From the NCBI RefSeq assembly GCF_016862635.1, contig NZ_BONI01000054.1, positions 1-64,000 on the forward strand: a stretch of DNA of 64,000 nucleotides, given 5' to 3'. Shown here piece after piece: positions 1 to 64,000 of this stretch. The notes beneath the pieces were generated by a model. That model was not told where the DNA came from. It ran no database searches and saw nothing but the letters and a program-made list of their open reading frames with translations. The position numbers and the translations under genes are program-made. Source of the DNA: Catellatospora coxensis. Its GTDB lineage: Bacteria > Actinomycetota > Actinomycetes > Mycobacteriales > Micromonosporaceae. Each line of letters starts with the position of its first letter. The stretch's first letter is position 1.

Positions 1-14
1 CGACCGCAACGAAC

Positions 15-63
15 AAACGACGAACCGCACCCGCCGTTGTCCAGCGGGTGCGGTTCGTCGTTT
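15..63. terminator. Perfect 20-bp inverted repeat with 9-nt loop
   Basis: Arms 15-34 and 44-63 are exact reverse complements, with a 9-nt loop. The outer end is AAA on the left arm and TTT on the right. No long T tract follows, so this may be an intrinsic terminator of the actinobacterial type or a cruciform element. What precedes the window is not visible. Confidence 0.55.
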
Positions 64-71
64 CCACAGAA

Positions 72-148
72 CCCGAAGATGATCCGTTTTTGTGGACGCC
101 AGGTGCCCCTATAGCGGCGTCCAGCGTCCACAAAAACAGATCTTCGGG
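72..148. repeat. Long imperfect inverted repeat
   Basis: The left arm 72-99 pairs with the right arm 124-148 almost completely; a 3-nt bulge and one or two mismatches interrupt it. Each arm contains the block TTTTTGTGGACGC or its complement. No coding potential is visible. Together with the hairpin at 15-63 it fills most of the gene-free stretch before the first gene. Confidence 0.5.
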
Positions 149-206
149 ATGGCGAGGCGGCACGTAGCCACGGCGACGCGACCTCACCCCACCCAGACCA
201 AAGTCG

Positions 207-263
207 ATCACGGCCCCAGGGTCGCGACACGCCGTCGAACCCCTCCATAAGTTCATGATCAAC
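207..263. repeat. Dispersed 57-nt repeat, copy A
   Basis: This 57-nt block matches 49 of 57 positions with 19230-19286, without gaps and in the same orientation. Both copies lie just downstream of the stop codon of a minus-strand gene (23 nt and 3 nt away). The core reads CGTCGAACCC followed by GTTCATGATC. It is probably a family-specific dispersed intergenic repeat; its function is unknown. Confidence 0.6.
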
Positions 264-286
264 GCGGTGCTGCGCGAGAGGGTGGG

Positions 287-1306
287 TCAGTGGCCGGGTT
301 GGCGGGTTAGCCAGGGGTCCTTGGCCAGCATGGTGAGGGCCTTGATGGCGTCGGGTTCGTTGTCGAAGGTGGTGGCGTAGCGGGGGCGGGAGTCCGTGGC
401 CGTGCTGAAATACAGGACGCCCTTGATCTGGGGCTGCTGGGGCAGGGCCAGGCGCATCTCGTCGAGCCACGCGGTCCGCTGGCCCGGCTCGCCCTGCACG
501 ACGCCGAACTCGCCGATCAGCAGCGGGCGGGGGCGGTGCCTCGCCCATTCCAGGACCGGGGCCATCAGCTCGGTGAAGCTGTACATCTCCGGGCCGGAGT
601 ACACGTCGGCGCAGAGCCAGTCGACCTGGTCGTCGCCGGGGTAGTACGGCTGGGCGCGGCCGTCCATGAAGCCGTCGGCGTGCGGGCACCAGACCCAGGC
701 CGCGTTGTTCGCGCCGACCTCGGTGAAGATGTTGCGCACGTGCTTCCACGCGGCCACGTAGTCCTCGGGTGAGTGGACCACGTTGAACAGGTTCGGGCGG
801 TCCATCTCCCAGCGGTAGCGCAGCAGGATCGGCGTACGGAAGTCGCGTACGGCCGCCGCGCGCCTGCGGATCTCCTCGTCGTAGACCCCGGTCACGATCG
901 AGCGGGTGTCGGTGCCGGCCCAGGAGATCATGAGCAGCTTGCCGCGGTGGACCAGCTCGTAGTCGTACGTCGAGGGGAAGTCGTCCTGCCACGGGTGGAA
1001 CGAGTGGGCCAGCGCCAGCGGGCGGTCGATCATGTCCTCGAAGCTGTCGATCGCCTCGAGCTGGTCGCCGGTGCGCCGGTTCTGCGCGTTGATGAACGCA
1101 CCGAACCAGGCGCCCGTCTCGGGCACGGCAGGACCACGTCCGGTGGTGGTGAAGGGGCCGGACGCGGCCGCGGGGAGTTGCTTGAGGGTGGGGCTGGGAC
1201 GGGCCGGCACCGCCGGCTCGTCCTCCGGGACGACGGTCGTGCAGCCGGCAGCCGCCACTGCCAGAAGCACCATCACCAGCCCCGCAGCCGGTAATGCTCT
1301 TCTCAT
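287..1306 (-). CDS. GH26-like glycoside hydrolase lipoprotein
   Basis: This 339-aa exported lipoprotein has a signal peptide ending in AAAGC with the lipidated Cys at 22, then a Pro-rich linker to about residue 60. The rest resembles the beta-mannanase (GH26-like) TIM-barrel fold. RYRWEMDRPN places a candidate acid/base Glu at 167, and LLIGEFGVV a candidate nucleophile Glu at 266. The ATG overlaps the upstream flippase stop as ATGA, so it is the last gene of the leftward polysaccharide chain. It probably trims or cleaves the polymer made by this cluster at the cell surface; the substrate is inferred from context only. Mannan specificity is not shown. Confidence 0.75.
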   Translation of the reverse strand: MRRALPAAGLVMVLLAVAAAGCTTVVPEDEPAVPARPSPTLKQLPAAASGPFTTTGRGPAVPETGAWFGAFINAQNRRTGDQLEAIDSFEDMIDRPLALAHSFHPWQDDFPSTYDYELVHRGKLLMISWAGTDTRSIVTGVYDEEIRRRAAAVRDFRTPILLRYRWEMDRPNLFNVVHSPEDYVAAWKHVRNIFTEVGANNAAWVWCPHADGFMDGRAQPYYPGDDQVDWLCADVYSGPEMYSFTELMAPVLEWARHRPRPLLIGEFGVVQGEPGQRTAWLDEMRLALPQQPQIKGVLYFSTATDSRPRYATTFDNEPDAIKALTMLAKDPWLTRQPGH

Positions 1307-2895
1307 GGGACGAGGGACTCCACTGGGGGTGAGGGCTGTGCCGGGGTCTTGCCGCGGCGCCGGAGCGCGCGCAGACCGGCCAGTTGCAGAACGTGCCGGC
1401 ACCGCCACACTACCGCCGCATAGGCGACCGTCGCGACGAGCACCGAGGCGAACCCGACGAGCGGGTGGTCGCCGAGCAGGGCACGGACCAGCAGTGGCAG
1501 GGCGGCGTAGCAGGCGACGGCGGCCGCCATCGCGATGAAGCCGCCCCGGCAGAGGGGGGACAGTCCGTGCCTGCGCTGCAGCTGTACCAGCGGCAGCAGG
1601 TTCTTGATGAGCAGGGCCGCCGACCAGGCGGCCGCGGCGCCGACGATCCCGTAGGGCGGGATCAGCACGATGTTGAGGACCACGTTCACCACGAGGGCGA
1701 GCATCGTCTGGAAGAAGGCGATTCCGGTGTGGCCGGCCATCTCCTGGACCGTGGAGACCATGCCGCACGCGGTCGCGACGAGCATGGTCAGCGACAGCAC
1801 GACGCCGACGAGGCCCGCGTCGCCGCCAGCCGTGTAGCCCTCGCCGAACACGGTCATCAGCTGGCCGCCGAAGATGGCCCAGGTCAGGTAGAACGGCCAG
1901 ATCAGCGCGATGAGCCAGGTGGTGGTCATCTGGTAGAGGCGGTTGGCCTCGTCGTGCTTGTCCTGCGCGAGCAGCCCGGAGAAGCGGTGCTGCACGGTCT
2001 GCCCGAGCGCCTGGCCGCCGAGCTGGCCGATGACCAGGAAGCGGGTGGCGGCGGTGTAGAGCGCGGCGTCCACCGGGCCGCGCAGCGCGGCCATCAGCAC
2101 GACGTCGAGCCGCTGCAGCGCGAGCTGGGCCAGGCCGGTGCCGGCCCGGGGCGAGGCGTAGCGCCAGAAGCGGCTCCAGTCCTCGCCGGTGGGCACCTCG
2201 ACCGGCTGCCCGCCGGAGCGTTCGGCCTTGCGCCGCAGCTTCGCCGACCACAGCACCGCGACGACCAGGCCCAGCGCGTACGGCAGGGACCAGGCCAGGG
2301 CGAGCGAGACCGAGCTGGTCCAGCCCGCCACGAGCACGGCGACGACGCCGAGCAGCTGCAGGCCGGGCCGCAGCACCCGCATGACCATGACGTTGGGCCG
2401 GGTGGTGCCGAGTCCACGGCCGACGGCCAGGTGCACGCCGGTGACGGTGGAGGTGGGCAGGAAGAGGGCGAACACCCGGATCGCGGCGACGGTACCCGCC
2501 GGGGCGTCCGGCAGCATGACGTCGACGAGCCACGGCGCGGCGAACCACAGCCCGGCCGCGAGCAGGATGCTGGCCACCACGACCGGGGTCATGGCGACCC
2601 GCACGGTGGCCCGGATCTTGCCGGTCTCTTCGCGTACCCGCTGCTGCGCGAGCAGGTAGACCACGCCGGTCTCCGCGCCGAGCAGCGCCGCCGCGGACAG
2701 GATCAGGAAGACCGAGGTGAGCGTGAACAGCACTCCGGCGACGCTCGCGTCGAAGCCGCGGGTGACCACGACGGTCAGCGCGAGGCCGGCGACAGCGGAG
2801 ACGCCGGCGCCGACGAGGTTGAACAGGCTGCTGCGCATGACGCGCCCGCGGTCGGCCCCGTAGGCGCCGGCGTGGGCCGGCGCTGGCGCGCTCAT
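1303..2895 (-). CDS. Polysaccharide flippase (Wzx/MurJ-like, MATE/MOP superfamily)
   Basis: A 530-aa integral membrane protein with about 12-14 hydrophobic segments evenly spread from residue 20 to the end, and conserved Arg/Pro-containing loops such as YASPRAGTGLAQLALQRLD. This is typical of lipid-linked oligosaccharide flippases (polysaccharide biosynthesis protein family). The start MSAPAPAHAG is chosen because its ATG overlaps the sulfotransferase stop as ATGA; a later Met (MRSSLFNLVG) would also give a complete first membrane helix. It probably moves the undecaprenyl-linked repeat unit outward for the Wzy-like polymerase of the same operon. Confidence 0.85.
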   Translation of the reverse strand: MSAPAPAHAGAYGADRGRVMRSSLFNLVGAGVSAVAGLALTVVVTRGFDASVAGVLFTLTSVFLILSAAALLGAETGVVYLLAQQRVREETGKIRATVRVAMTPVVVASILLAAGLWFAAPWLVDVMLPDAPAGTVAAIRVFALFLPTSTVTGVHLAVGRGLGTTRPNVMVMRVLRPGLQLLGVVAVLVAGWTSSVSLALAWSLPYALGLVVAVLWSAKLRRKAERSGGQPVEVPTGEDWSRFWRYASPRAGTGLAQLALQRLDVVLMAALRGPVDAALYTAATRFLVIGQLGGQALGQTVQHRFSGLLAQDKHDEANRLYQMTTTWLIALIWPFYLTWAIFGGQLMTVFGEGYTAGGDAGLVGVVLSLTMLVATACGMVSTVQEMAGHTGIAFFQTMLALVVNVVLNIVLIPPYGIVGAAAAWSAALLIKNLLPLVQLQRRHGLSPLCRGGFIAMAAAVACYAALPLLVRALLGDHPLVGFASVLVATVAYAAVVWRCRHVLQLAGLRALRRRGKTPAQPSPPVESLVP

Positions 2896-3761
2896 CGCCG
2901 CCAGCTCGGCTGATGGCCGAGCCACTCGGCGAGCCGGGCGTCGTACGGCGCGAAGTGGTCCTCCAGCCGGGACCGCAACTCGTCGGACATCGGCGAGCGG
3001 GGGCGGGCGTTGTGCTGGTCGTGCACGATGCCGGGCACGTCCGGGATGCCGAGGAACTCGCACACCCCGCTGAAGACGCGCGCGGGGTCGGCGAAGTAGT
3101 CGTGGCTGTCGACGACGTGCAGGCGCTCGCGGCCCACCAGGGACTCCAGGTGCAGCAGCTGCTCGATGTACTGGCCGCGGCCCAGGTGGGCGAGGTGGCG
3201 TACGGCGTGGCTGTGGTACTCCGGGTCGGCGGCCATCTTCTCGCGCTCGCCGGCGAGGCGTCCCGCTTCCAGGGCGACGGCCTGCTCGAACTTCTCGGTC
3301 TCGAAGCCGCGGGCGTACTCGTGGGCGTGGCCGGAGTAGGCGCGCTCCACCGGGTCGCGCAGCAGCACGATCAGCTTGACGCCGGGCAGGTCCTTGGCGA
3401 TGCGCTGGGGCGCGAGCGGGTGCCACATGTAGTAGGGGCTGGCCTCGCCGGTGACCACGGGCATGCCGAGGGTCTGCGCGGTGCGCTCGGCCTTGGTGCG
3501 GCTCACGAAGTGGCCCATGAACCAGGCGTGCCCGCGGTGGTAGTCCATGTCGAAGTAGTGCACGCCCTTGCGGAAGCGCGGCGGCAGGTAGGCCGGGTGC
3601 TGCGCCAGCGCCTTGTGCAGCGACGTGGTGCCGCCGCGCTGGGTGCCGACGATCAGGAAGGACGGCACCATGCGCCGGTCCGCGGTCAGCTGTCCCGCGG
3701 TCCGGGCCAGCGCGCCGGCCTTGCGCCAGACGAACTTGCGTACGCGGCTCTTGACTGCCAT
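2892..3761 (-). CDS. Sulfotransferase (PAPS-dependent)
   Basis: A 289-aa soluble protein. The 5'-phosphosulfate loop is at residues 39-50 (GTQRGGTTSLHK) and the 3'-phosphate region LLRDPVERAYSGHAHE near 125-140, both hallmarks of the sulfotransferase fold. The start codon overlaps the stop of the upstream phosphotransferase as TGATG, and GGGGGAGA sits at ribosome-binding distance; an in-frame ATG nine codons upstream is less likely. Its place inside the capsule-type chain suggests it sulfates a sugar of the polymer or its lipid-linked precursor. The acceptor is unknown. Confidence 0.85.
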   Translation of the reverse strand: MAVKSRVRKFVWRKAGALARTAGQLTADRRMVPSFLIVGTQRGGTTSLHKALAQHPAYLPPRFRKGVHYFDMDYHRGHAWFMGHFVSRTKAERTAQTLGMPVVTGEASPYYMWHPLAPQRIAKDLPGVKLIVLLRDPVERAYSGHAHEYARGFETEKFEQAVALEAGRLAGEREKMAADPEYHSHAVRHLAHLGRGQYIEQLLHLESLVGRERLHVVDSHDYFADPARVFSGVCEFLGIPDVPGIVHDQHNARPRSPMSDELRSRLEDHFAPYDARLAEWLGHQPSWRR

Positions 3762-4984
3762 CAGTTCTCCCCCACCAGAGAAGCCCATCGCCCGCCGAGT
3801 CCGGCGAACGCCCCGTTGATCCACTCGTCGACGCGCCCCATCGGCCGGCCGAGCTCGTCCAGACCGTCGCCGAGGTATCGGCTGCCGATCTCGACGAAGT
3901 ACAGGGCGGCCGTCTCCCGGGCGACCGCGGCATCGACCCCGAGCGGGGCGAGCAGTTCGACGGCCCGCTCGGCGACCGCGCGGGCGGCGACGACCGGGTC
4001 GGTGTGCCGGACCGCGACGGCCTCGTGCAGCTCGAAGTGCAGCGGGTCGTAGCCGACGGGCACGTCCGGGGTGAAGCGTTCGAAGTCCCACAGCAGCAGC
4101 TCGCCGTCGCGGACGGACATGTTGCCGCCGTTCCAGTCGCCGTGCCAGCAGCCGAAGCCGAGCTCGGCCCCGGCGCACTCGGCCAGCGCGCGGCGCATCA
4201 GGGTCGCGGCGGGCCGCTCGCCCAGCACGTCGACCTGGGCCGCGAGCCGGGCGGCGTAGCTGCTGCCGGCGTAGCTGCCGCGGGTGACGCCCTGCACCTG
4301 CGCGATGGAGCGCATCGCGGCGAGGCTGAGCGGGGTCAGCCCGTCCGGCGGGGCGTCCTGGCTCACCGGCAGCGCGCCGACGACGAGCAGGGCCGCGCCG
4401 GCCCACGTGCCGAAGTGCAGCACCTCCGGCACCCGGGCGGGGGCGAGGTCGCGGTCGGCGAGCAGGCGCAGCGCGCGGTGCTCGGCGTCGATCAGGGTCG
4501 TGGTCAGCTCGTTGACGGCCATCTTGGCGTACGCGACGGTGCGCGCCCGGTCGTCGATGAGCTGGAGCACGGGTTTGCGGTTGGCCCGCGGCGGCCCGAA
4601 GCGCACGCTCAGCCGCACCCGCTGTCCCAGCAGCCCGCTGAGGTGCTCGGCCAGCGACGGCTCGGCCCGCACCGCCAGCCGGTCCCGGAAGACCAGGTCA
4701 CCGAGGGTGCGGCGGCCGAGGCCGGTGGAGAAGACCCCGGCGAGCACCCGCTGGCGCAGCCGGTCCTTGGCCGAACGCGGGGCGCTGGTGTGCCGGATGG
4801 CGGCCCCGGCCGCGCGGCGGTCGCCGTGCGGCACCAGCAGCCGGGCCTTGCCGATGGCGGGGACCACGGTGTAGACCTCGTCCGCGGCGTGCGCGCCCCG
4901 GCCGAGGAAGACCCGGTCCGCGGGCGCGCCGACGGTGTCGTCGCCCAGCAGCCGGCCCAGCTCGGTGAGGAACTCGCCGCTCAC
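3761..4984 (-). CDS. Phosphotransferase/kinase-like protein (APH fold)
   Basis: A 407-aa protein whose C-terminal half has the aminoglycoside-phosphotransferase/choline-kinase signature: the catalytic loop CWHGDWNGGNM, then LLLWDFERF supplying the metal-binding Asp. The N-terminal ~150 residues are poorly conserved. The start is GTG (4984-4982), overlapping the stop of a 17-aa mini-ORF as GTGA, with GAGGCGGCGAG as a likely ribosome-binding site inside that mini-ORF. It sits between the polymerase and sulfotransferase genes. It may phosphorylate a sugar or a polymer building block; antibiotic resistance is not suggested by context. Confidence 0.7.
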   Translation of the reverse strand: MSGEFLTELGRLLGDDTVGAPADRVFLGRGAHAADEVYTVVPAIGKARLLVPHGDRRAAGAAIRHTSAPRSAKDRLRQRVLAGVFSTGLGRRTLGDLVFRDRLAVRAEPSLAEHLSGLLGQRVRLSVRFGPPRANRKPVLQLIDDRARTVAYAKMAVNELTTTLIDAEHRALRLLADRDLAPARVPEVLHFGTWAGAALLVVGALPVSQDAPPDGLTPLSLAAMRSIAQVQGVTRGSYAGSSYAARLAAQVDVLGERPAATLMRRALAECAGAELGFGCWHGDWNGGNMSVRDGELLLWDFERFTPDVPVGYDPLHFELHEAVAVRHTDPVVAARAVAERAVELLAPLGVDAAVARETAALYFVEIGSRYLGDGLDELGRPMGRVDEWINGAFAGLGGRWASLVGEN

Positions 4985-5034
4985 CTCGCCGCCTCGTGGC
5001 CGGGAGGGGTGGTCAGGACCGTCGCGCGGCTCAT
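4981..5034 (-). CDS. 17-codon coupled mini-ORF between polymerase and kinase genes
   Basis: A 17-codon reading frame, MSRATVLTTPPGHEAAR, fills the gap between two larger genes. Its ATG overlaps the polymerase stop (ATGA) and its TGA overlaps the kinase GTG (GTGA). The overlaps are seen directly. That it is translated is inferred: it could carry ribosomes across the gap so the kinase is translationally coupled, and its 3' part carries the kinase ribosome-binding site. A functional peptide is less likely. Confidence 0.45.
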   Translation of the reverse strand: MSRATVLTTPPGHEAAR

Positions 5035-6482
5035 GTGTACACCCGGTTCGTCTCGTTGCGCCAGAGCAGGGCCAGCGGGACCATCATGATCACGAGGGTC
5101 ATGCCGGTCGAGTTGTAGATCGTGGAGAACCAGACCGCCAGCGGCACGGTGACGCCCGCGGCGATGCCGAGCCACGAATGGTCGCGGCGGAACCGCCAGC
5201 CCATCCAGAGGAAGAACAGCAGGTAAAGGCCGGCGCCGACGAAGCCCTGCGTGATCAGCAGCATCCACAGCTGGCCATCGCTGCCGATGTCGCGGTTGCC
5301 GCACTGCTCGCAGGACGGGCTCTGGCCGATCGCGATGGACCGCTCGCTGCCGATCGTCTCCGACTGCCCGCCGAACCCGATGATCGGCGAAGCCTTCGCG
5401 GCCTCCAGCGCGGCGGCGTTGAGCGAGGCCCGGCCCTCGTTGGAGTGCGGGTTGTCCATGCGGGCCATCACGGTGCTGCCCAGCGGCGTCGCGAGCACCA
5501 GCAGGCCGGCCACGGCGACCGCGACGAGCACACCGGCGACCGGCATGATGCTGCCGCGGATCGCCATCCGGACCACCAGGTAGGCCAGGATGATGCCCAG
5601 GCCCGCCCAGGTGCCCCGGTTGAGCGAGTAGACGATCGGGACCATCGCGGCGACCAGGATCAGCGAGGGCCAGACCTTGCTCCACAGCCCCTTGGCCTTG
5701 TACAGCGTGGCGAGGATGAACCACGGCAGCAGCACCGCGATGCACTGCCCCCACGCGTTGGTGTACTGGAACGGCGCCGCGGGCCGGGGCGAGGGGGCCT
5801 CGCCGACGATGGTCTGCCACTGGGCGAACTCGATACGCACCGAGGAGCGCACCCAGCCGTTGGCCAGCAGCGACTTCGGCAGCACCTCCGCCAGCGGGGT
5901 CGTCACCGCGATCCGCGGCAGGAGCACGCCCGCGATGCCGCCGACGACGAGCACCACGAAGAAGTACGCCAGGAACTTCACGACGCGTTTGGTCGGCAGC
6001 TCGCGCTCGGTGAGGTTGCCGACGTACAGCAGGACCACGATCGCGGCGAGCATGTCCAGCAGGCGACGGACGAAGGCCAGGATCCGGCCCAGGCCCATCT
6101 CCGGCGGCAGCGCGTTGGGCACGGTGGCGTCCAGCATGACCACGCCGACCAGGCCGAGGAAGCACAGCAGCAGCCAGGCGAAGACCGGGGCGGGCATGCG
6201 TACCCGGCCGCGCCGGAACAGCTCCAGCGCCATCGGGATGGCCAGCAGCGGCACCCAGGCCAGGGTCAGGCCGAGCAGCCAGCCCACCGGGTACAGCACG
6301 ATCATCGCGAACAGCGCCCAGTCGCGGGCCGGGATCGGGTCGCGCTGGCCGCGGCGGTGCAGCACGGCCGCGAGCGGCGGCAGTGCGCGAGCGTGCTCGG
6401 GCGGGGCCGCGACGCCGCGGGAGACCGCGGCCTCGCCGGTGGCTGCGGTGTCCCCCGGCGTACGGCCGGCGGCGGTGCTCAC
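5031..6482 (-). CDS. O-antigen ligase/polymerase-like membrane protein (Wzy-like)
   Basis: A 483-aa polytopic membrane protein with roughly 11-12 hydrophobic helices and one large extracytoplasmic loop (about residues 200-260 and again near 375-410, containing a CEQCGNRD motif). This is the architecture of the O-antigen ligase/Wzy polymerase family. The GTG start at 6482 overlaps the stop of the DUF3048 gene as GTGA. The N-terminal ~60 residues are low-complexity and cytoplasmic. With the flippase and Wzz-like protein it completes a Wzx/Wzy-type export system. Donor and acceptor cannot be read from the sequence. Confidence 0.8.
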   Translation of the reverse strand: MSTAAGRTPGDTAATGEAAVSRGVAAPPEHARALPPLAAVLHRRGQRDPIPARDWALFAMIVLYPVGWLLGLTLAWVPLLAIPMALELFRRGRVRMPAPVFAWLLLCFLGLVGVVMLDATVPNALPPEMGLGRILAFVRRLLDMLAAIVVLLYVGNLTERELPTKRVVKFLAYFFVVLVVGGIAGVLLPRIAVTTPLAEVLPKSLLANGWVRSSVRIEFAQWQTIVGEAPSPRPAAPFQYTNAWGQCIAVLLPWFILATLYKAKGLWSKVWPSLILVAAMVPIVYSLNRGTWAGLGIILAYLVVRMAIRGSIMPVAGVLVAVAVAGLLVLATPLGSTVMARMDNPHSNEGRASLNAAALEAAKASPIIGFGGQSETIGSERSIAIGQSPSCEQCGNRDIGSDGQLWMLLITQGFVGAGLYLLFFLWMGWRFRRDHSWLGIAAGVTVPLAVWFSTIYNSTGMTLVIMMVPLALLWRNETNRVYT

Positions 6483-7477
6483 GAGACGGTCACCTTCGCG
6501 GTCGAGGGCAGCAGCAGGATCCAGGTCGGACCGGGTGACAGCCGCACCACGGACTGCTCCGGGCCGAGGAGGTTGAGGGCGGCGAAGAAGCCGTCCTTGT
6601 TCCACGTCGCCTTCACGCCCTGACCGGCGCCGAAGACCTGGGCCGCGCCCTTGCCGACCGGGTCTGCCATGGCGACCTCACGGTCGAGGGCCTTGACGTC
6701 CTTCTTGTTGTACGGCGTGGTCAGCAGGACCAGGTTGGCCGATGCCACCGGCACCCCGCCGAGCGTGGTCTGCCAGCGCCGGGCCGTCGCGTCGAACTTC
6801 CAGGTCACCGCGGCTTTGCCGGGGGACGCGATGGAGATCGTGGTGGCCGGGGTCGCGCCCATCGCGACCGGCTCGCCCGCCTGGCCGAACTGGAACAGCG
6901 AGGCCAGCAGCTTCTGCTGGGCCGGGGCGGACGCCTGCAGCGTGCCCGTGTTCACGAAGACGCGCCCGGAGACGGTGGTGAACCCGGTCTTCTTCGCCGG
7001 GGTGACCGCGGCCAGCTTCGACAGGGTCAGCAGGTCGAGCCAGCCCTTGGGCGTGCCGTTGTGCACCATGTACGGCTGCAGCTGGTTGAGCAGCTTGATC
7101 TCGGCGGGGCGCACCGCCGCGACCGGGCCGACCTTGTCCGCGGGGGTCGACTGGTACACCGCCGCCACCCGCAGCAGCTTGCCCTCGGCGAACTCCAGCT
7201 CGACGACGTCGGCCTTGTCCAGCCCGACCGGGGCCGCGGCGCCGGTGCCCACCTCGATGGGCACGATGACCGCGGTCTTCGACTTGGTCGCCTCCTCCGT
7301 CTCCAGCCCGGTGAGCGGTGCGCGCGGGCGCACCGCCTCCGGCGACGGCAGCGTGAACGGCGACAGCTCGACGGGAGCCGCCGTCGACGGCGGCTTGGCC
7401 GGGCCGACCGAGCAGCCCGAGGTGAACGCCGCGGCGGCCAGCGCGGCCGCCGCACCCAGGCGCAGTGACCGCTTCAT
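6479..7477 (-). CDS. DUF3048-type lipoprotein
   Basis: A 332-aa exported lipoprotein with lipobox AFTSGC near residue 22. Two regions resemble the DUF3048 (YerB-like) family: around residues 40-125 the pattern ADVVELEFAEGKLLRVAAVY followed by VGPVAAVRPAE, and a C-terminal beta-rich half with WNKDGFFAA. The family's function is unknown. The ATG overlaps the stop of the Wzz-like gene (ATGA) and its own TGA overlaps the polymerase GTG. It may act outside the membrane in polymer assembly or anchoring; this is inferred only from operon position. Confidence 0.7.
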   Translation of the reverse strand: MKRSLRLGAAAALAAAAFTSGCSVGPAKPPSTAAPVELSPFTLPSPEAVRPRAPLTGLETEEATKSKTAVIVPIEVGTGAAAPVGLDKADVVELEFAEGKLLRVAAVYQSTPADKVGPVAAVRPAEIKLLNQLQPYMVHNGTPKGWLDLLTLSKLAAVTPAKKTGFTTVSGRVFVNTGTLQASAPAQQKLLASLFQFGQAGEPVAMGATPATTISIASPGKAAVTWKFDATARRWQTTLGGVPVASANLVLLTTPYNKKDVKALDREVAMADPVGKGAAQVFGAGQGVKATWNKDGFFAALNLLGPEQSVVRLSPGPTWILLLPSTAKVTVS

Positions 7478-9198
7478 CGCAGATCGGCGGAGGTGGTCTG
7501 GTCGGAGGAGGAGGTGCGCTTTCCGTTCACCTTGCTGTCGGTGGTGCCGCCGGCCCAGAACTCGATCCGGTCACCGTCCTCGCCGACGCGCGGGATGACC
7601 ATCGTCTGGTCGAACTCGCGGCCCGCCCGGGGCAGGTCCGCGGCCGCCGGCGCGACGGGCTGGTCGACGATCGCCGCACCGGGAGCGGCCTTGGCCTTGA
7701 CCTTGACCTTGCGGGCGACCCGCGGGCTGCGCACGACCAGCAGGCCGGCCAGCGGGCCCTGGACGCGGGCGACCTGCTCGACCGACTCCTCGACGTCCTC
7801 GGCGCGGGCCACCCTGGTCTCCACGACCAGCAGGACGGACGCGGCGATCTCGCTGAGCGCCTGGGCGTCGACCGCGCGGCTCGGCGGCGCGGTGGCCAGC
7901 AGCACCCGGTCGGCCTGCTGCTGCAGCTGGGCGAGCAGGTCGGACACGGCGGCGACCGGCAGCTCGACCCGCGGGTCGAGGCGGCCCGCGCCCAGCAGCG
8001 AGACACCGCGGATCGCGGGCACGGCGTACAGGGCGCTGTCGAGGGTGACCTCACCGGCGATGACGTCGCCGAGGCCGCGCGACGGGCTCACGCCCAGCAT
8101 GCCGGGCAGGTGCGAGGTCGAGTCGGTGCACACGATCACGACGCGCTCGCCGGAGCGGGCGAACGCCGCGGCCAGGTTGGCGACCACGAACTCGACCGCG
8201 GGGCCGGGGGCCGCGCCGCAGATCAGCAGCGCGTCGGTGGCCGAGGGGCGACCGCCCCGGGCGGCGCCGGCGGCGACCCGCAGCACGTTGCGCAGCAGGC
8301 TGAACTCGCGGCCCAGCGCGCTCGCCGCGTCGGCGACCGCCTTGTCCCGGCCGCGCTGCACCTCCATGAGCACCGGCACGTCGTTGCGGTAGGGGATCTG
8401 GCGGCTGTGGTAGATCCGGGAGTCCATGCGGTCCAGCACGAGCGCGCCGGCCAGGCCGAGCAGCAGGCCGATCGCGACGCCGCTGACCAGGTACAGCATC
8501 AGGTCGGGCTTGGCCGGGGAGGTGGGCTTGGTCGCCGCGGACAGGATGTTGCCCGGCTTGACCGTGGTCGCCAGCAGCGGGATCAGCCGCGCGTTCAGGG
8601 TGTTGATCTGCGAGGTGAGGATCTGCTGCTTCTGGACGGCCTTCTGCCGGTCGGCGGAGTTGGCGGCCAGGCCGACCAGCTGCGCGGCCACCTCGTCGAG
8701 CTGCTTGGTGAGGCCGGCGATCTCGTCGCGCATGGCGGCGCCCTGCACGTCGACGTTCTTCTGCGCCTCGGCGGCGCGCTGGTCCAGGTAGGCCTGGGCG
8801 AAGGCCTGCGAGCCGCGCTGCGCCTCGGCGACCGTGGGGGCGTCGAACGTGATGGACAGCACCGAGGTGTTCGCCGGAACGGTCACGGTGACCCGGGAGA
8901 CCAGCTCTTCGACCGGGGTGTCCGTGTTGAGGAGGTTCTTGGCCGCGCCGCCGACCGTCGTGGAGCGCACGACCTGGGACTCGGTGTCGAGGTTCACCTT
9001 GGTCGTGGTGTCCTGTCCGACCTGCATCACGAGGACCTTGGTCTCGGACACGTACACCTTGGGCTGGGTCGCCGCGACCCCGAGACCGCCGACCGCGCCG
9101 ACCGCCACCGCGAGTGCCACCAGCCACCAGCGGCGGGCCAGCCAGCCGACGTAATCGCCCACGCTCGCCGTCGGCACCGAAGCCGCATTAGTAGCCAT
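7474..9198 (-). CDS. Wzz/BY-kinase-like chain-length protein with degenerate ATPase domain
   Basis: A 574-aa protein with the polysaccharide co-polymerase layout: a cytoplasmic N-terminus, one TM near residues 25-45, a periplasmic coiled-coil region (about 100-240), a second TM near 250-270 and a C-terminal ParA/MinD-like domain. The C-terminal domain lacks a Walker A: where BY-kinases have a GK[ST] loop, this protein reads CGAAPGPAVEFVVAN. The equivalent of the A' strand is VVIVCTDST. The tail has no tyrosine cluster. It may therefore regulate chain length without kinase activity. ATG with AAGGGGAA upstream; it is the first gene of the leftward operon. Confidence 0.75.
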   Translation of the reverse strand: MATNAASVPTASVGDYVGWLARRWWLVALAVAVGAVGGLGVAATQPKVYVSETKVLVMQVGQDTTTKVNLDTESQVVRSTTVGGAAKNLLNTDTPVEELVSRVTVTVPANTSVLSITFDAPTVAEAQRGSQAFAQAYLDQRAAEAQKNVDVQGAAMRDEIAGLTKQLDEVAAQLVGLAANSADRQKAVQKQQILTSQINTLNARLIPLLATTVKPGNILSAATKPTSPAKPDLMLYLVSGVAIGLLLGLAGALVLDRMDSRIYHSRQIPYRNDVPVLMEVQRGRDKAVADAASALGREFSLLRNVLRVAAGAARGGRPSATDALLICGAAPGPAVEFVVANLAAAFARSGERVVIVCTDSTSHLPGMLGVSPSRGLGDVIAGEVTLDSALYAVPAIRGVSLLGAGRLDPRVELPVAAVSDLLAQLQQQADRVLLATAPPSRAVDAQALSEIAASVLLVVETRVARAEDVEESVEQVARVQGPLAGLLVVRSPRVARKVKVKAKAAPGAAIVDQPVAPAAADLPRAGREFDQTMVIPRVGEDGDRIEFWAGGTTDSKVNGKRTSSSDQTTSADLR

Positions 9199-9282
9199 TG
9201 ATTCCCCTTGTTAACAAACCCATGAACACAGGACCGACGACCGGCGCGGCGCAGGCGAAGACGCCCTGGGTAGACGGTCCTC

Positions 9283-9288
9283 ACCCTA
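9283..9288 (-). promoter_or_regulatory. Candidate -10 box (TAGGGT) for the wzz-like operon
   Basis: Reading leftward, TAGGGT would give a transcript with a leader of about 75 nt before the ATG at 9198. No convincing -35 hexamer is seen at the right distance. Confidence 0.3.
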
Positions 9289-9469
9289 GCCATCGCTGCC
9301 TGGCACGCGCTCAGCCAAACGGCCACTTCTGTGTCAGACCGGAGTTATTGGACGCCACGATCGCATCTGCGGGGTCAAGAGTATGACGGCGGAACCTGCC
9401 GTTCGGTCAGATCACGTGCACTGTCAGGCTACCGACAATCGTCCGCGACGAAATGTTAAATCGTGTCGC

Positions 9470-9475
9470 TAGGCT
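9470..9475 (+). promoter_or_regulatory. Candidate -10 box (TAGGCT) for the Alg14-like operon
   Basis: TAGGCT would place transcription start near 9482, leaving a leader of about 20 nt that contains GGAAAGGAAC before the GTG at 9504. This argues against the in-frame ATG at 9453, which lies upstream of the promoter. Confidence 0.45.
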
Positions 9476-9503
9476 GCGGGTCGTCGACAGGAAAGGAACC
9501 GAG

Positions 9504-9974
9504 GTGGGCGAACCGAATCGTGCACGTCATGTCATGCTGGTCGGCTCGTCGGGCGGACATCTCGCTCAGCTGTACGCGTTGCGTCCATGGTGGACAGACC
9601 GTTTCCGCACCTGGGTGACGTTCCCCACGCAGGACGCGCACAGCCTGCTCGGCGGCGAGAACGTCGTCTACGCGCACTACCCGACCACCCGGAACATCCC
9701 GAATCTGCTTCGCAACGCGCTGCTCGCGGTGAAGATGCTGCGCAGAACGCGGCCTGATGTGGTGATTTCGACCGGTGCGGGCGTGGCGCTGCCGTTCTTC
9801 ATCGTCGCCCGGCTGCTGCGGATACCCACTGTTTACGTGGAGGTCTACGACCGGCTGGAGACGCGCACCCTGACCGCCCGGCTGTGCGCGCCGTTCACTT
9901 CGCGCATGCTGGTCCAGTTCGAGGAGCAGCTGCGGCTGTACAAGGGCGCGACGCTGGTGGGGCCGCTGCTGTGA
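9504..9974 (+). CDS. Alg14-like glycosyltransferase membrane subunit
   Basis: A 156-aa protein of the Alg14/EpsE/PssD type. It starts with a Rossmann strand and glycine loop (VMLVGSSGGHLAQL), followed by RPDVVISTGAGVALPF and TVYVEVYDR, typical of the non-catalytic subunit that recruits its Alg13-like partner to the membrane. The start is taken as GTG 9504 because of the GGAAAGGAAC ribosome-binding site; an ATG 17 codons upstream is possible. Its stop overlaps the GTG of the following Alg13-like gene as GTGA, matching the known two-subunit UDP-sugar transferase. It probably adds an early sugar to the lipid-linked unit. Confidence 0.85.
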   Translation: MGEPNRARHVMLVGSSGGHLAQLYALRPWWTDRFRTWVTFPTQDAHSLLGGENVVYAHYPTTRNIPNLLRNALLAVKMLRRTRPDVVISTGAGVALPFFIVARLLRIPTVYVEVYDRLETRTLTARLCAPFTSRMLVQFEEQLRLYKGATLVGPLL

Positions 9975-11515
9975 CGACCACCTCTCCCGACTTCCCGACG
10001 CAGCGCACCGCGCTGACCGTGCCGGCGCCGCGCCGGCCGGAGCGCGACGCCGTGCTGGTCGTGGTCGGCACCGACGTGCACTCCTTCGACCGGCTGCTGG
10101 ACTGGGCCGAGAGCTGGTCCGCCGGCAGCGGCGTGCCGTGCGTCATGCAGTACGGCTCGTCGACCCCGCGGCAGGCGCCCGGCTCGGACGCGTTCTTCGA
10201 CCACGAGACGCTGAACGAGCGGCTGCGCCAGGCCGCGGTGGTGGTCTGCCACGGCGGCCCCGCCACCATCACCGAGGCCCGCCGGGCCGGGCACAAGCCG
10301 ATCGTGGTGCCCCGCGACCCGACGCTGCACGAGCACGTCGACGACCACCAGCAGCGTTTCGCCGCCCGGATGGGCAGCCTGGGCATGGTCGAGCTGTGCC
10401 GCACCGAGGCCGAGTTCCGGGCCGCGCTCGACGCCGCGGTGGCCGAGCCCACCCGGCTGCGCATCTCGGGCAGTGAGGCCGGCGCTGCCGCGACCGCGGC
10501 CGCGCTGCGCGTGGGCTCGATCGCGGACGGCCTGGTCACCAGGCTTCCCCGGCCCACACCGTCCGATAAGGTCACCGTGCTGTTCGTCGGTGGCTGGGGG
10601 CGCAGCGGCTCGACGCTGACCGACCGCATCCTGGGCCAGGCGCCCGATGTGTGTGCGGTAGGTGAGGTGACTCACATCTGGGAACGCGCTTTGCGCGACA
10701 ACGAGCGCTGCGGCTGCGGCAGCGCGTTCGCCGACTGCCCGTTCTGGGCCAAGGTGGGCGATCTGGCGTTCGGCGGTTGGGACAAACTGGATCTCGACGC
10801 TGCGATGGCGCTGAAGCACCGGGTGGACCGCATGCGCTTCGTGCTGCGGATGTCCCTGCCGTTCTTCCTGAACCGCCGTAAGAAGGACCTGCGGGCGTAC
10901 GGCGAGCTGCACCGGCGGATCTACCGCGCGGTGGCCGACGTCTCCGGGGCCAGCGTGGTCGTCGACTCCAGCAAGCACGCCTCGCTGGCCTTCGCCCTGC
11001 GCCACGCGCGCGGCGTCGACCTGCGCGTGCTGCACCTGGTCCGGGACGGGCGCGCGGTGGCTTACTCGTGGAGCCGTGAGGTGCGCCGCCCGGAGATCGT
11101 GGGCGCCGAGGTGTTCATGCCGCAGTACTCGACGGTGAAGTCCGGCGTGCTGTGGTCGGTGCACAACGCGCTGTTCCACGTGCTCGACTGGGTGCGCACG
11201 CCGACGCTGCGGCTGCGCTACGAGGACGTGGTGGCCCGGCCCGTGGACGGCCTGCGCCGCATCCGCGCCTTCGCGGGTCTCGGCCCCGGCGGCGTGGAGT
11301 GCCTGACGCAGCCCGCCGACGGACTGCCGGTGGCCCGGCTGGAGACCACGCACACCGTCGCGGGCAACCCGATGCGTTTCACCAACGGCGAGCTGGAGCT
11401 GCGCCTCGACGCCGCCTGGCGCGGCAAGCTCGCCCCCCGCAAGCGCCGCATCCTCAGCGTGATGACGTGGTTCGGCCGCGCGCGCTACGGCTACCTGGAC
11501 TGGAGAAGGAAATGA
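9971..11515 (+). CDS. Alg13-like glycosyltransferase fused to a sulfotransferase
   Basis: A 514-aa two-domain protein. Residues ~25-185 match the Alg13/EpsF/GT28 C-terminal catalytic fold (VLVVVGTDVHSFDRLL, then CHGGPATITEARRAG near 93, binding UDP-sugar). Residues ~200-514 form a sulfotransferase with P-loop GGWGRSGSTLTDRIL near 205-219, a CGCGSAFADCPFW cysteine motif, VVDSSKHASLAFAL, and LHLVRDGRAVAYSWS near 353. GTG start, overlapping alg14-like as GTGA. The fusion would let one polypeptide transfer a sugar with the Alg14 partner and sulfate the product. Both halves keep their key loops, so both look active. The fusion is continuous in one frame. Confidence 0.85.
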   Translation: MTTTSPDFPTQRTALTVPAPRRPERDAVLVVVGTDVHSFDRLLDWAESWSAGSGVPCVMQYGSSTPRQAPGSDAFFDHETLNERLRQAAVVVCHGGPATITEARRAGHKPIVVPRDPTLHEHVDDHQQRFAARMGSLGMVELCRTEAEFRAALDAAVAEPTRLRISGSEAGAAATAAALRVGSIADGLVTRLPRPTPSDKVTVLFVGGWGRSGSTLTDRILGQAPDVCAVGEVTHIWERALRDNERCGCGSAFADCPFWAKVGDLAFGGWDKLDLDAAMALKHRVDRMRFVLRMSLPFFLNRRKKDLRAYGELHRRIYRAVADVSGASVVVDSSKHASLAFALRHARGVDLRVLHLVRDGRAVAYSWSREVRRPEIVGAEVFMPQYSTVKSGVLWSVHNALFHVLDWVRTPTLRLRYEDVVARPVDGLRRIRAFAGLGPGGVECLTQPADGLPVARLETTHTVAGNPMRFTNGELELRLDAAWRGKLAPRKRRILSVMTWFGRARYGYLDWRRK

Positions 11516-12423
11516 CGGCGAGCGTCTCGGTGGTCGTGCCCACCCGCAACCGCCCGGAACTGCTGCGCAAGGCGATCGACGCGATCCTGGGCCAGGACTA
11601 CCCCGGCCCGGTCGAGATCGTCGTCGTGTACGACCAGAGCGAGCCCGACTACTCGCTGGTCCAGGACGACCCGCAGCGCCGCGTCCGGGTGATCGTGAAC
11701 ACGCGCACCCAGGGCCTCGCCGGCGGCCGCAACACCGGCATCCTGGCGACCGCGACCGAGCTGGTGGCCTTCTGCGACGACGACGACGAGTGGCTGCCCG
11801 GCAAGCTGGCGGCCCAGGTCGCCATGCTCGACGCCCACCCGGCGTCCGAGCTGTGCTCGATCGGCGTCGTCATCGACTACGACGGCAAGGACGTGGACCG
11901 CACGCTGGACCGCGACCTGGTGACGCTGCCCGAGCTGCTGCGCTCGCGGCTGACCGAGCTGCACCCGTCGACGTTCCTGTTCCGCCGGGCGGCGCTGGTC
12001 GACGGGATCGGCCTGGTCGACGAGAACATCCCCGGCAGCTACGCCGAGGACTACGAGCTGCTGCTGCGGGTCGCGCGGCGGGCGCCGATCGCGAACGCGC
12101 CCGGGGTCGGGGTGCGGGTGCGCTGGCACCGGCAGTCGTACTTCACCGCGCGCTGGGCGACCATCGCCGAGGCGCTGGAGTGGCTGCTGGAGCGCTACCC
12201 CGAGTTCGAGGGCGCGCCGCGCGGCCATGCCCGGATCACCGGGCAGATCGCGTTCGCGCAGGCCGCGGGCGGGCACCGCAAGGACGCGATGCGCTGGGTC
12301 AAGAAGACCATCCGGCACAGCCCCCGCGAGGCCCGCTCCTACCTGGCGCTGGCGGTGGCGACCCGGCTCGTCTCGGCCGACACCGTGCTGCGCCGGCTGC
12401 ACCAGCGCGGCCGCGGCATCTGA
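11512..12423 (+). CDS. Family 2 glycosyltransferase (GT-A fold)
   Basis: A 303-aa protein with a classical GT2 start, VSVVVPTRNRPELLRKAID, a nucleotide/metal site VAFCDDDDEWLPGKL near residue 85, and an acceptor-site acidic pair GSYAEDYELLLR near 175. The C-terminal ~80 residues are helical and basic. The ATG overlaps the stop of the fusion gene as ATGA. It is the last gene of the rightward operon and is followed by a strong terminator. It probably extends the same lipid-linked oligosaccharide; the sugar specificity cannot be read. Confidence 0.87.
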   Translation: MTASVSVVVPTRNRPELLRKAIDAILGQDYPGPVEIVVVYDQSEPDYSLVQDDPQRRVRVIVNTRTQGLAGGRNTGILATATELVAFCDDDDEWLPGKLAAQVAMLDAHPASELCSIGVVIDYDGKDVDRTLDRDLVTLPELLRSRLTELHPSTFLFRRAALVDGIGLVDENIPGSYAEDYELLLRVARRAPIANAPGVGVRVRWHRQSYFTARWATIAEALEWLLERYPEFEGAPRGHARITGQIAFAQAAGGHRKDAMRWVKKTIRHSPREARSYLALAVATRLVSADTVLRRLHQRGRGI

Positions 12424-12433
12424 CACCACGAAC

Positions 12434-12467
12434 AAAGGGGGCGGGATCCGCGGATCCCGCCCCCTTT
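12434..12467. terminator. Bidirectional terminator between convergent genes
   Basis: A perfect 17-bp inverted repeat (12434-12450 with 12451-12467), AAA on the left and TTT on the right, lies between the GT2 gene and the converging hydrolase gene. Its symmetry suits termination on both strands. Confidence 0.85.
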
Positions 12468-12479
12468 CTGCTGCTCACC

Positions 12480-14105
12480 TCACGCGTCGCAGAACCCGCG
12501 CCACGCCTTCTGGCTGGGCGCGTCCAGCAGCCGCCAGTCGGCCCGGGTGAAGTCGACATCGAAGTACGTCACCCACAGCGCGCCGCCCCTGATGGAGGCG
12601 TTGCCCGCGTCGGTCAGCCAGGCGGCCCGGCCGCTGCCGGAGGTGTCGCCGGGCAGCTTGGCGGTGCCCAGCTCGGCGATGCCCCACGGCTTGCCCTCGG
12701 CCTTCGACACGGTGGCCACCCGGTTCACCATCGTCGCGGCGTCGGGGTACTTCGGGTTGGTGAAGTTGAAGTTGTAGACGTCCCAGCCGAGCACGTCGAT
12801 GACGTCGCTGCCGGCGTAGTAGTCCTTCCACTTGCGGCCGGACTGCGGGAACACGCTCCAGTCCATCAGCACCAGCGTGGCGTGCAGCTTCGGGTTGCCC
12901 GCGGCGTCGGCCAGCCCGGCGATACGCCGCCAGGCCGCCCGGTAGTCGGCCGCGGTGAACACGCCGGCCTCGATGTTGTCCTCGGGCTCGTGGTAGTAGA
13001 CCCAGTAGACGTCGCGGTCGCGGGGCGCCTGGGCGAACCAGTTGCGCAGGTAGGAGTCGCGGGAGCCGCCGAGGATCTCCTTCGGGTTGTACTTGAAGGA
13101 GACGACCACGGTCCGTCCCGCCTTGCCGGCGTTGCCGGGCCAGGCCGCGGGCGCGCCCGTGTAGAACGTGCGGAACGCCTCCAGGCCGCCGTACAGGCTG
13201 TCGACGCGGCTCACGCCCTGGGCGTACGTCTCGCCGCTCTTCGGGATGAAGCCGACGCCGCACAGCGTGCGCCCAGCCGGGATGTTGCCCGGCGGGTTCG
13301 GCTGGCCCGGGTTGACCGAAGCGGACGGGTCGACCGACGGCGACGCCGACGCGCCCGGCGAGGCGGTGCCGGACGGGTTCGGCTTGCCGCTGCCGTCACC
13401 GCGCTGGTGCCCGTCGAGCGTCTCGGTGTCCTGGATCTCGATGAAGGTCACCGCCAGGGCCGGGGCGCCGGCGCCGTGCTCGCCGGCGAACAGGGTCAGC
13501 GTCTCGCTGTCGCTGGCGTTGGTCACCGCGAACGAGTACCGGGCCGGGCCCTGGCCGGGGGTGGGCACCGCCGCGCTGACGTCGAAGCTGACCAGGTTGC
13601 CCGCCGAGACCGTGGGCTCGCCGCCGAGCACCTCGCCGAGGCCGGGCCGGGTGGCGTACGACAGCTCCTTCTCGTTCCAGTCGCTGCTGAGCACCGAGCG
13701 CACCTGCAGCGACGCCGGGGGTTTGGCGTCGGCCTGCAGCTGCAGCGACATGGACTGGACGCGGAAGCCCGCGGGCGTCGTGACCTGGAACTTCAGGTAC
13801 GCCACCGCGTAGTAGTCGGCACGCGCGACGGACACCAGGGTGTCCCGGCCGCCGAACACGGTGTCCGGCTCCTCGCGCACCACGTAGCCGTCCTCGCCGA
13901 CGGGGATGCGCTGGGAGGTGGTCTCGGGCGGGTCGTCCTTGGCGAACACGATCGCCGCACCGATCAGTGCCACACCGATGCAGGCGGCGACGACCGCAGC
14001 CAAGATCATCCGGCCGCGGGACGGCGGCCAGAAGCCGCGTCGCCGTGTTCGAGGGTCTAAGCGTTCTGGCGGTGCGAAGCGGGTGCTCCGCGCGGGGTAG
14101 GCCAC
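12480..14105 (-). CDS. Membrane-anchored DNRLRE-domain/GH26-like hydrolase
   Basis: A 541-aa protein with a cytoplasmic N-tail rich in Arg/Pro, one TM (about 33-55), a DNRLRE carbohydrate-binding-type domain (about 70-230, starting DGYVVREEPDTVFGG), a Ser/Pro/Gly linker, and a TIM-barrel hydrolase domain from about 285. WVYYHEPED (Glu ~373) and WGIAELGTA (Glu ~477) are the likely catalytic pair of a GH26-like enzyme. The GTG start has GGAG nine nt upstream. It is placed convergently to the glycosyltransferase operon. It is probably anchored outside the membrane and acts on the polymer; the substrate is unknown. Confidence 0.7.
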   Translation of the reverse strand: MAYPARSTRFAPPERLDPRTRRRGFWPPSRGRMILAAVVAACIGVALIGAAIVFAKDDPPETTSQRIPVGEDGYVVREEPDTVFGGRDTLVSVARADYYAVAYLKFQVTTPAGFRVQSMSLQLQADAKPPASLQVRSVLSSDWNEKELSYATRPGLGEVLGGEPTVSAGNLVSFDVSAAVPTPGQGPARYSFAVTNASDSETLTLFAGEHGAGAPALAVTFIEIQDTETLDGHQRGDGSGKPNPSGTASPGASASPSVDPSASVNPGQPNPPGNIPAGRTLCGVGFIPKSGETYAQGVSRVDSLYGGLEAFRTFYTGAPAAWPGNAGKAGRTVVVSFKYNPKEILGGSRDSYLRNWFAQAPRDRDVYWVYYHEPEDNIEAGVFTAADYRAAWRRIAGLADAAGNPKLHATLVLMDWSVFPQSGRKWKDYYAGSDVIDVLGWDVYNFNFTNPKYPDAATMVNRVATVSKAEGKPWGIAELGTAKLPGDTSGSGRAAWLTDAGNASIRGGALWVTYFDVDFTRADWRLLDAPSQKAWRGFCDA

Positions 14106-14254
14106 AGTCAGACTCCGAGCAGGTTCACGCGGCCCGTGCCGCGATCTCTGTATTGGCTCATGGCAGCCGTATGCGGCGCCGTCGCGAACAAGCATTGTCC
14201 GCCACGGCGCCGCACATCTCACTGCCGATCCTGATCACATTTCACATGATCGGC

Positions 14255-14273
14255 GATCGGAGGCAATCCGATC
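14255..14273. terminator. Small hairpin at the 3' end of the first propeller gene
   Basis: GATCGGA and TCCGATC form a 7-bp stem with a 5-nt loop, immediately after (and touching) the stop of the minus-strand propeller gene. Weak T content; a modest terminator candidate. Confidence 0.35.
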
Positions 14274-15594
14274 ACATTACCGGCAATGGAAAGAATGCGA
14301 TCCTTCCATGGAACTCGCCATGAACTGTATCGGTATCGCTGGCAATCCACAGTCCTGCGGTAGTGGGGTAGATGTCCTCGGTGCCGACGCCGCGATCCTT
14401 TCCGGGGTTCCACGTGAAGGCTTTGCCGGTCACCGGATTGATCGCGCCGATGCCCTCGGCCGGGACCGCGCCCGGGCCGGCGCTGTCCGCGCCGTTCGGG
14501 TTGTCCAGCCAGCGCTGGTGGCCGCCGACGTAGACGGCCGCCCCGGCGACCGCGACGGACAGCAGCGTGTCCCCGCCGGTGTAGTTGACCCACACCGGCT
14601 GTTTGTTGGCGACCTGGCTGACCAGGTCCCACCGGGCGGCGGTGTCGCAAAGCGAGCCGGTGCGCCGAGCCCCCGTGGTGACCGCCACGAACCAGGTCCC
14701 GTCGGCCGAGATGTCGACGCCGCGCATGTAGGTCGGGAACGAGTTGGCGCACTGCTGCTGGTAGCGGGTGGTCGTCCAGGGCGACAGCGTGGCCGGCGAC
14801 GTGGTCAGGTTCACCACCGCGATCTGGTGCCGGGCCTGGCCCGCGACGCTGCTGAAGTTGCCCATGATGACCAGCTTCGAGCCGTCGGGGGTGACGTCCA
14901 TGCCGGTCACCTTCACCGCCGAGGTGGCCCCGGAGCCGGTGACCCGCGCCCCGTCCAGGCCCATGTTCACCGAGGCGTCGGCCGCGCCGGTGCCCGCGTT
15001 GAGCGCGGCCAGGCCGCGCCGGCTCGCGCCGCCGACGGTCTGGAAGCGCCCGCCGAGCAGCAGCCGGTTGCCGGCCAGCATCAGCTCGTCGACGCCGCCG
15101 TTGATCTCCGGCACGGTGAAGCCCGAGACGGACGCGCCGGTCGTGGCGCTGATCCGCTCGACGCCGCGCGAGCGCACCCCGTTGACGTTGGTGAAGTCGC
15201 CGCCGATGTAGAGCGACTGGCCGTCCGGTGCCGCGACCAGGGCCCGGACGGTGCCGTCGACGACCGGTTTGAACGTGGTGTCGATCGCCCCGGTGGTGGC
15301 GTTGAAGGCGAACAGGCGGCGCTGGGTGGTCACCGTGGCCGAATTCGACGGCCTGATCTGCGTGAACGAGCCGCCGACGTAGATGCGGCCGCCGATGGCG
15401 AGGATCTTGAAGGCGGTGCCGTCGAGCGCGTGCGGCGTCCAGTTGACCGGATCCTGGCCGACCAGCGCGGCGTGCTGGACCGATACCGCCGAGACGGGGG
15501 CGCCGACGGCGACGGCGGCGAGGGTGGCCGCCGTGGTCAGCGCGACGAACACCGAGCGCCGCCTACCGCGACGCGCGATCGAGAACCCATACAT
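14272..15594 (-). CDS. Secreted beta-propeller-like repeat protein (short paralogue)
   Basis: A 440-aa secreted protein. The signal peptide (RRGRRR then a hydrophobic stretch to APVSA, about residue 35) has a twin-arginine-like start. The mature part is made of repeated beta-blade units with the signatures IYVGGSFT, LYIGGDFT, LLLGGRFQ and VYVGGHQRW, spaced 45-60 residues apart. This is a Kelch/NHL-like propeller layout with no recognised enzyme motif. It shares several segments with the next gene, including GGDTLLSVA and GGHQRW. It is probably a cell-surface or matrix protein. ATG at 15594; the ribosome-binding site is weak. Confidence 0.7.
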   Translation of the reverse strand: MYGFSIARRGRRRSVFVALTTAATLAAVAVGAPVSAVSVQHAALVGQDPVNWTPHALDGTAFKILAIGGRIYVGGSFTQIRPSNSATVTTQRRLFAFNATTGAIDTTFKPVVDGTVRALVAAPDGQSLYIGGDFTNVNGVRSRGVERISATTGASVSGFTVPEINGGVDELMLAGNRLLLGGRFQTVGGASRRGLAALNAGTGAADASVNMGLDGARVTGSGATSAVKVTGMDVTPDGSKLVIMGNFSSVAGQARHQIAVVNLTTSPATLSPWTTTRYQQQCANSFPTYMRGVDISADGTWFVAVTTGARRTGSLCDTAARWDLVSQVANKQPVWVNYTGGDTLLSVAVAGAAVYVGGHQRWLDNPNGADSAGPGAVPAEGIGAINPVTGKAFTWNPGKDRGVGTEDIYPTTAGLWIASDTDTVHGEFHGRIAFFPLPVM

Positions 15595-15783
15595 ACGTCC
15601 GGATGCTGCCACGAATCGGCAAGCGAGCCTGTCGTGCAGACGACCGCGGGAAAGCCCGGTAACCGCTTGCGTGAATACCACTTCACGCACTATTACGGGT
15701 CTATTGTCGACAATTAACCCCGGGCATTCGGCACACTTTAGCCGTTCGGCCCGTAACCGGCAACGGGCCGTCCCCATAAAGAG

Positions 15784-15817
15784 AGCGGACCGGCCACCCG
15801 AGGGTGACCGGTCCGCT
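15784..15817. terminator. Hairpin terminator after the long propeller gene
   Basis: AGCGGACCGGCCACC (15784-15798 region) pairs with GGTGACCGGTCCGCT (to 15817), with one wobble. It lies 18 nt downstream of the minus-strand stop at 15836. Confidence 0.75.
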
Positions 15818-15835
15818 TTACCGCTTGGTGCTCGC

Positions 15836-18370
15836 TCAGCCGTACAGGAAGGCGCCCGGGGACGTCCAGTTCACCGAGTCGATCGCCGGACCGCTGACCG
15901 CGGTCGCGACGCCGCTGAACGCGGTGCCGTCGAACGCCCGCTTGACGAGCCGGCCGTCGGTACGCGACCAGTACGCGTAACCACCGGACAGGAACAGCGC
16001 GCCCGACGAGGTGCCGAGCCACTCCAGCGAGGTGCTGGTGCCGCTGCCGTTCGCCTGGAAGCGCTGCGAACCGATGATCCCGCTGTCCGGGCTGAAGTAG
16101 CGCCAGAACAGCGAGTTGTTCCCGGTGATCGTGTAGTACAGCCGGCCGTTGCTGTAGAACATGCTCCGCACGCTCGGCAGCTCGGTGTAGATCGCGGTCT
16201 TCTTGCCGTCGTACGTGGCAGTGGACCCGAACTCGTCCACCAGCACACCGTCCCAGCGCGGGTCGGAGTGCGGGTTGTGCAGCGAGGCCGGGCCGAAGTT
16301 GACCCCGTCGAACGTCCGCTTGTAGAAGTTGCTGTCCGACATGCCGTAGTACAGCGTGTTGTCGACCATGAACGCGCCGCGCAGGTTGGCCCACACGGTG
16401 CCGTCCGCGCCACCGACGCCGGTGAGCGCGCCGGCCGTGGTGCCGTTGTACGTGCGCTTGGCGACACCGAGGCCGGTGCCACCGCTGGTCCGCACGATCT
16501 CGATCGCGTCCACCGCGGGGTTGAGCAGCCCGTGGATGAACTCGATGTTGATCGTCCCGTCACTGGTGACCGGGAACTTCAGGGTGTGCGCGACCTTGTA
16601 GCCGACCTGGGCCACCGTGTCGTAGTCGTCCGCGCGGACCACACCGTCGATCTTGATGTCGAACACGCGCTGACCGGCGGAGCTGTAGTTCCAGTCCCGC
16701 GCCACGAAGGAGAGGCGGACCTCGACCTGCGTGCCCGCGGCGACCGGGAAGTTCCACATCATCTCCGGCGCGGCCGACGGGTCGAACCGCCGGTCGTCGA
16801 AGACTGCCATCGGGGTCGACGCCGGCACCGACGAGTGCGCGGTGATGGTGTTCGACACGATGGTGTTCGCGGTGCTGCCCGAGTTGCGGTACAGGCTGGT
16901 GCTCGCGGTGTCCGCCAGCCAGGCCATCTCACCGTCGGTGGACGCCAGCTCCGGGCCGCCCGCGTTGATGCGGTACAGCACGTCGTTGGCCGGCACGGTG
17001 ACGGTGCTGTTCGGGAAGAACACCTCGGTCGGCAGATCGCCCGACACACCGGCCGGCGGCGTCTGGCCGCCCGCGAGCGGGAAGTACGCGATCCGGCCAC
17101 GCATGTACTCGTAGTTGCCGATGTAGGGGGTGTCCGAACCCACGTAGAGGCCGTCCTCCGTGGCGTACAGCGCCGAGGCGCCGACACCACGCGGGTTGCG
17201 GCCCGGGTTCCACGCCATCGGGATGCCGGTGCCCGGCTCCAGGGCGGCCAGACCCGGCCGCGCCACGGCGCCCTGCATCGCGGTGTCCTTGCCGTCAGCG
17301 TTGTTCATCCAACGCTGGTGGCCGCCGACGTAGACCGCCGTGCCGGTGATGGCCACCGACAGCAGCGTGTCGCCACCGGTGTAGGCGACCCAGGCCGGCT
17401 GCAGGTTCGTGCCGGTCACGAAGTTCCACCGGCTGGCGGCGTCGCACAGCGTGCCCGCGTTGGGCGCACCCGTGGTGACCACCACGAAGTACGTGCCGTC
17501 CGGCGAGATGTCGACGTCGCGCACCCACTTGTCGAACGACGTGGCCTTGCAGCGGTCGTCGAACCGGTTGGTGTGCCACGCGGCGATGGCCGCCGCGGCG
17601 CCGGTCAGGTCCAACACGACGACCTGGTCGTAGTCGCCGCCGTTGGCCTGCTTGAAGTTGCCGAGCACGACGGCCTTGGTGCCGTCCGGCGTGATGTCGA
17701 GCTCGGTGGCGCCGACGGAAGAGCTCGCCCCGGTGCCGTTGTAGTTGTGGTGCCCGGTCAGCGCGATGTTGACGTACGGGTCGAAGTCGCCCGTGGTCGC
17801 GTTCACCGACGCCAGACCGTTGCGGACGTTGCCGGCCGCCGTGGTGAAGAAGCCGCCGACCAGGATCCGGTCGCCGAACTGCTTGACCGAGTTGACCGCG
17901 CCGTTGAACGACGCCGCCTTGAACGACGACACCACGGAGCCGTCGGTGGTGTTGAGCAGGACCAGCCTGCTCCAGCCACCGGCCTGCACCCCGGTGAAGC
18001 GGCCGCCGACGAAGACCGTGCCGGGCTGGCTGCCAGGCTGGAGCGACAGCACCTCGTCGTTGATGTTCGGCGCGAACGTCGGGTCCACCAGACCCGTGGT
18101 CGCGTCGAACGCGAACAGGTACGGCCGGCTGTGCACCGTACCCGTGCCTCGGTCGGTGACCCCGGTGAAGGTGCCGCCGACGAAGACCTTGTTGTCGACC
18201 TTGACGATCGCGTTGACCGTCCCGTCATTGATGTTCGGTGTCGCGGTCGACGGAACCGCAGACACGGACCGATCGTGCGGCGGTTGCACCGCCGACGCCG
18301 GACCGACGCCCAAGAGCAGGGCCGCGATTACCGCAGTCCCCGCCACCGTGGTGCGACCTAGCCTTCGCAC
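15836..18370 (-). CDS. Secreted beta-propeller/malectin-like protein (long paralogue)
   Basis: An 844-aa secreted protein. A short signal peptide (about residues 1-28, VRRLGRTTVAG to GPASA) precedes a propeller with blades VFVGGTFT, VFVGGRFT, ILVGGFFT and VYVGGHQRW, paralogous to the preceding gene product. From about residue 410 a malectin-like carbohydrate-binding domain follows (VLYRINAGGPEL, then VRLSFVARDWNYSSAGQRVFDI). The last ~200 residues contain further YYGMSDSNFYKRTFDG-type repeats. GTG start with GGGAGA about 10 nt upstream. It probably binds sugar in the cell envelope or matrix; no catalytic residues are recognised. Confidence 0.75.
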   Translation of the reverse strand: MRRLGRTTVAGTAVIAALLLGVGPASAVQPPHDRSVSAVPSTATPNINDGTVNAIVKVDNKVFVGGTFTGVTDRGTGTVHSRPYLFAFDATTGLVDPTFAPNINDEVLSLQPGSQPGTVFVGGRFTGVQAGGWSRLVLLNTTDGSVVSSFKAASFNGAVNSVKQFGDRILVGGFFTTAAGNVRNGLASVNATTGDFDPYVNIALTGHHNYNGTGASSSVGATELDITPDGTKAVVLGNFKQANGGDYDQVVVLDLTGAAAAIAAWHTNRFDDRCKATSFDKWVRDVDISPDGTYFVVVTTGAPNAGTLCDAASRWNFVTGTNLQPAWVAYTGGDTLLSVAITGTAVYVGGHQRWMNNADGKDTAMQGAVARPGLAALEPGTGIPMAWNPGRNPRGVGASALYATEDGLYVGSDTPYIGNYEYMRGRIAYFPLAGGQTPPAGVSGDLPTEVFFPNSTVTVPANDVLYRINAGGPELASTDGEMAWLADTASTSLYRNSGSTANTIVSNTITAHSSVPASTPMAVFDDRRFDPSAAPEMMWNFPVAAGTQVEVRLSFVARDWNYSSAGQRVFDIKIDGVVRADDYDTVAQVGYKVAHTLKFPVTSDGTINIEFIHGLLNPAVDAIEIVRTSGGTGLGVAKRTYNGTTAGALTGVGGADGTVWANLRGAFMVDNTLYYGMSDSNFYKRTFDGVNFGPASLHNPHSDPRWDGVLVDEFGSTATYDGKKTAIYTELPSVRSMFYSNGRLYYTITGNNSLFWRYFSPDSGIIGSQRFQANGSGTSTSLEWLGTSSGALFLSGGYAYWSRTDGRLVKRAFDGTAFSGVATAVSGPAIDSVNWTSPGAFLYG

Positions 18371-18713
18371 AGTTGTTTTCTCCCGCCCAACCAAAGGAAG
18401 CGGGCCCGGTACAGACACCGGTGCCCGAACGCGATAAGCCGCAGCTGACGCTAATCCTGAAGCTTCGGCGAACCCGCTGTGCAAGGCAAGGGGAGAGCAG
18501 GCAATGTGGCTGATCGGACAATCAATCAACACCCAAGGCGGGCGGGTGTTGTATCTTCCGCGACGGCAGCTCGGCTGGCGGCAGCGGAAGGAACCGGATC
18601 AGCTCCTCCTCGTGTCGACTGCACGACATCAAACGATCGACTCGCCCTCAAGTCCGATCACGACGGTCGTGCTTTCTGGAGCGAGTCTAATTCGGACCGG
18701 GCGGGATTGCCAA
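18371..18713. promoter_or_regulatory. Gene-free 343-nt region upstream of the long propeller gene
   Basis: It lies between the ispF stop and the start of the long propeller gene. It contains a hairpin with an 8-bp stem (CAACACCC 18527-18534 with GGGTGTTG 18544-18551). The composition is more mixed than in the coding regions. It must hold the propeller promoter and the end of the ispF transcript; no riboswitch or RNA gene could be recognised. Confidence 0.4.
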
Positions 18714-19211
18714 CTATCCGCTTATCACCTGGTCAACAACATGATCAAGATTCGGGAGCACCAGCGCGACCGCGATCGCCGCCAGCCCTTCGCCGCGGCC
18801 GGTGAAACCGAGCCCGTCGGTCGTCGCGCCGGAGACGCTGACCGAGGCGCCCGCCGCGGCCGACAGCACCCGCTGCGCCTCGTCCCGGCGCGTGCCGACC
18901 TTCGGGTACTTGCCGACGACCTGCACGGAGACGTTGCCGATCTCGAACCCGGCGGCGCGTACCAGCCGTGCCGCCTCGGTGAGCAGCGTCACCCCGGACG
19001 CGCCCGACCACTCCGGCCGGTCCACGCCGAAGTTCGCCCCGAGGTCGCCCAGGTCGGCCGCGCTGAACAGCGCGTTGCACGCGGCGTGCGCGATCACGTC
19101 GCCGTCGGAGTGGCCGGCGAGTCCGGGCACGTCCGGCCACAGCAGCCCGCCGACCCAGCACGGGCGGGTCTTGTCGAACGCGTGCACATCCGTACCGATA
19201 CCGACCCTCAC
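18714..19211 (-). CDS. ispF: 2-C-methyl-D-erythritol 2,4-cyclodiphosphate synthase
   Basis: A 165-aa enzyme of the MEP isoprenoid pathway. It cyclises CDP-methylerythritol 2-phosphate to MEcPP, releasing CMP. The zinc ligands Asp8, His10 and His42 are seen in [10 protein letters not shown] and [16 protein letters not shown]; the CDP-binding C-terminal block [19 protein letters not shown] is intact. The length is normal for the family. GTG start with AGGAGG eight nt upstream. It follows ispD after a 78-nt gap that carries a dispersed repeat, so it may be cotranscribed with carD-ispD, the order known from mycobacteria. Confidence 0.97.
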
Positions 19212-19229
19212 CGGCCCGCCTCCTAGATC

Positions 19230-19286
19230 ATCACGGCGCCAGGATGGCGACACACCGTCGAACCCTTCCACAGGTTCATGATCGAC
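19230..19286. repeat. Dispersed 57-nt repeat, copy B
   Basis: It matches 207-263 at 49 of 57 positions. It fills the ispD-ispF gap, starting 3 nt after the ispD stop and ending 18 nt before the ispF start codon, so it would be transcribed if the genes share an mRNA. Confidence 0.6.
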
Positions 19287-19289
19287 CCG

Positions 19290-20021
19290 CTAGAGGGGGT
19301 GGGCGGCCAGGAGGGATTCGGCGATGAGGAGGTCGAGGGGGCGGGTGATCTTCAGGGCCAGGTCGCTGCCGGGGACGCAGTGGACCTTGTGGCCCAGGCG
19401 TTCGACCATGCCGGCGTCGTCGGTGTGTTCGTCGACCGCCTCGGCGTGGGCACGGACCAGGGTCTGGCGGGGGAAGCCCTGGGGGGTCTGGATCACGCGG
19501 AGCGGGGCGCGGTCGACGGTCTCCAGGACGTGCTCGCCGGCGTCGACCCGCTTGATCGTGTCCACCACGGGCAGGGCGGGCACCACGGCGGCCGCGCCGG
19601 CGCGGACCGCGGCGGCGACCGCCTCGACCAGCTCGGGCGGGGTCAGCGCACGGGCGGCGTCGTGCACCAGCACGACCTCGATGGACTCGGGCACGACGGC
19701 CAGCGCCGCGGCCACCGACTGCTGCCGGGTCGCGCCGCCGGGCACCACCGTGGCGCCGGGCACCAGCGCGCGGACCGCTGCCACGTCGTCCGGTGGCGCG
19801 GCGATGACGATCATGGCTACCGAGGGCGCCAGGCCGAGCCGGCGGCACGCGTGCACCAGCAGCGGCTCGCCGGCCAGCTCGCGCAGAGCCTTCGGGGTTC
19901 CGCCGCCGAGGCGTACGCCCATGCCCGCGGCGGGAACGAGAACCGCGACGTCCTTGCGCCGGTGGGGCGCAGGAACGTCGCGGCTATCGATATCAGATGA
20001 CACTGCCGTTGTGCGGGTCAC
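19290..20021 (-). CDS. ispD: 2-C-methyl-D-erythritol 4-phosphate cytidylyltransferase
   Basis: A 243-aa MEP-pathway enzyme that couples CTP to methylerythritol 4-phosphate. The nucleotidyltransferase N-terminal loop [18 protein letters not shown] (about 29-46), the [14 protein letters not shown] metal site and the [11 protein letters not shown] block are all present. The N-terminal ~22 residues are an extension before the first strand. The GTG start overlaps the carD stop (GTGA), so translation is coupled to carD. IspF lies next downstream, so two successive-stage enzymes of the pathway are encoded together. Confidence 0.96.
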
Positions 20022-20503
20022 GCCTCGGCGAGCACCTTGTCCAGGAGGACCTCTGCTCCGTCCTTGGTGCTCTTCTCGGCGAGCGCGACCTCGCCGACGA
20101 GGATGTCCCGAGCCTTGGCGAGCATCCGCTTCTCCCCCGCCGACAGACCACGCTCACGCTCACGGCGCCAGAGGTCACGCACGACCTCCGCCACCTTGAG
20201 CGGGTTACCCGAGGCGAGCTTCTCGAGATTCGCCTTGTAGCGCCGCGACCAGTTGGTCGGCTCCTCGGTGTGCGGGGCGCGGAGGACGTCGAAAACCTTG
20301 GACAGGCCCTCTTCGCCAACCACCTCACGCACGCCGACGATCTCGGCGTTCTCGGCGGGCACCCGCACCGTCAGGTCGCCTTGAGCAACCCGAAGGACGA
20401 GGTATAGCTTTTCCTCGCCCTTGATGGTGCGGGTCTCGATAGCCTCGATGAGTGCGGCCCCGTGGTGGGGGTAGACAACGGTCTCGCCGACACTGAAATC
20501 CAT
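20018..20503 (-). CDS. carD: CarD-family RNA polymerase-binding transcription regulator
   Basis: A 161-aa protein that binds the RNA polymerase beta subunit and stabilises open promoter complexes, known from mycobacteria. The N-terminal RNAP-interaction domain ([20 protein letters not shown] to about residue 60) is complete. Trp85 in [15 protein letters not shown] corresponds to the minor-groove wedge Trp of mycobacterial CarD. The helical C-terminal domain contains [21 protein letters not shown] with AAAGGGG upstream. It heads an operon with ispD and probably ispF. Confidence 0.96.
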
Positions 20504-20530
20504 AGGTACGAAACCCCTTTCGCTGTGTCT

Positions 20531-20536
20531 AGGGTA
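20531..20536 (-). promoter_or_regulatory. Candidate -10 box (TACCCT) for carD
   Basis: Leftward TACCCT would give a leader of about 20 nt that contains the AAAGGGG ribosome-binding site before the carD ATG. The upstream hexamer (TGGGAC) is a poor -35. Confidence 0.4.
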
Positions 20537-20799
20537 ACACGGGCGTGCCGCGCAGTCCCAGCCCGTCTTGCACAGTTAGCGCAGCTCACCCCCGTTGTGA
20601 GCCGTATTTCTTCTGCTTGACACTGCTCCGCACCGCTTCTTCCGCTACGCTGAGTGACCTTTTCTGCACTGATTGGCGTCTGTGGGGTCGATGTCCACAT
20701 CGCGAACAGACCTCAATCTCCTCCGATGCACCACTAGCGTGAGTCTGTACGACGCGGGACAGTAGAGAGACGCGGTGCTGAACGCGCGAGGAGCCGGCG

Positions 20800-21225
20800 A
20801 TGGGCACGCTGGGCAACGGCCTTCCGGACCTCCCGCCCGAGTGGGGTGAGGTCGTCATTCCCGATGACCCCGCTGAGCTGGCCGAAGAGGCGGAGCGGGT
20901 CAGGGACGAACTGCGGGCCGAAGCCAGGGCCGCCCGGCGTGCGGCCTGGCGGGCCCGCTGGCGACGGCGGCTGCACCTGCCCGAGCGCATCGACGATCCC
21001 GATCAGCCCTCGCTCGTGCTGCCGCTCATCGTGCTCGGCGTCGCGGTGGTGATCACGCTGCTGAGCCTGCTGCTCATCGCCTGGCCCGGCCTGACCAGGA
21101 CGACGCCGGAGACCCCGCAGCCCGGCCCGCCCGTGCGCCCGGCGGTCTCCGCCCCGGCCGACGCGCCCACCACGGCACCGACCACGGGGCACCTGCCGCC
21201 GAGCGAGCACTTCCCAGGCCCCTGA
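20800..21225 (+). CDS. Small membrane protein of unknown function
   Basis: A 141-aa protein. An acidic then Arg-rich helical N-terminal half (to about residue 70, with RAARRAAWRARWRRRL) is followed by one TM helix (about 75-98, VLPLIVLGVAVVITLLSLLL) and a Pro/Ala/Thr-rich tail probably outside the membrane. GAGGAG sits six nt before the ATG. It is divergent from carD. No family is recognised; the basic juxtamembrane helix could contact lipid headgroups or a partner. Confidence 0.75.
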   Translation: MGTLGNGLPDLPPEWGEVVIPDDPAELAEEAERVRDELRAEARAARRAAWRARWRRRLHLPERIDDPDQPSLVLPLIVLGVAVVITLLSLLLIAWPGLTRTTPETPQPGPPVRPAVSAPADAPTTAPTTGHLPPSEHFPGP

Positions 21226-21371
21226 CCGTCAAGACCGTCCGACTTGCCGGGCAGACGTGCGTATCTTGAAGCCGCTTTCGCCCAGGTGTCAGGCAAGTCG
21301 AGCGATCTTGGGCGGCGGCGGTGCGGTGGGGGCGGGGCCGGTGGGGCGGGTCTGGGGGCGACACTGTTCTG

Positions 21372-22172
21372 ATGTCACCGCTGGGTCTGCTGCGCGCCTG
21401 CCACCCCCTGCCCGCCCTCGCGGTCACCGTGTTCGGCGGCCTGCTGGCGGTCGGCATGGGCCACACCCCCGGCGGCGTCGCGGCGGTCATGGGCACGGTG
21501 GCGCTGAGCCAGCTGTCGGTCGGCTGGGCCAACGACGCGATCGACGCCGCGCGCGACGCGGCCGTGGGCCGGACCGACAAGCCACTGGCCGGGGACCCGG
21601 CGGGTCGCCGTACCGTCGCCGTCGCGGCCGTGCTGGCCGCCGCCGCGACCGCCGCCGCCTGCGTCTGGTGGGGCTGGCCCGCGGGGGCCTGGTTCGCCGC
21701 CGCCGTGCTCTCGGCCCACCTGTACAACTGGCCGCTCAAGGCCACCGCCTGGTCGATCGTGCCCTACCTGGTGTCCTTCGCCAGCCTGGTGATCTTCGTC
21801 AGCACCTCGCTGCCGGGCGCACCGGCCCCGCCCGCGTGGCTGGTCGCCGCGGCGGCGCTGCTGGCGGGGGCGGCACACCTGCTCAACGCGGTGCCCGACC
21901 TGGCCGACGACGCGGCCACCGGGATCCGCGGCCTGCCCCAGCGGCTGGGCGCGCGGCGCAGCCTCGCCGCCGCGTCCGGGCTGCTGCTGGCTGCGACGCT
22001 GACCCTGCTGGCCGGAGCGCGACCGCCGCTGTGGGCCGGGCTGGGCGCGCTGCTCACGGCCGTCGTCCTGATCATCATCGGCTGGTACGCGGCACCGCGC
22101 GCCGCCTTCCGCGCGCTGCTCGCCGTGGCCGCCGTGGACCTGGCGCTGCTGGTGCTCAGCGGCGCGCTGTGA
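21372..22172 (+). CDS. UbiA-family prenyltransferase
   Basis: A 266-aa polytopic membrane enzyme with about eight helices. The first aspartate motif is GWANDAIDAARDAAVGRTDKPL (shown by NDAIDAARD and RTDKPL, about residues 55-75). The second is LNAVPDLADDAATGIRGLP near 175-190. Both are required for prenyl diphosphate/Mg binding in the UbiA superfamily (MenA, UbiA, DPPR synthase and others). The aromatic or sugar acceptor cannot be deduced. It stands alone, 147 nt after the previous gene. The first Met of the conserved N-terminus is used as start. Confidence 0.85.
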   Translation: MSPLGLLRACHPLPALAVTVFGGLLAVGMGHTPGGVAAVMGTVALSQLSVGWANDAIDAARDAAVGRTDKPLAGDPAGRRTVAVAAVLAAAATAAACVWWGWPAGAWFAAAVLSAHLYNWPLKATAWSIVPYLVSFASLVIFVSTSLPGAPAPPAWLVAAAALLAGAAHLLNAVPDLADDAATGIRGLPQRLGARRSLAAASGLLLAATLTLLAGARPPLWAGLGALLTAVVLIIIGWYAAPRAAFRALLAVAAVDLALLVLSGAL

Positions 22173-22212
22173 TCGGCGGCGGGTCGGCTGCGTGGCCTCG
22201 ATCGGCGGACAC

Positions 22213-22218
22213 TACGCT
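22213..22218 (+). promoter_or_regulatory. Leaderless -10 box (TACGCT), 6 nt before GTG 22225
   Basis: The spacing puts the first transcribed base at the G of the start codon. Confidence 0.6.
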
Positions 22219-22224
22219 GAGCCC

Positions 22225-22944
22225 GTGACTCGCTCGATCACCATGCTCCTGGCCGGTGGTGCCACCGCCGCAGCCCTGGCCCTGACCGGCTGCAGCGCCG
22301 GCATGAACTCCCAGACCGCCGACCAGGTGGCTGCCGTGCCCGGCTTCAGCCTGACCGTGCCGGGTCCGAACGGCGGCAGCGTCGCCGTTCGGGACGCGAT
22401 GCTCGTCTACGCCGGGCCGGCCGGCTACGCGCAGGGTGCGACGGCGCCGCTGCAGCTGCGCATCTTCAACGACACCCAGCAGCCCATCACGCTCGACAAG
22501 TTCGAGTCCAACGATGCCGCGGGCGTCAAGCTGGCCACGGCTGCCGACCTGAAGGCGAGCCCGAGCCCGGCCGCCGAGTCCCCGAGCCCCGCGGCGAGCA
22601 AGTCGCCGAAGGCGTCCGGCAGCCCCTCCCCGGAGGCGGAGGCCAGCCCGGAGCCCGAGGCCAGCCCGAGCCCGGCCACCGCGGCCCCGGCGAAGCTCAC
22701 CATCCCGCCGGCGGGCTACCTGGAGCTGACCCCGGCCAGCGGCCAGTTCCTGGCGCTGACCGGGCTCAAGAAGCCGGTGCCGAACGGCGAGGGCGTGCAC
22801 CTGAAGCTGACCTTCTCCAACGGCGTGGTCATCGAGACCCCGGAGCGCACCGAGGTGCCGCTCGCGCCGCCGCTGAGCCCGGAGCCGCGCCTGCCCGCCA
22901 CCGCGCCGCCGACCCGCCCCGGCACCGAGGGCGAAGGCCACTGA
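22225..22944 (+). CDS. Lipoprotein with Ser/Pro repeat linker
   Basis: A 239-aa exported lipoprotein. The lipobox LALTGC puts Cys at about residue 23. Two beta-rich segments (about 35-105 and 160-220) flank a long linker of SPSP/ASPSPE repeats (about 110-160). The halves vaguely resemble copper-chaperone-like PCu(A)C folds (LRIFNDTQQPITL), but the Met/His copper ligands of that family are not obvious. The GTG start is preceded by a leaderless promoter rather than a ribosome-binding site. It lies just upstream of radA. Function unknown. Confidence 0.75.
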   Translation: MTRSITMLLAGGATAAALALTGCSAGMNSQTADQVAAVPGFSLTVPGPNGGSVAVRDAMLVYAGPAGYAQGATAPLQLRIFNDTQQPITLDKFESNDAAGVKLATAADLKASPSPAAESPSPAASKSPKASGSPSPEAEASPEPEASPSPATAAPAKLTIPPAGYLELTPASGQFLALTGLKKPVPNGEGVHLKLTFSNGVVIETPERTEVPLAPPLSPEPRLPATAPPTRPGTEGEGH

Positions 22945-22957
22945 CAGACCGACGGGG

Positions 22958-22963
22958 TAGGTT
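22958..22963 (+). promoter_or_regulatory. Leaderless -10 box (TAGGTT), 6 nt before radA GTG
   Basis: TAGGTT-N6-GTG; no ribosome-binding site is present in the 6-nt gap. It lies in the 25-nt gap after the lipoprotein gene. Confidence 0.6.
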
Positions 22964-22969
22964 GCGCAC

Positions 22970-24391
22970 GTGACTGTGCGCAGCACCTCCTCGAAGACGG
23001 CGAAGCCCGCACGCCCCGGATACGTCTGTGACGCGTGCGGGCATCAGCCTCCCAAGTGGTTCGGCCGCTGCCCCGAATGCGGCGAGTGGGGCTCGGTCAT
23101 CGAAGCCTCGACCGGCCCGGCCCTCGGCGCGATGCGCAACGTCGCCCCCCGCTCGCCCAGCGAGCCCGCCCGGCCCATCGCCACCATCTCCGCCGTGCCC
23201 GCCCGCGCGGTCGCCACCGGTGTCAGCGAACTCGACCGCGTGCTCGGCGGCGGCATCGTGCCCGGCTCGGTCGTGCTGCTGGCCGGCGAGCCCGGCGTCG
23301 GCAAGTCCACCCTGCTGCTCGACGTGGCCCAGCAGTGGGCGTCCGGGGCCGGCAGCCCCGCCCTCATCGTCAGCGGCGAGGAGTCCGTCAGCCAGATCCG
23401 GCTGCGCGCCGAACGCATGAACACCCTGCACGAGCAGCTCTATCTCGCAGCCGAGACCGACCTGGCCGCGGTGCTCGGCCACCTCGACGCGGTCAAGCCG
23501 GGCCTGCTCGTGCTCGACTCCGTGCAGACCATCGCCGCCCCCGGCAACGACGGCGTGCCCGGCGGCGTCACCCAGGTGCGCGCGGTCACCGCAGCGCTGA
23601 TCGCGGTGGCCAAGGAGCGCAACATCGCGGCCGTGCTGGTCGGCCACGTCACCAAGGACGGCAACGTGGCCGGTCCCCGCGTGCTGGAGCACCTGGTCGA
23701 CGTGGTGCTGCACTTCGAGGGCGACAAGCACTCCTCGCTGCGGCTGGTCCGCGGGCTGAAGAACCGCTTCGGCGCGGCCGACGAGGTCGGCTGCTTCGAG
23801 ATGCACGAGAGCGGCATCGCCTCGCTGCCCGACCCGTCGGGGCTGTTCCTCACCCGGTATGCCGAACCGGTCCCCGGCACCTGCGTCACCGTCGCCATGG
23901 AGGGCCGCCGCGCCCTGGTCACCGAGGTGCAGGCGCTGATCGGGGCGACCGTGGCCGGGTCGCCGCGGCGCACCGTCTCCGGCCTCGACTCGGCCCGGCT
24001 GGCCATGGTGCTGGCCGTGCTCCAGCGGCGCACCGAGCGCATGGCGCTGCACGACAAGGAGGTGTTCGCCGCGACCGTCGGCGGCATCCGGGTCGTGGAG
24101 CCCGCCGCCGACCTCGCCGTCGCGCTCGCCGTCGCCTCTGCCGGGCTCAACCTGTCCATGTCGCCCCGGCTCGCGGCCATCGGTGAGGTAGGTCTCACCG
24201 GTGAGGTGCGCCGCGTCGGCGCGGTCCCCCGGCGGCTCGCCGAGGCGGCCCGGCTCGGGTTCAAATACGCTCTGGTGCCGCCCGGTTGCGGACCGTCGTC
24301 AACCGGCACCCCAGCCGGCGACATGCGGGTCGAAGAGGTGTCCGATCTGCGTACGGCACTGCACTGGGCTGCCCGGTTGTCCGCTGAGTGA
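22970..24391 (+). CDS. radA: DNA repair protein RadA (Sms)
   Basis: A 473-aa RecA-like ATPase that drives branch migration in recombination. The four-cysteine zinc finger is at Cys20, 23, 34 and 37. Walker A GEPGVGKST lies at about 105-113, and the RadA-specific KNRFG motif near 264-268. The C-terminal Lon-protease-like domain (about 300-470) contains GEVGLTGEVRRVGAVPRRL. Length and order are typical. The start GTG 22970 is fixed by a leaderless promoter. DisA follows 54 nt downstream; the pair is conserved in actinobacteria and bacilli and RadA is known to modulate DisA. Confidence 0.97.
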   Translation: MTVRSTSSKTAKPARPGYVCDACGHQPPKWFGRCPECGEWGSVIEASTGPALGAMRNVAPRSPSEPARPIATISAVPARAVATGVSELDRVLGGGIVPGSVVLLAGEPGVGKSTLLLDVAQQWASGAGSPALIVSGEESVSQIRLRAERMNTLHEQLYLAAETDLAAVLGHLDAVKPGLLVLDSVQTIAAPGNDGVPGGVTQVRAVTAALIAVAKERNIAAVLVGHVTKDGNVAGPRVLEHLVDVVLHFEGDKHSSLRLVRGLKNRFGAADEVGCFEMHESGIASLPDPSGLFLTRYAEPVPGTCVTVAMEGRRALVTEVQALIGATVAGSPRRTVSGLDSARLAMVLAVLQRRTERMALHDKEVFAATVGGIRVVEPAADLAVALAVASAGLNLSMSPRLAAIGEVGLTGEVRRVGAVPRRLAEAARLGFKYALVPPGCGPSSTGTPAGDMRVEEVSDLRTALHWAARLSAE

Positions 24392-24433
24392 CGCTTCCAC
24401 CACGGGCCGCCGGGCAGTCTCCAGCGGCCCCCG

Positions 24434-24439
24434 TAGACT
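24434..24439 (+). promoter_or_regulatory. Leaderless -10 box (TAGACT), 6 nt before disA GTG
   Basis: TAGACT-GTGCCC-GTG. The spacing selects GTG 24446 over the GTG at 24440. Confidence 0.6.
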
Positions 24440-24445
24440 GTGCCC

Positions 24446-25552
24446 GTGCCGATCGATCGCGACACCACCTGGAACACCGCCGCAGTCGGCGGTGATCCGT
24501 TGCGCGCCACCCTGGCACGGGTAGCTCCGGGCACGCCTCTGCGCGACAGCCTGGAGCGCATCCTGCGCGGCCGGACCGGCGCCCTCATCGTCCTCGGGTA
24601 CGACAAACTCATCGAGACCCTGGCCACGGGCGGGTTCCCGCTCGACGTCGAGTTCTCCGCCACGCGCCTGCGTGAGCTGTGCAAGATGGACGGCGCCGTC
24701 GTGCTCTCCGCCGACGGCACCCGCATCCTGCGCGCCGCCGTACACCTGATGCCCGACGCCTCCATCCCCACCGAGGAGTCCGGCACCCGGCACCGCACCG
24801 CCGAGCGCGTCTCCAAGCAGAGCGGCTACCCGGTGATCTCGGTCAGCCAGTCGATGCACATCATCGGCGTGTACGTGGCCGGCCAGCGGCACACCCTGGA
24901 CGACTCCGGTCAGATACTCTCCCGGGCCAACCAGGCCCTGGCCACCCTCGAGCGCTACAAGCTGCGCCTCGACGAGGTCAGTGGCACCCTCTCCGCCCTG
25001 GAGATCGAGGATCTGGTCACCGTCCGCGACGCCCTGGCCGTCGTACAGCGCCTCGAAATGGTCCGCCGCATCTCCGACGAGATCGCCGGCTACGTCGTCG
25101 AACTCGGCACAGACGGCCGCCTCCTGTCGCTCCAACTCGACGAGATGATGGCCGGCGTGGACGCCGACCGCACCCTCGTCATCCGCGACTACCTGCCCCC
25201 GAACCGCAAGACCAGAACCGTCGACGAGGCACTGGTCGAACTCGACCTGCTCACCGCCAGCGAACTGATCGACCTCGTCTCGGTCGCCAAGGCCATGGGC
25301 TACCCCGCCACCACCGAGGCCCTCGACGCAGCCGTCAGCCCCCGAGGCTTCCGCCTCCTGGCCCGAGTCCCCCGCCTCCCCGGCGCCATAGTCGACCGCC
25401 TCGTAGACCACTTCGGCAGCCTCCAGCGCCTCCTCGGCGCCACCGTCGAAGACCTCCAGGCCGTCGACGGCGTCGGCGACGCCCGCGCCCGGGGTGTCCG
25501 GGAAGGGCTCTCCCGGCTTGCTGAGACGTCGATCCTCGAGCGTTACGTCTAG
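24446..25552 (+). CDS. disA: DNA integrity scanning diadenylate cyclase
   Basis: A 368-aa enzyme that makes cyclic di-AMP from two ATP and scans DNA for branched structures. The DAC domain (about 15-155) has the catalytic DGA at 82-84 ([10 protein letters not shown]) and RHR at 115-117 ([10 protein letters not shown]). A helical spine follows, then a C-terminal helix-hairpin-helix DNA-binding region ([19 protein letters not shown]). All essential motifs are intact. It has its own leaderless promoter in the short gap after radA. Large palindromes follow the stop. Confidence 0.97.
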
Positions 25553-25574
25553 GCCGTGACTGCGTAGGCGTTCC

Positions 25575-25644
25575 GCGGGGGTTGGGGTCGAGGGCTGGGG
25601 CCGCAAAGAGCGCGGCCTTTTACGCCCTCGACCCCAACCCCCGC
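25575..25644. repeat. Nested palindrome 1 (21-bp perfect arms around a terminator-like core)
   Basis: The outer arms 25575-25595 and 25624-25644 are perfect 21-bp complements. The interior 25596-25623 holds a second hairpin (GGCCGC/GCGGCC) followed by CTTTT on the plus strand. It lies 22 nt after disA and probably terminates it. The 28-nt interior matches the interior of palindrome 2 in reverse orientation at 27 of 28 positions. Confidence 0.8.
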
Positions 25645-25946
25645 TCCACGCCACCCTCACAAAGTAACCAGATAAAAAGAGCGCCCTTTTCCCACTAAGC
25701 AACAGCCTCCCGCCCCACCCCACGAACCCGGCTCAGGGCGTAACAGAGGACAAGCATCCGCCCCGACGAAGCCTCGGATGGTGAACGGGGGGAACTCTGC
25801 GGTTCTCCGACGACATGAGTTCGGGGCGTCAGTGGTGGTGGCTACGCGTTGCTCAGGGGACGGCATGTCGGCCGGTAAGGCTGTCGCTTTCACCTTGGGT
25901 TGCCCCACTCACCTTGACCACCGCCGGGCGTGCACCTACGGCCGGA

Positions 25947-26029
25947 GCGGAGCCGGGGGAATCCTCGTAGGCGCGTAAAAGGCCGCGCCCTTTGCGGCCC
26001 CAGCGCCAAGAGGATTCCCCCGGCTCCGC
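25947..26029. repeat. Nested palindrome 2 (20-bp perfect arms around the same core)
   Basis: The outer arms 25947-25966 and 26010-26029 are perfect 20-bp complements but unrelated to those of palindrome 1. The interior contains GGCGC/GCGCC and the shared core at 25975-26002 (GGCCGC, loop, GCGGCC; AAAA on the left, so TTTT when read leftward). It lies 8 nt after the minus-strand stop at 26038 and probably terminates that gene. Confidence 0.8.
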
Positions 26030-26037
26030 GACCCCAC

Positions 26038-26757
26038 CTACGTAAGCTTCAACGTCACCGAAGCAGAAATCGCCGTCCCGACCCGCGCATACAGCCGATA
26101 CTCACCAGCACCAGGAACCGGCCCATCCGGCACCCTCTTGATCGACTTCTCGCAAGCCGAACTAGAATGCCCGTTCCACACCACCGTGTACGACCGCTCA
26201 TGCGCCGGCGGGAACGACCGCACCTCGTGCCCCCGCGGCCCCCCGCAGTCGTCACTCGACCAGACCTTCTCAGTGCTCTTCAGAATGCGAAGTTCCTGGA
26301 GATCCGCGCCGACGTCACGAGTGCAGGTCCGTTGCGAGACGTTCTTGATCAGCAGTGTGATGAGCAGGTCGTTGCCGCGCTTGAGAGTCGTCTGGGCGGG
26401 CTTCGCGGTCACCTTGATCTCGGTGTCCGTGCAGGCGTTCGGGTCGACCTCCCCCTCGCCTTCGCCCTCTCCCTCACCCTCCGGCGCGGTCGGCGACGGC
26501 GTCAGCTCGGAGACCGGCGTGATGACGCCGTCGGTGGGCGACGCGGTCGGGGTCCCGGTGGGCTCGACGGCTGCCGAGGCGGGCGACGCACCGGCGCTGG
26601 TGGGCGTGCCGTTGGCGGTGGGCTGCTGGGCGCCGCCGCTGCCGGTGCCGCGCACCACAAGGGTGATCATGAGTACGGCAGCCAGCAGCGCACCGAGCAC
26701 CATGGCGCGGCGTCGCCAGTAGACGGCTGCGGGCAGCGGACCCACTATCAGTCTCAT
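26038..26757 (-). CDS. Membrane-anchored exported protein with Glu-Gly repeat
   Basis: A 239-aa protein. One N-terminal TM (about 17-38) is followed by a Thr/Pro/Ser/Ala-rich linker and an EGEGEGEGEGE stretch near residues 92-102. A compact C-terminal beta domain (about 105-239) has Cys pairs (NACTD, RTCTRD, DDCGG, SACEK). It resembles the exported Ig-like domains found in many actinobacterial hypothetical proteins. No catalytic motif is recognised. TAGCGT lies 9 nt before the ATG. It is convergent to disA. Confidence 0.7.
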   Translation of the reverse strand: MRLIVGPLPAAVYWRRRAMVLGALLAAVLMITLVVRGTGSGGAQQPTANGTPTSAGASPASAAVEPTGTPTASPTDGVITPVSELTPSPTAPEGEGEGEGEGEVDPNACTDTEIKVTAKPAQTTLKRGNDLLITLLIKNVSQRTCTRDVGADLQELRILKSTEKVWSSDDCGGPRGHEVRSFPPAHERSYTVVWNGHSSSACEKSIKRVPDGPVPGAGEYRLYARVGTAISASVTLKLT

Positions 26758-26826
26758 GATGTGCTCACGCTAGCGCCCTCGATCACGACACGCACTACGC
26801 GACACGCTCAGCGGGCGAACTCCGTG

Positions 26827-27369
26827 TCACAGATAGACTTTCCGCTGATAGATCGCGTGCGCTCCGCTCACCTTGTCCAAAAAGAGCAGTCCGTTGCAGT
26901 GGTCGATCTCGTGCTGGAGCGCACGGGCCTCGAAGGCATCGGTGGTGATCGTCACCTTGCGGCCGCTGCCAGGCAGTTCGCCGGTGACGACGATGCGACC
27001 GGCGCGTTTGACGTCGCCGGTGAGGTCGGGCACGGACATGCAGCCCTCGCGGCCCGGCCGCCACCGGCTGGCCTCCACGATCACCGCGTTCGCGAGCACG
27101 AACGCGCCGTGCAGGGTGGCCGCCTTGGGGTGGCCGGTGACGTCCACGGCGAACAGCTGCACGCTGACGCCGACCTGCGGGGCGGCCAGGCCGACGCAGC
27201 CGGGCGACACGGCCATGGTCGCGACCAGGTCGGCGGCGAGCGCCACGATCTGCGGGTCGGTCGGGTCCACGGGCTCGCCGACGCGGCTCAGCACCGGTTC
27301 CGGCGCGGTGACGACGGGCAGCGCCCGGCCCGTGCCCAGCGCGGTGATGTCCCAGCCTTCGATGCTCAC
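26827..27369 (-). CDS. def: Peptide deformylase
   Basis: A 180-aa metalloenzyme that removes the formyl group from nascent proteins. The three class motifs are present: GLAAPQVG (60-67), EGCMSVP with Cys110 as metal ligand, and HEIDH with His153, Glu154 and His157. The second motif has Met where most enzymes have Leu (EGCLS), as seen in some type I enzymes. The start ATG lies 46 nt after the stop of the ACT-domain gene, so the two are probably cotranscribed. Confidence 0.95.
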   Translation of the reverse strand: MSIEGWDITALGTGRALPVVTAPEPVLSRVGEPVDPTDPQIVALAADLVATMAVSPGCVGLAAPQVGVSVQLFAVDVTGHPKAATLHGAFVLANAVIVEASRWRPGREGCMSVPDLTGDVKRAGRIVVTGELPGSGRKVTITTDAFEARALQHEIDHCNGLLFLDKVSGAHAIYQRKVYL

Positions 27370-27415
27370 GCCGCCTCCTCGCCGTGCCGGTCGCCGTCGT
27401 GGGTTTGCGTGCCGC

Positions 27416-27946
27416 TCATAAGACGTCCGCCCCGGCGGGGCGCAGGTTGACCTCGACGCCGAGTTCGTCGGCGACGTGCGCGAGCCGCTTGGTCAGCTCG
27501 CCGGGCACGCCTTCGGGCAGGTCGACCTCGGCGACGAGCAGGTACAGCGGGCCGACCAGGCGGGTGGACAGGTCGGTGACGTTGCCACCGGCGTCGGCGA
27601 CGACCCGGGTCACCGCCGCGACGATGCCGAGCCGGTCCGCGCCGTGCACGCTGAGCAGGTACGGCAGGCCGCCGTTGTGCGGCGGCTCGTCGGGTCCGAC
27701 GTCGCGGACCGTGACCAGCAGCTGGCCGTCCGCGGACAGCGGCAGCAGGGCGGCCTCGACCTCGGTGGCGCTGGCCTGCGCGGTGCAGATCAGGGTCATC
27801 GCGAAGTGGCCGCGCAGCCGGGTCATCGTGGAGTCGGTGAGGTTCGCGCCCAGCCTGGCCAGCGCCTCGGCGACGTCGGCGACGATCCCGGTGCGGTCCG
27901 GTCCGATCACGGTGACGGCCAGTTCGGCTCCGTGCACGTCAGTCAT
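27416..27946 (-). CDS. Double-ACT-domain protein (GcvR-like)
   Basis: A 176-aa protein with two ACT domains (about 5-80 and 93-172), beginning LAVTVIGPDRTGIVADVAEAL and LSVHGADRLGIVAAVTRVV. This is the layout of GcvR-type regulators that sense glycine or other amino acids. No DNA-binding domain is present, so it would act through a partner. GAGGAGC lies just upstream of the chosen ATG at 27946. It is divergent from mutY, 55 nt apart, and upstream of def. Confidence 0.85.
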   Translation of the reverse strand: MTDVHGAELAVTVIGPDRTGIVADVAEALARLGANLTDSTMTRLRGHFAMTLICTAQASATEVEAALLPLSADGQLLVTVRDVGPDEPPHNGGLPYLLSVHGADRLGIVAAVTRVVADAGGNVTDLSTRLVGPLYLLVAEVDLPEGVPGELTKRLAHVADELGVEVNLRPAGADVL

Positions 27947-27988
27947 GCCTGCTCCTCGACGCTCGCTCCTGCGGGCATTGTGCACCAG

Positions 27989-27994
27989 TAGGGT
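27989..27994 (+). promoter_or_regulatory. Leaderless -10 box (TAGGGT), 7 nt before mutY ATG
   Basis: With 7-nt spacing the first transcribed base is the A of ATG 28002. Confidence 0.55.
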
Positions 27995-28001
27995 GGAGCG
28001 C

Positions 28002-28886
28002 ATGTCCGAACTCGCCTCGCTGACCACTGCGTGGTACGACGTCAACGCGCGTGATCTGCCCTGGCGGGCTCCCGAGATCGGTGCCTGGCCGGTGCTGATC
28101 AGCGAGTTCATGCTCCAGCAGACGCCTGTCGTGCGGGTGCTGCCGGTGTGGCGGGAGTGGGTGGCCCGCTGGCCCGCGCCGGCGGATCTCGCCGCGGAGG
28201 ACTCGGGCGAGGCGATCCGGGCCTGGGGGCGGCTGGGCTATCCCCGGCGGGCGATGCGGCTGCACGCGTGCGCGACGGCGCTGGTGGAGCGGCACGGCGG
28301 CGAGGTGCCGCGACGGCTGGACCAGATGCTGGCGCTGCCCGGCGTCGGGGACTACACGGCGCGGGCGGTGCTGGCGTTCGCGTACGGGCAGCGCCATCCG
28401 GTGGTGGACACGAACGTGCGGCGGGTCGCGGCGCGGGCGGTGAGCGGGCTGGCCGATGCCGGCGCGGCCACCACCCCGGCGGATCTGACCCTGGTCGAGT
28501 CGCTGCTGCCGCAGAACGTGGCGGCGGCCGCGCGCGCCAGTGCCGCGTTCATGGAGCTGGGCGCGGTGCTGTGCACGGCGCGTACGCCCCGGTGCGGGGA
28601 CTGCCCGCTGCGGGAGCGGTGCGCGTGGCGGCGCTCGGGCGCGGCGCTGCCGGCGGGCCCGTCCCGCAAGCCGCAGCGCTACGCGGGCACCGACCGCCAG
28701 GTGCGCGGTCTGCTGCTGGCGGTGCTGCGGCAGGCGGCGGGGCCCGTGCCGAAGCCGGCCCTGGACGTGGTGTGGCCGGATCAGGTGCAGCGGGAGCGGG
28801 CCCTGGACAGCCTGCTGGCCGACGGTCTCGTGGTGCCCCGGGGGGAGCGTTTCAGCCTGCCCGGGCGTGTTCCCGCCGATTTATGA
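28002..28886 (+). CDS. mutY: A/G-specific adenine glycosylase
   Basis: A 294-aa base-excision enzyme that removes adenine opposite 8-oxoguanine. The catalytic Glu35 (LISEFMLQQT), the helix-hairpin-helix LPGVGDYTARAV (112-123) with Asp136, and the [4Fe-4S] cysteines 191, 198, 201 and 207 are all present. The C-terminal region is short, so a full NUDIX-like recognition domain is absent, as in other actinobacterial MutY. The last sense codon is TTA (28881-28883), a rare leucine codon in this GC-rich DNA. Leaderless promoter upstream. Confidence 0.95.
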   Translation: MSELASLTTAWYDVNARDLPWRAPEIGAWPVLISEFMLQQTPVVRVLPVWREWVARWPAPADLAAEDSGEAIRAWGRLGYPRRAMRLHACATALVERHGGEVPRRLDQMLALPGVGDYTARAVLAFAYGQRHPVVDTNVRRVAARAVSGLADAGAATTPADLTLVESLLPQNVAAAARASAAFMELGAVLCTARTPRCGDCPLRERCAWRRSGAALPAGPSRKPQRYAGTDRQVRGLLLAVLRQAAGPVPKPALDVVWPDQVQRERALDSLLADGLVVPRGERFSLPGRVPADL

Positions 28887-28932
28887 CTCGGCCTTGAACT
28901 TTCCGTGGTATTGCGGATTCACTCAGCCTGGA

Positions 28933-28938
28933 TAGAGT
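28933..28938 (+). promoter_or_regulatory. Leaderless -10 box (TAGAGT), 6 nt before the deacetylase GTG
   Basis: TAGAGT-CCGGGC-GTG; no ribosome-binding site in the gap. Confidence 0.6.
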
Positions 28939-28944
28939 CCGGGC

Positions 28945-29793
28945 GTGGCCTCCACCCCCGTACGCCGCGCCATTGCCGTGTTCCTGCTGACCGCCTTCCT
29001 CGCGCCCGCCGCGTGCAAGAGCGCCGGACCGGATCCGACCTTCGCCGGCCCCGAAACCAGTCCGACGCCGTCGGCCTCGCCCAGCCCCAGCGCTTCGCCC
29101 AGCCCTTCGGTGCAGGCGTCGCCCGCGGCGGTCAAGTCCCTGCAGTGGTATCTGGACAAGGCGCCCAAGTTCCCGCCCGCACCGGCCCCGCACCGGGTCA
29201 AGGTGCCGGAGAGCTCGTCGGCCATGTGGCTGTTCAAGGTGCCGACCACGAACAAGGTCGCCTTCATCACCATCGACGACGGTGCGCTGTCGCGTAAGCC
29301 GGAGGTCATCGAGTTCATCCGGCAGGCCAAGATCCCGGTGACGATGTTCCTCAACTCCCCCGCGGCCACGAAGTACACGGCGTACTTCAAGGCGATCCAG
29401 GAGGCGGGCGGCATGGTCGAGAACCACACGATCACGCACACGTCGCTGAAGGGCAAGTCGTACGACTTCCAGAAGAAGGAGATCTGCGGGTCGGCGGACA
29501 AGCTGGAGCAGCTGTTCGGCCGTCGGCCGACGCTGTTCCGGCCCCCGTTCGGCAACAAGGACGCCACGACGCTGAAGGCCGCGCACGACTGCGGGGCGCA
29601 GGCGGCGTTCTTCTGGACGCAGACGGTCGACAAGGGCATCGTGCGGTACCAGACCGCCAAGAAGGTCGTGCAGCCCGGCGACGTGCTGCTGATGCACTTC
29701 CGCCCGGCCCTGATGGACGACCTGCTGGGCGCCCTGAACGCGATCTACAAGTCGGGCCTGACGCCCGCCCTGCTGGAGGACTACATCGGCTGA
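28945..29793 (+). CDS. Polysaccharide deacetylase lipoprotein (CE4/NodB)
   Basis: A 282-aa exported protein. Its signal peptide ends at APAAC (Cys ~24, lipobox-like). A Ser/Pro linker (about 35-60) precedes a NodB domain: motif 1 FITIDDGAL (catalytic base and metal Asp), motif 2 ENHTITHTSL (the two metal His), motif 3 RPPFGNKD. The C-terminal DVLLMHF supplies the last His. It probably deacetylates peptidoglycan or another N-acetylated glycan outside the membrane. It has its own leaderless promoter and is followed by a strong hairpin. Confidence 0.88.
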   Translation: MASTPVRRAIAVFLLTAFLAPAACKSAGPDPTFAGPETSPTPSASPSPSASPSPSVQASPAAVKSLQWYLDKAPKFPPAPAPHRVKVPESSSAMWLFKVPTTNKVAFITIDDGALSRKPEVIEFIRQAKIPVTMFLNSPAATKYTAYFKAIQEAGGMVENHTITHTSLKGKSYDFQKKEICGSADKLEQLFGRRPTLFRPPFGNKDATTLKAAHDCGAQAAFFWTQTVDKGIVRYQTAKKVVQPGDVLLMHFRPALMDDLLGALNAIYKSGLTPALLEDYIG

Positions 29794-29802
29794 GCGCATA
29801 CG

Positions 29803-29834
29803 AAGAGGGGCACCGCTCGCGCGGTGCCCCTCTT
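29803..29834. terminator. Bidirectional terminator between deacetylase and clpC
   Basis: Perfect 14-bp arms (29803-29816, 29821-29834) with a 4-nt loop; AAGAGG on one side and CCTCTT followed by CTCTT on the other. It serves both convergent genes. Confidence 0.85.
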
Positions 29835-29847
29835 CTCTTGCGCTCGT

Positions 29848-32376
29848 TTACGCGGCGGCGTCGCTGCCGACCGGCTCGGCCGGGGCCTCGGGGACCTCGG
29901 GAGCGGCCGCCTTCTGCGATGCCGCGAAGGTCAGCTTCGCCGTCTCGATCTGCTCCGGGTCGCCCTCGCAGTCGACCAGCACGTGCTGACCGGGCTTGAG
30001 CTCCTGGAACAGGATCCGCTCGCTGAGCGTGTCCTCCAGCTCGCGCTGGATCGTCCGGCGCAGCGGCCGGGCGCCCAGGACCGGGTCGAAGCCCTTCTTC
30101 GCCAGGTACTTCTTGGCGTTGTCGGTGAGCTCCAGGCCCATGTCCTTGTTGCGCAGCTGGTTCTCGATCCGCTTGATCATGATGTCCACGATCGAGAGGA
30201 TCTCCACCTCGGTGAGCTGGTGGAAGACGATGGTGTCGTCGATGCGGTTCAGGAACTCCGGGCGGAAGTGCGTCTTCAGCTCGTCGTTGACCTTGACCTT
30301 CATCCGCTCGTAGTTCGACTCGGCGTCCTCGGACTTCTGGAAGCCCAGCGAGACCGCCTTGGCCACGTCCCGGGTGCCCAGGTTGGTGGTCAGGATGATC
30401 ACGGTGTTCTTGAAGTCCACGATGCGGCCCTGGCCGTCGGTCAGGCGACCGTCCTCCAGGATCTGCAGCAGCGTGTTGAAGACGTCCGGGTGGGCCTTCT
30501 CGATCTCGTCGAACAGGACCACCGAGAACGGCCGGCGGCGCACCTTCTCGGTCAGCTGGCCGCCCTCGTCGTAGCCGACGTATCCGGGCGGGGCGCCGAC
30601 CAGGCGGGACACCGTGTACCGGTCGTGGAACTCGGACATGTCCAGCTGGATCAGCGCGTCCTCGCTGCCGAACAGGAACTCCGCGAGCGCCTTGGACAGC
30701 TCGGTCTTACCGATGCCGGACGGGCCGGCGAAGATGAACGAGCCGGACGGGCGCTTCGGGTCCTTGAGGCCGGCCCGGGTGCGCCGGATCGCCTTGGAGA
30801 CCGCCTTGACCGCGTCGATCTGGCCGACGACCCGCTTGTGCAGCTCGTCCTCCATGCGCAGCAGGCGGGAGGTCTCCTCCTCGGTCAGCTTGTACACCGG
30901 GATGCCGGTCCAGTTGGCCAGGACCTCGGCGATCTGCTCGTCGTCCACCTCGCTGACGACGTCCAGGTCACCGGCCTTCCACTGCTTCTCCCGCTCGCCC
31001 TTCTGGCCCAGGAGCTGCTTCTCCTTGTCGCGCAGCTGCGCGGCCCGCTCGAAGTCCTGCGCGTCGATCGCGGACTCCTTGTCGCGGCGCACCTGGGCGA
31101 TCTTCTCGTCGAAGTCGCGCAGGTCCGGCGGCGCGGTCATGCGGCGGATGCGCATCCGGGCGCCGGCCTCGTCGATCAGGTCGATCGCCTTGTCCGGCAG
31201 GAAGCGGTCGGAGATGTACCGGTCGGCCAGGTTCGCCGCCGCGACCAGGGCCGCGTCGGTGATGGTGACCCGGTGGTGCGCCTCGTAGCGGTCGCGCAGG
31301 CCCTTGAGCATCTCGATGGTGTGCGCCACCGAGGGCTCGCCGACCTGGATCGGCTGGAAGCGGCGCTCCAGCGCGGCGTCCTTCTCCAGGTGCTTGCGGT
31401 ACTCGTCCAGCGTGGTCGCGCCGATGGTCTGCAGCTCGCCGCGGGCCAGCATGGGCTTGAGGATGCTGGCGGCGTCGATCGCGCCCTCGGCGGCGCCCGC
31501 GCCGACCAGGGTGTGGATCTCGTCGATGAACAGGATGATGTCGCCGCGCGTGCGGATCTCCTTGAGCACCTTCTTCAGGCGCTCCTCGAAGTCACCGCGG
31601 TAGCGCGAGCCGGCCACCAGCGCGCCGAGGTCCAGCGTGTAGAGCTGCTTGTCCTTCAGCGTCTCGGGCACCTCGCCCTTGACGATCTTCTGGGCCAGGC
31701 CCTCGACCACGGTGGTCTTGCCGACGCCGGGCTCACCGATCAGCACCGGGTTGTTCTTGGTGCGGCGGGACAGCACCTGCATGACCCGCTCGATCTCCTT
31801 CTCCCGGCCGATCACGGGGTCGAGCTTGCCCTCCCGCGCCGACTGGGTCAGGTTGCGACCGAACTGGTCCAGCACGAGGCTGGTGGACGGAGCGGCCTCG
31901 CCGGTGGCGGTGCCGGCCGCGGCCGGCTCCTTGCCGCCCTGGTAGCCCGAGAGGAGCTGGATGACCTGCTGGCGCACCCGGTTGAGGTCGGCGCCGAGCT
32001 TCACCAGCACCTGGGCCGCGACGCCTTCGCCCTCGCGGATCAGACCGAGCAGGATGTGCTCGGTGCCGATGTAGTTGTGGCCGAGCTGCAGCGCCTCGCG
32101 CAGGGACAGCTCAAGCACCTTCTTGGCCCGCGGCGTGAACGGGATGTGCCCGCTCGGCGCCTGCTGGCCCTGGCCGATGATCTCCTCTACCTGCTGGCGC
32201 ACGCCCTCCAGCGAGATGCCGAGACTTTCCAGCGCCTTCGCCGCGACGCCCTCACCCTCGTGGATGAGGCCGAGCAGGATGTGCTCCGTGCCGATGTAGT
32301 TGTGGTTGAGCATCCTGGCTTCTTCTTGGGCCAGGACGACCACCCGACGCGCCCGGTCGGTGAACCGCTCGAACAT
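29848..32376 (-). CDS. clpC: ATP-dependent Clp protease ATPase subunit ClpC
   Basis: An 842-aa AAA+ unfoldase that feeds substrates to ClpP. Two Clp N repeats (about 1-145) each contain [14 protein letters not shown]. The first nucleotide domain has Walker [10 protein letters not shown] (~213). The middle region carries a UVR motif ([19 protein letters not shown], ~430). The second nucleotide domain has GPSGIGKTE (~548) and [13 protein letters not shown]. The C-terminal D2 small domain is followed by an Ala/Pro/Glu-rich tail. Length and motifs are typical of actinobacterial ClpC. It is encoded downstream of lsr2 on the same strand. Confidence 0.98.
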
Positions 32377-32786
32377 TCCCGCTCCTCACCTACGCCTCAG
32401 TTCCTCGAACCCCTGCCGGAGATCCGCGGCGGCGAAGCTGTTTCACTCACTCTAACGCCAGACCCCGACCATGTCGGCCCGCCGGAAACGCTCGTCCGGT
32501 CACCGTTGGGTAACCATCAGGTCGCTTACCGTCGACTTGAAAGCGGAGGAAACAGGGCATCTGCCCCTGCAAACCGCCGACGTGGCTGGCATCAGAGCCA
32601 ACCTTGCCTCGCTCGCGGCTGTTCCGCATCCAGGACCGCTACGCGCACAGCGAAATATCGGTGTCCACATCCTGGCCGAGCCGCCCGGCGCAGGCCCGAA
32701 TACATGAAAAACGGTACGAAGCGAAGGAAATACGCAACCTTCGCGTCGTACCGTCAATCCGGCAAAAGCCGCAAACCTCACAAGGA
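32377..32786. promoter_or_regulatory. Gene-free 410-nt region upstream of clpC
   Basis: It holds the lsr2 terminator hairpin (listed separately) and must hold the clpC promoter. I looked for HspR/HAIR-type (CTTGAGT-ACTCAAG) and CIRCE sequences and saw none. Composition is mixed, and no small ORF is convincing. Confidence 0.5.
32711..32754. terminator. Hairpin terminator after lsr2
   Basis: ACGGTACGA-A-GCGAAGG (32711-32727) pairs with CCTTCGC-G-TCGTACCGT (32738-32754), 16 of 17 positions. It lies 33 nt past the lsr2 stop; the sequence after it, read leftward, contains TTTTTC. Confidence 0.8.
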
Positions 32787-33137
32787 CTAGCGCAGGCCCG
32801 CGGCGTAGTACGCCTCGATCACCTTTGCCGGCACCCGGCCCCGGTCGTTGACCGCCTCACCCTGTCCCTTGGCCCAATCCCGCACCCGCTGGTTGAAGGC
32901 ACGCTGCTCGGCCGCAGTCGGCGCCTTCGCCTTGGGAGCCGCGGCGGGTCCACGACGACCGCTCTCCTTGCGCGCGGCGGCCACGAACGGCGCCAACGCC
33001 AGGGCCAGCTTGTCGTGGTTCGCCGGGCCGAGGTCGATCTCGTAATTGGCGCCTTCGAATCCAAACCTCACACTGCGGACGTCGCCCTCGGAACCATCGA
33101 GGTCGTCCGCCAGCACCACAATCTCGCGCCTGGCCAT
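32787..33137 (-). CDS. lsr2: Lsr2 nucleoid-associated protein
   Basis: A 116-aa xenogeneic silencer that bridges AT-rich DNA. The N-terminal dimerisation domain (1-~57) contains DDLDGSEGDVRSVRFGFEG. The C-terminal DNA-binding domain carries the AT-hook-like RGR at 99-101 (VNDRGRVPAKV). The linker is basic. AAAGGA lies upstream of the ATG. The region upstream is locally AT-rich, as expected for an autoregulated Lsr2 target. The lsr2-clpC order matches mycobacteria. Confidence 0.96.
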   Translation of the reverse strand: MARREIVVLADDLDGSEGDVRSVRFGFEGANYEIDLGPANHDKLALALAPFVAAARKESGRRGPAAAPKAKAPTAAEQRAFNQRVRDWAKGQGEAVNDRGRVPAKVIEAYYAAGLR

Positions 33138-33731
33138 ACGGTCATCCTTTCTCGCCGCCCCGCATCCTCCCCGTCAGTCCAGGGCGTGCCATGAATTCAT
33201 AGAGGAAGCGCTCGCCAGGATAGCCACTCATTGACAGCGGATCAATTCCGGCGTGACTTATTATTCGGTATACGATCGTCGGGCGCGGCGCAAAGTCACA
33301 GAGCGACCGGGTCGATTATCCTCTGACAAGGGAAAACGGATTCTCCGCGCCATTGGGCAGGTGACCCGGACGACGGTGGATACCGGTTCCTGTGACCCGG
33401 AAGCACGGCATACCGGCGTACGAGCGCGCTCGCACAGCGCAGCCGGACGGGCACCAGCCGTTGCACCGACCCAACCATTCGCGCTCTGCGACGACACGAT
33501 GACCCTGCGCGCGGCCGCCTTTCCGACCGTCGAATGCACGGCGCGCCTCGCCGCCCGCGCGGCAGCGATCGATCCAGCGCGCGCACGCCATTTCCGGCGG
33601 CCGGGCGCGGCGTATCCGCCCGGGCCCGACTGAGCCTGTCGACCGGACCACGGGAGCACCGGGCAATTCGCCCCACCGCGCGCGGCACTAGGGTTGGCCG
33701 GGCGCTATGACGACACCCACGGGAGGAACGC
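33138..33731. promoter_or_regulatory. Gene-free 594-nt region upstream of lsr2 and of the methyltransferase
   Basis: The left part (33,180-33,290) is locally AT-rich (TTATTATTCGGTATACGATC) and contains a good promoter toward lsr2. The right part is ordinary GC. An open frame at 33253-33633 exists but has no ribosome-binding site and mixed codon third positions, so it is not called. Lsr2 autoregulation at the AT-rich part is plausible. Confidence 0.5.
33217..33245 (-). promoter_or_regulatory. Sigma-70-type promoter for lsr2
   Basis: Leftward: TTGATC, 17-nt spacer, TATCCT. This is the clearest -35/-10 pair seen in the window. It predicts a leader of about 70 nt. Confidence 0.6.
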
Positions 33732-34460
33732 ATGGACGACATCGAAGAGCACCGGCTCTCATTCGGCGCGGTGGCGCAGGCATACCAGCAGTCCCGGCCG
33801 AGCTATCCGGCCGAGGCGCTGGCCTGGGCGATCGGCACCGCCCCGGGCCGGGTGGTGGACCTCGGCGCGGGCACAGGGCAGCTGACCCGGGTCGCGCTGG
33901 CCGCCGGATTCGAGGTCGTGCCGGTGGAGCCGGACCCGGCCATGCGCGCCGCGCTGCACGCGGCCACCCCGGGAACCGAGGCGCGGGAAGGCTCGGCGGA
34001 GTCGATCCCGCTGCCCGACGGGTATGCCGACGCCGTCGTCGTGGGCACCGCGTACCACTGGTTCGACAAGGTGCGGGCGCACCCGGAGATCGCCCGGGTG
34101 CTGCGCCCCGACGGCGTGTTCGCGCCCCTGCGCAACGACCGCGACCTGAGCGTCGACTGGGTCCGCCGACTGGACGAGATCGTCCAGTCGGCCCGCGCCC
34201 ACCGGACCGACGAGGCCGACTTCGGGCCGCTGTTCGCACCGGCCGAGTGGGCGACGTTCCGGCACGCCGTCACGCAGACCCCGCAGGGCCTGCTGGACCT
34301 CATCGCCACCCGGTCCTGGTATCTCGTCGCGACCGAGGACGTGCGGCAGCGGCTGCGCGACCAGGTGACCGACCTGTGCGCGACGCACCCCGACCTGGCC
34401 GGGCGGGAGAGCTTCGCGCTGCCCTACGTCACCACCGTGTGCCGGACGGTCAGGCGCTGA
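33732..34460 (+). CDS. Class I SAM-dependent methyltransferase
   Basis: A 242-aa soluble protein. Motif I VVDLGAGTGQLTRVAL (about 41-56), acidic loop VPVEPDPAMRAAL, and motif IV-like ADAVVVGTAYHWFD identify the SAM-binding Rossmann fold of the UbiE/Methyltransf_11 type. The substrate is unknown. GGGAGGA lies before the ATG; TAGGGT at 33689-33694 may be its -10. Its 3' end overlaps the 3' end of convergent coaX by 11 nt. Confidence 0.85.
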   Translation: MDDIEEHRLSFGAVAQAYQQSRPSYPAEALAWAIGTAPGRVVDLGAGTGQLTRVALAAGFEVVPVEPDPAMRAALHAATPGTEAREGSAESIPLPDGYADAVVVGTAYHWFDKVRAHPEIARVLRPDGVFAPLRNDRDLSVDWVRRLDEIVQSARAHRTDEADFGPLFAPAEWATFRHAVTQTPQGLLDLIATRSWYLVATEDVRQRLRDQVTDLCATHPDLAGRESFALPYVTTVCRTVRR

Positions 34461-35214
34461 CGTTCCGCTCGTACACCATGCGCAGGCCGATCAGGGTGAT
34501 CATCGGCTCGTGATGGGTGATGGTGCGGCACTCGCCCATCACCACCGGCGCGAGCCCGCCCGTGGCGATCACCGCGGTCACCCCGCCCAGCTCCTCGATC
34601 ATCCGCTCGACGATGCGGTCCACCTGGCCGGCGAAGCCGAAGTACATACCGGCCTGCAGGCATTCGACCGTGTTCTTGCCGATCACCGAGCGGGGCTGGG
34701 CGGGCTCGACCTTGCGCAGCTGGGCGGCCCGCGCCGCGAGCGCGTCGAACGAGATCTCGATGCCCGGGGCGAACGCGCCGCCGAGGAACTCGCCGCGGGC
34801 GCTGATCACGTCGAAGTTGGTGGTGGTGCCGAAGTCGACGACGATCGCCGGCCCGCCGAAGAGGGTGTGCGCCGCCAGCGTGTTCACCACACGGTCGGCG
34901 CCCACCTCCTTCGGGTTGTCGATGGCCAGCTGCACACCCGTCTTCACCCCCGGCTCCACCACCACCGCGGGCAGCCCCGCGTAGTAGCGGCCCAGCATGG
35001 TGCGCAGCGAGCGCAGCGCGGCGGGCACGGTCGAGCAGGCCGCCACCCCGGTGATCTCGACGTTGTCCCCGGCCAGCAGGCCGCGGAACATCAGGCCGAG
35101 CTCGTCGGCGGTGTTGCGGGCGTCGGTCTTCACCCGCCACGAGTGCACGATCTTGTCGCCCTCGAAGGTGGCGAGCACCGTGTTGGTGTTACCGATGTCG
35201 ATACAGAGCAGCAC
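34450..35214 (-). CDS. coaX: Type III pantothenate kinase
   Basis: A 254-aa enzyme that phosphorylates pantothenate in CoA synthesis. The ASKHA-fold phosphate motif LCIDIGNTNTVLATF (N-terminus), GADRVVNTLAAHTLFG, and the catalytic-region VVDFGTTTNFDVI and GGAFAPGIEIS are typical of type III enzymes. GTG start, 7 nt after the nadC stop, so it is the last gene of the nadB-nadC-coaX operon. Its end overlaps the convergent methyltransferase. PanC and panD, which make its substrate, lie 6 kb upstream on the same strand. Confidence 0.96.
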   Translation of the reverse strand: MLLCIDIGNTNTVLATFEGDKIVHSWRVKTDARNTADELGLMFRGLLAGDNVEITGVAACSTVPAALRSLRTMLGRYYAGLPAVVVEPGVKTGVQLAIDNPKEVGADRVVNTLAAHTLFGGPAIVVDFGTTTNFDVISARGEFLGGAFAPGIEISFDALAARAAQLRKVEPAQPRSVIGKNTVECLQAGMYFGFAGQVDRIVERMIEELGGVTAVIATGGLAPVVMGECRTITHHEPMITLIGLRMVYERNVSA

Positions 35215-35221
35215 CCGACGT

Positions 35222-36103
35222 CTACTTCCGCGCTCGGAGGTCCAAGGCGATGTCCACGATAGGCGACGAGTGGGTGAGCGCCCCCACCGACAGGTAGTCG
35301 ACGCCGGTGGCCGCGTACTCGGCGGCGACCTGCAACGTCAGGCCGCCGGTGGCCTCCAGCTCGGCCCGCTCACCGACCGCCGCGACGACCTCGCGCAGCA
35401 GCTGCGGGGACATGTTGTCGCAGAGCAGGAACGTCGCCCCGGCGGCCACCGCCTCCTGCGCCTCGGCCAGCGTGGTCACCTCGACCTGCACCGGCACGTC
35501 CGGGAAGTTCTTCCGGACCAGGTCGTACGCCGCGGTGATGGAGCCCGCCGCGAGCTTGTGGTTGTCCTTGATCATGGCGACGTCGTACAGGCCCATGCGC
35601 TTGTTCGTGCCGCCCGCCGCGCGGACCGCGTACTTCTCCAGCGGCCGCAGGCCGGGGGTGGTCTTGCGGGTGTCCAGCACCAGCGCCTTGGTGCCGGCGA
35701 GCTGCTCCACCCAGCGGCGGGTGTGCGTGGCCACCCCGGACATGCGGCAGAGCACGTTGAGCGCGGTGCGCTCGGCCGACAGCAGGGTGCGGGTCGGCCC
35801 GGTGATCGTGGCGAGCACGTCGCCGCGCGCCACCGTGTCGCCGTCGGCCGCGTGCACGGTCACCTCGGCCCCCGGCCCGGCCAGCTCGAACACCAGCTCC
35901 GCCACGGCCAGCCCGGCGAGCACGCCGGCCTCCCGGGCGATCAGGTCCGCGGTGTCGACCTGGGTCTCCGGGATGGTCGCCACGCTGGTCACGTCGAGCC
36001 GGTCCGGCCCCAGGTCCTCGCGCAGCGCGTTCGCCACGATCCGCTGCACCTCGTCCGGGTCCAGCCCCGCCTTGAGCAGCTGCGCCTGCGTCGTGTCCCT
36101 CAC
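35222..36103 (-). CDS. nadC: Nicotinate-nucleotide pyrophosphorylase (carboxylating)
   Basis: A 293-aa quinolinate phosphoribosyltransferase, third step of de novo NAD synthesis. Conserved blocks: LREDLGPDRLDVTS near 28-41, LSAERTALNVLCRMSGVAT, LDTRKTTPGLRPLEKYAVRAAGG with the PRPP/quinolinate-binding Arg/Lys, and NKRMGLYDVAMIKDNH. The barrel C-terminus LEATGGLTL is intact. The GTG start overlaps the nadB stop (GTGA), so the two are translationally coupled. Confidence 0.97.
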   Translation of the reverse strand: MRDTTQAQLLKAGLDPDEVQRIVANALREDLGPDRLDVTSVATIPETQVDTADLIAREAGVLAGLAVAELVFELAGPGAEVTVHAADGDTVARGDVLATITGPTRTLLSAERTALNVLCRMSGVATHTRRWVEQLAGTKALVLDTRKTTPGLRPLEKYAVRAAGGTNKRMGLYDVAMIKDNHKLAAGSITAAYDLVRKNFPDVPVQVEVTTLAEAQEAVAAGATFLLCDNMSPQLLREVVAAVGERAELEATGGLTLQVAAEYAATGVDYLSVGALTHSSPIVDIALDLRARK

Positions 36104-37965
36104 GCCATCGCCTCCCACGTATCCGTCGTCGTGCCGTCCTCGGCGAAGCCGGGGAACAGGTGCCCCCGCCAGCCGTCGTCCGCCTCTGCATGATCCTCGC
36201 GCCAGTGGCACCCGCGCGTCTCGGCGCGCAGGGACGCCGACGCGACCAGGGCGCTCGCCACCGTCAGCAGGTTCGCGAACTCCCAGCCCGCGGTGCGCCC
36301 CGGCAGCGGCGGCGTGCCCACTTCGCGAAGCACCCGGGCCGTCTCGGCCAGCGTCTCCGCGCTGCGCAGCACGCCCGCGCCCCGGGTCATCGCCCGCTGC
36401 AGCTCCCGCCGGCGCTCGGCCAGGTCCACCGGGGGCCCGCCCGCGGCGACCAGGCCGTGCGGTGTCCAGGCCAGACCGCCGGCTGCCGGATCGCCCAGCA
36501 GGCCGGCCGGCCTGGCCGGCACCTCGGCATCCGAGCCGCCGGACGACGCGGTCGCCGGGGTCTGCGGCGAAGCGCCCGTCGGTGCCTCCGGAACACCGGC
36601 CGGGTCGTCGAGCACCGGGTCGGTCTGCGGCGGCAGGTCGCGGGTGATGTCCGCGGCGATGCGGCGGGCGAAGACCAGGCCTTCCAGCAGCGAGTTCGAG
36701 GCCAGGCGGTTCGCGCCGTGCACGCCGGTGCAGGCGACCTCGCCGCAGGCGTACAGGCCGGGGATGCTGGTGCGGCCGTCCAGGTCGGTGCGGACCCCGC
36801 CGGAGGCGTAGTGCGCGGCCGGGGCCACCGGGATCAGGTCCACCGTCGGGTCCACACCCGCAGCCAGGCAGTACGCCGTGATCGTCGGGAACCGGTGGGC
36901 GAGGTCGGGCACGTGCCGGGCGTCCAGATAGACGTGATCGGTGCCCGAGGCCAGCATCTGCCGGTGGATGCCCTTGGCGACGACGTCGCGGGGCGCGAGC
37001 TCGGCCAGCTCGTGCTGCCCGACCATGAACCGCTTGCCGTCCCCGTCGACCAGATACGCCCCCTCGCCCCGCAGCGCCTCGCTGACCAGCGGCTGCTGCG
37101 CGGTCCGGTTGTTCGGCAGGTAGAGCGACGTCGGGTGGAACTGCACGAACTCCAGGTCGGTGACGTCCGCCCCGGCCCGCAGCGCCAGCGCGACGCCGTC
37201 GCCGGTGGACACGATCGGGTTGGTGGTGGCCGCGAAGATCTGGCCCAGCCCGCCGGTGGCGAGCACCACGGCGCGGGCGAGCACGGCTCCGACGCCGTCC
37301 TCGGTGCCCTCGCCGAGCACGTGCAGGGTCACTCCGCAGGCCCGGCCCGCGGCGTCGCGCAGCAGGTCGAGCACCAGCGCGTGCTCGACGAGGCGGATCC
37401 ACGGGTCGCGGCGCACCGCGGCGTGCAGCGCCCGCTGCACCTCGGCGCCGGTCGCGTCGCCGCCCGCGTGCACGATGCGGTTGGCGTGGTGGCCGCCCTC
37501 ACGGGTCAGCATCAGCGAGCCGTCCGGGTGGCGGTCGAACTCCGCGCCCATCTTGATCAGTTCGCGTACCCGGGCCGGGCCCTCGGTGACCAGCACGTCG
37601 ACCGCGGCGGGGTCGCACAGGCCGACGCCCGCGACCAGGGTGTCCTGAGCATGGGCGGCCGGGGTGTCCAGCGGGTCCAGCACGGCCGCGATGCCGCCCT
37701 GGGCCCAGCGGGTGGAGCCGTCATCGATATTGACCTTGGTCACCACGGTGACGTGCAGGCCTGCCTCACGCAGGTGCAGCGCCGCGGTCAGGCCGGCGAT
37801 GCCGGACCCGATCACCACCACGTCGGTGGGTTCGAACCAGCTCGCGGGCCGCGCGGGCAACGCCCGGGGCAACACCGGAAGATCAACCGGGACTGTCAAC
37901 GCCTTGCGCACCAGCACAGTCAACCGCGCCGCAGCCCGCCGTTCACCCTCGACCCCACGTGACAC
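36100..37965 (-). CDS. nadB: L-aspartate oxidase
   Basis: A 621-aa FAD enzyme converting L-aspartate to iminoaspartate for quinolinate synthesis. FAD-binding VVVIGSGIAGLTAALHL lies at about 49-65. Catalytic-region motifs GSTRWAQGGIAAV, EGGHHANRIVHAGGDATG, VQFHPTSLY and GLYACGEVACTGVHGANRLASNSLLEGL are intact. A non-conserved Pro/Ala/Ser insert (about 455-500) precedes the helical C-terminal domain. The GTG start is uncertain: conserved homology begins only near residue 45. nadA is not visible in the window. Confidence 0.95.
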   Translation of the reverse strand: MSRGVEGERRAAARLTVLVRKALTVPVDLPVLPRALPARPASWFEPTDVVVIGSGIAGLTAALHLREAGLHVTVVTKVNIDDGSTRWAQGGIAAVLDPLDTPAAHAQDTLVAGVGLCDPAAVDVLVTEGPARVRELIKMGAEFDRHPDGSLMLTREGGHHANRIVHAGGDATGAEVQRALHAAVRRDPWIRLVEHALVLDLLRDAAGRACGVTLHVLGEGTEDGVGAVLARAVVLATGGLGQIFAATTNPIVSTGDGVALALRAGADVTDLEFVQFHPTSLYLPNNRTAQQPLVSEALRGEGAYLVDGDGKRFMVGQHELAELAPRDVVAKGIHRQMLASGTDHVYLDARHVPDLAHRFPTITAYCLAAGVDPTVDLIPVAPAAHYASGGVRTDLDGRTSIPGLYACGEVACTGVHGANRLASNSLLEGLVFARRIAADITRDLPPQTDPVLDDPAGVPEAPTGASPQTPATASSGGSDAEVPARPAGLLGDPAAGGLAWTPHGLVAAGGPPVDLAERRRELQRAMTRGAGVLRSAETLAETARVLREVGTPPLPGRTAGWEFANLLTVASALVASASLRAETRGCHWREDHAEADDGWRGHLFPGFAEDGTTTDTWEAMA

Positions 37966-37969
37966 CCCT

Positions 37970-38002
37970 CACCCGCCCCCGGCACAGGGCCGGGGACGGG
38001 TG
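37970..38002. terminator. Hairpin terminator after the first septum-formation lipoprotein
   Basis: CACCCGCCCCCGG (37970-37982) pairs with CCGGGGACGGGTG (37990-38002) except for one mismatch; 7-nt loop. It lies 12 nt after the stop of the minus-strand lipoprotein gene and just before nadB. Confidence 0.65.
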
Positions 38003-38013
38003 CGAATGTCGGG

Positions 38014-38901
38014 TCAGTTGGTCGGCAGGACCTTCGTGCCGCCGTTGCGGAGCGACTTCGTGAGCTTCTTCTTGTCCAGCCAGAGGTGGCAGCGGACGCC
38101 GTGGTCGCCGGCCTCCCAGTCGGACTTCGACGGCCAGTTCCACACCACACCGGTGCGGTAGCTGATGTTCGAGTCGTTGGGCACCTTCACGAACTTGGCG
38201 ACCAGCGTGCGGCACTCCTTGGCGATCCGCGTCTTCATGCCGCTCAGGCTGCTGAAGGCGGTGGTGCCCGCGTTCCACACGCCGACGAACTCGGCGTTGT
38301 GGGCCTTGTTGCAGGCGGTCGCGACCAGCCTGGAGCCGTACTGGTAGCAGCCGAACTTCAGCGCGGACACCTTGGTGAACTCGCCCTTGAGCGAGGCGGT
38401 ACGGGCCACCGGGTCGCCGTACTGGCCGTCCAGCGCGGTCAGCTCGCAGCGGTACCAGCGCGCGCCGCCGTCCCAGCCGGCCGGCGACGGCACCGAGACG
38501 CCGAACCACAGGGCGCCGGAGCGCCAGTCGCCGCCGAGGAAGTCGTTGACGCGCTTGTCGCAGTCGGCCCAGGCCGCGCGCATGTCCGGCGAGCCCTCCG
38601 ACGGCACCGTGGTGCGCGAGGCCGCCTCGCCGGTGAAGTCGGCGACGGCAACGGTCTCGTAGGTGTGGCTCTGGTCACACTCGACCGGCTTGTACGACGA
38701 GCGGTAGCTGACGTCGCGGAAGCCGTCGGCGCACTTGGCCTCCTCAGGACGCCAGCTCTGCGCGGCGGGCATCGCCGCCCACTGGTTGGTGAGGTCGCCG
38801 TCGGCTCCCGCCGGCAGCTGCCCCCCGCAGGCCGATGTGGCCAGCAGGGCAGCCGTGACCAGCACGACCCCTGCGACCCTACGGCCGATCACCTCACGCA
38901 T
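38014..38901 (-). CDS. Septum-formation-family lipoprotein, copy 1
   Basis: A 295-aa exported lipoprotein with lipobox LLATSAC (Cys ~26). Two related halves contain the family pattern of a Cys followed by HxxE: VECDQSHTYETVAVADF near residue 75 and ACNKAHNAEFVGVW near 200. Other paired cysteines (WYRCEL, RCHLWL) suggest disulfides. Similar domains are annotated as septum formation proteins in actinobacteria, but the role is not established. GGGGAGG precedes the ATG. It is the last of three tandem paralogues. Confidence 0.75.
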   Translation of the reverse strand: MREVIGRRVAGVVLVTAALLATSACGGQLPAGADGDLTNQWAAMPAAQSWRPEEAKCADGFRDVSYRSSYKPVECDQSHTYETVAVADFTGEAASRTTVPSEGSPDMRAAWADCDKRVNDFLGGDWRSGALWFGVSVPSPAGWDGGARWYRCELTALDGQYGDPVARTASLKGEFTKVSALKFGCYQYGSRLVATACNKAHNAEFVGVWNAGTTAFSSLSGMKTRIAKECRTLVAKFVKVPNDSNISYRTGVVWNWPSKSDWEAGDHGVRCHLWLDKKKLTKSLRNGGTKVLPTN

Positions 38902-38986
38902 CAGTGCCTCCCCAAGCCATGCCGAACATGAATGGGGAGCATATTTCATGCACGCCAGCGGGTTCGACGCGTATCCGGTCCACCGG

Positions 38987-39886
38987 TCAGCCGGGGATGC
39001 CCTTGCCCGCGGTGCCCTTGGCCGAGCCGGTCATCTTCTTGGTCTCCAGCCACAGGTAACAGCGCACGCCGCGGTCGCCGCCGGCCCAGGTCGCCTTGCT
39101 GTACGGCCACGAGATCACGCCGTACTTGCTGGTCGCGCTCACGCTGACGCCGATGAACGTGGCCATCGCCTTGCGGCAGTTGTCGTGGAAGTAGTCCCAG
39201 TCCGCCTCGCTCGCCGGGTACTTGCGGTTGGCCGCGGCGGTGAAGGTGCCGACGTACTCCGCGTTGTGCGACTTGGCGCAGTCGGTCTCCGGCATGGTGT
39301 CCACCGAGCCGTTCTTGCCGCTCTCGGCGAAGCAGGTGAGCAGCAGCGGTGCCGGCAGCGAGCCGCGCAGGCTGCCGGTGCGGCGGACCCAGTCGGCCTT
39401 GTCGGTGACCGTGGTCAGCTCGTTGAGCTCGCAGCGGTACCACCGGGCACCGCCCTGCCAGGCCGCGGCCGAGGGCAGGGTCAGGTCGAGGGTGAGGCGG
39501 CCGTCGCGCCACTGCCGGCCGACGAACGCGGTGGCCCGCTCGTCGCACTCGGCGAACGCGCCCGCGACCGCGGCGTCGTCGGCCTCCGGCGGACCGGCCA
39601 GCGCGGCGGCGGCGCCGGTCAGCGTGCCGACGTAGACCGTCTCGCCGTAGTGCTCCGTGGCGCAGTCGACCGGCCGGTACGCGGTGGCCCGGCCGGTCTG
39701 CTCGTACGCCTTCTCATGGCACACCTCGGCGCTGGGCGTGAACACCTGCGCCGCGGGCAGGCTCGCCCAGTCGTCGGCGAGCTTGCCGTCCACGCCGGGA
39801 ACCGGCGAGGAACAGCCGGCCAGCGCCAACGGAGCCGCCAGTGCGCAGACGGCCGCACCGGCGGCGATCCTCCGCCTCCATGCCAT
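38987..39886 (-). CDS. Septum-formation-family lipoprotein, copy 2
   Basis: A 299-aa paralogue with lipobox LALAGC (Cys ~25) and the same two-half layout: VDCATEHYGETVYVGTL and DCAKSHNAEYVGTF. It keeps the conserved GGARWYRCEL and GGDRGVRCYLWL blocks. It ends in KMTGSAKGTAGKGIPG, close to the end of copy 3. GGGAGG precedes the ATG. The pattern of conserved Cys and His suggests all three copies share one fold. Function unknown. Confidence 0.75.
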   Translation of the reverse strand: MAWRRRIAAGAAVCALAAPLALAGCSSPVPGVDGKLADDWASLPAAQVFTPSAEVCHEKAYEQTGRATAYRPVDCATEHYGETVYVGTLTGAAAALAGPPEADDAAVAGAFAECDERATAFVGRQWRDGRLTLDLTLPSAAAWQGGARWYRCELNELTTVTDKADWVRRTGSLRGSLPAPLLLTCFAESGKNGSVDTMPETDCAKSHNAEYVGTFTAAANRKYPASEADWDYFHDNCRKAMATFIGVSVSATSKYGVISWPYSKATWAGGDRGVRCYLWLETKKMTGSAKGTAGKGIPG

Positions 39887-39961
39887 GTGTCGTCCCTCCC
39901 AGACGTCCGCCCGGGAGCCTAACGGACGGAAGGCGGCCGCAACAGCGGTGCTGTCGGCCTT

Positions 39962-40843
39962 CTACCAGCCCGGAACGCCCTTGCCCTTGGTCCCCTTGGC
40001 CGACTTCTTCATCGTCTTGCCGTCGTAGAAGAAGATCGCGCAGCGGACCATGTGGTCGCCGGCGGCCCAGGACTCCGCGCTGTTCGGGCTGGAGATGACG
40101 CCGATCCGGCTCGCGCTGCTCGCGCTGACGCCCAGGAACTTCGCGGCCAGGTCCTGGCACTTGTCGTGGATGACGTTCCATTGCCGGTCGGACTTCGGGT
40201 ACGCCGTGCTCAGGCTCGCCCGGTAGGCGCCGACGAACTCGCTGTTGTGCGCCTTGCCGCAGGCCACCTCGGGCATCTTGACGATGGTCTCGCCCTTGTC
40301 CTGGGAGTGCGTGCAGCCGACCAGCAGCGCGGCCGGCACGTCGCCCTTCAGGCTGCCGGTGCGCTGCACCCAGTCCCGCTCGTCGAACACCGAGGAGACC
40401 TCGGCGAGGTCGCACCGGAACCAGCGCGCGCCGCCGTCCCAGGCGGTCGGGGTCGGCACGGCCAGCGTCATCTCCAGGCGCGCCAGGCTCCAGGCGCGGC
40501 CCAGGTAGGTCGCGGCCTCCTTGTCGCACTCGGCGAGCGCCGCGGCGTTGTCCTTCGGGCCGGGCGAGGTCGTCAGGCCCTTGAACTCGCCGACGTGCAC
40601 GACCTCGCCGTAGTGCGACTTGGCGCAGTCGACGACCGCGTCGGTGTAGCGGCCGGTGTCCCTGGACACGACGCCGAGGCAGACGCCCGCCTCGGGCACC
40701 CAGCCCTTGACGTCGGCGACCTTCACCCAGTCGTCGGTCAGCTTCTGGTCCACCTCGGCCGGCAGCGCGGTCCCGCAGCCGGCCAGCGCCAGATTCGTCA
40801 ACAGTGCGGCCAGCATCGTGCCGACCGTAAGGCGTCCCCGCAT
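39962..40843 (-). CDS. Septum-formation-family lipoprotein, copy 3
   Basis: A 293-aa paralogue with lipobox LALAGC (Cys ~22), VDCAKSHYGEVVHVGEF and ACGKAHNSEFVGAY, GGARWFRCDL and GDHMVRCAIFF. It ends in KTMKKSAKGTKGKGVPGW. It is closer to copy 2 than to copy 1, so a recent duplication of 2/3 is likely. GGGAGG precedes the ATG. It is first in transcription order of the triplet, downstream of panD. Confidence 0.75.
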   Translation of the reverse strand: MRGRLTVGTMLAALLTNLALAGCGTALPAEVDQKLTDDWVKVADVKGWVPEAGVCLGVVSRDTGRYTDAVVDCAKSHYGEVVHVGEFKGLTTSPGPKDNAAALAECDKEAATYLGRAWSLARLEMTLAVPTPTAWDGGARWFRCDLAEVSSVFDERDWVQRTGSLKGDVPAALLVGCTHSQDKGETIVKMPEVACGKAHNSEFVGAYRASLSTAYPKSDRQWNVIHDKCQDLAAKFLGVSASSASRIGVISSPNSAESWAAGDHMVRCAIFFYDGKTMKKSAKGTKGKGVPGW

Positions 40844-40985
40844 CGCCCATCCTCCCAGGTCATAGAGCCTGGGCGAGCCTAAGCGATGGTCATCGTGACC
40901 GGATCGGCCTAACGGCCGAGAGCCGGATCACATCCGATGTACGAATCCGCAGCTAGAGGTGGGCAACACAGCCAAAGCGATCGAT

Positions 40986-41414
40986 CTAACGGCTCATCGT
41001 CAGGTCGCCGCGGACGACGTCGCCCACCATGCCGGGCACGGCCTCGGCCGGGTCCGCGCCGAGCGAGATGATCCGGTTGTCCGCGTCCACGTGCACCACC
41101 CGCGGGGTGTACGAGCGGGCGGTGGCCTCGTCGGCCTGCGCGTACGAGATGAGGATGACCAGGTCACCGGGCTTGACCAGGTGCGCCGCCGCGCCGTTGA
41201 TGCCGATCACGCCGGTGCCCCGCTCGCCCGGGATGACGTACGTCTCCAGCCGCGCCCCGTTGGTGATGTCCACGATCGCGACCTGCTCGCCGGCCAGCAG
41301 GTCGGCGGCGTCCATCAGATCCTCGTCGATGGTGACCGAGCCGACGTAGTGCAGGTCGGCCTGGGTCACCGTGGCACGGTGGATCTTGGACTTGAACATG
41401 GTGCGCAGGAACAT
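40986..41414 (-). CDS. panD: Aspartate 1-decarboxylase
   Basis: A 142-aa proenzyme that makes beta-alanine for pantothenate. Self-cleavage occurs at Gly25-Ser26 ([10 protein letters not shown]), creating the pyruvoyl group; Lys10 in [11 protein letters not shown] and [13 protein letters not shown] are also conserved. The start [10 protein letters not shown] aligns with known actinobacterial PanD, and its ATG overlaps the panC stop (TGATG). The C-terminal tail after residue ~118 is variable. Made with PanC in one operon. Confidence 0.97.
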
Positions 41415-42262
41415 CAGGCCGGCTCTTCCTCGGTCGTCGTGGCCGCACCGTCCAGCTGGACGGGCAGGTTGTCGATCAGCCGGGTCGTGCCGACGCGGGC
41501 CGCGACCAGCAGCCGCGCCTGTCCCGGACCCGGATCTTCGCTCAGGTCGACCCCACGCAGGGCCAGGTAGTCCACGTCCACGCCGGCCAGCTCGGCCCGC
41601 GCGGCGGCCAGCACCGCCGCGGGCTCCCGCCGGGCGGCCCCCGCCCGCAGCGCCCGGGACAGGGCGAGCGCGGTCTCCCGTTCCGCCCCGCTCAGGTAGC
41701 GGTTGCGGCTGGACAGGGCCAGCCCGTCCGGCTCCCGGACCGTCGGCACCCCGACGATCTCCACCCCGAGTTCCAGGTCGTGCACCATGGCCTTGATCAG
41801 CGTGAGCTGCTGGTAGTCCTTCTCCCCGAAGAACGCCAGGTCCGGGCGGGTGAGCAGGAGCAGCTTGCCGACCACGGTCAGCACGCCCGCGAAGTGGCCG
41901 GGGCGCACCGCCCCCTCCAGCACCTCGCCCAGCGGGCCCGGGTGCACGGTCACCTGCGGCCGGCCGCCCGGGTACATCACCTCGGGGGTCGGCGCGAAGA
42001 CCAGGTCCACGCCCTCGGCCGCGCACACCGCCAGGTCGGCGTCGAAGGTGCGCGGGTAGCGGGCCAGGTCCTCGTTCGGGCCGAACTGCAGCGGGTTCAC
42101 GAAGATCGTGGCCAGCACGACATCGGCGTGCTGGCGGGCCTCCCGCAGCAGCGTGGCGTGGCCCTCGTGGAGCGCGCCCATGGTCATCACCACGGCGACC
42201 GAGCCCCGCGCGGCCGAGCGGGCCGCGGCCAGCTCCTCGCGGGTGCGTACGACGGCGGTCAC
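41414..42262 (-). CDS. panC: Pantoate--beta-alanine ligase (pantothenate synthetase)
   Basis: A 282-aa enzyme that joins pantoate and beta-alanine with ATP. The adenylate-binding HIGH-like motif is [14 protein letters not shown] (26-39). The KMSKS-equivalent region is [12 protein letters not shown], and [10 protein letters not shown] is conserved. The GTG start overlaps the stop of the DUF2520 gene (GTGA), and its own stop overlaps the panD ATG. The three genes are thus translationally coupled. Confidence 0.97.
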
Positions 42263-43173
42263 TTGGCCGCCTCGCCGAGCTGCCCGGCGTCGGCGGCGGC
42301 CGGATCGGCCAGCACACCCAGCAGCGGCTCGGCGTCGACCGGGCGCAGCCGACCGTTCGCGATCACGCGGTCCGCGGTGCGCCGGGCGAGCGCGACGTAC
42401 GCCGGGAGCGAGTCGGGGGCGGTGCGGGCCAGCTCCTGCACGTGCCGGGCGACGGTGCCCGCGTCACCGCGCGACACCGGTCCGGTGATGGCCGAGTCGC
42501 CCATGCGCAGCGCGTTCTCCAGCGCGGCCGTGAGCAGCGGGCCGAGCACCTTCTCCGGGCTCAGCACGCCCGCGTCGCGCAGCCGGTCGGCCGCCTCGTT
42601 GACGAGGGTGACCAGGTGGTTCGCGCCGTGGGCTAGGCCCGCGTGGTAGAGCGCGCGGCGGTCCTCGGCGATCCACTCCGGGCTGCCGGCCAGGTCGGCG
42701 ACGAGCGCCTGGGCCAGGGCCCGCACGGTGCCGTCGGCGGCGGTGATCCCGTACGAGATGCCGGGCAGCCGGTCGAGGTCGGCGGCGGTGCCGGTGAAGG
42801 TCATCGCGGGGTGCAGCGCCAGCGCGCGAGCGCCGACCGCGGTGGCCGGGGCCAGCACGGCCAGCCCGTGCGCACCCGAGGTGTGCGCCACGACCTGGCC
42901 CGGTCGCAGCGCGCCGGTGGCGGCCAGCCCGGTCACGACGCCGGCCAGCGCGTCGTCGGGCACTGCGATGATCAGCAGATCGGTCGCGGCGCGGGCCACC
43001 TCGTCGGCGGGAAGATTCTGCGCACCCGGGAGCAGGGTGCGGATGCGGTGCTTGGCCGCGGCGGACACGCCCGAAGCGGCGACTACCCGATGCCCCGCGC
43101 CCCGCAGGGCGGCGGCGAGGACCGCGCCGACCCGGCCGGCGCCGATCACACCGATGGTGAGCTCAGCACTCAT
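42259..43173 (-). CDS. Rossmann-fold/DUF2520 protein
   Basis: A 304-aa protein. An N-terminal NAD(P)-binding domain ([25 protein letters not shown], shown by GAGRVG at about 9-14) is followed by VAHTSGAHG near 115 and a helical DUF2520 C-terminal domain (about 150-280) with [13 protein letters not shown]. The fold resembles ketopantoate and pyrroline-5-carboxylate reductases. It is next to panC in mycobacteria as well, so it may supply pantoate as a PanE-like reductase; this is inference. ATG 43173 is used; an in-frame start 36 codons upstream lacks homology. Confidence 0.85.
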
Positions 43174-43297
43174 GATCTGATCCAGTCCTCTTCTTCGGGG
43201 TACCGGTCGGGGCAAGTATGACCCCGTGTCCTGATCACTGGACAGAGACTGTGCGAAACCGCACTGCCGCACGACGTTCACATCTGCACAACGAGAA

Positions 43298-43326
43298 GCG
43301 CCCCCGGAACCACGTCCCGGGAGCGC
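43298..43326. terminator. Hairpin after the phytase gene
   Basis: GCGCCCCCGG (43298-43307) pairs with CCGGGAGCGC (43317-43326) except for one mismatch. It lies 25 nt past the minus-strand phytase stop. Confidence 0.6.
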
Positions 43327-43350
43327 CTTTCGTGACCGCGATCTCGCAGC

Positions 43351-44598
43351 TCAGTGCTTGTTCAGGAAGCCTGCGTCGAGGAACTTGACGTTGGTCGCGG
43401 CCCGGTCGCCGGACGGGGTCTCCTGGCCGTCGTGCACCACCAGCAGGCCGCCGGGGAAGCCGGGCAGCGGCGTGTTCACCACCGCCGCGCCGTCGCACTC
43501 CTGGGAGCCGTCGACCCGGCCGTCGACCACCGCGAAGCGGCCGGTGGGGCGCAGAGTCAGCCGGTCGTACGTGTAGAAGGTGTCATCGCCCTGCGAGGAG
43601 ACCAGCAGCGTGCCGTCGTACCGGCCGGTCTTGAAGATCGTCACGCCCTCGACGTCGGCGGCGATGCGCCCGCCCTCGCCCGGGTCCGCCGACCAGTCGA
43701 CCGTGCACTCCTCGGTCTCCGGGTCGTAGACCGCCGGGACGCCGTACTCCCGGGTGCGCTCGACCATGCGCGGCGTGTAGCCGAAGCGGCCGCCCGTGAC
43801 CGAGACCCGCCACAGCGCCACGTCCTCCTGCGCGGCGTAGAGCACGCCCAGCGCCGGGTCCACCGTCATGCCCTCGACCTGCGGCAGCTCGCCCGGCTCC
43901 AGGCACGGCGTCCAGGAGCCGCCGCCGCGCAGCGCGAACGTGTCCGGCAGCAGCAGCCGGTCGACGCGCTGGTAGCTCACCTTCGCGCCCTTGGCGACCA
44001 GGCGGAACATACCCAGCTCGGGGGTGTGCCGGCGGCTCGCGATCGCCAGGAAGTCCCGGCCGTCGCGGAACGTGGCCAGCCCGTACGCGGTGGCCTGCTC
44101 GTTGACCTCCTCCTGGGTGCTGTTGAAGGCGAACGGCGCGTCCGGCGCGGTCACGTCGGTCAGCACGCCGTCGTCGATGCGGTAGAAGCGCAGCTTGTCG
44201 CGGCCCCGGTCGGTGACCACGGCCAGGTCGACCAGGCGCCCGTGCAGCGGGAAGCCGGACACCAGGTCGACGTTGTTGAACCGGCCCGGCTCGTCGTCCG
44301 GACCCGGCGCGTCCGGCGTGGCGAACGACTGGGTCTCGCGTCCCCGCAGGTCGTAGACGCGCAGGCCGCCGTTCTTCGCGGTCACGATGACCCGGCTGCG
44401 GGCCTTGTCCCGCTCGTTGACCCAGATCGCCGGGTCGTCCGCGTCGGCGTCGCCGCCGGCCTCGTCGTCGTACAGCGCGGGGGTCTCGAACTTCGCGGTG
44501 ACGGTGCGCGGCACCGGCGTGGTCTCCGCCGCGGCCACACCGGGCAGCGCGGTCGCCGCCAGGGTTCCGGCCGCGAGGCAGGTGAGAATACGTCGCAT
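43351..44598 (-). CDS. Secreted beta-propeller phytase (3-phytase)
   Basis: A 415-aa secreted protein with a signal peptide to GVAAA (about residue 24). The alkaline beta-propeller phytase pattern is clear: DADADDPAIWVN near 50, VIVTAKNGGLRVYDL, GRFNNVDL, ILVV-like VVTDRGRDKLRFYRI, and QVEGMTVDPALGVLYAAQED, with many acidic residues for Ca. It probably releases phosphate from phytate or other inositol phosphates outside the cell. A leaderless -10 precedes the ATG. It is divergent from midA. Confidence 0.88.
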   Translation of the reverse strand: MRRILTCLAAGTLAATALPGVAAAETTPVPRTVTAKFETPALYDDEAGGDADADDPAIWVNERDKARSRVIVTAKNGGLRVYDLRGRETQSFATPDAPGPDDEPGRFNNVDLVSGFPLHGRLVDLAVVTDRGRDKLRFYRIDDGVLTDVTAPDAPFAFNSTQEEVNEQATAYGLATFRDGRDFLAIASRRHTPELGMFRLVAKGAKVSYQRVDRLLLPDTFALRGGGSWTPCLEPGELPQVEGMTVDPALGVLYAAQEDVALWRVSVTGGRFGYTPRMVERTREYGVPAVYDPETEECTVDWSADPGEGGRIAADVEGVTIFKTGRYDGTLLVSSQGDDTFYTYDRLTLRPTGRFAVVDGRVDGSQECDGAAVVNTPLPGFPGGLLVVHDGQETPSGDRAATNVKFLDAGFLNKH

Positions 44599-44605
44599 GG
44601 GCCGG

Positions 44606-44611
44606 ACCGTA
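44606..44611 (-). promoter_or_regulatory. Leaderless -10 box (TACGGT), 7 nt before the phytase ATG
   Basis: Leftward TACGGT-CCGGCCC-ATG; no ribosome-binding site in the gap. Confidence 0.5.
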
Positions 44612-44656
44612 GATTCGGCAGGGCAACCCGGGACGAACGGAGAGTGAACCCCATCC

Positions 44657-45607
44657 ATGCGCTGGCGGGACGCGATGCGAACTGCGCTGTACGGGCCGGA
44701 CGGCTTCTTCGTCCGCGAGCGGCCCGCCGACCACTTCCGGACCAGCGCGCAGTCACCGCACTTCGCCCGCGCGATCGCCGCGCTCGCCGCCGACGTGGAC
44801 CGGGCGCTCGGCCATCCCTCGGTGTTCGACCTGGTGGATGTGGGTGCGGGGCGCGGCGAGCTGCTGTATGGGGTGCTGGCCGCGCTGCCCCCGCCGCTGC
44901 GCCGCCGGGTCCGGCCCGTGGCGGTGGAGGTCAGCGCCCGCGGGGACGACGGTGTCACCTGGCGCACCGAGCTGCCGCGCGGGCTGACCGGGCTGCTGCT
45001 GGCCACCGAGTGGCTCGACAACGTGCCGCTGGACCTCACCCGCGACGGGTCTTACCTGGACACCGAGCTGATGCCGTGCGGGCCCGTCGACGCCGCCGAC
45101 GCCGCCTGGATCGAGCGGTGGTGGCCCGCCGGGCCGGCCGACATCGTGGAAGTCGGGCGCAGCCGCGACGAGGCCTGGGCCGACGCCGCCGGCGCGCTGG
45201 ACGCGGGGCTCGCGCTGGCGGTCGACTACGGACACCTGCGCGACCGGCGGCCGGCGCTGCCGACGGCCACCGGCTTCCGGGACGGCCGCGAGGTGCCCCC
45301 GGCCTTCGACGGCAGCACCGACATCACGTGCCATGTCGCCATGGACTCCATCGCCGCGGCCGGACCGGACCAGGCGGGCGGGCGGTTGCTGGACCAGCGC
45401 ACGGCGCTGCACCGGCTGGGCGTCACAGCCGGCCGGCCCCCGCTCGCCCTGGCCTCGACCGATCCGCTCGGCTACGTACGGGCGCTGGCCGAGGCGAGCG
45501 AGATCGCGGAGCTGACCGCCGCCGGAGGGCTGGGCGCGCACTGGTGGCTGGCGCAGTGGTCCGGCCTCGACCACCGCGAGGTGCCCCTCCTCCACCCGCA
45601 CACCTGA
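44657..45607 (+). CDS. MidA/NDUFAF7-family SAM-dependent methyltransferase
   Basis: A 316-aa protein of the DUF185/MidA family. The family order is visible: ALYGPDGFFVRERPADHF (about 10-27) and TSAQSPHF, SAM-binding DVGAGRGELLYGVL near 60, LLLATEWLDNVPLDL near 115, LALAVDYGHLRDRR near 190, and DGSTDITCHVAMDSI near 220. The mitochondrial homologue NDUFAF7 dimethylates an arginine of NDUFS2, the NuoD homologue. The next gene here is a nuoD, 114 nt downstream on the same strand, so the same reaction is a reasonable proposal. Confidence 0.85.
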   Translation: MRWRDAMRTALYGPDGFFVRERPADHFRTSAQSPHFARAIAALAADVDRALGHPSVFDLVDVGAGRGELLYGVLAALPPPLRRRVRPVAVEVSARGDDGVTWRTELPRGLTGLLLATEWLDNVPLDLTRDGSYLDTELMPCGPVDAADAAWIERWWPAGPADIVEVGRSRDEAWADAAGALDAGLALAVDYGHLRDRRPALPTATGFRDGREVPPAFDGSTDITCHVAMDSIAAAGPDQAGGRLLDQRTALHRLGVTAGRPPLALASTDPLGYVRALAEASEIAELTAAGGLGAHWWLAQWSGLDHREVPLLHPHT

Positions 45608-45642
45608 CGGCCTGCCGCCGCCCAGCCCACAGCGGGTGCAGC

Positions 45643-45693
45643 GTTAAGAAGGTGCCCTTCCTCTACGAATACCGTTAACAAGGTGCCCTTGCT
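45643..45693. repeat. Tandem pair of a 20-nt intergenic repeat (31-nt period)
   Basis: GTTAAGAAGGTGCCCTTCCT (45643-45662) recurs as GTTAACAAGGTGCCCTTGCT (45674-45693), 18 of 20 identical. Each unit contains the partial palindrome AAGGTGCCCTT. The pair sits immediately upstream of the nuoD promoter. I associate this type of repeat with Micromonosporaceae intergenic regions. Confidence 0.75.
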
Positions 45694-45708
45694 TTCTTGG
45701 GGCTGGCT

Positions 45709-45714
45709 TACGAT
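45709..45714 (+). promoter_or_regulatory. Leaderless -10 box (TACGAT), 7 nt before nuoD ATG
   Basis: TACGAT-GGCGCGC-ATG selects ATG 45722 over the ATG at 45713, which overlaps the -10 box. Confidence 0.55.
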
Positions 45715-45721
45715 GGCGCGC

Positions 45722-46879
45722 ATGGTGGCAGCGGGCGGTAGCCGGGAGTTGACGGTCGGCGCGGGGGCCGGGGCGCAGCAGCTCGGCACCGACATGGTGC
45801 TGAACATCGGGCCGCAGCATCCGTCCACGCACGGTGTGCTGCGGCTGAAGCTGGTGCTGGACGGCGAGAAGGTGCTGTCCGCCGAGCCGATCGTCGGGTA
45901 CATGCACCGGGGCGCGGAGAAGCTGTTCGAGGTCCGCGACTACCGGCAGATCCTGGTGCTGGCCAACCGGCACGACTGGCTGAGCGCGTTCAGCAACGAG
46001 CTGGGCGCGGCGATGGCCGTCGAGCGGCTGATGGGGCTGGAGGTGCCGGAGCGGGCGGTCTGGCTGCGTACGGCGATGGCCGAGCTGAACCGGGTGCTCA
46101 ACCACCTGATGTTCCTCGGCTCGTACCCGCTGGAGATCGGCGCGATCACCCCGGTGTTCTACGCGTTCCGCGAGCGCGAGGTGCTGCAGGCCGTCATGGA
46201 GGAGGCCACCGGCGGCCGCATGCACTACATGTTCAACCGGATCGGCGGGCTGAAGGAGGAGGTCCCGGCTGGCTGGACCCGGCGCGCCCGGGAGGCCGTC
46301 GACCTGGTCGCCTCCCGGATGCCGATGCTCGACGACCTGATCCGGCGCAACGACATCTTCCTGGCCCGCACCGTCGGCGTCGGGGTGCTCACCGCCGAGC
46401 AGGCCGCCGCGTACGGCGCCTCGGGGCCCGTCGGGCGGGCCAGCGGCCTGGACTTCGACCTGCGCCGCGACGAGCCCTACCTGGCGTACGGCGAGCTGGA
46501 CGTCCCCGTGGTCACCCGCACCGCCGGCGACTGCCACGCGCGTTTCGAGGTGCTGCTCGACCAGGTGTACGCGTCGCTGGACCTGGTCCGGCAGTGCCTG
46601 GACCGGGTGGACCGGATCGGCGGGCCGGTCAACGTGCGCCTGCCCAAGGTGGTCAAGGCCCCGGAGGGGCACACCTACGCGTGGACCGAGAACCCGCTCG
46701 GCGTCAACGGCTACTACCTGGTGTCGAAGGGCGACAAGACGCCCTGGCGGATGAAGCTGCGCACCGCTTCGTACGCCAACGTGCAGGCGCTGTCCACGCT
46801 GCTGCCGGGCACCCTGGTGCCGGATCTGATCGCCATCCTGGGCTCGATGTTCTTCGTCGTCGGCGACATCGACAAGTAG
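45722..46879 (+). CDS. nuoD: Orphan NADH-quinone oxidoreductase subunit D (NuoD-like)
   Basis: A 385-aa protein homologous to complex I subunit D (49 kDa). The N-terminal [16 protein letters not shown] (27-42) with the quinone-site His, HRGAEKL with Arg63 (the counterpart of the arginine methylated in mitochondrial NDUFS2), [16 protein letters not shown], and the C-terminal [12 protein letters not shown] are intact. No other nuo gene is nearby, so it is an orphan copy. It may substitute for or supplement NuoD of a full operon elsewhere. It sits next to a MidA-type methyltransferase. Confidence 0.93.
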
Positions 46880-46892
46880 CCGCATACGGGAA

Positions 46893-46925
46893 AACGCGCC
46901 CTCCCGGTACTCCGGAAGGGCGCGT
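46893..46925. terminator. Bidirectional hairpin between nuoD and the coiled-coil protein gene
   Basis: AACGCGCCCT (46893-46902) pairs with AGGGCGCGTT (46916-46925), extended with one mismatch to CC/GG. It is placed between convergent genes. Confidence 0.75.
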
Positions 46926-46940
46926 TCCTCGTCGGGGTGT

Positions 46941-48227
46941 TCAGCGGTACCGGCGGTCGTAATCCCGATCGCGGTCCCGGTCCCGGTCACGGTCCCGCTC
47001 GCGCGAGTCCTCGTAGTCGGACCAGCGCTCCTCCCGGTCCGAGCCGGTCAGCGCGCGGGGCTCCCGGCGCTCCTGGTCCCGGTACGGGAAGCCGCCACGG
47101 CCCTCGTCGGCCCGGTCGTCGTCGTAGCCGCGGTCCTCGCGCCGCACCGCGGCCCAGCGGTCCTCGATCCGCAGCTCGGTGCCGGAGCTGTCGCTGTGCA
47201 GCGCCGCCCGGCGCTCACCCATGCGCACCTCGCGGCCGCGGTCGTCGCTGCGCACCGTCGTCCAGCGGTCGCCGGCGGCACGCACCGGCCGGTCTTCTTC
47301 GTCGCGGTCGGACCAGCGGCCCTCGATCGCATCGCCGGCCCGGTCGGACCAGCGGTCGTCGCCGCGGTCGCGCCGGGACGTCCAGCTGTCGCCGCCGGAG
47401 ACCGGCTCGTTCGCGTCGCGGCGGCGCTCCAGCTGCTCGCGCAGGCGCTGCTCGGTCCACGACTCCTCGTGCCGGTCGCGCTCGCGGGCACGTTCGGCGC
47501 GCGGGCGCTGCACCTCGACCCGCGGGCTCTCGGCGCGGTGAGCGTACTCCCCGGCGTCGCGGCCCCGGTCACGGTCGCGGTCGAAACCGCCTGCCCCGCC
47601 GCTGACGGGGCTGCCGTAGATCGCCGCGCCGCGCTGGCTGTCCTCCCCGTGCGGGTCGACGATGGTGTGCCGCGTCGTCACCTGCACGGTCTCGGTGTGC
47701 CGCACCACGCCGCCGGGCGGCATGCCGGCGCGGCCCGAGTTCGGGCCCGGCTGGTGCGGGGCGGGTGCTGGGCTGCCGCTGCGCGCCGCGGGCGCGGGTG
47801 CGGCCTGCGCCGCCCGGGCGGCCTCGGCCCGGATGTGCTCCAGCTGCGCCCGGGTGGCCTCCAGCTCGTGCCGGGTGGCCTCCAGCTGGTCCACCAGGTA
47901 CTGGAACTTCTCCCCGAAGGCGCGGTGCGTGGCGTGGGCCGCGGTCGAGATGTCGTCGCGGACGTCGGCCCGCACGGTGTCGATCTCATCGAGGATCATG
48001 TCTTCGATTTCGAGCCGTACCGTCTCGGTGTCGCGACGGAGAGTGATCGACAGGCCGATCAGGATGACCGACAGGATGACCACGCCCACCGCGGCCCGCA
48101 AGGCGGTGCCGCCATCGGCCATGAACAGGAAAATCGCAGCCAGGGGGGCCAGCCCGACGCCGCCCCAGAACAACACCGGGAGCAGGCGCGCGTGCCGCTG
48201 TTCATCGCGAGTGTCCGAGTCCGGCAT
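46941..48227 (-). CDS. Membrane protein with coiled coil and Arg/Asp-rich repeat tail
   Basis: A 428-aa protein. Two TM helices (about 18-35 and 43-62) are followed by a coiled coil (about 65-145, with LEATRHELEATRAQLEHIRAEA) and a long disordered region of extreme Arg/Asp/Glu content. The tail holds imperfect repeats with an RWS/RW core (DDRWSDRAGD, EGRWSDRDEE, GDRWTTVRSD, EDRWAAVRRE) and ends in DRDRDRDRDRDYDRRYR. The position corresponds to Rv3604c, an Arg/Ala/Pro-rich membrane protein, in M. tuberculosis. The start ATG 48227 lies 8 nt after TAGCCT. Function unknown; it may be a condensate-forming or nucleic-acid/lipid-binding scaffold. Confidence 0.75.
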   Translation of the reverse strand: MPDSDTRDEQRHARLLPVLFWGGVGLAPLAAIFLFMADGGTALRAAVGVVILSVILIGLSITLRRDTETVRLEIEDMILDEIDTVRADVRDDISTAAHATHRAFGEKFQYLVDQLEATRHELEATRAQLEHIRAEAARAAQAAPAPAARSGSPAPAPHQPGPNSGRAGMPPGGVVRHTETVQVTTRHTIVDPHGEDSQRGAAIYGSPVSGGAGGFDRDRDRGRDAGEYAHRAESPRVEVQRPRAERARERDRHEESWTEQRLREQLERRRDANEPVSGGDSWTSRRDRGDDRWSDRAGDAIEGRWSDRDEEDRPVRAAGDRWTTVRSDDRGREVRMGERRAALHSDSSGTELRIEDRWAAVRREDRGYDDDRADEGRGGFPYRDQERREPRALTGSDREERWSDYEDSRERDRDRDRDRDRDYDRRYR

Positions 48228-48523
48228 GTTGCTAGAGGCTACCGACAGTTGCTTGCGAGGGGAATGCTCCACGGCCTTGAAATGCGAGAACATTCCACCC
48301 GGAGATCGTCGCCGACCCGTCCTGAGCAGCTGCGCCACCCAGCGCGGCTTGCGTACGCCCGCCCGCGGCGCGCGGCGCGCCGGTAATCGCCGAACCTTCG
48401 TCACGAACGGTTCAACGAGCGCCCGCCCGTTTCGCCCGGCTCAGCCGGCCCCGCGCCCGAAAGTGGCACGGCACGAACGAGCCGCCGGGACCGCGGAGGC
48501 GGACACGGCGGCTCGGCTCGACT

Positions 48524-49804
48524 TCAGCGCAGGGACGACCAGCGGTCTTCCTCGCCCCACTGGTCGGCGCGGACGGGGGCGGGCTGCGCGGGCAGGTTCG
48601 CCCACGTGTCGCCGCTGCCCGTGGACCACGAGGCACCGGGCACGCCCACGTCGGCCCAGTCGTCCGGGCCGTCGTCGTCCAGCGGCAGCGGCCGCCCGAA
48701 CGTCTCGACCAGCCTGGTCACCACGAGGCCGAGCGCGAGGGCGCCGGCGGCCAGCGCGTACAGCGAGATGCGCCACTGGGCCGCTTCGGCGTACCAGACG
48801 ACCAGGGCCATGAGGGTGACGCCGAGCAGCGTGCCGAACACGCCGCCGCGGCGGCCGTACGCGCTCACCCCGCCGATCAGGGCCGCGCCCAGGGCCAGCC
48901 CGGTCAGCTCGAAGCCTTCGGTCGGGGCGACGACCTGCTCGGTCGAGCCGTTGAGCGCGGCCATCACCACGCCCGCCACCGCGGCCAGCACCGTCGAGCC
49001 GACCAGCGCGAGCACGGCGACGACGCCGCCGAGGCCGCCGCGCCGCCGGGCCGGGTCGCTGACCGGCCGGAACCGGCCGACACCGCGCCGGATGGAGCGG
49101 ATCGCGCCGAGCAGGCCGGCCACGATCGTCAGGGCGGCGAAGGCGCCGTACAGGTAGAGCGCGTGGTCGGTGGGGTCGTACCCGCCGCTCACGGTCAGCG
49201 GGGCCGGGTGTTTCTGGATCCAGACGATGGCGACCAGCGCGGCGGCCAGGCTGCCCGCCCAGCCGGGCACGTGGAAGCCCACCACGAGGATGGCGACCGC
49301 CAGGCCCAGCGCCGCGGCGAAGGCCACGGCCATGCCGGCGGTGGGCACCACACCCTTGTCGCCGTGCTCGGCGTAGTACAGCGCGGCCGCCGCGGCGACC
49401 GGGCCGAGGGCCAGGTTCACCGCGCCGGCGCGCAGCGTCATCGAGGCGCCGAAGCCCAGCAGGCCCAGCACCGACGCGAAGACCAGCAGCTCCTTGAAGT
49501 TCGCGCCGGTGATCGTGTCGCGGTGGCCGTTGTGCAGCAGGAAGCCGATCGCGACCACGCCGAGCAGCAGCACGCCCTCCCAGGCGAAGTGCACGCCGAG
49601 CCGGTCCCGGCCGACCTCGCCGTGCGCGGGGTCGTCGAAGACGTCGTCGAGGTTGGCCGCGGGCGTCGCCCTCGGCCGGTACTGCACGCCGGCTAGGACG
49701 CTGTGTGCGCCGCCGTCGGTTCTGAGATCGGACTCCTCGCGGAAGCCCTCGCCGCGGTACCGTCGCTGCCCTGTCGCGTCGGTCGCTTCGCTGTCGTAGG
49801 CCAT
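48524..49804 (-). CDS. Multi-pass membrane protein resembling ABC-type permease (BPD_transp_2-like)
   Basis: A 426-aa protein. A hydrophilic N-tail (~70 residues) precedes about ten TM helices, with the ribose/branched-chain permease-like segment LLVFASVLGLLGFGASMTLRAGAVNLALGPVAAAAAL (shown by ASMTLRAGAVNLALG). The Gly-rich turn YGRRGGVFGTLLG is typical of that family. The tail is acidic and ends EEDRWSSLR, echoing the RWS motif of the neighbouring protein. No ATPase or binding-protein gene is adjacent. GGGAGG precedes the ATG. Transport substrate unknown; it could have lost transport function. Confidence 0.65.
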   Translation of the reverse strand: MAYDSEATDATGQRRYRGEGFREESDLRTDGGAHSVLAGVQYRPRATPAANLDDVFDDPAHGEVGRDRLGVHFAWEGVLLLGVVAIGFLLHNGHRDTITGANFKELLVFASVLGLLGFGASMTLRAGAVNLALGPVAAAAALYYAEHGDKGVVPTAGMAVAFAAALGLAVAILVVGFHVPGWAGSLAAALVAIVWIQKHPAPLTVSGGYDPTDHALYLYGAFAALTIVAGLLGAIRSIRRGVGRFRPVSDPARRRGGLGGVVAVLALVGSTVLAAVAGVVMAALNGSTEQVVAPTEGFELTGLALGAALIGGVSAYGRRGGVFGTLLGVTLMALVVWYAEAAQWRISLYALAAGALALGLVVTRLVETFGRPLPLDDDGPDDWADVGVPGASWSTGSGDTWANLPAQPAPVRADQWGEEDRWSSLR

Positions 49805-49961
49805 GACTCGCGCCTCCCGAGTCGGCTGCCGGTCGCGGGGTACGACACGGCATACCCGAGGCAACCTACCGGCTGAAACGTGAATGCAACAGGGTCTACC
49901 GGCGATGACATACCGCGGCCGACGGGTACCCGATAGTGGCCGCGGCCGATCCGTTCGGCCG

Positions 49962-50486
49962 CTACTGAGCGTCCGGCTTGTCGTCCTCGGGGCGCTTCGG
50001 CACCCGGCACGCCCGCTCCAGCCACAGCGCCGCCCCGACCAGCGCCAGCGAGCAGGCCAGCGAGGTGAGCGCGGTCGGCAGGTCGCGGCTGACCGCGGCC
50101 AGCTGCCGCTGCTGCCCGTCGACGAACAGCCACAGGCTCAGCCCGGCGGCGAACCCGGCGAAGATCGACCCGGCCAGCGAGGACGCCTTGGCCAGCACCG
50201 CGTACCGCGCGACGGCCAGCGGCTCGACCCGTTCCCGGCCCGGCTTGCCCTCCAGCCGCGCCCGGGTCTGCTGCGCCAGCGCGAACTCCACGATCGCGAG
50301 CGCGAGCAGTGTGAACGCCGGCAGCCAGCCGCTGCGGCCGAGGAACGGCAGGGTCGCCAGGTCGAAATACCAGGTGCTGATGACGAGCCAGGCGACGGCG
50401 GCCGAGCCCAGCCCCGCGACGATCAGGGTGGCCGGGTTGGTGGGCTGCAGCCGTGGCTCCGGCGTCTGACTCAACTCGGTCCCCAC
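49962..50486 (-). CDS. DUF3180 membrane protein
   Basis: A 174-aa protein with four TM helices (about 20-40, 50-70, 100-122 and 138-158). It matches the DUF3180 family, which is next to folK in other actinobacteria (Rv3605c position). The loop ARLEGKPGRERVEPLAVARYAVLAKASSLAGS is the conserved part (shown by VEPLAVARYAVLAKASS). The GTG start lies 22 nt past the folK stop, so it is probably cotranscribed. Function unknown. Confidence 0.85.
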   Translation of the reverse strand: MGTELSQTPEPRLQPTNPATLIVAGLGSAAVAWLVISTWYFDLATLPFLGRSGWLPAFTLLALAIVEFALAQQTRARLEGKPGRERVEPLAVARYAVLAKASSLAGSIFAGFAAGLSLWLFVDGQQRQLAAVSRDLPTALTSLACSLALVGAALWLERACRVPKRPEDDKPDAQ

Positions 50487-50508
50487 CCTTCACTCGACTG
50501 GATGACCG

Positions 50509-51036
50509 TCACTCTACTTCGAGCCGCACCTGGGGCAGCGCGGTCATCGCGGCGACCTCCGCGGCCATCGGCTCGGCCAGCACAAGATCGTTCACCCAGC
50601 CGTGGCCTGGCAGCTGGGCGTAGGGCTGCACCTCCAGCCAGGGCCGCAGCACGAAGGCGCGCTGGTGGGCGTGTGGGTGCGGCAGGGTCAGCTCGGGGGT
50701 GTCGCGCAGGATCGGCTCGCCGTCCTCGGCGAACGCCGCGACCAGGTCGACGTCGAGCGTGCGCGGGCTGTACCGGCGCGCCTGGTGGCGTACCCGGCCT
50801 GCCTCGTGCTCGATGCCCTGCGCGGTGAGCAGCCACTGCTCCACCGACTGCGGGCCGCGTACCAGCAGCGCGGCGTTGTAGTAGGCCGGCTGCTCGGTGT
50901 CGCCCCACGGCGGCGTCTCGTAGACGCCGCTCACCGCGAGCAGCTCGCCCTCCTCCGCGAGCCGGCGCACCGCGAAGCGCAGATGGTCGGCGCGGTCGCC
51001 GAGGTTGCTGCCTATCGAGAAGACCACCGAAGTCAC
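50509..51036 (-). CDS. folK: 2-amino-4-hydroxy-6-hydroxymethyldihydropteridine pyrophosphokinase
   Basis: A 175-aa folate enzyme that transfers pyrophosphate from ATP to hydroxymethylpterin. Motifs: FSIGSNLGDR (start), VSGVYETPPWG, YYNAALLV, RRYSPRTLDVDLV (metal-binding DxD) and LPHPHAHQRAFVLRPW. GTG start at 51036. It is divergent from folP with only 18 nt between the start codons, so both promoters overlap. In mycobacteria folP, folB and folK lie on one strand; here folK is opposite. Confidence 0.95.
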   Translation of the reverse strand: MTSVVFSIGSNLGDRADHLRFAVRRLAEEGELLAVSGVYETPPWGDTEQPAYYNAALLVRGPQSVEQWLLTAQGIEHEAGRVRHQARRYSPRTLDVDLVAAFAEDGEPILRDTPELTLPHPHAHQRAFVLRPWLEVQPYAQLPGHGWVNDLVLAEPMAAEVAAMTALPQVRLEVE

Positions 51037-51042
51037 GACCGA

Positions 51043-51048
51043 TATTCT
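51043..51048 (+). promoter_or_regulatory. Leaderless -10 box (TATTCT) for folP, inside the 18-nt folK-folP gap
   Basis: TATTCT-CGCAGC-GTG. On the other strand the same bases read AGAATA, so a folK -10 (GAATAT) overlaps it. Confidence 0.55.
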
Positions 51049-51054
51049 CGCAGC

Positions 51055-51891
51055 GTGGTGTCCGACCTGATGCACGCGACGCCGCCGGTGGTGATGGGGG
51101 TTCTCAACGTGACCCCGGATTCCTTCTCCGACGGCGGTCTCTACGACGACCTCGACACCGCCGTACGGCACGGGGTGGAGCTGCGTGAGCAGGGCGCGCA
51201 CCTGGTGGACGTCGGCGGCGAGTCGACCCGCCCGGGGGCCGGCCGCGTCGACGCCGACACCGAGATCAAGCGGGTGGTGCCGGTCATCACGGCGCTCGCC
51301 GAGGCCGGCGTGCCGACCAGTGTCGACACCACGCGCGCCGCGGTCGCCGCGGCCGCGGTGCAGGCCGGCGCGGCAGCCGTCAACGACGTCTCCGGCGGGC
51401 TGGCCGATCCGGACATGCGCCGCGTCGTCGCGGAGGCCGGCTGCCCGTACGTGATCATGCACTGGCGGGGGCACTCCGCCGACATGCAGGCGCTGGCCAC
51501 CTACCGCGACGTGGTCGCCGAGGTGCGCGACGAGCTGTCCCGCCGGGTCGACGAGGCGCTGCGCGCCGGGGTCGCCGCCGACCGGCTGATCGTCGACCCG
51601 GGACTGGGCTTCGCCAAGACCCCCGAGCACAACTGGGCGCTGACCCGGCACCTGGACCGCATCATCGACCTGGGCTTCCCGGTGCTGTTCGGGGCCAGCC
51701 GCAAGTCCTACCTGGGCCTGCTGCTCGACAGCCGGCCCGCGGCGGACCGCGACGCGGCCACCACCGCGACCAGCCTGCTGGCCGCCGCGGCCGGGGCCTG
51801 GGGGGTACGCGTGCACGACGTGCGCTCGACCGCCGACGCCCTCGCGGTGTGGCGGGCCACCGGCAGCCCCCGGCTGCGCTACGAAGGCTGA
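51055..51891 (+). CDS. folP: Dihydropteroate synthase
   Basis: A 278-aa TIM-barrel enzyme that joins p-aminobenzoate to the pterin pyrophosphate. MGVLNVTPDSFSDGG (N-terminal pterin loop), DVGGESTRPGA, SVDTTRAAVAAAAV, INDVSGG-like VNDVSGGLADP, IMHWRG, DPGLGFAKT and the C-terminal RVHDVRSTADAL are intact. All catalytic loops look functional. GTG 51055 is set by the leaderless promoter; a second GTG follows directly. folB follows with a 2-nt gap. Confidence 0.97.
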   Translation: MVSDLMHATPPVVMGVLNVTPDSFSDGGLYDDLDTAVRHGVELREQGAHLVDVGGESTRPGAGRVDADTEIKRVVPVITALAEAGVPTSVDTTRAAVAAAAVQAGAAAVNDVSGGLADPDMRRVVAEAGCPYVIMHWRGHSADMQALATYRDVVAEVRDELSRRVDEALRAGVAADRLIVDPGLGFAKTPEHNWALTRHLDRIIDLGFPVLFGASRKSYLGLLLDSRPAADRDAATTATSLLAAAAGAWGVRVHDVRSTADALAVWRATGSPRLRYEG

Positions 51892-51893
51892 CC

Positions 51894-52250
51894 ATGGACC
51901 TCATCACGCTCACCGGCCTGCGGGTACGCGGCAACCACGGCGTCTTCGACTTCGAGCGCCGCGACGGCCAGGACTTCGTCATCGACGTGCAGCTCGGCCT
52001 CGACCTGCGCCCGGCCGCCGCCAGCGACGACGTCGCCGACACCGTGCACTACGGCGAGCTGGCCGCCCGGCTGGCCGAGATCGTGGCCGGGCCGCCGGTC
52101 GATCTCATCGAGACCCTGGCGCAGCGCCTCGTCGATGCCTGCCTGGCCGATCCCCGCGTCGCGCAGGCGGTGGTGACCGTCCACAAGCCACAGGCGCCGA
52201 TCCCGCTGACCTTCAGCGACGTGAGTGTGACGCTGACCGGCACGAGGTGA
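51894..52250 (+). CDS. folB: Dihydroneopterin aldolase
   Basis: A 118-aa aldolase that makes the hydroxymethylpterin substrate of FolK. LTGLRVRGNHGVFDFERRDGQDFVIDV (shown by GNHGVFDFER, substrate Glu), VHYGELA, DLIETLAQRL and VTVHKPQAPI (catalytic Lys) match the family. Length normal. It overlaps no gene and follows folP by 2 nt, so it is in the folP operon. It makes FolK's substrate, although folK is transcribed divergently. Confidence 0.96.
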   Translation: MDLITLTGLRVRGNHGVFDFERRDGQDFVIDVQLGLDLRPAAASDDVADTVHYGELAARLAEIVAGPPVDLIETLAQRLVDACLADPRVAQAVVTVHKPQAPIPLTFSDVSVTLTGTR

Positions 52251-52310
52251 TCGCCGGACATCCGACACCCGCCACCACCTGCATGGCTTGTCGGGCCGGT
52301 GGGTGCACCG

Positions 52311-52316
52311 TACGCT
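52311..52316 (+). promoter_or_regulatory. -10-like box (TACGCT) upstream of the secretion operon
   Basis: TACGCT lies 5 nt before a small ATG ORF and about 170 nt before the first large gene of the operon. It is the best promoter candidate for that operon. No -35 is convincing. Confidence 0.45.
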
Positions 52317-52321
52317 CTGCT

Positions 52322-52381
52322 ATGGATCGAACACCGGTCCTACACAACCGCAAAACCCCGGCGCTTTACTACGAACTGTGA
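52322..52381 (+). CDS. Possible 19-aa leader peptide upstream of the secretion operon
   Basis: MDRTPVLHNRKTPALYYEL, directly after the TACGCT box. A 5-bp hairpin (GACAC/GTGTC, 52384-52401) follows its stop, and a second (CCGGT/ACCGG, 52459-52473) overlaps the ribosome-binding site of the next gene. This could be a translated regulatory leader. Third positions are only weakly GC-biased, and the 5-nt spacing differs from the other leaderless starts, so it may be chance. Confidence 0.25.
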   Translation: MDRTPVLHNRKTPALYYEL

Positions 52382-52484
52382 TCGACACAAAGCAGGGTGT
52401 CATCGGCCGCATCCCACCGCTGAGGACCCCCATCAGTAAGGCTTAAGCAATTGCAGCGCCGGTCGCGCACCGGGGAGGTACCGA

Positions 52485-52805
52485 ATGATCGCCATGGAGC
52501 TGGTCCAGGCGGCGTGGAGCCATGCCACGCCGACCCTCGGCATGATCGCCGACGCGATCCAGGCGGCCCCCGAGGAGCCCAAGGGCGGCATCGCGACCAA
52601 CGACATCCTCACCTTCTTCGCCACGAAGATCTCTCCGATCCTGCTGGCGATCCTCGGCGTCATCTTCATCGGCCGCGCCAGCAAGGGCGAGGTGTCGAAG
52701 GTGCTGACCAGCTCCGCGATCGCCATCATCGGCGTCGCCTTCATCGTCGGCGCGGGCGCGCTGCTGCTCGTCGGCGAGAACCTCATCGACATCATGTTCG
52801 AGTAG
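52485..52805 (+). CDS. Small two-TM protein, VirB2/TrbC pilin-like
   Basis: A 106-aa protein. After an N-terminal ~45 residues that could be a leader, two TM helices lie at about 50-64 (ISPILLAILGVIFIG) and 75-97 (AIAIIGVAFIVGAGALLLVG), separated by a short basic loop. This is the layout of type IV secretion pilins. GGGGAGG lies 6 nt before the ATG. It is the first gene of a tightly packed operon that encodes a VirB4-like ATPase. Identity as a pilin is inferred from context and topology. Confidence 0.65.
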   Translation: MIAMELVQAAWSHATPTLGMIADAIQAAPEEPKGGIATNDILTFFATKISPILLAILGVIFIGRASKGEVSKVLTSSAIAIIGVAFIVGAGALLLVGENLIDIMFE

Positions 52806-52813
52806 GCGGAAGC

Positions 52814-53176
52814 ATGCGGCTGCGTACGGACGACGACATCTACCGGGCTCGCCTGGTCTATCTCGGGCCGCCCGGATACACGCTCCCCGTGCAGTTGCCG
52901 TACGCCCAGTACGGCCTGTTCGTGTTGCTGGTCCCGCTCTACATGGGCATCCACTGGCTGTTCACGCAGGAGTTCGAGCTCTTCCCCACCTGGGAGATCG
53001 CGCTCGCCATCGTGACCACGTCGTACATCTTCCGCCACGTCGACCCCGACCGGCCCGCGCGCATGGTCATCCGCACCGCGCTCACCGACTGGCGGCGCAC
53101 CCGCGAGCCGGTCGTCGAGCGCCGCGACCCGCGCCTGGTCGCCCGCCGCGTCGTCGTGCGGCAGGCGATCACATGA
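52814..53176 (+). CDS. TcpE/VirB3-like small membrane protein
   Basis: A 120-aa protein. A short N-tail is followed by two TM helices (about 32-50 and 60-78), then a basic C-terminal tail with VDPDRPARMVIRTALTDW. TcpE, PrgI and VirB3 proteins of conjugation systems have this topology and lie before the VirB4-type ATPase. Its stop overlaps the ATPase start as ATGA. It starts 8 nt after the pilin-like gene, with GGCGGAAG upstream. Confidence 0.7.
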   Translation: MRLRTDDDIYRARLVYLGPPGYTLPVQLPYAQYGLFVLLVPLYMGIHWLFTQEFELFPTWEIALAIVTTSYIFRHVDPDRPARMVIRTALTDWRRTREPVVERRDPRLVARRVVVRQAIT

Positions 53177-56100
53177 CCAGCAACGATACCGAGTACGACC
53201 TGGACGACGCGGTATCCGACGTCGTCCCGTCCGTCGAAGGGACCGCCGCGACGGGCCCCGTCGCCGTGTTCCAGCCGCCGCGCCGCCGCGAACCCGCCGA
53301 GCCCGAGGACCACGTCGAGGACTCCGGCGGGCGCCCCGAGGCGCGCACCTCCGACCTGCGCAGCGACCTGCAGACCGCGGCCGACCGCCGGGCCGCCGAG
53401 ATGCGCGCCGCCGCCGAGGCCGCCACCCAGGCGCAGCGCGAACGCGCCGCGTCCTCGCGCCGCGACCCCGAGCCGCCGAGCCAGCCACCGGCACCGTCCG
53501 GCCCCGACATCGAGTCGCCGTTCCTGGAGCTGTTCGACTCCGAGGCGGCCGACCCCGGTTCGGTCGGCCTGTCCGGCGCTCCGCTGCGCCAGGTGGCACC
53601 CACCCGCGGCGCATCGGCGCCGAGCACCGCCGCCACCGGCCGCAAGGCCGGATATCCCGAGGTCCCGCCGACCGCCCGGACCGCACCGGACCGCGCGGGC
53701 GCGCCGCGCCGGACGGAACCCAGGCGGGCGGACTCACCGCCGGTCGCTCCGCCTCCGGTCACGCCCACGCGAACCACGCCGGCCGCCGACGGGCAGCGCA
53801 CCGACCAGACCGCCTACCCCGTCGCACCGCCTGACGCGTCGCGCACCGCTGGCGACGGCCGCCTGGGTCGCCCGCGCAACGCCCCGGTCAGCGGCGTGCC
53901 GCGCAACGCGCCCGTCAGCGGCGTACCCGTCAGCGGGGTGCCCATGCGCCCCCAGCCGGACCTGCGCAACCGCCCGGTCAGTGCGATGCCGGTCAGCTCC
54001 GTGCCGGTCAGCACCGTGCCGCTGAGCAGCCGCCCGCTGCCCCCGCGCGGCACACCGCAGGCCGCGCCCCGCTCCGCGCCGCCCGCCACCGGACACCGCC
54101 AGCCGCCGCCGAAGAGCCGCGGCAAGCAGGTCAAGCCGCCCGCGCAGCCGAAGCCCACGAAGGACCGCGACGCCGCCCAGGAACTCGCGATCACCGAGAT
54201 CGCCGGTCATCTCACGTTCACTCCGCACGCGGTGACCGCCTGGTACATGCTGCCCGAGGTGCGCTGGGCGTTCCGCCCCGACGCCGACCGCGAAGCGCTG
54301 CTGTCCGCGATCAGCGAGCAGTACGCCGGCCTCGCCGGATTCCGCCTGCACCTGCGCCGCACCACCCGGCCGTTCCCGGCCGACCAGTGGGCCGCGCAGC
54401 TCGACCACCTCACCGCCCGGCCGCTGCCGCCCGTGCCGGGCGCGCCCGGCTGGGGCGACCACCTCGTCGCCGCCCAGCGCCACCTGCGCGAGATCAACCA
54501 CAGCGAGGGCCAGACCTATCTCGGCGTGACCTTCGCCCGCCGCGCGCTCGGCGACTCGTTCAGCGAGAAGCTGCTGCGCGCCTTCGGCAAGGGCACCGCC
54601 GACTCCGAACGCCGCAAACTCGGCAAGCAGGTCGAGCAATTCGACGAGGTGCTCGCCGCGTTCGGCATGCGCGGCCAGCGCGCCGCTGCGAGCGAACTCG
54701 AATGGCTGCTCTACCGCTCCGTCGCGCTCGGCATGAGCCCGCCGAACATGCTCGGCGCCGTGAACCACGGCCGCTGGGACTCCGGCGACCTGCTCGCCCT
54801 CACCGAGCACATCGAGCGCTACCGCACCCCGTACGGCAGCACCGTCAAGCTCGTCAACCGGATGACCGGCGAGGAACGGCACGTCGCCGTCCTCACCGTC
54901 GGCCGCATGGAACCCCTCGACATCCCCGAGCGGCACGAGCCCTGGCTGCACTTCCACGAGCGCCTGCCCTGGCCCATGGAACTGTCGTCGCGGGTCGACA
55001 TCCTCGGCCCCGGCGACAGCTTCCGCAACCTCGAACACCGGCTGCGCATGATCCGCTCGCAGCAGCTGGACTACCTCGAGCACGGCATGGACGCCCCGCC
55101 CGAGCTGGAGCGCCTGGCCAGCCGCGCCCTCGTCATGGGCGACGAGATGACCACCGGCCTGCCCGTCGACTCCGCCCGCGCACACGGCTGGCACCGCATC
55201 GCCGTCAGCGGCGCCGACCGCGAGGAATGCCTCGAACGGGCCCGCTCCGTCGTCGCCACCTACAGCCGCGAACTGCGCGTCTCCCTGCAGCACCCCAAGC
55301 AGCAGGACCAGCTCGCCCGCGAGTTCATCCCCGGCGAACCCGTCGCCAACACCGGCTACCTGCGCCGCATGCCCGTCCGGCTGCTCGCCGCCGCGCTGCC
55401 CCAGGCCGCGTCCGTCGTCGGCGACCGCCGCGGCGACCTGCTCGGGCGCACCGCCGGCACCTGCCGCCGCCCCGTCTTCCTCGACCCGCACTTCCCCATG
55501 GAGGTGCGCGAACGCTCCGGCCTGTCGGTCATGGTCGCCGAACCCGGCGGTGGCAAGTCCACCCTGCTCGGCGCCATGGGCTACCTCAACGCCCGCCGCG
55601 GCGTCCAGGTCACCCTGCTCGACCCGAGCGGCCCGCTCGCCCGGCTCGCGAACATGCCCGAACTCAAGCCGTACTCCCGCGTCCTCAACCTCACCGGCGG
55701 CGAGCAGGGCACCCTCGCCCCGTACTCGCTGATCCCGACCCCGCAGCGCACCGAATTCGGACCTGGCCCCGACGGCGACCGCGAATACGAGATCTCCGTC
55801 AGCAACGCCCGCGCCGAACGCCGCATGCTCGTGCAGGACATCTGCTCCATGCTCATGCCGCCGCAGGTCGCCCGCGAGGCGTCCACCGCCACGCTGCTGC
55901 GCCACGCCGTCCGCACCGTGCCCGCCGAGGAGACCGCAACCCTCGACGACGTCGTACGCTGCCTCGCCGGCATCGACGACACCGGCCGCGAACTCGCCAA
56001 CCTGCTGCTCGACACCGCCGAGATGCCGCTCGCGCTGCTGTTCTTCGGCAGCCCGCCCGGCGACCTGCTCAGCACCGACTCCGCGCTCACCGTCATCACC

Positions 56101-56684
56101 ATGTCCGGGCTGCGCCTGCCCGACCTGAAGATCGAGCGCGAGTACTGGTCCGCCGAAGAGGCCCTCGCCCTGCCGATGCTGCACACCGCGCACCGGCTCG
56201 CGGTCCGGCGCTGCTACTCCGGCGACATGCACCAGCGCAAACTCGTCGGACTCGACGAGGCGCACTTCATGGAAGGCTGGCGGTCCGGGCGTTCGTTCCT
56301 GGTCCGGCTCGCGCGCGACAGCCGCAAGTGGAACCTCGCCGCGCTCGTCGCCTCGCAGAACCCGAAGGACATCCTCGGGCTCGACGTGCAAAACCTCGTC
56401 TCGACCGTGTTCGTCGGGCGTATCGCGCAGGACCCGGAGATCGCATCCGAGGCGCTGCGGCTGCTGCGCGTGCGACCGACGTCGGGTACGAAGCGGTGCT
56501 CGCGTCGCTGTCCGCGCCGGATGCGAACAGCTCGGGGCGGCTGGGGTATCGCGAGTTCGTGCTGCGCGACGTCGACAGCCGGGTGCAGCGGGTGCGGGTC
56601 GACGTGTCGTACGTCGCCGGGTTGCTGGAGACGCTCGACACCACCCCGACCGGGCAGGCGGCCGGCCAGGGGGGCAAGCGGTGA
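53173..56684 (+). pseudogene. VirB4/TcpF-like conjugation ATPase, interrupted by a one-base frameshift
   Basis: The N-terminal ~300 residues are disordered, with PVSGVP/PVSSVP/PVSTVP repeats (53,880-54,030). A VirB4-type region follows, with Walker A AEPGGGKSTLLGAM near residue 788 and Walker B LVGLDEAHFMEGW near 1023. After EALRLLRV (about 56,470) the frame breaks. The zero frame continues as low-complexity Arg/Ser/Gly sequence to 57033. The -1 frame continues sensibly as TDVGYEAVLASLSAPD and SGRLGYREFVLRDVDSRV, and ends at 56684 with TGA overlapping the next GTG. One missing base near 56,472 explains this; restored length would be about 1170 aa. It may be a real mutation or a sequencing error. 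Confidence 0.8.
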
Positions 56685-58549
56685 AGCGGCTCGCCGCAGC
56701 GACCCTCGCCACGATGGTCCTGGCGCTGGGGACGCTCTTCGGCGCGCCGGTCCAGGCCGCCGCACCGGCCCCGTCGGCTGTAGCGGCTCCCGGGGACAAG
56801 CTGTGCTCGTTGGAGGAATGGACCGCTCGCGGGCTGGACGAGTGCATCAAGCGGCTGCAGGAGGTCAGTGCCTCGCGGGTGCAGTGCCTGAGCGCACCGA
56901 ACCCTGCCGCCCCGGACTCCGGCCTGGGCGGCTGGTTCGTCACCAAGCCCACCTGGACGACGGGTGCCGACGGCAGCAGCTACCTGCTGTACAGCGAGTA
57001 CGGCTATGCCGGGTACGACTACACCACTTATGACATCAATTGCGTCCAGACCGTCATGCACCCGGACTACAAGCTGGAGAACACCATCGCCAACGGCGAG
57101 TTCATGCTCGCGGCGGGCATCGTCGGGGTCTCCAACGCGTTACGGGAGCGGGCTTGGGCCCCGGACGAGATGTGGGGCTGGGCAGACCCACTTGTGGAGA
57201 AGGCCACCACAGCGCTCTACAAGCAGGTGTTCAGCGTCTTCGGCGTAATCACGTTGGCGGTGATCGGCGTCTACCTGCTGTGGCGTTCACGCCAGGCCCA
57301 GATGTCCATGGCGCTGACCACGGTCGGCTGGGCCATCCTGGTCATGGTCGGCGTGACTGCCATTGCGAGCTGGCCTGTCCAGTCCGCCAAGGCTGCCGAC
57401 AGCACGCTGGTCAGCGTCCTCAGCGTCGTCCATGATGCGGTGGGCCCGCGAGCCCAGGCACCTACAGTCTGCGACGATCCGACGCCTGGGGCATGCGAGG
57501 ACAAGCGCCCGCCGGCTGTCCGTGCCGGGGACACCGCTGTGCAGGCACTTCTGTACCGGAACTGGCTTCGCGGGGTACTCGGATCCGCAGACAGCGAGAC
57601 GGCCAAGAAATACGGACCAGCTCTGTACCGCGCGAAGTCGTTGAGCTGGGACGACGTTGCGGCGATCCAGGACGACTCCAGTCGCCGCGACGGCATCATC
57701 CGTTCCAAGCAGAGCGACTGGATGAAAGTTGCCGAGCAGATCAAGACCGAGGATCCAGAGGCTTACGAGTACCTCCGTGGTACCAAGGGGATGGAGCGGA
57801 TTGGCGCGGGATTCGTCGCGATTCTCTCTGCGTTCTGCTACGCCGCCTTCGACATCGTCGCTTCGTTGCTTGTACTGCTCGGATTCCTCATCATCCGTTG
57901 GGCGGTCATCGCGGCACCCGCTCTTGGCACGGTCGGCCTGCTTCGTCCTGCAAGCGCAGGCCTACGCCGACTCGTGAACTCTGTGCTGGCTGCACTGTTC
58001 AACGTTCTCATCTTTGGTACAGGCGCTGCGGTCTACCTTTTCGCAGTCGACCTCATCATGAGTACCTCCTCCTTGGCCGGATGGCTGCAAGTCACACTGG
58101 TACTGCTCTGCGGAGTGGTGGGCTGGATTCTTCTCCGCCCATACCGCCGGATCACGCAGTTGGGTGGCGGTAGCAGCGGCACGTCGCTGCTCACCGCCAG
58201 GCCCTCCGCGCCCGCAGCGTCCTCCTCGAACGAACGGACGCCGGCCACCTTGGTCGCGCCTGGCAGTACTACAAGCACGACCGTCCCCGAGGCACGCCCG
58301 GAACTCGCGGTCAGCGCAGAGGACCCTGCATCGGTCGTTCGAGCCGAAGCACGGGGCGGAACCGACCCAGTCCGCGTGGAGACATGGCGCTCGCCTGACG
58401 TGCCTGAGTCTTCCCCGGCATATGCCGTGTACCGACCCGCCACAGTGCCTCACCAGGCAGCCACTCGCGCGGAGGCACGGACAGAACCGGCCGCCGAGCC
58501 GGCACAGCGGACTGAGCGTCGGTCCGAGACGTGGGCGGAACGGAGCTAA
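56681..58549 (+). CDS. VirB6/TcpH-like polytopic membrane protein
   Basis: A 622-aa protein. A signal peptide (to about 27) is followed by an exported region with a few cysteines (LCSLEEWTARGLDECIK, CLSAPN). TM helices lie at about 185-203, 208-228 and 380-490 (four or five helices), and a Pro/Ala/Thr-rich cytoplasmic tail follows from about 500. The GTG start overlaps the stop of the repaired ATPase frame (GTGA), so the genes were coupled. A rare TTA Leu codon lies at 57140-57142. Base composition drops within this gene. Its place suggests the channel subunit of the secretion apparatus. Confidence 0.7.
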   Translation: MKRLAAATLATMVLALGTLFGAPVQAAAPAPSAVAAPGDKLCSLEEWTARGLDECIKRLQEVSASRVQCLSAPNPAAPDSGLGGWFVTKPTWTTGADGSSYLLYSEYGYAGYDYTTYDINCVQTVMHPDYKLENTIANGEFMLAAGIVGVSNALRERAWAPDEMWGWADPLVEKATTALYKQVFSVFGVITLAVIGVYLLWRSRQAQMSMALTTVGWAILVMVGVTAIASWPVQSAKAADSTLVSVLSVVHDAVGPRAQAPTVCDDPTPGACEDKRPPAVRAGDTAVQALLYRNWLRGVLGSADSETAKKYGPALYRAKSLSWDDVAAIQDDSSRRDGIIRSKQSDWMKVAEQIKTEDPEAYEYLRGTKGMERIGAGFVAILSAFCYAAFDIVASLLVLLGFLIIRWAVIAAPALGTVGLLRPASAGLRRLVNSVLAALFNVLIFGTGAAVYLFAVDLIMSTSSLAGWLQVTLVLLCGVVGWILLRPYRRITQLGGGSSGTSLLTARPSAPAASSSNERTPATLVAPGSTTSTTVPEARPELAVSAEDPASVVRAEARGGTDPVRVETWRSPDVPESSPAYAVYRPATVPHQAATRAEARTEPAAEPAQRTERRSETWAERS

Positions 58550-58551
58550 CC

Positions 58552-59079
58552 ATGCTGTCCCGGATTCCCCTACGGCCCCGCACCGTGGTGGCGCTCGGAC
58601 TGGCTGGCGTGGTCGCGGTGATCGTTGCCCTTGGCAAACTACTAGGTGGCCCGACTCCACCGGTGACCTCGTCTGTTCAGCCACCGATTGCAGCACCAAG
58701 CGCCGTAGACCCTCACGAGGGGGACGACGGTCTGGTGCACCTCGACCCGACACCCAGTCCGATGAAGGCGAGTAATGGTCCGCAGGCCATCTCTGTGGCA
58801 ACTAAGTTCGCCCAGCAATGGATCAGACATGACCGCAGTGCGGACGCCTGGCTCGATTCTTTGCGGCCACACAGCACCGCGGCCCTTGTCACGGAGCTTG
58901 ACGGGGTGGACCCAGCCGGGGTGCCGGCAGACCGGATAACCGGTGCCGCGCGTATGGAAGCGCTCGCAGACACCTTCGTAGAGGTCGTCATTCCTGTTGA
59001 CGCAGGCCTGCTGAGGCTGCGTCTTGTGGCTTTCCAAGGTCGATGGCTGGTGGACGGCGTCGACTGGGAACGGGCATGA
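58552..59079 (+). CDS. VirB8/TcpC-like bitopic membrane protein
   Basis: A 175-aa protein. One TM near residues 12-32 (VVALGLAGVVAVIVALGKLL), a Pro-rich linker to about 75, then an alpha/beta domain (about 78-175) that begins AISVATKFAQQWIRHD and ends LRLVAFQGRWLVDGVDWERA. The pattern resembles NTF2-like VirB8/TcpC domains of conjugation systems. CGGAG lies upstream of the ATG. It sits 2 nt after the VirB6-like gene and overlaps the hydrolase gene as ATGA. Confidence 0.65.
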   Translation: MLSRIPLRPRTVVALGLAGVVAVIVALGKLLGGPTPPVTSSVQPPIAAPSAVDPHEGDDGLVHLDPTPSPMKASNGPQAISVATKFAQQWIRHDRSADAWLDSLRPHSTAALVTELDGVDPAGVPADRITGAARMEALADTFVEVVIPVDAGLLRLRLVAFQGRWLVDGVDWERA

Positions 59080-60218
59080 GCAGCCTCTCGTTGCCCGGTA
59101 CGCCCCTACGCGAGAAGGGGCGCCGCTTCCTGCGGCCTGGGATCATCGTGGCTGTGACGGGAGCCCTCGCGCTGTTGTGCTGCGGTGGTGCTGTTACTGC
59201 TGTCATCTTTGGGGATCTAGCCACCAACAACTCGTCACTTACCAACGCTTTGACCTGCGGCAGCACAAAAACCGTCAGCGTTACCGGGCAGTTCCCCCGG
59301 ATCGGCCCATACAGCGAGGACAAGATTCGTAACGCTGCCATCATCATCAAGACCGGACAGCAACTCAAAGTGCCTCCGCGAGGATGGGTAATCGCAGTTG
59401 CGACGGCGATGCAGGAAAGCAGCCTTACTAACCATGGCCACCTTGGCGATCGCAACGACCACGACTCGTTGGGGTTGTTTCAGCAGCGGCCAAGCCAAGG
59501 CTGGGGCACTCCTGCGCAAATCATGGATCCCGTTTACTCGTCGACTAAGTTCTACAACAAACTACTAAAGATCAAGAGCTGGGAAACTCTTCCACTAACC
59601 GTCGCCGCGCAGCGCGTACAGATCAGCGCCTACCCGAACGCATATGCCAAGCATGAGCCAATCGCGACGCGAATAGTCAATGAGCTCGCGGATGGCGCAG
59701 CGCGAGCTGTGGTGGTGGGCAGTCAGCTGAAGTGCGCCGAGTTCGGCCAGATCGCTGCCTCCGGATGGACAGCTCCCGTGGGCGCGGGCGTCTGGTCGGG
59801 ATTTCGCACCCGCGAAAGACCCAGCCACAACGGCGTCGACCTCGGCGCCTCCCGTAACACGCCCATCCGGGCTGCTTCAGCAGGCGTCGTAATCGTGAGC
59901 AAGTGCGACGTTGGCAATTGCGACCGGGACGGCTCGCCTTCCACCCCCGGCTGTGGCTGGTTCGTCGACATTCTTCACGCCGGCCAGGTGATCACCCGCT
60001 ACTGCCACATGGTGAGCAGGCCCCTCGTTCACGTCGGCGAACGGGTCGGGGCCGGCCAGGTTATCGGCTACGTCGGAACCAGCGGCCACTCCAGCGGACC
60101 GCACCTGCACTTCCAGGTCCACCTCGATGGCGACCGATCAAACCGTGGTGCAATCGACCCTGTGCCGTTCATGGCCGGCAAGGGTGCCGCCCTCGGAAAG
60201 GGGAACGACTCGGCATGA
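59076..60218 (+). CDS. Two-domain peptidoglycan hydrolase (transglycosylase-like plus M23)
   Basis: A 380-aa membrane-anchored protein. A TM at about 22-46 is followed by a lysozyme-like region (about 85-200) with VATAMQESSLTNH (catalytic Glu ~114) and DSLGLFQQRPSQGWG, then an M23 metallopeptidase domain (about 225-365) with HNGVDLG (His and Asp zinc ligands, ~250) and HLHFQVH (~343). VirB1-type or TcpG-type enzymes open the wall for a secretion channel. The DNA is clearly poorer in GC than the ATPase gene, with CTA codons. ATG overlaps the preceding stop. Confidence 0.85.
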   Translation: MSSLSLPGTPLREKGRRFLRPGIIVAVTGALALLCCGGAVTAVIFGDLATNNSSLTNALTCGSTKTVSVTGQFPRIGPYSEDKIRNAAIIIKTGQQLKVPPRGWVIAVATAMQESSLTNHGHLGDRNDHDSLGLFQQRPSQGWGTPAQIMDPVYSSTKFYNKLLKIKSWETLPLTVAAQRVQISAYPNAYAKHEPIATRIVNELADGAARAVVVGSQLKCAEFGQIAASGWTAPVGAGVWSGFRTRERPSHNGVDLGASRNTPIRAASAGVVIVSKCDVGNCDRDGSPSTPGCGWFVDILHAGQVITRYCHMVSRPLVHVGERVGAGQVIGYVGTSGHSSGPHLHFQVHLDGDRSNRGAIDPVPFMAGKGAALGKGNDSA

Positions 60219-60829
60219 CCGAGGCAGACTTCGCGGCGTGGGCTGCCGAGTGGCGGACGCCACCAGCCCCGATCGTGCCTGTACCAGCACTGACCGTTAT
60301 CAGCAGCGGTGGCGTGCTACGCGGCGCACGAGTAATGATCGGCCTGCCTGGCCACGGATGGCGCACCGGACTGCGCGGTGACACGATGATTCGCCAAGGT
60401 GCTCGAAGTCTAATCCCCGTGCTCGCCGAGGCGGAGTGGTACCGGGCCGAGCGCGAGCGGGTTGAGGTCTTCGCTGCCCTTGTACCGGTTGAGCGAGTAT
60501 GGGTCGAGACCATCAGCACATCTGCCGAGCGGACGGCCAGCGCCGATAACCTGACACTGGTCTCGCTGGATTCACCGCCCACCCGAGTGGCGATCCCAGC
60601 AGAGGTTCTCGCCGCTCAGGCTCCTGGCCAGCTCACCGGCCGGCGGCTCGTCCAGACCGGCAATGATGGCGAGCAGCGCGGCCTGCGCGCGGTCACCGAA
60701 GCTCACTCGGGGCCTGAGGGCAACGCGCAGGTTCGCGTTGCGCTGGAACACGAGTGGTATCGGTGGGCTGCCACCGGGCAGGCACCCGCGACCAGATCTG
60801 TGCCGCTTGCCGAACTCTGGATCGAGTAG
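60215..60829 (+). CDS. Unknown protein closing the secretion operon
   Basis: A 204-aa soluble protein without signal peptide or TM. It begins MTEADFAAWAAEWRTPPAP and contains a beta-rich middle (VLRGARVMIGLPGHGWRTGLRGD) and LVPVERVWVETIS. No family is recognised. Its ATG overlaps the hydrolase stop (ATGA), so it belongs to the operon. Its end is 1 nt from the end of the convergent gene. It could be a cytoplasmic accessory or substrate-handling protein. Confidence 0.65.
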   Translation: MTEADFAAWAAEWRTPPAPIVPVPALTVISSGGVLRGARVMIGLPGHGWRTGLRGDTMIRQGARSLIPVLAEAEWYRAERERVEVFAALVPVERVWVETISTSAERTASADNLTLVSLDSPPTRVAIPAEVLAAQAPGQLTGRRLVQTGNDGEQRGLRAVTEAHSGPEGNAQVRVALEHEWYRWAATGQAPATRSVPLAELWIE

Positions 60830-60830
60830 C

Positions 60831-61328
60831 TCAGGGCGACGCGGTCACGGACGGCACTGGGTCTGGCATACGGCGAGCGACACATACCCGCCAACCATCC
60901 GAATCCACAAGGCTGAATCGCCAGATCTCGCTTCGTTTACTGATAACTGCGCCATCCTTACGACCCGAGATCGTCAACGTCGTCGTCACCGCCGACTCAC
61001 TCCCACTGGTCTCGCCCGTCATGGCACCCCAGGTAACAAGTACGACGACACCAAAATCTCGCTCGCGCTGATCAAACTCCTCGCGTAACGCCCCTATCGG
61101 TGCCAGCCCTGCGGGCTCGTCGCAGACATGAAGATCGACACTCACCTTGTCTTGGTCGACCAGTGCCGCTCGCAGATACTCGTCAACGACAACCTTGGGA
61201 TTACTGCGATCGATCTTTGTGGCTTCGTCGTATGCCACGACGGCGGCTATCGCACCTCCAGTTCCGGCGACTGCCACGACAATCGCCAGAACGAGGAACA
61301 TCCTTCGCCACTTCGCCGATCGCACCAT
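60831..61328 (-). CDS. Bitopic membrane protein of unknown function (NTF2-like)
   Basis: A 165-aa protein with one N-terminal TM (about 10-32) followed by an exported alpha/beta domain: NPKVVVDEYLRAALVDQDKV, then two Cys (HVCDE, WRVCVARR), ending LVDSDGWRVCVARRMPDP. It resembles small NTF2-like exported proteins of actinobacteria. It is convergent to the secretion operon with no gap. The DNA is lower in GC than the housekeeping region. Function unknown. Confidence 0.7.
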   Translation of the reverse strand: MVRSAKWRRMFLVLAIVVAVAGTGGAIAAVVAYDEATKIDRSNPKVVVDEYLRAALVDQDKVSVDLHVCDEPAGLAPIGALREEFDQRERDFGVVVLVTWGAMTGETSGSESAVTTTLTISGRKDGAVISKRSEIWRFSLVDSDGWRVCVARRMPDPVPSVTASP

Positions 61329-61569
61329 GTCCCCATTCCCACGTCGCCGTGTCTCTGGTTGATCGCTTCAGGAACCCGAAACCACGCGCAACTGCACCGC
61401 ACTCCTATGGCAACCTGCCATTTCTCACCGATGCACCCTCCCCACCTCGGATATGTCCACCACTAGCGCAAGCGCTGCTATGTCCTGTCGGCACGTCCTG
61501 TGGGAAGCGTAGTCGAGCGGACACACCGCGCACAGGGTCCACGATTCCGCTGTGGATGACCCACCGAGG

Positions 61570-61731
61570 TCAGACTGACCCCGTGTTGAGGTTGCCGAAC
61601 AGCCACAGCCCGCAGCAGCAGAAAATGACCAGCAGCAGGGCCACGGCGGCTCCGGCGATGGCGAGCATCATCGGCTTCTTGACCAGGCCGAGGAGAGGCG
61701 ACGGCCGCTTCGGCGGCGGGGTCTCGTACAC
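61570..61731 (-). CDS. Small single-TM protein
   Basis: A 53-aa protein: a basic Pro-rich N-tail (VYETPPPKRPSPLLG) and one TM (about 22-45) that contains three consecutive cysteines (IFCCCGLW). The GTG start is set by a leaderless -10 box. It is divergent from the 91-aa protein gene. Function unknown; the CCC could be palmitoylated or metal-binding. Confidence 0.55.
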   Translation of the reverse strand: MYETPPPKRPSPLLGLVKKPMMLAIAGAAVALLLVIFCCCGLWLFGNLNTGSV

Positions 61732-61737
61732 GCGATG

Positions 61738-61743
61738 ACGATA
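61738..61743 (-). promoter_or_regulatory. Leaderless -10 box (TATCGT), 6 nt before GTG 61731
   Basis: Leftward TATCGT-CATCGC-GTG; no ribosome-binding site. Confidence 0.5.
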
Positions 61744-61820
61744 GCCTGCGGCTCCCGCCGGCACGAGGTCGCGACAGGCGGACGGTTCACCGCCGAGGGG
61801 CCGGTCCGGGGATCACCCCG

Positions 61821-61826
61821 TACGCT
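61821..61826 (+). promoter_or_regulatory. Leaderless -10 box (TACGCT), 6 nt before GTG 61833
   Basis: TACGCT-GGTCGG-GTG. Confidence 0.6.
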
Positions 61827-61832
61827 GGTCGG

Positions 61833-62108
61833 GTGACCGATTTCGCCGAACTGGATGCCCTGCCCACCGAGGAGCTGCGCGAGCGCGCCTTCACCAAGGC
61901 ACGCGAGAAGCTGGACATCGGCTTCTTCTGGGACCTGTTCAAACACCTGCCGACCTCGCCGGAGACGGAGGAGCGGGAGCTTGCCGACATCGGCTCCGCG
62001 GTCGACGACTCGGTGTCGCTGTGGCGGGAGTTCACGGGGCACGACTACGGCGACCAGGAGCCTCTGATCAGGGCACGCTTCATCGACTACCTGTCGAAGG
62101 ACGAATAG
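61833..62108 (+). CDS. Small acidic helical protein of unknown function
   Basis: A 91-aa soluble acidic protein (MTDFAELDALPTEELRERAF, then WDLFKHLPTSPETEERELAD). It is predicted mostly helical by eye, without TM or signal. Leaderless GTG start. It lies 117 nt upstream of the FtsK-like gene. No family is recognised. Confidence 0.7.
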   Translation: MTDFAELDALPTEELRERAFTKAREKLDIGFFWDLFKHLPTSPETEERELADIGSAVDDSVSLWREFTGHDYGDQEPLIRARFIDYLSKDE

Positions 62109-62225
62109 CCCGGCATCGACGGATGAACTGTCGGGTTTACACGGGAGTTGCTTCCGCGTAGTTGCGACAGGTATCGGGCGCTCTGCGCTACCCTCCCCCG
62201 GGGAGGACGCAGCGGAGGTGTCGGC

Positions 62226-64000
62226 GTGCCCGGATTGAACGCGCGGATCGACCAGGCGGCGAGCCTGCACCGGCATGCTTCGGCGGTGGCCCAGGCGGCG
62301 GCGTCCGCGTTGGACACTTATCTTCCGCCGCCACGTACCGATCTGGCCGAGCAGCAGGCGCTGGCTCAGCGGCTGCGTGACGCGGCCGGGCGGCTGACGC
62401 CGGGCTGGCTGGGGGCCGTGCTCGACGAGGTGCCGGCGGGCTTGCCGCTGGGTGAGCAGCGGCGGCCGGAGTTCGTCCGGATCGGCACTGCGGCGCCGGG
62501 CGAGGACGCCCAGTTCCCGGCGGTGTTGCCGCTGCTGGGCACGGGTCATCTGACGTTCAGCGCCGATTCGCGGGATCCGCGGGTGGCGGGGGTGCTGCGG
62601 GCGGTCCTGCTGCGGCTGCTGGCGACCGCGCCGTCGGGCACGCTGGTGGTGCGGGCGGTGGACGCGGTGGGCGGGGCGCTGTTCGCGCCGTTCGGGGCGC
62701 TGGCCGATGCGGGGCTGATGCCGCCGCCGGTCACCGACCGGGCGGGGTTGCAGGCGGTGCTGGCGGAGGCCGAGCATTGGGTACGCCCGAGCCGGCCGGA
62801 GGCGCAGCGGCGTCCGACGGCCCGGCCGCGTCGCCGGGACTGCACGATGTTGCTGCTGATCGCCGCCCTGCCGTCGGATGTGCAGGGTGCGGAGTTGAAC
62901 CGGATCACGGCGCTGGCGCAGGCGGGACCGGCGACGGGGCTGCACCTGATCGTCGCGGGCTGGCCTCCGCCGCCGCTGACGCCGGACACGTCGCTGCCGT
63001 CGGCGCAGGCCCCGCTGCCGATGAGCACGCAGGTCGCGCTTCGCAACCCGTACGCTCTGCTGGGGGGTATGCCTTTCAGTCAGCCGGCTCGCGCGGACGG
63101 GCCGAGCCCGACGGCGACGTGGCCGGGGCTGTCGGTGCCGGTGCGGCTCGATCCTGATCCGCCGGCGGAGCTGGTGGCCCGGGTGTGCCGGGAGCTGGCC
63201 GAACGTTATGCCCTGTCGGGCCAGGTGCACCTGATGGACCTGCTGCCGGACCCGGACCATTGGTGGGCGGAGTCGTCGGCGGCGGGGATGTCCACGACCG
63301 CGGGGCTGGCCGGCGAGACGCCGATCTCGCTGGTGTTCGCCGATCTGACGCCGCACTGGCTGGTCGGCGGCCGGACCGGGGGCGGCAAGTCGGCGTTCCT
63401 GGTGAACGTGCTGTACGGCCTGTGCACCCGCTACGACCCGGACGAGCTGGCGCTGTACCTGCTGGATTTCAAGCCGGGTGAAGCGTTCGGCCGGTTCGCG
63501 CCGAGCACGGGGTCCGAGCCTGATCCGGCATGGCTGCCGCATGCCCGGGTGGTCGGTCTGGACTGTGATCGCGAGCAGGGGCTGGCGGTGTTGCGGGAGC
63601 TGGACGAGGAGCTGCGCCGCCGCGAGGAGCTGTGGCAGGAGCTGGGCGTGCAGCGGTTCGTGCAGGCTCGCGAGCAGCGGTCGCTGCCCCGCCTGGTATG
63701 CGTGATCGACGAGTTCCCGGTGCTGTTGACGGGTTCGGATCCGGTCGCGGCGGAGGCGCTGGGGCTGCTGGAGGCGATCGGGCGGCGCGGGCGCGCGTAC
63801 GGCGTGCATCTGATCCTGTGCTCGCAGACGGTGCGCGGTATCGAGGCCCTGCACGCGCGGCGGGATTCGCTGTTCGGGCAGGTGCCGGTGCGGATCGCGC
63901 TGCCGGGCGGCGGGGATGTGCTGGAGGCGACGAACGACGCGGCGGCGACCTTGCCGTTGGGCTGCGCGGTCGTCAATACGGCGGGCGGCCTGGGCGGCCC
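62226..64000 (+). CDS. FtsK/SpoIIIE-type ATPase (incomplete at window end)
   Basis: At least 591 codons, open at the window edge. A helical N-terminal region (about 1-70) is followed by an Ala/Leu-rich alpha/beta domain, then the motor domain with Walker A VGGRTGGGKSAFLV near 379-392, LALYLLDFKPGEAFG, and Walker B LVCVIDEFPVLL near 490. GRRGRAYGVHLILCSQTV is a typical FtsK/HerA segment. No TM is visible. GTG start with GGAGG upstream. It might be a TcpA-like coupling protein of the nearby apparatus or an independent DNA/protein translocase; separation by small genes makes this uncertain. Confidence 0.8.
   Translation, partial: MPGLNARIDQAASLHRHASAVAQAAASALDTYLPPPRTDLAEQQALAQRLRDAAGRLTPGWLGAVLDEVPAGLPLGEQRRPEFVRIGTAAPGEDAQFPAVLPLLGTGHLTFSADSRDPRVAGVLRAVLLRLLATAPSGTLVVRAVDAVGGALFAPFGALADAGLMPPPVTDRAGLQAVLAEAEHWVRPSRPEAQRRPTARPRRRDCTMLLLIAALPSDVQGAELNRITALAQAGPATGLHLIVAGWPPPPLTPDTSLPSAQAPLPMSTQVALRNPYALLGGMPFSQPARADGPSPTATWPGLSVPVRLDPDPPAELVARVCRELAERYALSGQVHLMDLLPDPDHWWAESSAAGMSTTAGLAGETPISLVFADLTPHWLVGGRTGGGKSAFLVNVLYGLCTRYDPDELALYLLDFKPGEAFGRFAPSTGSEPDPAWLPHARVVGLDCDREQGLAVLRELDEELRRREELWQELGVQRFVQAREQRSLPRLVCVIDEFPVLLTGSDPVAAEALGLLEAIGRRGRAYGVHLILCSQTVRGIEALHARRDSLFGQVPVRIALPGGGDVLEATNDAAATLPLGCAVVNTAGGLGG

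Follow-up and report, generated by a model that had tools for sequence, protein, structure and literature searches.

The midA-nuoD2 locus

The stretch of DNA that was analysed, hereafter the window, comprises 64,000 nucleotides of the genome of Catellatospora coxensis. Here midA, encoding a methyltransferase, is followed on the same strand by nuoD2, encoding a subunit of complex I, and the two genes lie between panC and the fol genes, which serve together with their neighbours as synteny markers:

41414-42262, minus strand: panC, synteny marker in conserved order (PF02569, 316.3 bits)
42259-43281, minus strand: DUF2520/Rossmann-like gene, synteny marker in conserved order (PF10728, PF10727)
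44657-45607, plus strand: midA, DUF185/PF02636 SAM-dependent methyltransferase of 316 aa (PF02636, 46.8 bits; Pfam cut-off 23.3)
45642-45662 and 45673-45693: two direct repeats of 21 nt, 90% identical, filling the gap between midA and nuoD2
45679-45691: terminator-like hairpin in the same gap, overlapping the second 21-nt repeat
45722-46879, plus strand: nuoD2, 49-kDa/NuoD-type subunit of 385 aa (PF00346, 249.5 bits; cut-off 24)
45908-45910, plus strand: codon CGG for Arg63 of NuoD2, aligned with Thr64 of Thermus Nqo4 and with the dimethylated Arg85 of NDUFS2
49962-50486, minus strand: DUF3180 gene, a synteny marker beyond nuoD2 (PF11377)
51064-52250, plus strand: folP and folB, likewise synteny markers beyond nuoD2 (PF00809, PF02152)

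The order panC, DUF2520 gene, midA, nuoD2 and, further on, folB/folP recurs across many families. A phytase-family gene (PF02333, 43351-44598) lies on the opposite strand between the DUF2520 gene and midA. The gap between midA and nuoD2 measures 114 bp (45608-45721), and the core motif of its repeats occurs nowhere else in the window. A scan for sigma-70 promoters in and near the gap found no site; by eye, TACGAT followed by seven bases and then the ATG of nuoD2 (45709-45724) looks like an actinobacterial leaderless promoter. Besides the ATG at 45722, in-frame starts for nuoD2 exist at 45713 (ATG) and 45683 (GTG).

The two proteins

An earlier reading of this DNA from its letters alone (the sequence-only reading) had placed a DUF185/MidA-family methyltransferase at 44657-45607, and this is confirmed by the PF02636 match, which assigns the protein to the MidA/NDUFAF7 family (DUF185, PF02636, COG1565), and by matches to solved structures. 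A profile built from 10 MidA relatives finds the solved DUF185 proteins 4f3n (1.2e-21) and 1zkd (2.2e-15) as well as 5ztz, an NDUFAF7 homolog (3.7e-10), while none of the NCBIfam models matches the open reading frame at E 0.01. The protein carries the stretch VDVGAGRGELL, which we take to be the glycine-rich SAM motif, and G65, G67 and E68 are invariant in 10/10 sequences. It is the product of the only MidA-family gene in the window genome (G000; 9.35 Mb, 222 contigs).

The same reading had correctly recognised a nuoD gene behind midA and an arginine at the codon 45908-45910. Membership of NuoD2 in the NuoD family follows from PF00346 and is accompanied by a match to PRK06075 of NCBIfam (381.7 bits, above its cut-off of 360); the score for the NuoD equivalog TIGR01962 is 390.4 bits, below the cut-off of 459.35. 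Among solved structures 6hum_H (NdhH; E 2e-82) is the best match, and 2fug_4 of Thermus gives 2.3e-81. Arg63 sits in an HRGxEK motif (HRGAEKL; stretch [10 protein letters not shown]), and the peptide around Arg85 of mammalian NDUFS2 is reported as HRGTEK (PMC3750175). Of two residues of the Thermus quinone site, His38 is kept in NuoD2 of the window as His37 and Tyr87 is replaced by Trp86; the tryptophan is found in all 88 NuoD2 locus rows and the tyrosine in 10/10 NuoD1 sequences. The description of nuoD2 as solitary is true of the locus and not of the genome, as a second NuoD gene, here called NuoD1, resides on contig C62, with 36% identity to NuoD2 across 402 aligned positions.

A second complex I gene cluster elsewhere in the genome

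NuoD2 is an orphan by location only. That no other complex I gene lies nearby holds at the locus but not functionally, as candidate partners are found elsewhere in the genome. A second NuoH gene is present on contig C12 of the window genome, surrounded by nuoB2, C2, I2, J2, K2, L2, M2 and N2 (the identities of nuoB2, C2, I2 and H2 were confirmed with Pfam). The N-module subunits searched for in this nuo2 cluster were NuoF and NuoG; neither gave a match, nor did NuoD, and nuoA2 was not found in it, NuoA2 and NuoJ2 to NuoN2 having been sought within the stretches retrieved around the loci. D-less nuo2 clusters of this kind recur in other genomes (L029-L037, L159, L160), some of them truncated where their stretch ends. 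NuoF was found in the ten nuo1 loci only and not in the stretches with nuo2, with the reduced gene set described below or with the clusters of other classes (L062-L065); a complete A to N set without NuoF is present in G260 and in L062-L065. Two details of gene arrangement may be added: in the window genome (L028, 9874-12611) the nuo2 cluster is broken between nuoC2 and nuoB2, where a gene for a sigma-70-type factor, another gene and one of the DUF2252 type intervene, and in another genome (L125 of G313, 1.3-5.8 kb) nuoD2 is immediately followed by NuoM2- and NuoL-like genes.

Where NuoD2 reaches 68% identity or more (49 genomes), a NuoB2 of at least 79% identity accompanies it in 48, and such a NuoB2 is present in 0/139 NuoD2-negative genomes; the exception, G298, has NuoD2 and NuoH2 and no NuoB at or above 79%. 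In G260 (L043, L029) the sole NuoD found is NuoD2 and the sole NuoB found is NuoB2, the nuo2 cluster and MidA are present, and neither nuo1 nor KorA was detected. The idea that NuoD2 is a true orphan was rejected, since a nuo2 cluster or a set of nuoB2, C2 and I2 was found elsewhere in the genomes. The prediction is that NuoD2 serves as D subunit in a second complex I lacking the NADH module, with NuoB2 as its probable direct partner in the company of NuoC2 and NuoI2.

An arginine/threonine switch between the two complexes

The arginine of HRGxEK is present in NuoD2 of 69/69 class genomes read, out of the 78 that have NuoD2, in 10/10 loci of other classes and in 80/80 named loci (one by eye). 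The class genomes read for NuoD2 include L107, and the NuoB2 rows given below include L029 and L172. NuoD1 has threonine at the equivalent position in 12/12 sequences read. NuoB shows the reciprocal state: at position 83 of Nqo6, NuoB1 has arginine in 12/12 and NuoB2 has threonine in 45/45 rows, a different NuoB-like protein (L169) being outside these residue counts and inside the 46 NuoB2 loci. The window genome, with Arg63 in NuoD2 and threonine in NuoB2, carries a D/B pair of the mitochondrial type. In Thermus, the threonine of Nqo4 is described as compensated by Arg83 of Nqo6, Yarrowia NDUFS7 has threonine at that place, and the arginines of the two species take up one and the same position close to cluster N2 (PMC8042128).

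Judged by these residues, the main complex I belongs to the Thermus type (NuoD-Thr/NuoB-Arg) and NuoD2/NuoB2 to the mitochondrial one. The reciprocal exchange implies that one cell carries a Q site of each type and that NuoB2 would be the natural partner of NuoD2. As the arginine is on NuoD2 and the threonine on NuoD1, NuoD2 is the plausible NuoD substrate of MidA.

The same residues bear on the proposal that NuoD2 is an alternative D subunit, exchanged into the main complex I under the control of MidA. NuoD2 accompanies a complete nuo1 in most genomes, and an exchange of isoforms has been suggested for NuoL2/NuoM2 of Streptomyces (PMC3765725, PMC8388888). A complex of NuoD2 with NuoB1 would however place two arginines at one site, whereas NuoB2 offers the complementary threonine in every row, and G260 has NuoD2 and NuoB2 but no NuoD1, which makes such a swap decidedly improbable.

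Co-occurrence and proximity

Among 217 sampled class genomes, 72 have both MidA and NuoD2, 6 have NuoD2 only, 2 have MidA only and 137 have neither (Fisher p 1.4e-47, uncorrected for kinship; MidA matches in G336, E 3.2e-6, and G348, 1.3e-4, were counted as noise). The two genes lie on one contig in 70/72 pairs, in all 70 within 12 kb and in 31 within 300 bp; in the remaining 2/72 they are on different contigs. Of the 80 named NuoD2 loci, 58 have midA inside their 4-kb flanks and 40 have it no more than 300 bp away. The question raised by the sequence-only reading, whether the pair is confined to this genome, is answered by these counts and by the conserved locus order: it is not. The pairing is real and old.

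Several families contain both states. Both genes are present in 9 genomes of family f78 and neither in 13, and in family f6 the numbers are 3 and 1; family f7 contains 1 genome with both and 16 with neither, plus both MidA-only genomes. Family f90 has one genome each with both, with NuoD2 only and with neither, and family f91 one with NuoD2 only and one with neither. Family-level losses of MidA and NuoD2 mostly go together. In the two MidA-only genomes, G394 (L176) and G342 (L177), partial MidA-like genes are placed beside panC and the DUF2520 gene, without NuoD2.

The two genes frequently do not form an operon. Many Streptomyces-type loci have midA convergent with nuoD2, and two lineage types show the pair in convergent or divergent orientation or separated by kilobases. 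Proximity is not a general rule in other classes: for 63 genomes with a MidA match, the best NuoD lies within 12 kb in 30 (in 21 of these MidA is downstream of it and in the same orientation), farther away on the same contig in 3 and on a different contig in 26, with 4 unplaced.

A further candidate role is that of a DNA methyltransferase, as proposed for the MidA of Wolbachia (PMC12455994), with the genomic position of midA being incidental. The genomic bond of MidA is to NuoD2 and its solved relatives include 5ztz, of the NDUFAF7 type of protein arginine methyltransferase; this explanation is the least probable of those considered and seems barely tenable.

Origin of the pair

Four loci from other classes show midA at the end of a complex I cluster. 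In L062, L063 and L065 (family f29) and in L064 (f33), the genes nuoA-B-C-D-H-I-J-K-L-M-N are followed by midA on the same strand, and NuoD has the arginine and NuoB the threonine. In L064 an HtpX-like gene comes after midA, and an HtpX-like gene also follows nuo2 in many class genomes. For HtpX, YajQ, polyprenyl synthetase and KorB the names are presumptive and given on sequence likeness. In families f15 (L058-L061, convergent) and f14 (L066, L067), midA and nuoD are near each other as well.

The sequence-only reading had found the pairing hard to explain by operon inheritance. This is weakened by the four loci in which midA ends a nuoABCDHIJKLMN cluster, but it retains force: in those loci nuoD and midA are separated by seven nuo genes and in the window they are neighbours, so inheritance as a block does not by itself explain the pairing. 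The simplest history would be that nuoD and midA both moved to the panC-fol locus and the remaining nuo genes stayed behind. Such a shared move is the strongest argument for their belonging together.

Conservation of the locus could also be read as frozen ancestral panC-fol synteny, in which case MidA methylates another protein and the pairing with NuoD2 is without functional meaning. The locus order is indeed conserved over many families, six genomes have NuoD2 without MidA, and the two MidA-like genes mentioned above persist at the locus without NuoD2. Frozen synteny does not agree with L062-L065, where the two belong to a single complex I cluster and would have been brought together only by the later move, nor with the varying orientation of a pair that stays in proximity, nor with family-level losses that are mostly joint, and it is therefore considered unlikely, though the most serious of the competing explanations.

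Genomes with a reduced nuo2 gene set

In 29/217 class genomes no NuoH2 is present and NuoD2 is more divergent (41-64% identity; PF00146 has more than one match in four of the 29, G303, G309, G318 and G430). The NuoB2 region was examined in every one of them: 28/29 have a trio of nuoB2, C2 and I2 in a stretch where no further nuo2 gene was detected, and the remaining genome, G457, has its NuoB2 at the end of a contig. The trio sits before yajQ or htpX, which is the position of the full nuo2 cluster in other genomes. Its NuoB2 keeps the four cluster-binding cysteines (CC, GxC-type, PGC) in 29/29 extracted rows and its NuoI2 has both four-cysteine motifs in 27/28 rows, the other row being cut by a contig end. 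Intermediate gene sets occur in G060 (fragments of NuoA2 and NuoH2), G389 (B2, C2 and I2 only) and G306 (B2 and C2 at a contig end).

NuoD2 of the trio type forms one clade (25 rows, support 100/96, in a tree of 62 chosen rows with long branches). Among named NuoD2 proteins, that of Microlunatus flavus is nearest to G438, at 63%. In these 25 rows, residues 57-92 with the Arg63 patch have a mean column identity of 0.78-0.79, equalled by residues 333-344. The stretch 129-152, which we assume to line the quinone chamber, has column identities of 0.45 and 0.33 in the 25 trio rows, as against 0.95 and 0.89 in 22 full-type rows, and His37 is replaced in 6/25 trio rows. Part of the presumed quinone-chamber face of NuoD2 thus appears to have decayed, and the surroundings of Arg63 rank with the best preserved regions. 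MidA is present in 23/29 of the NuoH2-less genomes; the six trio-type genomes in which it is absent keep the arginine of NuoD2.

A reading in which NuoD2 merely completes a full nuo2 everywhere was rejected, as 29/78 NuoD2 genomes are without NuoH2 and their NuoD2 is divergent; it is also contradicted by G060, G306 and G389, which have no intact NuoH2. The trio and NuoD2 may instead constitute a free-standing Q module, an iron-sulfur enzyme derived from complex I that would be soluble or peripheral and would have MidA as maturase, a proposal for which we judge the chances to be even. In such a module NuoD2 and its partners would perhaps act as electron acceptor for ferredoxin or KorAB, and a new acceptor would occupy the former quinone site. 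Neither a stand-alone NuoBCDI nor an actinobacterial MidA-NuoD pair was found in the literature searched, which included few subscription papers. Two candidate precedents were set aside: the Salinispora NDH-1 report concerns, as far as its available text goes, partial NDH-1 operons judged by phylogeny (PMC3314556), and the nuoBCDI of Chloroflexi is presented as part of a rearranged full complex (PMC7117926).

Proposed mechanism and electron donor

In mitochondria, NDUFAF7 methylates Arg85 of NDUFS2 (PMC3829151), and by homology MidA would dimethylate Arg63 of NuoD2. Arg63 is expected to adjoin the iron-sulfur cluster N2 of NuoB2 and may help to lock NuoD2 to NuoB2 during assembly, a locking role having been proposed for the mitochondrial arginine (PMC8042128). 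The sequence-only reading regarded the bacterial reaction as inferred, which stands for actinobacteria but not for bacteria at large, since symmetric dimethylation of the equivalent arginine of Nqo4 is reported from Paracoccus denitrificans (PMC3750175). Its suggestion that NuoD arginine methylation exists in actinomycetes gains from the co-occurrence, the co-location and the presence of the target arginine on NuoD2, with the actinobacterial reaction itself a prediction. MidA and NuoD2 as probable enzyme and substrate are well supported by these lines together with the shared move. In E. coli NuoCD the arginine is present and unmethylated (PMC3750175); together with the six trio genomes that keep the arginine without MidA, this indicates that the arginine can matter without methylation.

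The probable electron donor, in place of NADH, would be ferredoxin or a 2-oxoacid:ferredoxin oxidoreductase (KorAB). KorA, by profile match a protein of the pyruvate/2-oxoacid:ferredoxin oxidoreductase family, has its gene at 26/46 NuoB2 loci counted; in the window genome this gene shares a contig with nuo2, at a distance of about 41 kb (C12:54351-56219). Presumably 2-oxoglutarate is the substrate of KorAB. As an obligatory donor KorAB was rejected, KorA being absent from 8/42 NuoD2 genomes (with a fragment in a ninth). Taken as a whole, the model in which MidA methylates Arg63 of NuoD2 for a second complex I with NuoB2 as partner and ferredoxin/KorAB as donor is given a probability of about three in four.

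Significance and comparison with known systems

A conserved MidA-NuoD2 pair that would serve a second, mitochondria-type Q site holds up on the genomic evidence, and in part of the class a form consisting of the Q module only is apparent from gene content. For methylation of the Arg85 type this would provide a built-in control, as the other complex I of the same cell has NuoD-Thr, and it leads to a prediction of the NuoB partner of NuoD2. The reduced gene set is relevant to the ways in which complex I can be taken apart, and to the functions that its Q module, the part assembled under the control of the mitochondrial enzyme, can perform once the membrane arm is gone.

The nearest parallel is the mitochondrial NDUFAF7/NDUFS2 Arg85 system as reported in PMC3829151 and PMC3750175, with the same enzyme family, the same HRGxEK motif and, as in NuoD2/NuoB2, arginine on the D-type and threonine on the B-type subunit. 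Unlike in mitochondria, the bacterial pair appears to serve a second complex I beside a Thermus-type main one, and methylation is here predicted. Nqo4 of Paracoccus denitrificans is likewise a bacterial NuoD with the equivalent arginine, there methylated, but the modified subunit belongs to the only complex I considered in the available part of that report (PMC3750175). The arginine switch described for Thermus and Yarrowia involves the same two positions and the same exchange; there it is known between species, whereas here both states are found in one genome (PMC8042128). The nuo2 of Streptomyces has the same second cluster without an N module and the same detached nuoD2, and to what the available text of those accounts covers (PMC3765725, PMC8388888) the present analysis adds MidA, the Arg/Thr switch, nuoC2 and the genomes with B2, C2, I2 and D2. 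Finally, the 11-subunit complex I-like enzymes, in the description available (PMC11238625), are likewise without an NADH-oxidising module, but in the present case nuoD2 and midA stand apart from the other genes, and some members of the class keep four soluble subunits only.
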